Origin: Nitrospirota bacterium
GTDB lineage: Bacteria; Nitrospirota; Thermodesulfovibrionia; Thermodesulfovibrionales; JdFR-86
DNA: 33,761 nucleotides
Assembly: GCA_030638335.1 (NCBI GenBank)
Contig: DAOWET010000283.1
Location: forward strand, 1-33,761
Direction: 5' to 3'
Every line of letters starts with the position of its first letter. Position 1 is the stretch's first letter. Positions 1 to 33,761 of this stretch are shown here, one piece after another. The translations under genes and the position numbers were made by a program. Under the pieces are notes generated by a model. It had not been told where the DNA came from. It worked only from the letters and a program-made list of their open reading frames with translations, and did no database searches.

Positions 1-509
1 GCTCTGGCAAGTCCACGCTCATGAGGCTCATTATGGGGTTGAGAGTTCCAAAGGCCGGGGAGGTCTTCATATTCGGGAATCATTGCAGGACAGAGAATGA
101 CTTCGCTCAGGCCCGCAGGCGGATGGGTTTTTTGTTTCAGGACTCTGACGACCAGCTATTCAGCCCCACTGTGGAGGAAGACATTGCCTTCGGGCCTCTG
201 AATTTGGGGCGCACGCACGTGGAGGCCAGAGAGGACGTGGTCGAGGTATGCCACAGGCTGGGCATAAGCAGCCTCAGGAAAAAGGTCACGCACAAACTCT
301 CGGGCGGACAGAAAAGGCTGGTGGCGCTTGCCACTGCCGCGGCCATGCGCCCGGAGGTCTATATACTTGACGAGCCCACCGCGGGCATAGACGAGGAGGG
401 CATGCGTACCCTCCTTCGTTTTCTTGACGAGCACGTGCGCACATGCCTGATAGCAAGCCACGACAGGGAGTTTTTAAAGAAGGTCACAGACCGCGAGTTT
501 GGATTGTAA
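1..509 (+). CDS. CbiO/EcfA-type ABC transporter ATPase, 5' end missing
   Basis: ATP-binding subunit of a cobalt/nickel or ECF-type importer on the inner face of the cytoplasmic membrane. The reading frame is open from base 3, so the gene starts before the window. The first visible residues (SGKSTLMRL) are the end of the Walker A loop. Then follow the Q-loop FLFQDSDDQLF with the SPTVEEDIAFGP stretch typical of CbiO/EcfA ATPases, the signature LSGGQKR, Walker B YILDEPTAGID and the switch histidine in IASHD. About 40 N-terminal residues should lie upstream. The C-terminus stops soon after the H-loop, shorter than many EcfA proteins. The membrane partners (CbiM/CbiQ-like) would be expected upstream and cannot be seen, so the transported metal or vitamin is undetermined. 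Confidence 0.9.
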   Translation, partial: SGKSTLMRLIMGLRVPKAGEVFIFGNHCRTENDFAQARRRMGFLFQDSDDQLFSPTVEEDIAFGPLNLGRTHVEAREDVVEVCHRLGISSLRKKVTHKLSGGQKRLVALATAAAMRPEVYILDEPTAGIDEEGMRTLLRFLDEHVRTCLIASHDREFLKKVTDREFGL

Positions 510-582
510 GGGGTCATGGATCCCCTTGTGGACTTTTTCATGTATTACTTATAGAATGGAATTATATTTATGGAGGGGATAG

Positions 583-963
583 ATGAGAAATAGATTTGCT
601 ATTTACCTAATCATCTTCTTTATTACCATTCCAATGTTTGGATGTGCTGGAAGCCCATTAATGACGGGATGGGAAGCGAAAGAAAATAGAGCTAACATGC
701 TTAAGCTAAAAATTGGAATGAATAAAGAAAAGGTGCTCTCCATTATGGGTACACCATATAAGACAGAATCCTATTCAATAAAAGATAAGTACACCGAATT
801 TTGGTTATATATGACAAAGGGGGTAGATAATGAGAATCCTACACCTCAAGATTCTAATTTTACTCCTTTTGCTTTTGAAAATGATGTTTTATCTGGATGG
901 GGACGAAATTATTATGATAATGCTTTGCGAATAGAGCAGGACATTAAAATTGAGATAAAGTAG
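583..963 (+). CDS. Small lipoprotein, SmpA/BamE-like fold possible
   Basis: 126-residue predicted lipoprotein of unknown function. The N-terminus has a hydrophobic stretch (residues 6-19) ending in a lipobox with Cys21 (MFGCAG). The segment LKIGMNKEKVLSIMGTPYK resembles the 'GMtkeeVlxxxGxP' motif of SmpA/BamE-type outer-membrane lipoproteins. That is a motif-level resemblance only. A strong Shine-Dalgarno (GGAGGGG, about 571-577) precedes the ATG. The gene is clearly more AT-rich than its neighbours: 20 G or C out of 60 bases at 721-780. Together with the next small ORF it forms an AT-rich patch between the ATPase and the histidine kinase, which suggests separate acquisition. Confidence 0.75.
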   Translation: MRNRFAIYLIIFFITIPMFGCAGSPLMTGWEAKENRANMLKLKIGMNKEKVLSIMGTPYKTESYSIKDKYTEFWLYMTKGVDNENPTPQDSNFTPFAFENDVLSGWGRNYYDNALRIEQDIKIEIK

Positions 964-994
964 AAAAAACTAGAAAGGTTGATTGATTTGATAA

Positions 995-1240
995 GTGGCA
1001 TTTGTTAGATATCATAGTGAACTCAAATGCATGATTAACGAACAAAATCTTAATGGCAAAATATTATCAACCTCTGAACTCAACTTACTCTTTAGACAGT
1101 TTTACCCAGAAAAAGATATAAGTTTTATGCAACCATCTGACCATTGTATCAATAAGACAAATAAAGAAGCGTGTTGCTGTGCAGAAACTAAGGGTGCCTT
1201 ATTCGTATATATTAAGAGAGCTACATACAAAGTAAGATAG
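995..1240 (+). CDS. Small uncharacterised protein with PSDHCxNxTNK motif
   Basis: An 81-residue ORF reading from a GTG directly after an in-frame stop. An ATG at 1031 would give 69 residues and neither start has a well-spaced Shine-Dalgarno. The C-terminal half, PSDHCINKTNK followed by LFVYIKRATYKVR, resembles a motif I know from uncharacterised bacterial proteins (PSDxCxNxTNKG... ending in an aromatic/basic strand). I cannot name a function. Four cysteines cluster around residues 50-63. It lies 31 bases after the AT-rich lipoprotein gene and shares its base composition. It may be the surviving C-terminal domain of a longer acquired gene. Confidence 0.5.
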   Translation: MAFVRYHSELKCMINEQNLNGKILSTSELNLLFRQFYPEKDISFMQPSDHCINKTNKEACCCAETKGALFVYIKRATYKVR

Positions 1241-1342
1241 CTTTATTCCCTGTAAGATTATGTGCGTGTATATATTTACCCCTTTAGATCAAGCGAAAGC
1301 ACCACGGATGTCTCCACCTGAAGCTCAGGGATGCACAGGCGG

Positions 1343-2707
1343 TCAACTCAATCTGGATATCCGGGTATGCGTTTCCTTCAAGGGGAAGGTGATCGAAAAC
1401 TCGGCTCCCTCGTTGTTCCTGACTTTCATATCCCCTTCAAGCTGGCCCACCAGCTGGTTGACGATATTCATTCCGAGGCCTTTGTTCTCCGAAAAAGGGT
1501 CCAGGCCCTCGGGCAGGCCAGGCCCGTTGTCACCCATAATAAGGTTGACGAGGCCGTCTCCGCTCTGGTGGAGTGCAATGCTTATTCGCAGGCCTCCGGT
1601 GTCCGTGAGCGCATGTTTCAGGGAGTTCGTGATCAACTCGTTCAGGATGAGCCCGCAGGGTATAAGGATGTTAAGGCCAAGCGTGATGGACTCTATGTCT
1701 GTTGAGAGACTTACATCATTTTCGCTAAGTCTGTATGTGTGCCGAAGATAATATGCCAGCCCTTCTGCATAGGATTCGAAGTTGACCGTCTCCATGTCGT
1801 CTTGCATGTAGAGCTGCTCGTGTACATAAGCCATTGCGTGGATGCGGCTTTGGCTCTCTGTGCAGAGTTCCTTGAGCTTCTGGTCGCCAGTTTGCCTGAC
1901 CTGCAGGGAAAGCAGCGCCGAGATAATGGCAAGGTTATTCTTTACGCGGTGGTGGACTTCATGAAGGAGTATATTCTTTTGCCCGAGAGAGGCCCGGAGT
2001 TGCTCCTCGCTGTTTTTGAGTTGTTCCTCGGCAAGCTTTCGCTCATGAATGTTGCGGGTAATCCCGAGAAAGCCTGTGAGCCGTCCCTCGCTGTCCCTCA
2101 TGGGAGAAGAGGTGACCTCGGCCCAGAAGGTGGAGCCGTCCTTTCTGCGAGCCATCAGTTCGTACCGATGCTCTGAATTATCAGGGTCCCCGGTCTCTTC
2201 TCTCCGGAGCCGCTCCTTAAAGGCGCGCAATGCAATTTCCAATGACTCGGGCCTGAGTAATTCGCCCAGAGTCTTCCCGTCTGCCTCCTCCGGAGTATAT
2301 CCGAACATGCGCTGAACGGAAGGGCTTACGTATATTAACGCGCCTGAGCGGTCCATGGTCCAGAAGACGTCTGACACCTTGTCAGTGACAAGCTGAAGCT
2401 GCCTGATCGAATGCTGGAGGCCCTCCTCCACACGTATCCGCTCGCCCACCTCTGTTTCGAGGACTTCCTTCTCCAGATGGGTCCGGGCAGAGAACCTGAC
2501 GATCAGTATCATCGCGTAAGAAAGGGGCAAGGCGACTAAAAAAGCGTCAACAGCCCCCATAAAAACAATGTGTTTTGGGATATGGCCCCACAACAGCAGA
2601 CTTTGTATGCTGCTGAATGTAAGAGTCAGTATTTCCGCCAGAAAGACAGTCAGCAGAACCAGTGTCCAGTCACTGAGCTGCGCTATTTTAAGTATGATTT
2701 TGTGCAT
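1343..2707 (-). CDS. Membrane-bound PAS sensor histidine kinase (HisKA_2 type)
   Basis: 454-residue sensor kinase that autophosphorylates a His and passes the phosphate to a response regulator not present here. Two membrane helices (about 13-38 and 46-71) are joined by a very short periplasmic loop. A PAS domain follows (about 104-222: VFWTMDRSG, VSPSVQRMFGYTPEE, and the PAC-like EVTSSPMRDSEGRLTGFLG). The dimerisation domain is HisKA_2, with HEVHHRVKNNL at 249-259 and the likely phospho-acceptor His253. The ATPase domain has N-box LILNELITNSLKHA (353-366), G1 DNGPGLP (393-399) and G2 KGLGMNIV (409-416). With so little periplasmic sequence, sensing probably occurs in the membrane or through the cytoplasmic PAS. 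The gene diverges from the YkgJ-like gene at 2926. An AGGAA sequence lies upstream of the ATG. Confidence 0.93.
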   Translation of the reverse strand: MHKIILKIAQLSDWTLVLLTVFLAEILTLTFSSIQSLLLWGHIPKHIVFMGAVDAFLVALPLSYAMILIVRFSARTHLEKEVLETEVGERIRVEEGLQHSIRQLQLVTDKVSDVFWTMDRSGALIYVSPSVQRMFGYTPEEADGKTLGELLRPESLEIALRAFKERLRREETGDPDNSEHRYELMARRKDGSTFWAEVTSSPMRDSEGRLTGFLGITRNIHERKLAEEQLKNSEEQLRASLGQKNILLHEVHHRVKNNLAIISALLSLQVRQTGDQKLKELCTESQSRIHAMAYVHEQLYMQDDMETVNFESYAEGLAYYLRHTYRLSENDVSLSTDIESITLGLNILIPCGLILNELITNSLKHALTDTGGLRISIALHQSGDGLVNLIMGDNGPGLPEGLDPFSENKGLGMNIVNQLVGQLEGDMKVRNNEGAEFSITFPLKETHTRISRLS

Positions 2708-2913
2708 TCGTTGTTATTCCTGTTTCAATTAATTCATCAGGTAATGCATCAGGCCTGTTACATTTATGTTATGCCAGAAAAGGAGCAGAAAGCAACATGA
2801 ATTTATATTTACAAGCTGACAGAATATTTACTGATTTCCCGGATGCTCCTGTGTGTGGCTTGCCTCTGCCTGTTTAACTCAGGGCGTGGCATCCCCTTGG
2901 CGTAATTGTTCGG

Positions 2914-2919
2914 TATAAT
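2914..2919 (+). promoter_or_regulatory. Perfect -10 box (TATAAT) 6 bp before the ATG
   Basis: TATAAT ends exactly six bases before the ATG at 2926, so transcription would be expected to start at or within a base or two of the A of the start codon. No Shine-Dalgarno lies in the 20 bases before the ATG. No good -35 is visible at 16-18 bp spacing. This is read as a leaderless-mRNA promoter. Confidence 0.5.
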
Positions 2920-2925
2920 ATTATT

Positions 2926-3306
2926 ATGGATGAACGGGTTCTGGATGAGGATGAACTTTCTGAGGAGGAGAGGCAGCGGCTCCAGTCGGCTGTGCGCGCG
3001 ATGGTGGAGCTTGGCATGGGAGCCGCGTATGGGGTGGAGGAGCCGGGAGAACCGGATGCGGACGTGGATTGCAGCGCAAGGTTGAGTAAGTGCCGGGCAG
3101 TGTGTTGCACAATGCATTTTGCGCTTACAAAGCAGGAGGTCGCAGACGGGCGTATTCTTCATAACACCCAGCGGCCCTATTTCATAGCGCGCGACCCGGA
3201 CGGGTACTGCCCGCACCTTCTGCGCGATACAATGAGTTGCAGTGTATGGGAGAGGCGCCCCACACGATGCAGGCGGTACGATTGCGCTATTGAGAGCAAG
3301 GGGTGA
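2926..3306 (+). CDS. YkgJ-family Cys-cluster (Zn/Fe-chelating) protein
   Basis: 126-residue cytoplasmic protein with the cysteine pattern of the YkgJ/CxxCxxCC family, predicted to bind zinc or an iron-sulfur cluster. Visible ligands are the first cluster around residues 50-62 (DCSARLSKCRAVCC), a middle CPHL, and the C-terminal CSVWERRPTRCRRYDC. The first ~45 residues are acidic and helix-prone. The biochemical role of the family is not established. The ATG at 2926 lacks a Shine-Dalgarno but follows a TATAAT at the leaderless distance. A second family member is encoded at 7545-7943, so the window carries two. Confidence 0.85.
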   Translation: MDERVLDEDELSEEERQRLQSAVRAMVELGMGAAYGVEEPGEPDADVDCSARLSKCRAVCCTMHFALTKQEVADGRILHNTQRPYFIARDPDGYCPHLLRDTMSCSVWERRPTRCRRYDCAIESKG

Positions 3307-3355
3307 ATCCAGAGGTGAGGCCGAAAGGCCATAAAACATAATGGAGGATGTTTAT

Positions 3356-3535
3356 ATGAAAAGGTTTTCGTTCATTATTATTACCGCAGTATTTGCCGCA
3401 GGGCTGTTACTCTCAGGGTGCGAGTCCACGAAGGGAGCTGGCAAGAGGGTCGGCGACGACCTGAAGAAGACTTCAGAGAGGTTCGAGAAGAGCGTATCCG
3501 ACGCTACAAAGGATTTCAGGGAGAGAAACCAGTAA
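3356..3535 (+). CDS. Entericidin-like small lipoprotein
   Basis: 59-residue lipoprotein. The start is placed at 3356 (MKRFSF) because GGAGG at 3344-3348 is spaced 7 bases from it; an upstream in-frame ATG at 3341 overlaps that Shine-Dalgarno. A signal peptide ends in the lipobox LLSGC, followed by ESTKGAGKRVGDD, which matches the 'GC-T-KG-G-D' pattern of the entericidin EcnA/EcnB family. The rest is a charged amphipathic helix (KKTSERFEKSVSDATKDF). Entericidins are small envelope lipoproteins linked to stress. No antidote-like gene is recognisable apart from the next lipoprotein, which may form a pair with this one. Confidence 0.75.
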   Translation: MKRFSFIIITAVFAAGLLLSGCESTKGAGKRVGDDLKKTSERFEKSVSDATKDFRERNQ

Positions 3536-3557
3536 ATAAAGGAAGGGCAGGGATAAG

Positions 3558-3797
3558 ATGCTGAAAAGGATATTCATGCTGGCAGGGTGCGCGGCACTGC
3601 TGATGGCAGTTGGATGCTCGAAGCTCGAGGAGGCCTCGGAGAAGGGCACAAAAGCGGTTGACAAGGTGATCATGGACCCACAGAGGAAGGCCGAGGATGC
3701 CAAGGACGCGATGAACGCGGCCATAAAGAATATGGACAAGAGCATCAAGCGCGCAACCGAGGATGTAAAGGACAAAGCAGAGGATTTGTCAAAGTAG
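3558..3797 (+). CDS. Small helical lipoprotein
   Basis: 79-residue lipoprotein encoded 22 bases after the entericidin-like gene and probably co-transcribed. A hydrophobic signal (residues 5-18) ends in LMAVGC, with Cys20 as the lipidated residue. The mature part is strongly charged, rich in Lys, Asp and Ala, and looks like one long amphipathic helix or coiled coil with heptad-like spacing (AEDAKDAMNAAIKNMDKSI). It resembles apolipoprotein- or LEA-like small envelope proteins, but no family is recognised. A GGCCAGCC-acg-GGCTGGCC hairpin 13 bases after the stop may act as a weak terminator and is the first element of the adjoining repeat block. Confidence 0.75.
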   Translation: MLKRIFMLAGCAALLMAVGCSKLEEASEKGTKAVDKVIMDPQRKAEDAKDAMNAAIKNMDKSIKRATEDVKDKAEDLSK

Positions 3798-3800
3798 CAG

Positions 3801-4283
3801 GCAAGGACCGGCCAGCCACGGGCTGGCCTTAAGCAGGTCGCGACAACCCGGTCTCACGGACCAGCCACGGGCTGGCCTTAATAGGTCGAGTCGACCCGTA
3901 ATGATTCCTTTGAAGGATAAACAGAAACGCTTTAAAGACGAGATGCTCTCGTTACATCTTCTGAAAACGGTCGGGGCTGACGGCCTCCAGTATAAACGAG
4001 CCCGTGGCTCGGTCGGGGCGAAAGCCACCAGTTGAAGGGGGCCCATGGCCCCGTGACCCCCTCCATAAATGGAGCGCATAAGCAGCCTCATAAAGTGATC
4101 AGACTAAATACAAAAAGCCGATCTGGCAATTAAAGGCTTAAATAGGGATTCTTCGTTACATCTTCTGAAACGACCGAAGCTGGACGCTCCAGTTTAAAAG
4201 GGGTCAGTACATCTTCTGAAAACGGTCGGGGCTGACGGCCTCCAGTTAAAACGAGCCCGTGGCTCGCTCCAGCTTAAAAGGGG
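3801..4283. repeat. Intergenic block A of a dispersed hairpin-repeat family
   Basis: Non-coding stretch between the small lipoprotein gene and the 3' end of the CZB chemoreceptor. It contains five short hairpins with 3-nt loops: GGCCAGCC-acg-GGCTGGCC (3810-3828), CCAGCC-acg-GGCTGG (3861-3875), CGAGCC-cgt-GGCTCG (3997-4011 and 4252-4266) and GGGGCC-cat-GGCCCC (4038-4052). Direct internal repeats include acatcttctgaaaacggtcg at 3954-3973 and 4209-4228, and a partial copy at 4155. A conserved core GAGATGCT...GTTACATCTTCTG lies at about 3939-3963. The string TTAATAGGTCGAGTCGACCC (3878-3897) recurs as its reverse complement in block C near 15940. The block is assembled from the same modules as those near 12000 and 15900. 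Confidence 0.85.
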
Positions 4284-5840
4284 TCAGTGACCCCCTCCAC
4301 AGTTTCCTTCGAGGTTATCGATAAGCACGATGATATTCTTTGAGACCTCTTCCATCTCAAGAAACATCCCGTTTGCGCGCTCGTGCTCGCCCCTGTCGTA
4401 GGCCTGGATGATCTCCTTGCCGATCTGATGCACGCGCTTATGCGGGTCTTCAAGCTTTACAAAGGCATCGCTGGTCCCGCAGGCCTCCATGCCCTCGCCG
4501 TAGTACCATTTGCCAAGGCGGCATTTGGTGTGGTCGTTGAGCTTGTCCGCCTCCAGGCGGGCCTGTCCGTTCAAGTGCGCTGCAACGCGGTTGACCCAGA
4601 GGCGGTGGTCGCCCTTTGAGAGCTCAAGCACCATCTCCTTCCTTCCGGGGGTCTTGTATTTGGCGATGGCAGTGCGTATCGTGTCCACGATGTTGGTGAC
4701 CCCGTCCACCTCTGTAAGCACCGTGGCGCTCTTGGCGTGGATGGTGCTTGATATGCTTGATGTCTCCCCTATGGTTTCGGATATCTGCCTTGTGGCCGAT
4801 GCCTGCTGCTCCACGGCAACAGAGATCTGGGAGAAAAGTTCATTGGCCTTTGTAGTGGACTCCACTATGGAGTTGAAAGAGTCCTTGACGTTCTTCATGG
4901 AGGTGTTGGCCTTCTGAACAAGTTTGGAGGAATCGTCCATGTGCTGGCGTGTCTCGTCAGAGCCCTCCTGCACGGCTGTGATCTTCTCGGATATGGCGGC
5001 AGTGGCCTTGATGGTGCGCTCGGCCAGTTTCCTTACCTCATCGGCGACCACTGCAAAACCCCTGCCCTGCTCTCCGGCGCGCGCCGCCTCTATGGCGGCG
5101 TTCAGGGCAAGCAGGTTCGTCTGGTCAGCTATACCGTGTATGACCGTGATTATATCGCTTATCTCGGTGACCTTTATGTTGAGGTCGTCTATCATGTACT
5201 TAAGCTCCAGGATGGAGGACGAATAACTGTCAACTGCCTCCACCGCAAGGTTGGACACGAATTTTCCGCCGTCAGCCACCTCCATGCTCTCAAGAGAGCT
5301 CACGGCAGCGGAAGACGTCTTTCCGGCTATCTCAGATATGGTCTGGCTCAACTGCTCAGCGTTGATGGCGATGGTTTCGGCCTGTTTTGCCTGCTCTGAT
5401 GAGCCCTGGTTGTTCTCGGCCGCATTGTGCCGGAGTTCGTCCACTTTCTTTATCACGCTGGTCACGGCGCGGATGGTCTGGTCAAAGTTATCGCCAAGGT
5501 TACGGGCGAAATCGTCGAGATCCTCGCCAAGCCGCCCGATCTCGTCATTGCTGAGCTTGCCGTGTCTTGCCGTGAGGTCGCCCTCGGAAAGATTAAGCAC
5601 CTGTTGTTCGAGCCTGCCAAGGGGGGTGGTGATGGTGCGTGAGAGCACCAGGGCCAGAACCACCGCGGCAACAGACCCTGCAAGAAGGCCTGTAACATAT
5701 ATGGCGCGGAGGGCCTCCGCGGACCCGGCCCCGAGGGCTTTTAAGAACAATAAAGTAAAAAACCCTGCAAAGACCAGGAAAAGCACAAGCAGGGTGAATA
5801 CGATCTTGATGCGAATACTGTGCTCGCCTCTTTCAGACAT
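4284..5840 (-). CDS. Methyl-accepting chemotaxis protein with C-terminal CZB domain
   Basis: 518-residue chemoreceptor. Two membrane helices (about 12-34 and 46-67) with only a dozen residues between them mean there is no periplasmic ligand domain. A HAMP domain follows (about 68-120), then the signalling domain with its conserved hairpin tip (about 237-274: [36 protein letters not shown]). A C-terminal CZB domain has the expected 3His/1Cys ligands: His412, Cys440 in [14 protein letters not shown], His467 and His471. CZB domains sense zinc, and in some bacteria oxidants such as hypochlorite through the zinc-bound Cys, so this receptor probably senses a cytoplasmic signal. The last residues (CGGGH) are encoded by sequence that belongs to the adjoining repeat. 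Confidence 0.95.
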
Positions 5841-6028
5841 ATTACTCCCCCGGAACCAAACACCATAGTTTCAAACAGGAAGTGCCCTCCCCCGTGCATG
5901 TCCCTCAAACAGAAAACATAACAAAAAGAATAACAAAAACATAAGGAATATGTCACATGATATTACTTAATAGGCACATATGGGGCTTTTAGTCCCGAAG
6001 CTTCATTTGATATGATATTTGAGAAGCC

Positions 6029-6916
6029 ATGAAAAACCGCTTTAAGGACATACAGATGGGTGTGGCACCTGAGTGCTATCCGTGTTTTTTGCGACAGGCA
6101 AATATCGCGATGGAGATGGCGGGTGTTGACCGGGATACCATGCATCGCGTCATGCTCAGCGTACTAAGGGCGATAGGGCAGGCGGACCCGTCCAAAAAGA
6201 CACCAGCGCACATCACAAGCCCCATGCACAGGCGCATCCGCCGCCTGCTCAAGCTGGACCCGTTCCGCGGGGTGAAGGCACGATACAACAAGATAGCGCT
6301 TAAGATGTACCCCGAACTCAAAGAGATGGTTGCGTTGAGCCCCGAGCCACTTGTCATGGCCGCGAGGCTCGCCATAGCCGGCAACGTGATCGATTTTGGC
6401 ATATACAGTTCCGTGGACATCAGGGGCACGGTGGAGCGGGCTGTGGGCGAACCGGTGGCAGTGGACGACTCCGGGGAGTTCATCAAGGAGCTTAAGGGTG
6501 TGGACAAGGTGCTATATCTCCTTGATAACGCGGGCGAGGTCGTATTTGACCGTTTACTTATAGAGGAACTTCTTGCGCTTGGCAAGCAGGTGACCGTGGC
6601 AGTGAAGGCCGGCCCTGTGATAAACGACTGCACGGCCGAGGACGCCACAAGCGCGGGCCTTGATGATATCTGCCGGGTTATTGATAACGGTTCTGACCAT
6701 GTGGGCACTATCCTTGAGCAGACCTCGCGGAGTTTCCGCGAACACTTCGGGAGGGAAGGCCAGCTTATCATAAGCAAGGGCCAGGCCAACTTCGAGACCC
6801 TGATGCACGAGGATCGGAGGATATACTTCCTGCTCCAGTCCAAATGCGAAGTGGTCTCAGGAAGGCTCGGCCTTGAGCTGGGCGCGATGCTGTTTGCGCG
6901 CGGCGGGGGCAGGTAG
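6029..6916 (+). CDS. DUF89/ARMT1-like metal-dependent protein
   Basis: 295-residue protein of the DUF89 family, whose characterised members are metal-dependent phosphatases proposed to remove damaged phosphometabolites. Visible family features are the N-terminal PECYPCFLRQA (Cys16 and Cys19), AGNVIDFG (about 118-125), the metal-site motif LLDNAGEVVFD (about 168-178), KAGPVINDCT and ISKGQANFETL. The length matches the short archaeal/bacterial subgroup. The start could be 6029, or 6056 (MGVAPECYPCF) which has AAGGA upstream; many homologues begin close to the PxCxxC motif. TATGAT at 6011-6016 is a possible -10. It is followed after 2 bases by the TsaC-like gene, implying an operon. The substrate is unknown. 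Confidence 0.88.
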   Translation: MKNRFKDIQMGVAPECYPCFLRQANIAMEMAGVDRDTMHRVMLSVLRAIGQADPSKKTPAHITSPMHRRIRRLLKLDPFRGVKARYNKIALKMYPELKEMVALSPEPLVMAARLAIAGNVIDFGIYSSVDIRGTVERAVGEPVAVDDSGEFIKELKGVDKVLYLLDNAGEVVFDRLLIEELLALGKQVTVAVKAGPVINDCTAEDATSAGLDDICRVIDNGSDHVGTILEQTSRSFREHFGREGQLIISKGQANFETLMHEDRRIYFLLQSKCEVVSGRLGLELGAMLFARGGGR

Positions 6917-6918
6917 CA

Positions 6919-7548
6919 GTGGACATACTTCGAGCTTTGGGCGCGCAGGATGCCAACTCTCTAATGGAGGCCGTGCGTGTGCTCAAAGAGGGAGGCATTG
7001 TCGCCTATCCCACCGAGACCTTCTATGGGTTAGGCGTGAAATACGATAACGAGCAGGCCCTTCGGAGCCTCTTTGAGCTTAAGGGCCGCCCCGAGGGCAA
7101 ACCCTTCTCTTTGATCATCGCTGACAAAGAACAATTGAAAGATATTGCCGGGCCGCTTCCGGGTGCTGCGCACGAACTGATCAGGCAGCATTGGCCGGGA
7201 CCCCTTACGCTTGTGCTTGAAGCGCTTCCGGGGTTGTCTCCATACATAGCGTCTTATATAGCACCTGGCGGCACCGTGGCAGTGCGTGTGCCTGGCGAGT
7301 CCATGGCCCTGGAGCTTGCGCGCAAGTGCGGGTTCGCTATCACTGCAACAAGCGCCAACCCCTCGGGCCAAGCCCCCGCGAGCACGGCACGAATGGTATC
7401 GGAATACTTCCCTGAAGGCATTGACCTTTTGCTTGACAGCGGGGCCACCCCAGGCGAGCTGGCCTCGACGATAGTTGACCTTACAGGCCAAGTGCCAAGG
7501 GTATTGCGTGAGGGCGCGTGCAGGGTATCGCTTCCGGGGCCGAGATGA
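6919..7548 (+). CDS. tsaC: L-threonylcarbamoyladenylate synthase (TsaC/Sua5/YrdC family)
   Basis: 209-residue YrdC-domain enzyme. It makes threonylcarbamoyl-AMP from threonine, bicarbonate and ATP, the first step of the t6A modification at position 37 of ANN-decoding tRNAs. Diagnostic motifs are YPTETFYGLG (residues 31-40), KGRPEGKPF (conserved Lys/Arg of the active site), PGPLTLVL, SANPSG and STIVDL. It lacks the extra C-terminal Sua5 domain, so the short TsaC form fits. The start is GTG at 6919, two bases after the DUF89 stop. The 3' end overlaps the ATG of the next gene (ATGA), so translation of the three genes is likely coupled. YciO, a paralogue with the same fold, is the main alternative identity. 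Confidence 0.93.
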   Translation: MDILRALGAQDANSLMEAVRVLKEGGIVAYPTETFYGLGVKYDNEQALRSLFELKGRPEGKPFSLIIADKEQLKDIAGPLPGAAHELIRQHWPGPLTLVLEALPGLSPYIASYIAPGGTVAVRVPGESMALELARKCGFAITATSANPSGQAPASTARMVSEYFPEGIDLLLDSGATPGELASTIVDLTGQVPRVLREGACRVSLPGPR

Positions 7549-7943
7549 GCCAGAGGCGCCTTGCCCATGAGATCAGGGAGGCTTACGAAGCCCTGAGCCC
7601 CATGATCGAGAGCTACACTTCCAGTCTATGCCCGGGCTGTAAACAGGTCTGCTGCATAGACCGTCATGGCACACACGAGCAGGCTGACCTTGAGTTCATA
7701 AGGCTTCTGGACAGTGATGCGATTCCCGTGGAGCCCCCGCTCTTTGATGACAAAAAGCCCTGCCGATATCTTGGAGAGCGCGGATGCGTGCTTGTGCGTT
7801 GGCAGCGCCCCTACCGGTGTACCTGGTACTTCTGTGAGCCTCTGCTTGAGCGGATGCGCCAGGCCGACTCGCGCATGTACAGGCGGGTGCTTGAGGCCCT
7901 CCAGAGGTTGGGCCTGCTGCGGGGCAGCATGATTGGCGTGTGA
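7545..7943 (+). CDS. Second YkgJ-family Cys-cluster protein
   Basis: 132-residue YkgJ-type protein with CPGCKQVCC (about 29-37), C near PCRYLGERGC, and the C-terminal RPYRCTWYFC. These Cys residues are predicted to chelate Zn or an Fe-S cluster. The start at 7545 is chosen because its ATG overlaps the TsaC stop as ATGA; an in-frame upstream start at 7518 would lie deep inside tsaC. The C-terminal helix (RRVLEALQRLGLLRG) is conserved-looking. It is the last gene of the DUF89-tsaC-ykgJ run. Function unknown; the link to tRNA modification is positional only. Confidence 0.85.
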   Translation: MSQRRLAHEIREAYEALSPMIESYTSSLCPGCKQVCCIDRHGTHEQADLEFIRLLDSDAIPVEPPLFDDKKPCRYLGERGCVLVRWQRPYRCTWYFCEPLLERMRQADSRMYRRVLEALQRLGLLRGSMIGV

Positions 7944-8014
7944 TCCCCCCTCCAAAAACCCAATATGGGAGTGCTTGCCATATGGATAAACACAAGGTAT
8001 TGTGGTTTGACCCC

Positions 8015-8042
8015 TTGACAAGCCCCCCTCACATACAATAAT
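8015..8042 (+). promoter_or_regulatory. Sigma70-like promoter for the 8082 gene
   Basis: TTGACA (8015-8020), 16-bp spacer, AATAAT (8037-8042). It is placed correctly to give a ~30-base leader that includes the strong Shine-Dalgarno AGGAGGGG (8071-8078). Confidence 0.6.
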
Positions 8043-8081
8043 GTAGACGGAACAGGATAAACAAATTGTGAGGAGGGGTTG

Positions 8082-8432
8082 ATGATAAAGAAAACGCTTG
8101 TAATCATGGTAATAATTCTTCTCGCTTTCAATGGCGTGGCGTTTGCTGCCTCTGGCGAGGTGGTAATGGAGAACACGATCTACGGTGGTATCATCGGCGG
8201 CATGCTTGGCGGGGCCTGGTATCTGCTTGACCAGGACGATGCAGGCAAGAAGCTCGGCACCGGCGTAGGCGTGGGCCTCATCGCGGGCTTTCTTCTTGGG
8301 CTTACCGATGTGGGGAGCTTTGTGGAGGTGGAAGACGGCAAGATGCACGCCGGAGTTCCGGCCCTCTACGTGGTGGAGACCGAAAGCAAGGGAACGTTCT
8401 ACTACACAAGCCTGCTTGGCATGAAGTTCTAG
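8082..8432 (+). CDS. Exported glycine-zipper small protein, unknown
   Basis: 116-residue protein. The ATG at 8082 is preferred over the TTG at 8079 because AGGAGG (8071-8076) lies 5 bases before it. A signal peptide (residues 3-20, ending GVAFAAS) is followed by a glycine-rich segment YGGIIGGMLGGAWYLL and a second one, LGTGVGVGLIAGFLLGL. Both fit glycine-zipper membrane helices. The C-terminal 45 residues are soluble and contain several aromatic residues. It probably resides in the inner or outer membrane. It has its own promoter and is followed by a palindromic element. No family is recognised. Confidence 0.75.
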   Translation: MIKKTLVIMVIILLAFNGVAFAASGEVVMENTIYGGIIGGMLGGAWYLLDQDDAGKKLGTGVGVGLIAGFLLGLTDVGSFVEVEDGKMHAGVPALYVVETESKGTFYYTSLLGMKF

Positions 8433-8433
8433 G

Positions 8434-8538
8434 TATCATGTCCAATGCACCGCATCTGCGGTGTTGCGCGGCACTCGCAGTAGCTAAAGTACAGCTTCGT
8501 GCCACGCGCCTAGCATCTGCAGCACCTTGAACATGATA
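8434..8538. repeat. 105-bp imperfect palindrome with 12-bp terminal inverted repeats
   Basis: The left end TATCATGTCCAA (8434-8445) matches the reverse complement of the right end (8527-8538) at 11 of 12 positions. Further inside, GCGCGGCAC on the left faces GTGCCACGCGC on the right, so the whole stretch can fold into a long interrupted hairpin with a short apex near 8480-8490. It starts two bases after the stop codon of the + strand gene and faces the convergent tmk gene. It may act as a bidirectional terminator or be a REP/MITE-like element. It is unrelated to the hairpin-repeat blocks at 3801, 11958 and 15815. Confidence 0.75.
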
Positions 8539-8600
8539 TTGTTTTACTAAGAATTGAACCGGGGCGGGGTCGTGGGCAATGGAAAGCCGCGACCCCGTTT

Positions 8601-9242
8601 TTATTTGCGGGTTAGCGCCTCGCGCATGGCCTCCATCACCAGGGTCGGCACCTCCTGCTTGCTCCCGCTTGCGTCAACGAGCTTGACGCGTTCCGGTTCC
8701 GCCTTTGCGATAGCTAAAAAACCCTCGCGCACGCGCTTGTGGAACTCCACCTGCTCCATCTCCAGCCGGTCCTGCTTGCCCGCGCCACGGTTGCGCTCAA
8801 GCCCCAGCTCCACGTCCATATCCAGCAGTACGGTGAGCTCCGGCTTGATCCCTCCGGTAACTATGCGGTCAAGCTCCTCAATGAGCCGCATGTCCAGTCC
8901 CCGCCCGGTGCCCTGGTACGCGGCGGTGGAGTCAGAGAACCGGTCCGTGATAACGACCTTCCCCTCCTCAAGCGCTGGCAGTATAAGCTCCTGCAGGTGC
9001 TGCCTCCGGGCCGCGGCATAAAGCAGCAGCTCGGTAACAGGCTCCATGGCCTGATGCGCCGTGTCCAGCAGAACACCGCGTATGCACTGGCTTATGGGAG
9101 TGCCCCCGGGCTCGGCCGTCATAATAACCTCATGCCCTTCGGCCTCAAGCGCCTCGGCCGCCATCCGCACGTGCGTGGACTTGCCCGCGCCCTCCCCGCC
9201 CTCAAAGGAGATGAACATGCCCTTTGAAGCCCTGGGGCCCAT
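8601..9242 (-). CDS. tmk: Thymidylate kinase
   Basis: 213-residue dTMP kinase converting dTMP to dTDP with ATP, essential for DNA synthesis. It shows the P-loop FEGGEGAGKST (residues 13-23), EPGGT, the DRF-type catalytic/substrate motif in VITDRFSDSTAAYQG, and an Arg-containing LID segment (RNRGAGKQDRLE). Length is normal for the family. Its ATG overlaps the stop of the upstream core-MetE-like gene by one base (TGATG), so the two are almost certainly translationally coupled. Confidence 0.95.
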   Translation of the reverse strand: MGPRASKGMFISFEGGEGAGKSTHVRMAAEALEAEGHEVIMTAEPGGTPISQCIRGVLLDTAHQAMEPVTELLLYAAARRQHLQELILPALEEGKVVITDRFSDSTAAYQGTGRGLDMRLIEELDRIVTGGIKPELTVLLDMDVELGLERNRGAGKQDRLEMEQVEFHKRVREGFLAIAKAEPERVKLVDASGSKQEVPTLVMEAMREALTRK

Positions 9243-10252
9243 CAGGCAAGCTCCTCCTTCAGGCGCATCAGCAGCTGGAATATCTTCATGGTCTCCTCGA
9301 CTGTACGAGAGCCTGTGCCGCAGGATGGCGTGAGCATGATGTTGCTCATCAGCAACTCCTCGGGTATCACCTTCCCAAGATGCTGCCTGCGCTCGTCAAA
9401 GAGCCTAAGCAGGCTCGTCTCGTCCTCGTGCTCTATCTCTTCTCCCAGTGTGGGCACGATGCCCCAGGCGATGATCCCTCCGCGCTCAAGGAAATCCGTG
9501 GTCTCCTCCGGGTATATGGCAAGTGTCTCGCCGTAGCCGTACACATCGAAGTTCAGAATGCGTATCGATGTGCCCATCACCAGCGGCCAATCCGCCCGGC
9601 CGCAGCAGTGGATGCCCGGTATGCCCCCGGCGTGCGTGATGGCCTCCGAGATGTCATCAAGCAGTCTTACTGTCTCCTCCTGGCTCACCCCGAGGTACGC
9701 GCTTGTGCCGATGGCCGAGAGTATGGGCTCGTCGATGAACACTATCACCTCGTCCGCGAACTGCCTGAGCTGCTGTACCTGCCACCGGGCCTTGCCCTTT
9801 AGCAGCATGAGCGCAAGCTCTCTCAGCTCCTCGTCAAAGAATATGGGCCTGTCAGCCGAATCCTTGAGCCCCAGCGTGAAGGTCAGGGGGCCTGTGACGT
9901 GTCCCTTGAGCATCGGAAAACGCTTGCCCTTGATGCGGCTGGTGAAGGCATGCATTCCGTGGGCAAAGTCATGGCTTACAGCGATTGAAGGAAGCTCCGC
10001 GCATGTCTCGTAGAACCTGGCTATCTCCTCCTCGTCGCGCTCCACCCAGATGCGTTCCTTCTCCATGTCCATGCGCACCCCGGGCATGCCCTCGGAGTAC
10101 TGGGGTATCATCTGCTCCTGGAATCCCAGGGCGGGCAGCTGTGGCCAGAAGGGGATGTCCACGCTCTGCATTGCCAGCTCCACAGCTTCCAGTGCCGAGC
10201 GGTGCGGCAGGGTTCCGATGCCTGTGGTCGTAAATGGTTTTATCTCTACCAA
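9242..10252 (-). CDS. Core-MetE-like (cobalamin-independent methionine synthase / UROD superfamily) protein
   Basis: 336-residue single-barrel protein related to the C-terminal catalytic half of MetE. The zinc-site pattern is visible: His215 and Cys216/217 in GIHCCGRADW, an acidic residue in IDEP (174-175), and Cys311 in TPSCGTGS. The N-terminal TGIGTLPH loop is also typical. It lacks the MetE N-terminal domain, so it resembles the 'core MetE' proteins of archaea and anaerobes, some of which take the methyl group from a corrinoid protein rather than from methyl-folate. The donor here is unknown. The start is a TTG at 10252 with AAAGGA about 7 bases upstream. It overlaps tmk, linking it to one-carbon and thymidylate metabolism by position only. 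Confidence 0.85.
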   Translation of the reverse strand: MVEIKPFTTTGIGTLPHRSALEAVELAMQSVDIPFWPQLPALGFQEQMIPQYSEGMPGVRMDMEKERIWVERDEEEIARFYETCAELPSIAVSHDFAHGMHAFTSRIKGKRFPMLKGHVTGPLTFTLGLKDSADRPIFFDEELRELALMLLKGKARWQVQQLRQFADEVIVFIDEPILSAIGTSAYLGVSQEETVRLLDDISEAITHAGGIPGIHCCGRADWPLVMGTSIRILNFDVYGYGETLAIYPEETTDFLERGGIIAWGIVPTLGEEIEHEDETSLLRLFDERRQHLGKVIPEELLMSNIMLTPSCGTGSRTVEETMKIFQLLMRLKEELA

Positions 10253-10458
10253 TTCAGTGTCCTTTCATCAGGTGATAAGCAATTTTACCAGAATATGAGC
10301 ATGCCTTGCCCGGCTGATATTGTTTTTCTTTCTATGGAGCCTCCAATCGCCCGCTTCAAGCGCGATTGAGGGTATTAAGGTTGACAAGAAGACCATTTAA
10401 AAGTTCTTGAATGATTTAGACAAGCGCAAAAAAGATAGCTCTACAGACTGATATTTTC

Positions 10459-10464
10459 TATAAT
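10459..10464 (+). promoter_or_regulatory. Possible -10 box for the 10504 gene
   Basis: Perfect TATAAT in an AT-rich tract, 39 bases before the ATG at 10504. No convincing -35 is seen at 16-18 bp. A GGGGG tract (10493-10497) supplies the Shine-Dalgarno. Confidence 0.4.
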
Positions 10465-10503
10465 TATTTATCATCAACTAAAATTATTACCGGGGGTGAT
10501 TGA

Positions 10504-10917
10504 ATGATAAATAAAATACTGATTCTCTGTACTGTTCTTCTTCTTGGTTTATCTTCATTCGCGTTCTCGGGTGAGGCGGACGTGATAAACGTGGTTATGA
10601 GCGAGAGTATGGACGGCACGTTCAACCTTGACGTCACTGTAAAGCACGCTGACACCGGTTGGGAACACTATGCCAACTGGTGGCGGGTGACTACAGTGGA
10701 CGGCAAAGAGCTTGGCCGCAGGGTGCTTGCCCATCCACATGTGAACGAACAGCCCTTCACTCGCGAGCTCTATGACCTGAAAGTCCCGGAAGGCGTGAGC
10801 GTTGTGATAGTCGAGGCGCATGACAAGGTCCACGAGTACGGGGGCAAGACAGTGCGAGTGGACATGACCAAAGAGCAGGGCGAGGGCTACAGGGTCATCA
10901 TGCGAAAGAAAAAATAA
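10504..10917 (+). CDS. Conserved periplasmic protein with invariant-looking His residues
   Basis: 137-residue exported protein. A signal peptide (residues 4-22, cleavage near AFS-GEA) precedes an ~110-residue beta-rich domain. Striking motifs are HADTGWEHYANWW, LAHPHVNEQPFTREL and VEAHDKVHEYGG. I recognise this as the pattern of an exported conserved family in proteobacteria with no assigned function. At least seven His residues plus acidic neighbours suggest a metal site, which is inference. It is a single gene ending at a strong bidirectional terminator. Confidence 0.8.
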   Translation: MINKILILCTVLLLGLSSFAFSGEADVINVVMSESMDGTFNLDVTVKHADTGWEHYANWWRVTTVDGKELGRRVLAHPHVNEQPFTRELYDLKVPEGVSVVIVEAHDKVHEYGGKTVRVDMTKEQGEGYRVIMRKKK

Positions 10918-10989
10918 AAGGATGTTTGCCTTTCAGGTTTCTCCAATTAGATTTTTCCAACAAGGCCGCCTGTCGTAGGCCGTCTGAAA

Positions 10990-11045
10990 CAAAAAAGGCC
11001 GCCCGGTGTAGGTCGATAGACTCGATCCGAGGGCGGCCTTTTTTG
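10990..11045. terminator. Bidirectional Rho-independent terminator
   Basis: Left arm CAAAAAAGGCCGCCC (10990-11004) is the exact reverse complement of GGGCGGCCTTTTTTG (11031-11045), so each strand ends its stem in a U-run. It sits between the convergent genes ending at 10917 (+) and 11060 (-). The 26-base loop holds GGTCGATAGACTCGATCC, which resembles the GGTCGAGTCGACC module of the dispersed repeats. Confidence 0.9.
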
Positions 11046-11059
11046 TTGTACTGAATTTA

Positions 11060-11389
11060 TTAGTTGGTAGAAGTCTGCTTTGCTTCCTCAAGCTCGGTGC
11101 TCTCGCTGGTCACGATCTCAAGTGCGGTGCCCGCTGCCCAGCCTGCCAAAGATGAGCCGACCACAAAGAAGGCCGCTGAGCAGATCACGCCTGCCACCAT
11201 GGACAGTGCGGTTATTATCCTGGGCAGGATGGATATGTCAACAACGCCCCCCATGATCAGGTTCGAGATGTAGAGGCCTGCGGCCCCGCCGATCAGTGAG
11301 CCCGGGAACATTCCAACCAGAAGGAAAAGTACCAGCCCAACTCCTGTGCCTGCGTATAAGCCTTTGTTTGCCATTTCTCCGTGTTTCAT
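11060..11389 (-). CDS. Small multi-helix membrane protein, paralogue of the 11454 gene
   Basis: 109-residue inner-membrane protein. The start is set at 11389 (MKHGEMANKG) because AAGGAG lies 8 bases before it; an in-frame upstream ATG at 11443 would add 18 atypical residues. Three hydrophobic segments are visible: LYAGTGVGLVLFLLVGMF, SLIGGAAGLYISNLIMGGV, and the pair LSMVAGVICSAAFFVVGSSLAGW. It aligns along its length with the upstream gene (shared SLIGG-GL--, SLSM/ALSMVAGV, GT/SSL-GW-AG-A-EI). The two form a tandem duplicate. Function unknown. Confidence 0.75.
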   Translation of the reverse strand: MKHGEMANKGLYAGTGVGLVLFLLVGMFPGSLIGGAAGLYISNLIMGGVVDISILPRIITALSMVAGVICSAAFFVVGSSLAGWAAGTALEIVTSESTELEEAKQTSTN

Positions 11390-11453
11390 TTTGTGTACTC
11401 CTTTCGTATTATGTTTTTGCCTATCCATAAAAACCATAACCATATGTTCCTGT

Positions 11454-11816
11454 TTAGTGCCTTACATGGGCATGAGGCAGATGGTCGTGCACCCAGTGGG
11501 CGCTTCTGCCAGGGTGAGTTGCGATCTCAGCGGTCTTTCCCGCGACCCATCCAAGGGTTGTTCCGGCAATTGCAAAGGTAAGCGCTGCGACCGTCACGCC
11601 CGCCAGCATGCTAAGCGAGACGATGACCTTTGCCACCAGGGTGGACTCAACCGGGTATCCCATTATTGCGCCGGTTATATTGAGGCCCACGAGCCCGCCG
11701 ATGAGCGATGCGTTCAGAAGTCCGTATATGGCGAATACTGTGAGGGCCGCGCCGCATCCTGCTATTGCTATGTGCGAGGCCATCCTGCCTTTGTTTTTCT
11801 CAGTGAGTGCTTTCAT
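11454..11816 (-). CDS. Small multi-helix membrane protein with His-rich tail
   Basis: 120-residue membrane protein with a perfect Shine-Dalgarno (AAGGAGG) ahead of the ATG at 11816. Helices are at about 14-36, 38-52, 60-80 and 80-98. It aligns with its downstream paralogue: ASLIGGLVGLNITGAIMG against GSLIGGAAGLYISNLIMG, and VSLSMLAGV against TALSMVAGV. Unlike the paralogue it ends in HWVHDHLPHAHVRH, with five His in 14 residues, a possible metal-binding tail. The pair is probably one operon, separated by 64 bases. Function unknown. Confidence 0.75.
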   Translation of the reverse strand: MKALTEKNKGRMASHIAIAGCGAALTVFAIYGLLNASLIGGLVGLNITGAIMGYPVESTLVAKVIVSLSMLAGVTVAALTFAIAGTTLGWVAGKTAEIATHPGRSAHWVHDHLPHAHVRH

Positions 11817-11957
11817 CGTCTTTTCCTCCTTTTTTTCGTCTTCTGCCTTTAGAAAAGCATTTTCCGTGCCAAGTCTTAAGTGACTGAATAAAAATCAAAA
11901 TCCGGCATATTCCTTTGCGAAACAGCAAAAACGTCCGCGTTTATGAGAAAGCTGCAA

Positions 11958-12128
11958 GGGGCCACAGGCCCCATATGCATGCATACTGCAAGCGGCTCAA
12001 GGCTCATGGCGCGGTAGAGGTGTTTCCTTTAAAGGATAAACAAGAGCACTTTAAAGATGAGATGCTACGATACATTTGCTGAGTACGTCTGAGGCGGCTG
12101 CCGCCGGTCAAAAGGGGCCCGTGGCCCC
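11958..12128. repeat. Intergenic block B of the dispersed hairpin-repeat family
   Basis: The 375 bases between the genes at 11816 and 12192 contain no gene. Two GGGGCC/GGCCCC hairpins with loops aca (11958-11972) and cgt (12114-12128) bracket the block. Between them, CCTTTAAAGGATAAACA at 12026-12042 and the core GATGAGATGCTACGATACAT at 12056-12075 match the corresponding stretch of block A (3907-3960) with a few changes. One unit of the family is therefore present, in the same orientation as block A. Confidence 0.8.
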
Positions 12129-12191
12129 GGCTAGCTGAAGGCCCTCTTCATATTAGGTATGTCTGTGGCAAGGTGTGTGAGCACCCCAGGT

Positions 12192-12434
12192 TCAATTGCT
12201 TCCCCACCTCTCCCTTATCACGCGCTCCATCCTGGGGGCGATAACAAGGTCAAAGACATCCCCCTTGCCAGGGAAGAGCCTGAGCGCGGTCTGCCTGAGC
12301 CCTGCCACGGCCTCCCGCGCTTCCTTGAGGCTCATGCGCTCCACCGCAAGCCTCTGACTAGTCAGGTCCGTGAGGAACCGCAGCACCCGGGCCCTCTTGT
12401 CCTCCTCAGCAACTGCCGCATCAAGATCGTCCAT
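12192..12434 (-). CDS. Small uncharacterised protein
   Basis: 80-residue basic/acidic helical protein with no signal peptide. The C-terminal FDLVIAPRMERVIRERWG resembles the end of small uncharacterised deltaproteobacterial proteins ('FDLIYxPRFxRLIxER'). The ATG at 12434 is chosen; a TTG at 12449 would add five residues, and neither has a well-spaced Shine-Dalgarno. No function can be given. Codon use matches the G+C-rich neighbours, which supports a real gene. Confidence 0.55.
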   Translation of the reverse strand: MDDLDAAVAEEDKRARVLRFLTDLTSQRLAVERMSLKEAREAVAGLRQTALRLFPGKGDVFDLVIAPRMERVIRERWGSN

Positions 12435-12449
12435 AACATATTGTATCAA

Positions 12450-12846
12450 ACTCCGCCTGACACCCCCTTACAATACCTGCCCAACAGGACTACAATATGT
12501 ATAGAGGGGATACAAGGCTTGCGGATGTTCCGGACGGGTTGCTTTAGAGGACAAGTTACGTGAGCAGGGACGCGGGTGTCGGGCGTGGTGTGCGGGTCCA
12601 GAGAGAAGGGGGATCTGCCTTAAGCGTCTGCCGAAGCGCAAAATTGTAAGATGCTCAAAAGCGCCCGCCTGGGACATTCCGTTTAAACTTTGTTTAAGCT
12701 TCAGGCAATGGAGCCGTACCTGGCAAAGGACGACCACGTTGACCACGTCAGGTCTTGGTAACCGGGTCGCCAGTGGAGACAGGCCAGAGGGCGGCTCCAT
12801 TTGTGTGCCCGCGTCTGATAGCTTCCGTATTTTGCGGAGTCATATA
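12450..12846. other. Gene-free interval
   Basis: About 400 bases with no convincing gene. The longest minus-strand ORF (12468-12800) has no family resemblance and no ribosome site. The interval holds a 10-bp perfect inverted repeat (see 12707-12801) and two direct GACCACGT copies (12732-12739 and 12741-12748). Confidence 0.6.
12707..12801. ncRNA. Candidate structured element closed by a 10-bp stem
   Basis: AATGGAGCCG (12707-12716) is the exact reverse complement of CGGCTCCATT (12792-12801) and closes a 75-base interior that has smaller pairing possibilities. It could be a small RNA or a leader structure. I could not match it to SRP RNA (the GGAAGGAAGCAG tetraloop region is absent), 6S RNA or a tRNA. 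Strand is undetermined. Confidence 0.25.
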
Positions 12847-12886
12847 CAAGGCCCCGCCGGAACACTATGGTTCCAGCGGGGCCTTG
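12847..12886 (-). terminator. Hairpin terminator of the 12918 lipoprotein gene
   Basis: CAAGGCCCCGCCGGAAC (12847-12863) pairs with GTTCCAGCGGGGCCTTG (12870-12886) with one or two mismatches, 31 bases past the minus-strand stop. There is no long U-run, so termination efficiency is uncertain. Confidence 0.65.
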
Positions 12887-12917
12887 GGTCAAGCCATTTA
12901 TTTATGATTGCTTCGGG

Positions 12918-13775
12918 CTACCTCTTGCCTGCGAGCGCTTCCTTCAGGAATTTCGCGAACACTATGGCGGTCTTCCTTCCGTGCTCCCTGTAGAGGTCGT
13001 TCTGCTCAAGGGGGTTGACGACCCCGGCCACAAGGGCTGCCTGCTCGTCAGTGGTGAGGAACCATTCCTTGATCTCAAGTATGACCTCCCCGTTGCGCCC
13101 CACCATCGCCACTATGTAGGCGCTCCCTGTGGATGCCGCCCCTGTGCCGGCCACACAGAACTCGCAGCTGAAGGAGAAACCCGGGTCGTTTACAACGATG
13201 ACAGCGTCAACGCCCAGGGCCTTGATGGAGTCCAGGAGATACTTGGTCTCCACGCCCTTGCCGTTTAGAGCGGTGCCGCTTGCCCAGTTTACGGCCAGCC
13301 CGTAGCTGTTCAGCATTTTAGGGGATTTGCCCGGATCGGCTGACATCTGCTGCTTGATCATGGAGCCGAACTTGCCCATCATCGAGCTGTCGCTTTCAGG
13401 CATTGCCACGGCTGCCGGTTTATGCAGCGCAGTGAAGTCGGGGTTGCCATACATCTCCTCCGGGGAGATGGCCACGAATGAGAGCCCCTGCTGGTTAAGG
13501 GTCTCGATAAAGCTCTTGTGCGCCTCGGTGGAGGCCTTTGTGCCGTCTCCACTGAGCATCTTCAGAGCGGCCTTGGCCACGTCAGCCAGGGTTATCTTGC
13601 CGCCGGCCTTTTGGGGGTCATCCCTGAACTCGATCTTGCTTGGCACCGTGTACTCGACCACGGCAACTTTCTTGATGTTCTCATACTGTGGCTTGTTGAG
13701 GGTGAATTTTGGAGCGCATCCGCCTGCCGCCAGTGCGAATGCGAGCACGATACAAAGTACGATTGTCTTTCTCAT
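12918..13775 (-). CDS. Lipoprotein of unknown function
   Basis: 285-residue lipoprotein. The signal peptide ends in LAAGGC (Cys20). A strong GGGGAGG sequence precedes the ATG. The N-terminal mature segment ENIKKVAVVEY resembles the first strand of envelope lipoproteins that share a Rossmann-like TolB/CsgG-type fold. Later strands such as ALGVDAVIVVNDP and GSAYIVAMVGRNGEVILE fit alternating alpha/beta structure, but no family is certain. Two Cys in FSCEFCVAG could form a disulfide or bind metal. It is transcribed alone, with a hairpin after the stop. Confidence 0.8.
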   Translation of the reverse strand: MRKTIVLCIVLAFALAAGGCAPKFTLNKPQYENIKKVAVVEYTVPSKIEFRDDPQKAGGKITLADVAKAALKMLSGDGTKASTEAHKSFIETLNQQGLSFVAISPEEMYGNPDFTALHKPAAVAMPESDSSMMGKFGSMIKQQMSADPGKSPKMLNSYGLAVNWASGTALNGKGVETKYLLDSIKALGVDAVIVVNDPGFSFSCEFCVAGTGAASTGSAYIVAMVGRNGEVILEIKEWFLTTDEQAALVAGVVNPLEQNDLYREHGRKTAIVFAKFLKEALAGKR

Positions 13776-13912
13776 TAAAGATACCTCCCCTCGAAATAAA
13801 TACGCCCTGAACGGGCCATATGAGTCTCATAATAGCAGGAGACAAGGCATTTGGCAAGGATATAAACAGAATATTTCAGAGAAATGTTTCCAGCGCGGAA
13901 AGCGATTCAGCC

Positions 13913-15592
13913 CTAGAGCCTGAACCACTGCACCAGGGAGTTGGTCTCGACGGCTATCTTCGTAAGGTGCTCCACGCTCTGCTCCAACTGCTCTGTGGAC
14001 CGCTTTGAGTGCTGTGTCACGCTTGCTATCTCGTCTATGGTCACCGAGACCTCCTCCACGGCGGAGGACTGCTGCTCGGTAGCCGCGGCAATTCTTCGCA
14101 CCATGTCCGCGCTCTGGTTGGCGGCCTCTACTATATGGTTAAGCGATACCATGGCCTCTTCCGCAAGAGTGATGCCCTGGTCCACCTCTTCCTTTCCGCT
14201 TTTCATGCTACTTACGGAGTCAGAGGCGTTGTTCTGGATATGCGTGATCATGGCCGCTATCTCTCCGGTGGCCTTTGTGGTACGCTCCGCGAGCTTTCTG
14301 ACCTCGTCCGCCACAACAGCGAACCCCCTGCCCTGGTCCCCGGCGCGCGCGGCCTCGATGGCTGCGTTCAGGGCCAGCAGGTTGGTCTGGTCAGCTATCT
14401 CTTTTATGGTATTGATGATGTCGCCTATCTCCTGGCTTGATCCGCCGAGCTGCTCTATGGTCTCAGATGCCCTGTGCACGGTTTCCGCGATATGCCGGAT
14501 GCCCTCCACGGTCTGCGTGACCTTTGCGCTGCCCTCCTCGGCGGTCCTTTTCGTGTCCTCGGCAGTGGTGGCCACGTCCCCGGCGTTCCTGGCCACCTCC
14601 ATGATGGTCTGGGCCATCTCGGTCATGCTCGTTGCGGACTGTTCGGTCTGCCTGGCCTGCATGGAGGAGCCGCTTACAAGTTCCTTTATGGTGGCCGCAA
14701 GTTCCTCGGAGCTTGAGGCAAGCACGTCGGTGGAGTGCGCAAGGCCCTCCACTATCTCCTTGAGGTTCTCGGCCATCAGGTTAAGCATTTCCGAGAGCAT
14801 GCCCACCTCGTCCTTGCGGTCGATGTCGAGCCTTTGAGTAAGGTCCCCGTCCGCGATGGCGCGTGCAAACTCAACGCACTTCGTGAGCGGGCGGGTGAAG
14901 TCCCTGTTTATAATGAAAGCGATGCCAGCAGCTATAAGGAGCGAAAACAGCACACCCGCTGCCGCGTTGGCCCCTGTATTGTCAGCCTTGTCCAGGCTTT
15001 TCCGCTCCGCGGCCATGATCTCGTCCTTCACAAGGCGCTCTATCTTCTCAAGCCCCTCAAGCAGGGCCTTTGAGGACATATTCATCTCAGCCTTTATCTT
15101 CTCAAAGCCGTCCAGGGCTATGGCCAGCGAAAGGATGTTTCCGTCAGCGCTTTCGAGTTTCATTGCATGGACCTTCTCCACCCTGGGCGCAAGCGTTGTC
15201 TTGTAGAACTCACGGGATTTTGCGACCTGCGCGCGCATCTGCTCGTTGTCAGTGGCGTAGATAGTGTAGCCGTTCTTGTCCGAACCGCTTAAGAGCGCGT
15301 TGGCGTAGAAATCGAACTGGCGGTACAGAACCTTTGCGCGGGAGTTTGCGGCCTCGATGGTCTCGGGGTCGCTTGCCACGATCATGTCCTTGACCGCCTC
15401 AAGGTTGCCGACCACAGCGAATTTCATCTCCATCACGGCCTTGAGGTAAGTGGATGCGTGGACGATGTCCTCTGTCTGGCCGCGCATGCTGTTGATGGTG
15501 AAGAACTGCATGCCGCCCACGGCAACAAGCAAAAGCGAGACAACACCAAAGCCCAGAAACAGCTTTACCTTGATCTTAAGGTCCTTCAGCAT
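13913..15592 (-). CDS. Methyl-accepting chemotaxis protein with periplasmic four-helix domain
   Basis: 559-residue classical chemoreceptor. The start at 15592 ([11 protein letters not shown]) has GGAGGAG four bases upstream and replaces a weaker in-frame start at 15619. TM1 is at residues 10-30. A periplasmic helical domain of the 4HB_MCP type spans about 31-205, and TM2 is at 209-229. HAMP follows (230-283), then the signalling domain with the conserved tip at about 399-436 ([37 protein letters not shown]). No CheR-tether pentapeptide is seen at the C-terminus (SLVQWFRL). The ligand is unknown. No che genes are in the window. Confidence 0.95.
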
Positions 15593-15814
15593 GCAACTCC
15601 TCCATCTTTGTTTTGTCAACTATAGTCAATTCACTTTTCTTTCTCACTGATATAGATCATGCGTTTAAAACACAGGGATCCATTTGCAATTGCTTGGAAG
15701 AACTAAACTCCATATATAAGCAATTATATCACAGAAAAATTATATCACAGGGTCTCTGGAACAGAAGCAATATTTTTTTATGAGTGTATAAAAAGGCCCC
15801 CTTTAAACTGGAGG

Positions 15815-16093
15815 CGAGCCACGGGCTCGTATTAACTGGAGCGCACAGCTTCCAGCGTCTCCAAGAAAAGCAACGTAGCATCTCTCCCTTGGAACGTATT
15901 GCCCACAGGAATAAATAGAAGTCTCCGTGAGACCGGGTCGACTCGACCTATTAAATCCAGCCCGTGGCTGGGAGCCACTGGCTCGTATTAACTGGAGCGC
16001 ACAGCTTCAATCGTTTTCAGGAGAAGTAGCGCAGCATTTCTCCCCTGAAACGTTCCTATTGCCCACCGGAATAAATAGAAGTCTCCGTGAGAC
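15815..16093. repeat. Intergenic block C: tandem, inverted copies of the dispersed hairpin-repeat family
   Basis: The gene-free interval 15593-16287 contains two tandem units, 15816-15933 and 15972-16093. Each runs GAGCC-nnn-GGCTC, attaactggagcgcacagctt, a larger hairpin, attgcccac.ggaataaatag, and gtctccgtgagac. The orientation is opposite to blocks A and B. The reverse complement of the stretch near 15940 restores the TTAATAGGTCGAGTCGACCC seen in block A. Short hairpins are at 15815-15829 (CGAGCC class), 15957-15971 (CCAGCC class) and 15972-15984 (GAGCC class). The rest of the interval (15593-15814, 16094-16287) is AT-rich and shows nothing I recognise. Confidence 0.85.
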
Positions 16094-16287
16094 TGGCCCC
16101 AAAAGATTTTCCTTGCTATAGTTTCTTTTATTAGATACTATAAATCTACAGATTTAGGGAGGGGCAGGGCTCAAGTACCTTTATATATCAACCAGCGCAT
16201 ATTCCGTTGTCATATCCATGTGCAGGCTGTCTCATATAATTGGCCGTGCATGGCGGGCCGGGATTGCGCAATAACTAAGGAGGAGGG

Positions 16288-17061
16288 ATGATGGAACAAA
16301 AGGGCACTACAAAGGACCAGGGAAGTATCAGCAGGAGGGACCTTCTAAGGGGCGCAGGCGCCATCGCAGCTGGTGGAGCCTTTGCGGCAGCCGGGGGTAC
16401 CACGCTTGTGGGCATGGCAGAGGCTTCCAAGCAGGCCGGGGGGGCCATATACCCATGGAAGTACGCGAAGATAGACCCCGACAAGGCAGCAATGGTCGCC
16501 TATAACAACTGGTACAGGAACTTCTGCAGCTATGGCGCTGCAAGCGGCATCATCGTTCCCCAGCGCGAACTGGTTGGCGGGCCATGGAACAGCTTTCCCC
16601 TGATGGCGCTGAAGTTCGGCGAGGGCGGCGTGGAGGGCTGGGGCACGCTCTGCGGGTGCCTGCTTGGCGGAAGCGTTGCAATATCCCTTGCCGCGGGCCA
16701 CGATGGCAAGCCCATGATAAACGACCTCATGCAGTGGTACTCTGAGACCATGCAGCCGGTGTTCAAGCCCAAAAAGCCAAGGGCCAGGTTCAAGAGCAAA
16801 ACAGTGAGCGGCTCCCCGCTCTGTCATATCTCCGTTGGCAAGTGGATGAAGGCAGAGGGCAAGTCCCTTGGCTCAGCCGAGCGCAGGGACCGTTGCGCGC
16901 GCCTTACCGCAAGTGTTTCATACAAGATCGCTACAATGCTCAACGACTGGGCAGACGGCAAGTACAAGCCCTCCTATACCAACAAGCAGTCCGCCGTCGG
17001 CATCACTACGCAGAACAACTGCACTGGCTGCCACGGCTCGGACGTGCCGTCACCCATCTAG
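16288..17061 (+). CDS. Tat-exported split-Soret-type c cytochrome (C_GCAxxG_C_C family)
   Basis: 257-residue redox protein. A twin-arginine signal (SRRDLLRG at about 14-21, hydrophobic GAIAAGGAFAAAGG, cleavage near MAEA) directs export to the periplasm. The mature domain shows NFCSYGAASG and GWGTLCGCLLGG, the Cys/Gly pattern of the split-Soret cytochrome / C_GCAxxG_C_C family, which can hold an Fe-S cluster. Near the C-terminus NCTGCHG is a canonical haem c site (CxxCH), and PLCHIS contains a lone CH. Only one full CxxCH is visible. AAGGAGG (16277-16283) is 4 bases from ATG 16288 and 7 from ATG 16291; either may be used. It is monocistronic with a strong terminator. Its electron partners are not in the window. 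Confidence 0.85.
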   Translation: MMEQKGTTKDQGSISRRDLLRGAGAIAAGGAFAAAGGTTLVGMAEASKQAGGAIYPWKYAKIDPDKAAMVAYNNWYRNFCSYGAASGIIVPQRELVGGPWNSFPLMALKFGEGGVEGWGTLCGCLLGGSVAISLAAGHDGKPMINDLMQWYSETMQPVFKPKKPRARFKSKTVSGSPLCHISVGKWMKAEGKSLGSAERRDRCARLTASVSYKIATMLNDWADGKYKPSYTNKQSAVGITTQNNCTGCHGSDVPSPI

Positions 17062-17096
17062 GGCTGACAGCAAAGTCAACAATTTCAGCAACCCTT

Positions 17097-17131
17097 AAGG
17101 GCCATCCCAGCAACCGGGATGGCCCTTTTTT
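17097..17131 (+). terminator. Rho-independent terminator of the cytochrome gene
   Basis: AAGGGCCATCCC (17097-17108) pairs perfectly with GGGATGGCCCTT (17116-17127), followed by a T-run to 17131. Confidence 0.92.
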
Positions 17132-17159
17132 GTGCCATTTTCCCGAGAACAAAAAACCC

Positions 17160-17189
17160 TTGACCTATAAGCCCCACTTATGCTTTAAT
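17160..17189 (+). promoter_or_regulatory. Sigma70-like promoter for the 17236 gene
   Basis: TTGACC (17160-17165), 18-bp spacer, TTTAAT (17184-17189). It lies between the cytochrome terminator and the Shine-Dalgarno AAGGAGG of the next gene. Confidence 0.5.
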
Positions 17190-17235
17190 AAGAACGTCTA
17201 AGGGCAAAGTGGGAAATTTCAAGGAGGTTATTGGT

Positions 17236-17610
17236 ATGGATTATCAGGATTTCAAGCTATACGGTCTTTGCGTCATGAGGCTCAAGCATCAGATCGCTCT
17301 TGCCAGGGAGCGGGGCCGAATGTGCAATGGCAGGGCGGTGCTTGAGTCCTTCTGTACCGGCGAGGTGGAGGAGATAGTCGATCTCCTCGAACTCTACGAC
17401 CTCAAGGACAACTCCCGCCAAGGGCTTTCCGCAATGCTTGAAGAACTGGCAGGGGATGCCTCGCTGTTCGTGCGCGAGCCCCTTGCCTTTGATTATGACG
17501 AAAGCGGAGAACTCTGCCTCTATCTGCTTGAGGAAGCTCAGGTAAAGGCCGATCCGGCAGAGGTCAAAACGGAACTGGAAACAGCAGGAGTATTAACCAC
17601 GGAAATATAA
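17236..17610 (+). CDS. Small acidic uncharacterised protein
   Basis: 124-residue cytoplasmic protein. The ATG at 17236 (MDYQDFKLYG) is preferred over an upstream GTG at 17209 because AAGGAGG ends 8 bases before it. The sequence is mostly helical and acidic (EEIVDLLELYDLKD, LAFDYDESGELCLYLLEE) with three scattered Cys and no transmembrane segment. I recognise no family. It is a single gene with its own promoter and a hairpin terminator shared with the convergent PIN gene. Confidence 0.7.
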   Translation: MDYQDFKLYGLCVMRLKHQIALARERGRMCNGRAVLESFCTGEVEEIVDLLELYDLKDNSRQGLSAMLEELAGDASLFVREPLAFDYDESGELCLYLLEEAQVKADPAEVKTELETAGVLTTEI

Positions 17611-17632
17611 ATAGCATCTCCCACACACCCCG

Positions 17633-17670
17633 AAAGGCCCCGGCACCTTCCCAAATTTGCCGGGGCTTTT
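17633..17670. terminator. Terminator between convergent genes
   Basis: AAAGGCCCCGGCA (17633-17645) pairs with TGCCGGGGCTTTT (17658-17670) with one offset base. The T-run serves the + strand gene and the A-run on the left serves the minus-strand PIN gene. Confidence 0.85.
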
Positions 17671-17678
17671 CATTTTCT

Positions 17679-18113
17679 CTATCCAGCTTTCGTCCCGGCC
17701 CTCTCAAGCGCCTTGCCAGAGCCGCATACGGTTAAACCTGCCCCGGGCGCGGCCTCTTTTAAATGTATATCGCTTGAGACGATTATCTCCGCCCCATGCG
17801 CCAGAGCGCATGCGATGAACTTGTCGTCTTCAGGGTCGTCTTTAACCCACCGCCCATCAGGCGGGTTTTCATCCAACAAAATATTTTTGCCATCACGAAT
17901 ATCATTAAGAAGGTTTTTCAACTTTTCACCTCTGAAGGAGAACCTTGTAAGGATATTCTCATACTCCCTGAGCACGGCAGGGGTGACGCAGAGAAATATT
18001 ATTCTCTCCGGATAGAAGGGCCCGTGGCCCCGCCAGGCCTCCACAAGCCTGCCAGCGTTTCCCCCAAAGAGCGAGGCAACAAGCACGTTGGTATCAATTA
18101 CGAGTTTTAGCAT
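17679..18113 (-). CDS. PIN-domain putative ribonuclease, orphan toxin-like
   Basis: 144-residue PIN protein of the 'putative toxin component, PIN family' type. Expected acidic residues are visible: Asp in LVIDTNVLVASL (about residues 5-8), Glu in LREYENIL, Asp in DDPEDDKFIACALAHGA, and Asp in SSDIHL. They form the Mg2+-dependent RNase site. The start at 18113 removes an implausible 37-residue upstream extension; GGAGG lies 11 bases before it. No antitoxin gene is adjacent. It follows the NadE-like gene on the same strand after 68 bases. The segment GHGPFYPERIIF looks longer than in relatives, and its DNA contains a GGGCC-cgt-GGCCC hairpin like those of the dispersed repeats. Confidence 0.82.
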   Translation of the reverse strand: MLKLVIDTNVLVASLFGGNAGRLVEAWRGHGPFYPERIIFLCVTPAVLREYENILTRFSFRGEKLKNLLNDIRDGKNILLDENPPDGRWVKDDPEDDKFIACALAHGAEIIVSSDIHLKEAAPGAGLTVCGSGKALERAGTKAG

Positions 18114-18181
18114 GCTCTCAGAAACCTCCAACCAGACACTTCCAAAAGGATAACCTGAGTAACAGAGAGAGGGGGGGACAT

Positions 18182-19747
18182 CTAGAGATTGGGCATGAAT
18201 CTCGCGACAAGCGGCAGGGCCCACTCAAGCCCTATGGCCTTTTGCGTCACCTTCGGCCCGGGGGGAGACTGCCTTCTCAGGGCCTCGGCCCCCTGTATGC
18301 GGGCAAGAAGCTCCTCAAGCCCCGCAGGGCCGATCTCCCCTACCTTCATGGCCTCCTCAAACCCCAGATCGTCCTCAATAAGCACCTTCAACGCGGCCTC
18401 CTCGGGGTTTGGCTTCGAGGCCACCTCGATCGCCTCCCTGGGGATGACCTCACCCATGGAGTTCCGCCACGCGGAGAGCCTCAGCACATCAGGCCCCCAG
18501 AGGTCTTTAAGTGGGGCAAACAGTCCTGCTGTCTCAGCATATAAAGTGATCCCGCCCGAGGCAAGGTCGGACTTTGATATTGAGGATATTGGAAGCAGGC
18601 CAAGGGCTACCGATTCATCCATCAACGCAGCGCCAAGCTCCCGCATGCCCGCGCTCATGGACGGGGCCTCCACAGTATTGATCCCAAGCAGCTCCGCGCA
18701 CCCTTTGGCAGAAGGTGCCCACCTGCCATCGGCGATAAGGGCATGCACAGAGGCGCTGCCGATGGAGTCAGCAGCCATGCAGGCCGCAAGGTCGGATGCG
18801 AGCCCCCCGCTCATAACGAGCATCACGCCCTTGTACCCGCCTTTTTCCACAAGGTCGACCAGCGCTGTTGCAAGCGCGGAATAAAGGGCATGCTCAGGCG
18901 CCATCGGCTCTGGTATCTCTCGTTCAGGGATAGTTGGCAGGGGCTTGTCATTAGCAGGCTCTGTCAACTGTATAACGCGGACATCGTCCTTTATCTGCCC
19001 GGCCTCCGCAGAGGTCTCAAGCGGCACGTCCACCACGAGCAGGTCCTCCACGAAGTTCCTTGCGCGCGCGATGGTTTTCCCGTCAGCACCCACAACAAGG
19101 CTTGCGCCCTCGAAGATCAGCTCGTCGCTGGCACCTGCCATGTTCACAAACGCCACAGGCGTGGAGCACCGCGAGGCAAAGCTTGACGCCAGGTGCTCTG
19201 TGTGTCCGGACCGGCCGGAGACATATGGCCAGGCGCTCATATTTATAATTAGCGAGGCCCCGGCGCTGCACTGCCTTTCGGCCGGGCCTTCTAGATACCA
19301 GAGGTCCTCGCGCAGGTTCACGCCGATCAGTTTGTCAGCGAACTTAATAAGACCGAGTTCCGATGCGGTTTGAAAATACCTTGACTCATCAAGTGTGCCA
19401 AGACCTGGCATATGCTTTTTGTGGAAGGCCCCCCTCATCAGCCCGCCGGAGCAGACAGCAGCGGCGTTCGTGGCGGAGCTCTCAAGCAGGGGCAGGCCCA
19501 CAAGCATGGTGATCTCGGGCACGCTCTCCCATACCCGTTTCAGTTCAAGGGAACATGCGTTGAGAAACCCCCTGCTTGCGAGCAGGTCCCTTGGGTGGTA
19601 TCCCGAGAGCGCCAGCTCGGGAAACGCGACAATGCCAGCGCCAAGCGCAGCCGCGTTTCGTGCATAGGCAATAATGCGGTCAGCGTTGCCCCTGACGTCT
19701 CCCACTGTGGGGTTTATCTGCGCAAGCGCTATCCTGATGGAATCCAT
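18182..19747 (-). CDS. NAD+ synthetase-like protein, both active sites degenerate
   Basis: 521-residue protein co-linear with glutamine-dependent NAD+ synthetase: an N-terminal nitrilase-like glutaminase domain (1-270) and a C-terminal PP-loop synthetase domain (285-521). The glutaminase Glu44 (FPELALSGY) and Lys110/111 (FHKKHMP) are present, but the catalytic Cys of the ICEDLW motif is Arg146 (VNLREDLW; codon CGC at 19312-19310). In the synthetase domain the SGGxDS loop reads SGGLAS (313-318, Asp to Ala317). The TTGNKSE motif is reduced to SSISKSD and the ENxQARxR segment is missing. The frame is intact, with no stops or frameshifts. It is read as a pseudoenzyme or repurposed protein rather than a working NadE. 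It is divergent from coaX. Confidence 0.85.
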   Translation of the reverse strand: MDSIRIALAQINPTVGDVRGNADRIIAYARNAAALGAGIVAFPELALSGYHPRDLLASRGFLNACSLELKRVWESVPEITMLVGLPLLESSATNAAAVCSGGLMRGAFHKKHMPGLGTLDESRYFQTASELGLIKFADKLIGVNLREDLWYLEGPAERQCSAGASLIINMSAWPYVSGRSGHTEHLASSFASRCSTPVAFVNMAGASDELIFEGASLVVGADGKTIARARNFVEDLLVVDVPLETSAEAGQIKDDVRVIQLTEPANDKPLPTIPEREIPEPMAPEHALYSALATALVDLVEKGGYKGVMLVMSGGLASDLAACMAADSIGSASVHALIADGRWAPSAKGCAELLGINTVEAPSMSAGMRELGAALMDESVALGLLPISSISKSDLASGGITLYAETAGLFAPLKDLWGPDVLRLSAWRNSMGEVIPREAIEVASKPNPEEAALKVLIEDDLGFEEAMKVGEIGPAGLEELLARIQGAEALRRQSPPGPKVTQKAIGLEWALPLVARFMPNL

Positions 19748-19832
19748 GGTGGGGATATCATACCATGCCGCGCAAAGCTTAAAGCCGCACGCTTTGGCGT
19801 ACGCGCATCTATGCTCTGCGCCCTTTAAGGGC

Positions 19833-19838
19833 TATAAT
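19833..19838 (+). promoter_or_regulatory. Perfect -10 box 6 bp before the coaX ATG
   Basis: TATAAT, six bases before the ATG at 19845. No Shine-Dalgarno precedes the ATG and no -35 is seen at 16-18 bp. This is the same spacing as at 2914-2926, consistent with a leaderless transcript. Confidence 0.5.
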
Positions 19839-19844
19839 ATATAT

Positions 19845-20630
19845 ATGCTTCTGGTGATGGACATAGGCAACTCGGCCATGAAGGCCGGGCTCTTTGGCGC
19901 GGGGGTCTCAGGCAGGGAGCGTGTCCTTGCAAGGACGCGGAGGTTCGACCTCTCCCCCTCCCACCTCCCTCACGAATACGCGGACATGCTAAAGGATTTC
20001 ATTGGGGCTGACAGGCCCGCAAGCGCGGCCATTGCAAGCGTGGTGCCTGAGGCAACCGCAGCCGTGGCAGAGGCGGCAGAGGCCCTTACGGGGACACCGC
20101 CCCTGGTGCTTGACCACGAGACAGACAGCGGGCTTATACTGGACATAGCGCTTCCCGCCTCTGTGGGCGCTGACCGCATAGCAGGTGCGGTGGGAGCTGT
20201 GGAGGCAGTGGGCGCGCCGGTTGCGGTAGTGGATTTCGGTACTGCCACGACAGTGGGCTTTGTGTTCGAGTCAGACGCGCCGGACCAGGCGGTATTCAAG
20301 GGCGGGGCGATAATGCCAGGGCTCTCTCTTATGGGAAGCTCGCTTGCCTCAGGCACTGCAAAGTTGCCTGAGGTGGATTTCCTTGGCACCTTTGACGCCC
20401 TTGGCAGGGATACGGAACAGAACATATTGTCCGGTGTGGTGCTTGGCACGGCCGGCGCGGTGGAGCGAATAGTTGCGGAGGTGGAGCGCGCAGAGGGCGT
20501 CGGGTTTCAGGTAGTGCTCACCGGCGGCATGGCACTGGCGGTGCAGGGCCATATGAGCAGGCCCCCGGCCCTTGTGGAACCCAACCTCACCCTTATTGGC
20601 CTGCGTGCGGTATATGAGAGGAATAATTAA
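19845..20630 (+). CDS. coaX: Type III pantothenate kinase
   Basis: 261-residue CoaX, catalysing ATP-dependent phosphorylation of pantothenate, the first step of coenzyme A synthesis. Members of this type need a monovalent cation and are not feedback-inhibited by CoA. Motifs of the ASKHA fold are present: MDIGNSAMKAG (5-15), SVVPE, GADRIAG (about 108-114), VVDFGTATTV (about 128-137), GGAIMPGL and VVLTGG. The ATG at 19845 is chosen because homologues start at LLxxDIGNT; the frame stays open upstream but that part is unrelated. It is divergently transcribed from the NadE-like gene with 97 bases between. Confidence 0.95.
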   Translation: MLLVMDIGNSAMKAGLFGAGVSGRERVLARTRRFDLSPSHLPHEYADMLKDFIGADRPASAAIASVVPEATAAVAEAAEALTGTPPLVLDHETDSGLILDIALPASVGADRIAGAVGAVEAVGAPVAVVDFGTATTVGFVFESDAPDQAVFKGGAIMPGLSLMGSSLASGTAKLPEVDFLGTFDALGRDTEQNILSGVVLGTAGAVERIVAEVERAEGVGFQVVLTGGMALAVQGHMSRPPALVEPNLTLIGLRAVYERNN

Positions 20631-20716
20631 AGAACAGGGGTCGGGCCTGAGCCGGGCTGGTTCATCTGGATTTAAGAGGCGCCATGTGAATGTGAAAACC
20701 GAGGAGGTCTAGAGAG

Positions 20717-21181
20717 ATGGAAATAAAGAAGATACTCTTTCCAACGGACTTTGGTGTGGGGGTGGATGAGGCAGCCCCTTATGTGGCTGACCTGGCAAAA
20801 CGCTATGGAGCGAAGGTATACGTGATGCACGTGCTCTACGACCTCACCTCGGACGCGTGGGGCTATGGCACGCACTTTGACACCGAGGCCATGTACTCGG
20901 AGATGAAGGCCGGCGCTCACACAGAGCTTGAGGCCCTGGTGGACAAGTACTTCAGCGCTCTGGACACAGAGACCATTCTTGAGCTTGGCACCCCGTTTGA
21001 GGACATCATATGGTTTGCCGATGAGAAGAAGGTGGACCTGATAGTGATAGGTTCGCACGGACGGAAGGGCCTTGGCCGGGTGTTGTTTGGGAGCACTGCG
21101 ATGCGCGTTGTGAAGAACGCCCACTGCCCGGTGCTCACCGTGCGCGCGCATGCCGCTGGCCGCCAGAAGGGAATGGCCTAG
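20717..21181 (+). CDS. Universal stress protein (UspA family)
   Basis: 154-residue single-domain Usp. The N-terminal KILFPTDFG strand-loop and the ATP-binding motif IGSHGRKGLGRVLFGSTA (G-x2-G-x9-G-S/T) near residues 110-128 are clear, so this is likely a nucleotide-binding member that dimerises. A strong GAGGAGG precedes the ATG. The short insertion around residues 42-60 (TSDAWGYGTHFDTEAMYSE) is typical of deltaproteobacterial-type Usps. It is probably induced under stress or growth arrest, but no regulator is adjacent. Confidence 0.92.
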   Translation: MEIKKILFPTDFGVGVDEAAPYVADLAKRYGAKVYVMHVLYDLTSDAWGYGTHFDTEAMYSEMKAGAHTELEALVDKYFSALDTETILELGTPFEDIIWFADEKKVDLIVIGSHGRKGLGRVLFGSTAMRVVKNAHCPVLTVRAHAAGRQKGMA

Positions 21182-21242
21182 CCAGAAGCGTAATGCACGA
21201 TCGCGATCATTGCTCAGACCTCCCGGGTACACCTCTGCCAAA

Positions 21243-21263
21243 CGCCGGGCCAGAGGCCCGGCG
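21243..21263. other. Perfect 9-bp GC hairpin between uspA-like and tonB-like genes
   Basis: CGCCGGGCC-aga-GGCCCGGCG. No T-run follows, so it is not a classic terminator. It may reduce read-through or protect the 3' end of the Usp mRNA. It lies 24 bases before the ATG of the TonB-like gene. Confidence 0.55.
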
Positions 21264-21286
21264 CTGCCATCATATGGGCCAGAGGC

Positions 21287-22057
21287 ATGGATAGGGCTGT
21301 GGCTCAGGAGACTTTTGGAGCAGGGTGGGCACCCGGCCTCTGGGGCTATGTCCTTTTCTCAATGCTCATGCATGTGGTCCTGTTCGCCGCGGCCTCACAG
21401 TATCGCGCGGCACCGGATACGATACAGACCGCACCCGTGCTTGTACGCCTTATAACCCTGCCTCTTCCATCGCCGCCGGCCCCAGTGCCTGCGCGTGCTC
21501 CGGAGACCATGGACGCCTTGCCGGATTTTTCAACAGGGACCGAGAGCGCGATCGACAGGATATCCGTGGAATCGGCTGAGCCTGCGGCCCCTGTTCCTGA
21601 TGAACAGGAGAGGCCTGATGCAATGGAAGGGGATGTGGGGAGGCCGGGCCGGGACGCCCTGTTCGATCCCGATATAATCGCCCAGCGCGCGGTGGAGCCG
21701 GCAGAGACTGCCAAGGAGAAGACAGGAATAACCTTTGACACCGGCGACGTGGTCATCTCCGGCTACATGGGGCGCCTGAAGCGCAAGGTGGAAGACGCCT
21801 GGCACTACCCTTATTCCGCGATAAAGGAAGGCATATCAGGCGATCTCAAGATAAGCTTCGTGGTCCGTCGCGACGGCACGCTCGGGGCCGTGCGCGTGGT
21901 GCGCACAAGCGGGCATCCGGAGCTTGACAAGGCCGCGATGCAGGCCCTCAGGGACGCAGAGCCCTTCTGGCCCCTGCCGGAGCTATTTGAGAAGGAAGCG
22001 CTTACTGTTGACGGGCGGTTCATCTACACACTCAAGGGCAGCAGGCATATCCGCTGA
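21287..22057 (+). CDS. TonB-like energy transducer
   Basis: 256-residue periplasm-spanning protein. A single N-terminal membrane helix (about 19-39, LWGYVLFSMLMHVVLFAAAS, with the Ser/His typical of TonB) is followed by a proline-rich linker (LPSPPAPVPARAP) and a long acidic stretch. The C-terminal TonB domain spans about 165-256 (YMGRLKRKVEDAWHYP, GDLKISFVVRRDGTLGAVRVV, SGHPELDKAAMQALRDAEPF). It transfers proton-motive energy from an ExbB/ExbD complex to outer-membrane receptors, but no exbB, exbD or receptor gene is nearby. The Shine-Dalgarno is weak (AGAGG close to the ATG). Confidence 0.88.
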   Translation: MDRAVAQETFGAGWAPGLWGYVLFSMLMHVVLFAAASQYRAAPDTIQTAPVLVRLITLPLPSPPAPVPARAPETMDALPDFSTGTESAIDRISVESAEPAAPVPDEQERPDAMEGDVGRPGRDALFDPDIIAQRAVEPAETAKEKTGITFDTGDVVISGYMGRLKRKVEDAWHYPYSAIKEGISGDLKISFVVRRDGTLGAVRVVRTSGHPELDKAAMQALRDAEPFWPLPELFEKEALTVDGRFIYTLKGSRHIR

Positions 22058-22159
22058 TCCCGCGCAGGCCGGAGTGTTCGTGCCGGACTGTTTGCAAAAA
22101 TTAAACACCAGAGGCACCTCAAACAAAAAGAACCCGCATCGCCAGCCCCCCGGGCCCTG

Positions 22160-22168
22160 TGATAAAAT
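22160..22168 (+). promoter_or_regulatory. Extended -10 element 6 bp before the truB ATG
   Basis: TGaTAAAAT: an extended -10 TG (22160-22161) and hexamer TAAAAT (22163-22168). The hexamer ends six bases before the ATG at 22175. No Shine-Dalgarno and no -35 are visible. This is the third candidate leaderless start in the window. Confidence 0.45.
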
Positions 22169-22174
22169 AATGGT

Positions 22175-23062
22175 ATGAACCGGATCATTGTTCTGGACAA
22201 GCCACAGGGCCTGACCTCGCAGCAGGCAGTGACACAGGTGAAGCGCGCCCTGGGGGTCAGAAAGGCCGGGCATGCAGGCACGCTTGACCCCATGGCCACC
22301 GGCGTTCTGCTGGTCTGTGCAGGGGAGGCCACGAAGGTCAGCAGGTTTCTTATGGACCTTCGAAAGGAGTACCTTGCCACGGTGAGGCTTGGCAGGCGCA
22401 CCGACACCTTTGACGCTGAGGGCAAGGTGGTGGAGAGCGTTGAGGATGTAGTGCCCACAAGGGCCCAGGTGGAAGAGGCCCTTGGCCGGTTCAGGGGCGA
22501 GATAATGCAGCAGCCCCCCATGTACTCGGCGCTCAAGCGCGATGGCACGCCTCTTTACAAGCTGGCGCGCAAAGGCATCGAGGTGGAGCGCCCGGAGCGC
22601 CCTGTGACCATATACTCCCTGACACTTGAGGACTACCGGTTCCCGCTCATCACAATACGTCTCACCTGCTCAAAAGGCACGTATGTACGCACACTTGCGG
22701 ACGACCTTGGCCGCGCCCTCGGGACGGTTGCGCACCTGAGTGCTCTGAGGCGCACAGCGATAGGTGCGCACAGGGTTGAGGACGCTGTAAAGCTTGAGGA
22801 CCTGCCCAGATCGACCAGGGGTTTTGTGGAGGTGGAGGAGGCCCTGTCTCATCTTATGGTTGTGTTGCTCAAGGAACCGGATTTTCAGATGGCGCGCCAC
22901 GGAAGGCCGGTCCCGGCAGGGGCATACGATCTGGCCGACGGGGCTGAGTCCCTGCTCCTTAAGGACCATGAAGGGGCCCCCTTTGCGTTGGGAGAGGTAA
23001 AGGACGGCTATCTCAAGGTCGGGCGTATTTTGCACCTTAGCGGGGAAAGCTTAAACCAATGA
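22175..23062 (+). CDS. truB: tRNA pseudouridine-55 synthase
   Basis: 295-residue TruB, which isomerises U55 in the T-loop of tRNAs. Signature features are the N-terminal VLDKPQGLTSQQ, the catalytic GHAGTLDPMATGVL with Asp38, YLATVRLGRRTDTFDAEG, QQPPMYSALKRDG, SKGTYVRTLADDLG, and a C-terminal PUA-like tail (about 230-290). In many bacteria truB follows infB-rbfA; here it precedes the pil operon instead. No canonical ribosome site precedes the ATG. Confidence 0.97.
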   Translation: MNRIIVLDKPQGLTSQQAVTQVKRALGVRKAGHAGTLDPMATGVLLVCAGEATKVSRFLMDLRKEYLATVRLGRRTDTFDAEGKVVESVEDVVPTRAQVEEALGRFRGEIMQQPPMYSALKRDGTPLYKLARKGIEVERPERPVTIYSLTLEDYRFPLITIRLTCSKGTYVRTLADDLGRALGTVAHLSALRRTAIGAHRVEDAVKLEDLPRSTRGFVEVEEALSHLMVVLLKEPDFQMARHGRPVPAGAYDLADGAESLLLKDHEGAPFALGEVKDGYLKVGRILHLSGESLNQ

Positions 23063-23106
23063 ATGAGGTTTCGAGGCGAACTATTTGGATTTTTTGGAAA
23101 AAATGC

Positions 23107-23135
23107 TTGACAACGGCCTTTGTTTTCTGGTTAAT
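23107..23135 (+). promoter_or_regulatory. Promoter of the pilMNOPQ operon
   Basis: Perfect -35 TTGACA (23107-23112), 17-bp spacer, GTTAAT (23130-23135; 4 of 6). Transcription would begin about 5 bases before the pilM ATG, again leaving almost no leader and no Shine-Dalgarno. Confidence 0.55.
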
Positions 23136-23146
23136 TACATATAGAT

Positions 23147-24202
23147 ATGATTTTTGGTAAAAAAGATACGATAGGGCTTGATATAGGCTCGAGCTACCTT
23201 AAGGTTGTGCAACTTAAGGAGAAGAAGGGGGCCTATGAGCTGGAGGCATTTGACCTCCTGCAGCTGCCGCCGGAGCTTGTGGTGGAGGGCTCCATTATCG
23301 ACTCCCTCCGCCTTGTGGAGAGCATCCGCGAGCTCGTGAAGCTTGCCAAGATCAAGAGCAGGAACTGTGTGCTCGGCATCGCGGGCCACGCCTCTGTCAT
23401 CATCCGCCGCATATCGCTTCCCGAGCTGAGCGAGGAGGAGCTTGCCGAGTCCATCAAGTTCGAGGCCGAGCAGCACATCCCCTTTGACATCGACGACGTG
23501 AACATCGACTTCCAGATCCTGGGGCCGATGGAAGACGAGCCCGGGCAGATGGACGTTATGCTCGTTGCGTGCAAGAAGGACATAATCAACGAATACACCT
23601 CGGTGGTGCGCGAGGCCGGGCTCAAGCCCCTGGTGGTGGACGTAAACGCCTTCTGCATCGGAAATGCATACGAGATAAACAGCGAGATCGAACTGGACCG
23701 CACCGTGGCCCTTGTAAACATCGGCGCGTCCACGTTGAACCTCAATATCCTGAAGGGCGGCCTTACTGTCTTTACGCGCGACAGCGCCATCGGGAGCAAC
23801 CTCCATACCGAGGCCCTGCAGAAGGAGTTCGGCCTTGAGTACGAGACAGCGGAGATGCTCAAGAAGGGCGAGGCCGTGGACGGCGTTGGCCCGGAGGACG
23901 CCCAGCCGGTGCTGGAGCAGGCATCGGAGGAGATAGTGGCCGAGATCTCCCGCTCTATCGAGTATTACCAGAGCACGGGCTACATGGAGGAGATACACGA
24001 GGTCGTCCTCTCCGGCGGCGGGGCGCTGATCCCCGGGTTCCTGGAGCTCCTGGCCCAGGCCGTGGGCCTGGAGGTCACCATGAGCGACCCATTCCGCAAC
24101 ATAGTGATACCGGCCAAGTTCGACGTTACGTACCTGGAAGAGATGGGGCCCATAGCCACGGTGGCCATGGGGCTTGCCATAAGAAAGCTTGGTGACAGAT
24201 GA
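23147..24202 (+). CDS. pilM: Type IV pilus assembly protein PilM
   Basis: 351-residue actin-like cytoplasmic protein that binds the PilN N-terminus and links the PilNOP inner-membrane subcomplex to the pilus motor. Visible motifs are IGLDIGSSYLKVVQL (9-23), ISLPELSEEELAESI, EAEQHIPFDIDDV, VNIGAST in the second nucleotide-binding half and VLSGGGALIPG. The length matches PilM. It is the first gene of the operon, and its stop overlaps the pilN start as ATGA. Confidence 0.96.
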   Translation: MIFGKKDTIGLDIGSSYLKVVQLKEKKGAYELEAFDLLQLPPELVVEGSIIDSLRLVESIRELVKLAKIKSRNCVLGIAGHASVIIRRISLPELSEEELAESIKFEAEQHIPFDIDDVNIDFQILGPMEDEPGQMDVMLVACKKDIINEYTSVVREAGLKPLVVDVNAFCIGNAYEINSEIELDRTVALVNIGASTLNLNILKGGLTVFTRDSAIGSNLHTEALQKEFGLEYETAEMLKKGEAVDGVGPEDAQPVLEQASEEIVAEISRSIEYYQSTGYMEEIHEVVLSGGGALIPGFLELLAQAVGLEVTMSDPFRNIVIPAKFDVTYLEEMGPIATVAMGLAIRKLGDR

Positions 24203-24738
24203 TACGGATAAACTTACTGCCCACCAAGCGAAAGAAGAAAACCCAGCCGGTTGCCACGTATCTGGTCACCGCCGGCGTGGTGACACTTGTGTTCATAGCC
24301 CTGGCGTTCTTTGCCAATTCATACATGGGCTCGAGGATAGACGACCTTGAGGCCACGAGCGCTCAGAACAAGAGGCTGCTAGTTGAACTTGACAAGAAGA
24401 TCAAGGAGGTCAAGGACTTCGAGGCGATCAACAAGAAGTTCATGGACCGCAAGAAGGTCATAGAGGAACTGACCGCCGGCCAGAGCCTTCCGGTGCGGAT
24501 ACTTGACGAGCTGAGCATGAAGCTGACGGACGGCGTTTGGCTGAAGACCCTCAGTATCAAGAACGAGAAGGTCTCTTTGGCCGCGATGGGCTTTAACAAC
24601 AGCGAGATAGTGGATTTCGTACAGGACCTCAAGGGCTCGGAACTTTTCAAGGAAGTTGTTCTGCTTGGGACCACCAAGGCCGTGATCGACGACGTTGAGG
24701 TCTTTAACTTCAATATATCCTTTGTGGTGGGGAGCTAG
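24199..24738 (+). CDS. pilN: Type IV pilus assembly protein PilN
   Basis: 179-residue inner-membrane protein. The cytoplasmic N-terminal MIRINLLPTKRKKK is the conserved PilM-binding peptide (INLLP). One membrane helix (about 22-43) is followed by a periplasmic coiled coil (DDLEATSAQNKRLLVELDKK) and a ferredoxin-like domain. It pairs with PilO and translates from an ATG overlapping the pilM stop. Confidence 0.95.
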   Translation: MIRINLLPTKRKKKTQPVATYLVTAGVVTLVFIALAFFANSYMGSRIDDLEATSAQNKRLLVELDKKIKEVKDFEAINKKFMDRKKVIEELTAGQSLPVRILDELSMKLTDGVWLKTLSIKNEKVSLAAMGFNNSEIVDFVQDLKGSELFKEVVLLGTTKAVIDDVEVFNFNISFVVGS

Positions 24739-24740
24739 CC

Positions 24741-25355
24741 ATGGCACTTGATCTTGGGTTTGATCCAAAGGTCCTGAAGCAGAAGCTCAGGAACCCGCCC
24801 AAGCCCGTAAAGATAGCGGTCAACGTGGTTCCCGCGGTCATTGTTGTGGCCCTGTGCGTGGTCCTTGTCATCCTTCCCAAGAACAAAACGATCAATGAAC
24901 TCGGGGACGCCATATCCAAGCAGGAAAAGGACATAGCGGCCAAGCAGTCCAAGGTGGCCAACCTCGATAAGCTGAAGGCGCAGACGGAACTTCTGAAGAA
25001 GGAGCTTCGTGAGTTTGATGAGGCGCTGCCTAAGGAAGGCGAGATCTCCACCCTTTTAAAGCAGGTGAACTCGCTTACTAAAGAGGCGGACCTCGATATC
25101 ATCTCATGGAAGCCCTCCACCCGCAAGCAGATGCACAAGAGCAAGATAGTGTATTCCATCCCCGTGCAGGTGGTGCTCAAGGGCAGCTACCACAAGCTCG
25201 GGGTATTCTTCAGCAGCCTCACCCAACTGAAGCAGATAGTGAACATTACGAGCATCTCGCTTGGAAGCCCGACGGTTACGGGCGACGAGGTGATCCTTAG
25301 CGTTAACTTTACGGCCGTGACCTTTGTGGCCGTGCCGGAGGCGAAGATAAAGTGA
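24741..25355 (+). CDS. pilO: Type IV pilus assembly protein PilO
   Basis: 204-residue inner-membrane partner of PilN. A short cytoplasmic N-terminus, a helix at about 27-50 (VNVVPAVIVVALCVVLVIL), a coiled coil (about 55-100), then a ferredoxin-like periplasmic domain (VVLKGSYHKLGVFFSSL is the conserved PilO strand-helix). Two bases separate it from pilN. The stop overlaps the pilP ATG as TGATG. Confidence 0.94.
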   Translation: MALDLGFDPKVLKQKLRNPPKPVKIAVNVVPAVIVVALCVVLVILPKNKTINELGDAISKQEKDIAAKQSKVANLDKLKAQTELLKKELREFDEALPKEGEISTLLKQVNSLTKEADLDIISWKPSTRKQMHKSKIVYSIPVQVVLKGSYHKLGVFFSSLTQLKQIVNITSISLGSPTVTGDEVILSVNFTAVTFVAVPEAKIK

Positions 25356-25858
25356 TGGGCGCGCGCCAGGAAAAAGCGATAATGTTCCTCACACTGCTCA
25401 TGCTTTTAGTGTGGGCGGGCCCGGGCGCGGCACAGGAACAGGAGGCGGCCGCGGTCGGCGCGGATGGTGACGAGTCCGGGTTGGTCAAGTACCGCGAGCC
25501 TACATATATTTACAGCTCCATCGGCATGCGCGACCCCTTCCGCTCTCTCATACAGAAGGTGGAACTGAGCGATGAGGGGGATATGGAGAGGCCAAGGACC
25601 CCTCTTGAGAGTTACAACGTGAGCCAGCTCAATCTCATTGCAATAGTTAGCGCGGGCGACAAGGCGTATGCCCTTGTGGTATTGCCTGACGGCAAGTCAT
25701 ATACGGTTCACGAGGGCATGAACATCGGGTTGCATGACGGGATAGTCAAGGAAATTCGTTCGGACCAGGTTGTGGTCGAGGTGGAAACCAAGGACCACAA
25801 GGGAAATAAGAAGCTGGAAGAGGTATTCCTCAAGCTCCGCCAGGAGGATGATAAATGA
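25355..25858 (+). CDS. pilP: Type IV pilus assembly protein PilP, without a lipobox
   Basis: 167-residue periplasmic protein connecting PilNO to the PilQ secretin. The ATG at 25355 (overlapping the pilO stop) is preferred to the GTG one codon upstream. A hydrophobic segment (about 8-25, MFLTLLMLLVWAGPGAAQE) looks like a cleavable signal, but there is no Cys, so it is not the usual PilP lipoprotein. The linker contains the conserved MRDPF motif (about 59-63). The C-terminal beta-sandwich shows LNLIAIVSAGDKAYALVV and YTVHEGMNIG. Confidence 0.92.
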   Translation: MGARQEKAIMFLTLLMLLVWAGPGAAQEQEAAAVGADGDESGLVKYREPTYIYSSIGMRDPFRSLIQKVELSDEGDMERPRTPLESYNVSQLNLIAIVSAGDKAYALVVLPDGKSYTVHEGMNIGLHDGIVKEIRSDQVVVEVETKDHKGNKKLEEVFLKLRQEDDK

Positions 25859-28170
25859 TGAGAAGAAGAGTTGCACTTATATTTCTATTGATGGCAGTAC
25901 TGGCTGTTGCCGGCTGCTTCGGAAAATCTCCTGGAGCGGTCCAGCAGGACCTCGGGATGACAGTGGTGGACTCTGTGGTCGTCTCGGACCGAAGGGTGGA
26001 GATGCAGATGGACGGAGAGTTCAGCTCATCGTATTCGGTGCGGAAATCCTCTGACCCTTATGTGGCGATAGTTGAGCTTCCTGGTGTGGCTGTGGGAGAT
26101 TTTGCGGGCTCCATCCCCTCTGACAAGGAAGGCATCTCCGAGGTGAGGCTTGTGATGGTACAGACCCCGGTTTTGCTTACGAGGGTTGAGATAGTTTTCA
26201 GCGAGCCCCTGGAGCTCATTGCCTCAAAGCACGGGCAGACACTCGTGCTTGACGCGCTGGAAGGCGGCGCTGCAGTGCAGGAGGAGGTGGCCAGGCCTTT
26301 GCCTATCGCCTCCACGATGACCGCTGAGGGGCTTGAGGTTATCGAACTCTTGCCAGCAACAGAGATAACGGCCCTTGCAATTGTGACCACCGGAGGCCAG
26401 ACAAAGCTTGTGATCTATGGCGATGGTTCAATGGAGCCTGATATTTTCACCCTGCCCGGAAGGATAGTCATCGATGTGCCAGGGGTTTCCATAAAGGCCC
26501 CCATGCCCTCCAAGCTTGAGAGGCCGATGCGTGATATCAGGTTCGGCTCCTATGACGATAAGGTAAGGCTTGTGCTTGATATGGAGCATGAGGGTGAGTT
26601 CCTGGCGATCACAAAGGACAACATCATAGAGCTAAGCGTGTCAGTGGAAGAGGCGCGCGCGACCATGTTCGGCGCTGGAGAGTCCGCGGCGGTGCCAATC
26701 AGCGCACAGGTAGAGACGCTTGAGGCCCCTGAAGGCGAAGAGGTGGAGGCGCTTGAAGTGCCTGAGGACCAGGAGATGGCCGGGATGGAGCCTGCGGAGG
26801 ACTTTGCCGAGGCACCTGAGATCTATGATGAGGATGTGGAAGCCCTTGACGAGACCGGTGTCGAAGAAGAGCCGGTAAAGGGCGGGATAGCAGGCTATTT
26901 GGGAGACCCCAGTGCTGTTTATGGCCAGCAGTATACGGGCAAGACCATCTCGCTTGATTTCCAGGACGCGGACGTGGTTCCCATATACAGGTTCCTGGCC
27001 GATATCGGCGGGTATAACATTGTGGTGCACCCATCGGTCGCCGGCCGGGTTACGCTAAAGCTCACGGATGTTCCCTGGGACCATGCCCTTGACATAATCC
27101 TGGAACTCTCAGGCAACGGCAAGCAGCTTCAGGGCAACATACTGCGCATAGCCCCGGCAAGTGTTTTTGTGCAGCAGACCGAGGCCAAGGCCAGGCTGAA
27201 GGCCTCGGAGAAAAAGGCCGCAGACCTGCAGCAGGTGGCAATACCTCTTAAATACATCGCGGCCATTGACATGAAGGCCCGGATTGACGAGCGCAAGTCG
27301 GTCCAGGTCAAGGAAAGCAGCGGACAGGTGGCGGACCGCGGAACTATAAGGGTAGACGAGCGGACCAATACGATAATAGTCAGCGACACCGCTGACAACA
27401 TCAAATGGATGCTGGATGAGGAGATCCCTTACTGGGACACGCCTGAGCATACAACACTGCAGGTGCTTATCGAGGCCAAGATCGTGAGCGTCAGGACGGA
27501 CTACGCGCATATCCTCGGCATCCGCTGGGGAGGCAGCGCCAATAGCGACAACTTCTCTTTCATAGACGACGACATGTCATTGGATTTCTCGGTGAACACT
27601 CCCACATCGGGGGCCGGCGCAGATGCCTCGGCAGCGGGTGGTCTGTTGAACATCGGCTATGCGGAGACGTTTAACCTGAACCTGTCCCTGAGCGCGCTTG
27701 AGACGGTGAAGAAGGCAAAGAGCCTTGCCAACCCGCGAGTGATAACCATTGACAAGATGCAGGCGATGATCACCCAGGGCACGGCCATACCGTACGCAAC
27801 GAGCGCCGAAGGCGGCGGAACGACCATCGAGACCAAGGACGCGTCCCTTACCCTGACCGTGACGCCCGAGATACAGCCAAACGGGATAATCAAGCTTGTT
27901 GTGGATGTTAAAAACGACTCGCCCACTACCATAGCTGGCGCGGATGCCCCGGGCATTGACAAGCAGCAGGTAAAGACACAGGCCCTTGTGAAGAACGGCG
28001 AGACCCTGGTGCTTGGCGGCATATTCACGAACACAGAGCAGGAGAGCGAGGTCCGCGTGCCGGTGCTCAGCAGGATACCGGTGCTTGGCTGGCTCTTCAA
28101 GACCCGGACGGTGTCGAGGTTCCCAAACGAGCTTCTTATCTTCATAACCCCGAGGATAATAGGCAATTGA
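25855..28170 (+). CDS. pilQ: Type IV pilus secretin PilQ, predicted lipoprotein
   Basis: 771-residue outer-membrane secretin forming the channel for the pilus fibre. The signal peptide ends in a lipobox (LAVAGC, Cys21). Two AMIN domains that bind peptidoglycan lie at about 37-125 and 165-268. An acidic Glu/Asp/Pro linker (about 270-345) precedes the STN/N0 domain (about 360-430, ISLDFQDADVVPIYRFLAD) and an N1/Secretin_N domain (from about 461, VAIPLKYI). The secretin core runs from about 536 (LIEAKIVSV) to the end, with SLANPRVITIDKMQA, VKNGETLVLGG (about 712) and VPVLSRIPVLGWLF. AGGAGG lies 7 bases before the ATG, which overlaps the pilP stop. The lipid anchor may replace the pilotin. Confidence 0.96.
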   Translation: MMRRRVALIFLLMAVLAVAGCFGKSPGAVQQDLGMTVVDSVVVSDRRVEMQMDGEFSSSYSVRKSSDPYVAIVELPGVAVGDFAGSIPSDKEGISEVRLVMVQTPVLLTRVEIVFSEPLELIASKHGQTLVLDALEGGAAVQEEVARPLPIASTMTAEGLEVIELLPATEITALAIVTTGGQTKLVIYGDGSMEPDIFTLPGRIVIDVPGVSIKAPMPSKLERPMRDIRFGSYDDKVRLVLDMEHEGEFLAITKDNIIELSVSVEEARATMFGAGESAAVPISAQVETLEAPEGEEVEALEVPEDQEMAGMEPAEDFAEAPEIYDEDVEALDETGVEEEPVKGGIAGYLGDPSAVYGQQYTGKTISLDFQDADVVPIYRFLADIGGYNIVVHPSVAGRVTLKLTDVPWDHALDIILELSGNGKQLQGNILRIAPASVFVQQTEAKARLKASEKKAADLQQVAIPLKYIAAIDMKARIDERKSVQVKESSGQVADRGTIRVDERTNTIIVSDTADNIKWMLDEEIPYWDTPEHTTLQVLIEAKIVSVRTDYAHILGIRWGGSANSDNFSFIDDDMSLDFSVNTPTSGAGADASAAGGLLNIGYAETFNLNLSLSALETVKKAKSLANPRVITIDKMQAMITQGTAIPYATSAEGGGTTIETKDASLTLTVTPEIQPNGIIKLVVDVKNDSPTTIAGADAPGIDKQQVKTQALVKNGETLVLGGIFTNTEQESEVRVPVLSRIPVLGWLFKTRTVSRFPNELLIFITPRIIGN

Positions 28171-28511
28171 GACATGGGAGTCCACATATAATGGTGCCCT
28201 CCGGAGGCTTGGGGACAGATAAGGGGCATCCCGGCCATTGGGCAGGCAATGCCATGCATGTGTGTAGAGCGCTTCATATCTCAGGGGAAAGTATCCCTTG
28301 TGAATTTGAGAAGGATGAAGTATATGTTTGATAAATCAAGGGGTTGCAGGTTTTTTCCTGTTGCCGGCCCCAAGGAGCAGGTTCTGGCATGCAGTTTGCT
28401 TCATTTAATGAAGAGGAGTTCTGTGTATATAGGGATGAAATTGATAGGCAGCACTCATATATATCCCCCCGGGGGGTCGGGGGGCACATCTGAAAGCGGA
28501 GGTCATCTGAT
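28171..28511. other. Gene-free leader before the giant surface-protein gene
   Basis: No convincing gene and no known riboswitch; I looked for a cyclic-di-GMP aptamer and saw none. A TATAAT occurs at 28187-28192 without a good -35. CCCCCCGGGGGG at 28465-28476 followed by another G6 (28479-28484) gives alternative hairpins or slippage-prone tracts. GGAGGT at about 28498-28503 is the Shine-Dalgarno for the ATG at 28512. Confidence 0.55.
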
Positions 28512-31500
28512 ATGAGACGGAAGGCGTTTCCATATTATGTCCTGACAGGCATTGCACTCATTTTGTTATTTATTGTTTCCTGCGGTAACCAAGACGGAGG
28601 ATCGCCCGTGGTAGATTCCGGCGACCCCGCCGGCAACAGCGCCGGTATGCGGGACGCCATGGGCGGGTTCATCGATGATGCATTTAATTTAACCAATGCT
28701 ATCGATGATGACCAGTCAAACCCTTCCTCAGCCTATGATATTGGGCAGAATGTATTTTTTACTGTCTGGGCTGATGCGCGTCACCAAGACCCCTATGGTA
28801 AAGACATATATGGTGCATTTATTAATGCCTTTGATGGTGCTATCATGAGTGAGATCGTTATCGCCAACTCAACGGGCAACGAGATCCAGCCTTCTGTCGC
28901 CTTTGATTGGCGGAACAAACGTCATCTGGTGGCATTTACAAACAGTGCGGACAAACATATTTGGGGCCGTTTTGTAAACGCCACAACCTATAACTTTGCT
29001 GGCATGGGCGATAATTTCCCTATTGCGATGTTAAACTCAACCGTTGACAGAACCGTGCCATATGGTTCTGGGCAGATAGCTGTAGCCGGAACAGTCACAA
29101 ATACTGTTGGTACTGCTGATGGAACTAATGGCACTTTTTCCATCGATCTTTTATCAAACCCTCCAGTTCCAAATCCTGCATTTATAAATATGCCATATGG
29201 CTCAGGGGTCGCGAATATTACTGCTGCCACCTCTGTGTCTTTTGGTACGTTAGGGATATTTGAGGATGGAGTTCAGGTCGGATGGGAAGACGCCTTCAAC
29301 GGCATTATAAGTGGTTCACGTACAGGTGGGCCTAATGCTACACAAACATCGTCTGGCGTTGCGGATACTTATACCTATCCATTTACACTTACAAATACCC
29401 CTGTGGCAACAGGTACTGTGGATATTGTTTATGATGATGGTTCTACAACTGACAGGATAGCCTATGATGATGGCTTCGGGACATTTATTTTAAATACTCC
29501 TAATCCTTCAGGCTTCCCAACTCTTGATATAGTTCAGTCAGCTGTTGATTACAACACAGGTGTAGTGTCTCTTGTTTTTGAGAACGATGTAACCAGTTAT
29601 AAATTCTCTGCTGGAGCTGGAGTGGAAGGCCCATATGATGCGACCCTTATTAATTCACCTATAAAACCAGGCTCTTTGTATCTTTATTCTGGCGCAACAA
29701 GTATAGGTTCTGACCTTAGCGGTTCGGGAACTTTTGACTCCCCTGGCGGGGAGCTGGATGTTATCAATAACACACCGACCATAGACTACTGGACAGGTGT
29801 GCTTAATGATATATATTTCTCAACAGGAAATTATCCTGCCATAGGTGTTGACCTTACTGCCACGTACACGATAAATTCCCCGCAGGCTGGCGACACTGTT
29901 TCCCTTGATTATATAACTGGTAGTGCTTCAAATCTTTTTAATACAGCGGCCTCATATGTTGATTACAGCGATGGGATGCTGTATCTTGATTACACCGCAG
30001 GGCTGGAGCCGTTACTTAATGTTGAGATCACATCCGAGTATCAGTATAGCCAGAATAGTGAACTGGTTCATGATATCTCATATTATACAGCTTATCAGGA
30101 GAGTCCTCATGTGGTTTATAATGAGGTTGATGATCTGTTCCATGTGACCTGGCTTTCCACCACCAATAAGTCCAATAACGTGCATTATCAATGGACAGAC
30201 CCTAATTATGTCTGTTCAAATGGCTACAATGATGGTAATGGCTGGAATGATACCTCAGGCGATACCAATATATTCGACTTCACCTATGTATTGGAGCCAG
30301 GTGTGGACAGCAAGATGGTTCGCTACCGTAATGTTTCCTTTGATGATTACTTAAAAGGCGATGGTGATGATGGCTCTGGTAGTACTGATGATTATATAGA
30401 CGAGATATACAATTATGGTTACGATCTGGATGGTGATGGCACGCCTGATGATATGGACGGCGATGGCATTGCGGATCTGGACTTCTCGCCCATTGACAGT
30501 GAGATCATTGATGCCAGCAAGTTCAGGTACAATACGTTCAAAGAAGAGTTTGTATGTGAAGAGTTAAGCGAGACACTGACAGTTACGCTTGCGCTTACAG
30601 AGTACAATTTTGAGAGTGACCCGCATATTTCCTATAATCCTGTTAACGGTAATCCAGTTGCCTTATGGTCAGGTCAGGACAAGACTATTGATCTCGTATA
30701 TGTGTGGAACAGGACGGGAGAGAAGAAGACTATAGATGGCGTTGAATATATTTTCTGGAAAGGCTGGAAGGAGACCAAGACAGGACCAGGTTTTAGTGCT
30801 AATTCAGCTCAGCGCATCGTGGCCGTGACAAATGATTTCAACACATGGTACGACAACTACCTTGAGGTGGCCGGTTCTTCTGCCGACAGGAGGCCCTGGG
30901 CTGCAACGGACATCTACACGGAAAACATGCTCGTGGTCTGGGAGAGCCAGAACGCCACTGACAAGGACATATACGGGCAGTTCATTGAGATGCAGAACTT
31001 CCAGACGGACGTGGGAGATCAGATCGAGATATCCACGGAACAGTTTGACCAGTCAGTCCCTCGCGTGAGCTTTGATTCCGTGAACGAGCGTTTCATGGTC
31101 ATCTGGGAGGATGCCAGGAACACCGCAGTGAACCTCTCCAACATGGATATATTCGGGCAGTTTGTTGATGGTGCAAACGGACAGCTCTCAGGTTCCAACT
31201 TCTCCATTACCGTAAATACGGGCAACCAGCAACAGCCATCGGTGGCTTTTGGCGATTTCGACCGCAGGAATTTCCTCATAACATGGAAGGACGGACGCGA
31301 CCCCGGTAACGCGGACGTATGGGGGCAGCTCTGGGAGTTCTCAGAGGCCCCACAGCTCCTGATCACGGACGACCTTGGAGACCCCATTTATGACCAGACA
31401 CTGAGGTTTGGCGGGGTACCGGTATACTCAAGCGAAGAGATCATCTTCCGCATCCAGAACAACGGTAATGCCCCGCTGGTCATAAACTCCATCACAGCCG

Positions 31501-33761
31501 AATCGGACGTGAGCCTTGTCTCCGACCCGGACATCCCGTTCAACATGACCACATCGCCTCCAAGCAGCATCAACCCGGGCAGCTACCACTCCATGACCGT
31601 GAAGTTCGCCCCCAAGATAGCCAACACCTACAGCGGTATTGACAGCTCCATACTCATCACCTCTAACGGCGGCATCACGCGCCTTTACTTCAGCGGCTAT
31701 GGCATTGGCGAGGACCCGTTCATAACAACCGAAGCCCTTCCCGACGCCGCGCTCTCAAACACCTACACCGCTACACTTGAGGGCTCGGGCGGCACAGTTC
31801 CCTACAGCTGGGCGGTAACGAGCGGCGTTATAACAAACGGCCTTTCCCTTGACGGAGACCTTGGCACTATCACAGGCACCCCAAACGCGTCAGGCCCCAT
31901 GTACTTCACCATCCAACTCATAGACAATGCCAACAAGACCACCTCAAAGAGCCTCTCGATCACCGTACTGGAAATGGCCATTACCACCTCCACTCTGTCC
32001 GACGCGGCGGAGGGAGTGCTTTATTCGGACACTATAGATGTGGCTGGTGGCACCGGGCCTTATACATGGGAAAGGCTCTCAGGAGCCCTGCCTGCAGGTA
32101 TTCCTGATATAGACGATACACCAATAGCAGGCACAAGCTACACGCTCACAGGCACGCCCACGGACCTCGGAAGCTTTACCTTCACGGTTCAGGTCACTGA
32201 CTCGAGCGGCGTCCCGAAGACCGCTACCAAGAGCCTCACACTGACCGTCTCATCCGAGGTGCGTATCACCTCCACCTCACCGCTACCAAGCGCGGTCCTG
32301 GGTGAGTACTATACACATACCATGCAGGGCGAGGGAGGAACCCCTCCATATGTATGGGAGGTTGACAGCGGCCAGCTCCCGGACGGACTGGACATACACA
32401 AGAACTCGGGGATTGTCTATGGCACCCCAGGCCTGGAAGGCACGTTTACAGCTGACATACGTCTCACTGACAATAACTTCGTAAACACGGTATCTACTTT
32501 CGAACTTTCAGTCGGCGATCTCAGCATTGTCACGGACTCTGTCTCTGACGGTTCTCTGGATACTTATTATTCGGCCACGATACAGGCCTCTGGCGGGACC
32601 AGCCCCTACACCTGGACGCTGGACCCCAATGACCTTCCCGATGGGCTGTTGCTTAACACTACCGATTCTCCTCCAAACGCGATCATCAACGGCACCCCAA
32701 CGTTGATCGGTTCATTTTCATTCCTTGTAAACGCCACTGACACCAGCTCTCCCTCGGCGCTTACCGTCCAGAAGATATTCAATATAGACATCACCTCGCT
32801 TGTAATAAATACCATCTCGCTCTCTGACGGCGCACAGGACATCGCCTATGCCCAGCTTATTGAGGCGGGCGGGGGAACCGATATCCATACATGGCGCGTT
32901 ATAGCGGGTGTGCTGCCCACAGGCCTTGCCCTTGATGCCAATACCGGCTATATCAGCGGTATGCCTGCCTCTGTCGGGACGAGCTGGTTCATCGTGGAGG
33001 TGGAGGACAGCGATGGTGCTGTGGCCACCCAGAAGCTCAATATAACGATCAGCGATCTGAACATTACCACAGAGGACCCGTTGACACCTGCCTCGGAAAG
33101 CGAATACTACGCGGAATTCCTTGCGGTGGAAGGCGGCACCTCGCCCTACACCTGGTCATACACGGGCACGCTTCCAGCCACCATGGCCTTCAACTCCAAC
33201 GGCCTTATAAACGGCACCCCATCTGTTGGGGACAAGGGTAACTACAAGATAACGGCCTTTGTCAACGACACCACGGGCCTCAGGGTGAGCAAGGAGTTCT
33301 CCTTCACGGTCTATGATATAAGGATAACGACCATATCGCTCTCCGCAGGCGTTGTTGACCTGGCCTATTCCCAGATACTGGAGGCCTCCGGTGGAGACGA
33401 GATCTACACCTGGAGCATTGACGCGGGAGTGCTTCCCACCGGGCTTACGCTTGATGACTCTTCCGGCTACATAAGCGGCACGCCCACGACACAGGGCACG
33501 ACCACCTTCAGGATAAAGGTGGAGGACTCAACCGGAGACGTGGCTACGCAGGTCTTCTCAATCACGATCTCCGACCTGAACATAACCACGGAGGACCCGC
33601 TTAACCCGGCCTCCGAGGGAGTGTACTACAGCGAGTTCCTGGCGGTTGAGGGCGGTGCATCCCCATATTCCTGGTGGTACACGGGTACGCTTCCAGCCAC
33701 CATGAGCTTTGCCTCAAACGGCCTGATAAACGGCTCCCCAGCGATCGGAGACAAGGGTAAC
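28512..33761 (+). CDS. Giant surface lipoprotein/adhesin, 3' end beyond window
   Basis: Open frame of 1750 codons to the last base, with no stop. The N-terminal signal ends in a lipobox (FIVSC, Cys24). Seven repeats of the form 'P-x-V-x-[FY]-D...N...LVxW-x-D...DIYGQF' are seen with their Trp (or equivalent) near residues 86, 143, 547, 719, 810, 865 and 925, suggesting a seven-bladed beta-propeller. Between blades 2 and 3 (about 156-530) lie three or four modules with NSPIKPGSLYLY / DYxTGxLxxxF patterns. An Asp-rich DLDGDGTPDDMDGDG (638 on) may bind calcium. An ASH/HYDIN-like domain follows (about 955-1065: IQNNGNAPLVINSI, VKFAPK), then eight He_PIG-like modules from 1071 (SGGTxPYxW ... GLSL ... 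GTP). It is probably a surface adhesin. The 5' part is AT-richer. Confidence 0.88.
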   Translation, partial: MRRKAFPYYVLTGIALILLFIVSCGNQDGGSPVVDSGDPAGNSAGMRDAMGGFIDDAFNLTNAIDDDQSNPSSAYDIGQNVFFTVWADARHQDPYGKDIYGAFINAFDGAIMSEIVIANSTGNEIQPSVAFDWRNKRHLVAFTNSADKHIWGRFVNATTYNFAGMGDNFPIAMLNSTVDRTVPYGSGQIAVAGTVTNTVGTADGTNGTFSIDLLSNPPVPNPAFINMPYGSGVANITAATSVSFGTLGIFEDGVQVGWEDAFNGIISGSRTGGPNATQTSSGVADTYTYPFTLTNTPVATGTVDIVYDDGSTTDRIAYDDGFGTFILNTPNPSGFPTLDIVQSAVDYNTGVVSLVFENDVTSYKFSAGAGVEGPYDATLINSPIKPGSLYLYSGATSIGSDLSGSGTFDSPGGELDVINNTPTIDYWTGVLNDIYFSTGNYPAIGVDLTATYTINSPQAGDTVSLDYITGSASNLFNTAASYVDYSDGMLYLDYTAGLEPLLNVEITSEYQYSQNSELVHDISYYTAYQESPHVVYNEVDDLFHVTWLSTTNKSNNVHYQWTDPNYVCSNGYNDGNGWNDTSGDTNIFDFTYVLEPGVDSKMVRYRNVSFDDYLKGDGDDGSGSTDDYIDEIYNYGYDLDGDGTPDDMDGDGIADLDFSPIDSEIIDASKFRYNTFKEEFVCEELSETLTVTLALTEYNFESDPHISYNPVNGNPVALWSGQDKTIDLVYVWNRTGEKKTIDGVEYIFWKGWKETKTGPGFSANSAQRIVAVTNDFNTWYDNYLEVAGSSADRRPWAATDIYTENMLVVWESQNATDKDIYGQFIEMQNFQTDVGDQIEISTEQFDQSVPRVSFDSVNERFMVIWEDARNTAVNLSNMDIFGQFVDGANGQLSGSNFSITVNTGNQQQPSVAFGDFDRRNFLITWKDGRDPGNADVWGQLWEFSEAPQLLITDDLGDPIYDQTLRFGGVPVYSSEEIIFRIQNNGNAPLVINSITAESDVSLVSDPDIPFNMTTSPPSSINPGSYHSMTVKFAPKIANTYSGIDSSILITSNGGITRLYFSGYGIGEDPFITTEALPDAALSNTYTATLEGSGGTVPYSWAVTSGVITNGLSLDGDLGTITGTPNASGPMYFTIQLIDNANKTTSKSLSITVLEMAITTSTLSDAAEGVLYSDTIDVAGGTGPYTWERLSGALPAGIPDIDDTPIAGTSYTLTGTPTDLGSFTFTVQVTDSSGVPKTATKSLTLTVSSEVRITSTSPLPSAVLGEYYTHTMQGEGGTPPYVWEVDSGQLPDGLDIHKNSGIVYGTPGLEGTFTADIRLTDNNFVNTVSTFELSVGDLSIVTDSVSDGSLDTYYSATIQASGGTSPYTWTLDPNDLPDGLLLNTTDSPPNAIINGTPTLIGSFSFLVNATDTSSPSALTVQKIFNIDITSLVINTISLSDGAQDIAYAQLIEAGGGTDIHTWRVIAGVLPTGLALDANTGYISGMPASVGTSWFIVEVEDSDGAVATQKLNITISDLNITTEDPLTPASESEYYAEFLAVEGGTSPYTWSYTGTLPATMAFNSNGLINGTPSVGDKGNYKITAFVNDTTGLRVSKEFSFTVYDIRITTISLSAGVVDLAYSQILEASGGDEIYTWSIDAGVLPTGLTLDDSSGYISGTPTTQGTTTFRIKVEDSTGDVATQVFSITISDLNITTEDPLNPASEGVYYSEFLAVEGGASPYSWWYTGTLPATMSFASNGLINGSPAIGDKGN
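32799..33761 (+). repeat. Two-domain super-repeat within the giant gene
   Basis: The last four Ig-like modules alternate as A-B-A-B. A modules (about 32799 and 33318) share ISLS-G--D-AY-Q-LEA and GVLPTGL. B modules (33060 and 33579) share NITTEDPL-PASE, YTGTLPATM and GLINGxP--GDKGN. The repeat period is 519 bases (173 codons), with high DNA identity, indicating recent duplication of a domain pair. The pattern runs off the end of the window. Confidence 0.85.

Follow-up and report, generated by a model that had tools for sequence, protein, structure and literature searches.

Short hairpin-forming repeats of bacterial genomes have been described in several forms, and the element analysed here resembles each of them in part. 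Like MITEs, it is short, non-coding and intergenic, carries inverted repeats, occurs in many copies per genome, often at the 3' ends of genes, and empty sites (here for related units) show mobility. As opposed to MITEs, its family in the source genome was found with neither a parent IS nor a target duplication, the end sequences vary between copies, the arms covary and the core crosses phyla. REP/BIME elements tagged by GTAG or CGTC are likewise palindromic, of high copy number and situated 3' of genes, where the intergenic space is co-directional or convergent (PMC3733652). By the definition used here, i.e. a unit of 20–40 bp with an unpaired GTAG or CGTC tag (PMC3733652), they differ from the present family, whose unit measures around 105 bp (up to around 170 bp with modules), shows no recognised tag in the alignment, has layered internal loops and comes without a RAYT. 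Of note, CGTC REPs occur without a transposase, and some REP dimers lie inside longer palindromes (PMC3733652). The multicopy palindromic intergenic sequences of Geobacter and Pelobacter (PMC2700814, PMC2996986, PMC3543383) are also dispersed palindromic families, from a group that carries the present core as well; this likeness is one of description. Finally, integron attC sites have covarying arms with conserved unpaired positions, fold preferentially on one strand and follow stop codons, as does our family, which differs in having neither IntI nor a consistent GTTRRRY and in being dispersed instead of forming cassette arrays.

The window, i.e. the whole stretch of 33,761 nucleotides of Nitrospirota contig DAOWET010000283.1 that was analysed, holds a single copy of the family according to searches with two covariance models, R1 and R2. 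Its parts and surroundings are as follows.

8434–8538, plus strand: whole palindromic element of 105 bp, in the family orientation, with its 5' side at the stop codon
8445–8530, plus strand: core as modelled (R1, 102.6 bits, E = 2.7e-26; R2, 52.8 bits)
8434–8445, plus strand: left outer arm TATCATGTCCAA, which differs from the outer arms of every other copy
8527–8538, plus strand: right outer arm TTGAACATGATA, complementary to the left outer arm at 11 of 12 positions
8453–8459, plus strand: left CATCTGC, the conserved internal-loop motif and 3-bp stem
8513–8519, plus strand: right GCATCTG, partner of the left CATCTGC motif
8466–8474, plus strand: left side of the inner stem, GCGCGGCAC
8499–8509, plus strand: right side of the inner stem, GTGCCACGCGC
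8480–8492, plus strand: apex GTA-GCTAAAG-TAC, the place of extra palindromic modules in other copies
8079–8432, plus strand: upstream host gene (117 aa) with a TAG stop codon at 8430–8432; the element starts 2 bp further
8565–8602, plus strand: separate terminator-like hairpin CGGGGTCGTGG/CCGCGACCCCG (8565–8597) followed by TTTTT, outside the element
8601–9242, minus strand: convergent downstream gene, thymidylate kinase-like (presumably tmk, a name given by eye from the sequence), with homologues in genomes of the family

The original prediction of a nearly self-complementary element with 12-bp terminal inverted repeats, starting 2 bp past a stop codon and containing paired inner segments, agrees with these data, since a repeat search returned inverted arms of 26 nt each at 8434–8459 and 8513–8538 (73 % complementary) and both inner segments are in place. 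The element was also said to be too ordered for an ordinary terminator and to have no U-run. The former view is borne out. A hairpin with a T-run, of the usual terminator kind, follows further downstream (8565–8602) and is distinct from the element. The latter holds insofar as a terminator scan, with a GC-rich stem and a U-run as the criterion for an intrinsic terminator, flagged neither the element nor the weakly T-rich TTGTTTT at 8539–8545, immediately 3' of the right arm, yet this short stretch does exist. No Rfam family matched the element at its gathering score. With RNA parameters, the plus strand with flanks folds modestly better than chance (z = −1.85; 9 of 200 dinucleotide shuffles were equally good), while DNA parameters gave −19.1 kcal/mol for the plus strand and −25.0 kcal/mol for the minus strand of the 105 nt, as compared to −11.6 ± 2.7 for mononucleotide shuffles. 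The strong evidence that the element exceeds chance is its copy number and covariation. Elsewhere in the window, two neighbouring, mutually similar reading frames for small membrane-protein-like products lie on the minus strand at 11060–11816.

The source genome (2.78 Mb in 300 contigs, 92 % complete) contains around 20 strong BLAST copies of the element and about the same number of partial ones, so that the single copy that would have spoken against a dispersed element was not the outcome. The covariance model R1, built from 19 copies, yielded at least 114 matches and R2, representing another subfamily, at least 108; merged, and with the four weakest R1 entries dropped, these correspond to 155 or more places, distributed over 102 contigs, a lower bound as each search scored 150 candidates. 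Together with related mobile units elsewhere (see below), this substantiates the proposed dispersed palindromic nature. Contig ends lie near many of the copies, and the data suggest that the family repeats break the assembly of this genome.

The hairpin is layered and consists, from the outside in, of the outer arms, a CATC/TCTA internal loop, a 3-bp stem, a GTT/CCT loop, the inner stem and the apex. Two-sided changes are present at 24 of the 31 pairs in the 19-copy alignment, which was not fitted to a model. Among 74 distinct copies, 83 % of the cells are paired and 313 cells carry two-sided changes versus 115 in shuffles, with pairing falling to 20–43 % in slid controls; this alignment was fitted to the model and therefore leans toward the structure. 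In several copies the apex holds added palindromic modules, e.g. TCGGATCGACTCTGCCGA or an GGGGGTCACGGACCCC...CCAGCCCTTGGCTGG block, and nine copies (one with a shorter variant) have a second palindromic module, GGGGGTCACGGACCCCATTTAACTTGGGTTATATGCATTGAAAGGCAAAAGTAAGTCCAGCCCTTGGCTGG, inside the apex. Short units of the TCGGATCGAGTCTTCGA type, at times in tandem, were seen in the hairpin loops of six copies and also within the terminator-like hairpins, AACAAGGCCGCC...GGCGGCCTTGTT, that follow copies downstream. Many of the copies with CCCGAA arms have a similar, non-palindromic right-hand tail of around 70 bp (AGACAAGCGAACTTTCCTTTTTAAAA...CAACAGACAACGGCAAACTAAAGGGGAAAGG), so the dispersed unit may exceed the hairpin.

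Some outer arms can be sorted into a few groups (TTCGGGCACG, TTCGGGGCTGAGG, CTTCCTGATT), and the others are unique. Outer arms that differ among copies and still pair would be expected if hairpins of the host had been there first and each copy had inserted into the loop of one, the arms then being target sequence. Palindromic modules nested in hairpins do exist, as do the REP dimers within longer palindromes (PMC3733652), and unique outer arms reach a mean pairing score of 11.7 versus 8.7 in shuffles, though not all lie above shuffles: among the 33 copies with a unique left outer arm, 14 score at least 14 and seven at least 16, the 99th percentile of shuffles being 15. On the other hand, over a third of the unique-arm copies pair no better than shuffles, the likely terminator of the window sits elsewhere, and the inserted units of Thioalkalivibrio and Halopseudomonas include the outer inverted repeats. 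Insertion into host hairpins is rather unlikely.

The position of the copies relative to genes is strongly biased. Based on gene calls from a simple codon-score gene finder, 54 copies of the source genome occupy convergent spaces, 35 co-directional ones and only 7 divergent ones. Of the 80 copies with a gene no more than 60 bp from the core on its 5' side, 74 have that gene ending toward the element, with a median of 16 bp between stop codon and core; an equally near gene on the 3' side occurs in only eight copies. Foreign copies behave similarly, i.e. 28 of the 33 with a same-strand 5' gene are separated from its stop codon by 40 bp or less, the commonest spacing being 18 bp, where the stop codon is the TGA of the arm TGACGG itself. 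The 5' neighbour of the remaining foreign copies points away, and 34 of 118 foreign copies overlap a reading frame, with gene calls that are rough and some frames that are probably spurious.

Such a placement directly after stop codons, with fixed polarity, conserved internal loops and covariation, is what one would also expect from a functional element at the 3' end of the RNA, i.e. a transcript-end hairpin (terminator, anti-readthrough or mRNA stability) selected in place, whatever its origin, all the more as REPs downstream of genes are plausibly transcribed (PMC3733652). Most of the hairpins, however, have no U-tract directly behind them, and the window copy is followed by its own terminator-like hairpin. 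The strand data point the same way. The strand that runs against the core orientation gave the better DNA fold in 100 of 106 copies of the source genome and in 111 of 116 foreign copies, although part of this bias reflects composition, since shuffles lean in the same direction (83 to 20). Paired positions of the source-genome copies contained 125 A.C versus 20 G.T oppositions in the model alignment, which leaves the mRNA strand with few G.U pairs and is as expected if the opposite strand folds; as foreign copies did not show this excess, we do not treat it as a pillar. Read on the opposite strand, the conserved CATCT loop turns into a tandem G.A mismatch, which is a stable arrangement. As the core in most cases runs in the same direction as the upstream mRNA, whose strand folds less well, the strand data speak mildly against a pure mRNA hairpin and for recognition of DNA. 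Together with the missing Rfam match, the 40 relatives of the same family and order that do without the element and the mobility of related units, this makes a functional 3'-end RNA element unlikely.

The original prediction held that a REP-associated transposase might mobilise the element. High copy number, palindromic structure and intergenic position agree with this idea, and Y1_Tnp genes are present in most of the 28 element-bearing genomes examined. The source genome (92 % complete), in contrast, gave no Y1_Tnp/RAYT (PF01797) match over the cut-off, its sole weak match lying, as judged by eye, on the strand opposite sulfotransferase-like reading frames. Three other element-bearing genomes had no match and two further ones only matches below the cut-off, and the element was found in the flank of just one of 20 RAYT loci. 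Adding the difference in length and the GTAG- or CGTC-tagged end that was not recognised, mobilisation by a RAYT transposase is very unlikely, and this part of the prediction is not supported. As regards ends shared with an autonomous IS, half-copies flanking a gene were not seen among the copies listed.

An attC site, or a cluster of attC sites without integrase, would account for a covarying imperfect palindrome that follows stop codons in a fixed orientation and folds better on the opposite strand, and GTTAGRC does occur at some right ends. GTTRRRY is nonetheless inconsistent, with most right ends reading GTCAGAC and the window copy having neither by eye, and the copies are scattered among convergent genes. 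No integron integrase (TIGR02249) was detected over the cut-off in the source genome, where the matches below it resembled ordinary tyrosine recombinases in both size and strength. The attC identity was rejected on this negative integrase search, and we regard it as extremely improbable.

Relatives of the element have a patchy distribution. A search with R1 of 40 further genomes from the same family and order gave no match, suggesting recent amplification or gain, while 14 other Nitrospirota genomes from a phylum-wide sample matched, several of them in many copies; marginal, single matches in two genomes at class level were left out of the members. The pattern CATCTGCNGYGTTGCGC-N30-60-GCCTNGCATNTG was present, among the matches listed, in Desulfobacterota, Geobacteraceae, Syntrophaceae, Gallionella, Sideroxydans, Tepidimonas, Thioalkalivibrio, Halopseudomonas, Alcanivorax, Gemmatimonadetes, Omnitrophota, Bacteroidales and others, with single phyla being provisional since many matches come from metagenome bins. 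Across the foreign copies the core is constant, whereas arms and apex vary and mostly remain complementary. A related core was also seen at positions 11789–11854 of a contig classed as viral (IMG/VR). The core sequence strings did not occur in the paper texts in which they were sought.

Evidence for mobility comes from two gammaproteobacterial genera. In Halopseudomonas pachastrellae, the core lies within a 266-bp unit with terminal repeats of about 21 bp (AGGGAAGCACTGAYTAATTCC) and two side-by-side hairpins, found in many copies per genome; the unit is exactly missing in a 96–97 % identical sister species, where CTAG is left at the site. In Thioalkalivibrio sp. ALMg11, the core belongs to an insert of 272 bp that has an inverted repeat of around 31 bp on its outside and is nested in another repeat (terminal CTAGGGAAACAC) where ten other copies read CTTG; this insertion replaced 4 bp without target duplication, and the host repeat around it has an empty site of its own in a third strain. 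Many Thioalkalivibrio strains harbour a repeat of around 285 bp with CTAGGGAAACACTGATCA ends, in about 20 places per genome among the matches listed and with an empty site in one genome. As judged from the empty sites, units holding the core move in both genera. Measured against what defines MITEs, inverted repeats are thus found at the ends of the window copy (11 of 12 bp) and of its relatives (31 and about 21 bp), and a target-site duplication may be represented by the CTAG at the Halopseudomonas junction, with none in Thioalkalivibrio and none recognised for the source-genome copies. These cases do not prove how the Nitrospirota copies moved; both units extend beyond the core, which may be no more than a passenger in them. 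At the tmk locus of genomes of the family, the gene on the 3' side of tmk is not conserved as a convergent neighbour, and neither the window copy nor any other copy of the source genome yielded an empty site.

Regarding the window element, we consider it probable that it is one copy of a non-autonomous, dispersed, MITE/REP-like hairpin element that would be moved in trans and gathered in one direction behind stop codons, and it is best filed as a variant of this class. The family would have multiplied to at least 155 copies in its Nitrospirota genome, with an enzyme acting in trans presumably moving the non-autonomous copies, the window copy among them, which would come to lie directly behind stop codons in a single orientation. 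Since the family conserves a folded shape (covarying arms and the fixed loops CATC/TCTA and GTT/CCT), recognition most likely targets a hairpin formed by a single strand, which would probably be the one opposite the mRNA of the upstream gene. This general behaviour has precedents, as REPs occur behind genes and in convergent regions and those with CGTC do without a transposase (PMC3733652). It is tempting to speculate, albeit tentatively, that these are phylum-crossing mobile hairpins recognised by their shape, i.e. a constant loop scaffold with freely covarying arms, and not by their end sequence, and that they are inserted behind stop codons with fixed polarity by an enzyme that works on one of the DNA strands and is neither a RAYT nor an integron integrase.

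Given that the core is present in many phyla, that a single small genome has 155 or more copies and that these are placed strictly behind stop codons, a dedicated or hijacked mobiliser is to be expected, for which neither a RAYT nor an integron integrase fits. The arms offer a natural archive of compensatory changes within a DNA palindrome. Moreover, many genes owe the form of their 3' ends to the element, and such repeats may break the assemblies of genomes of this kind.
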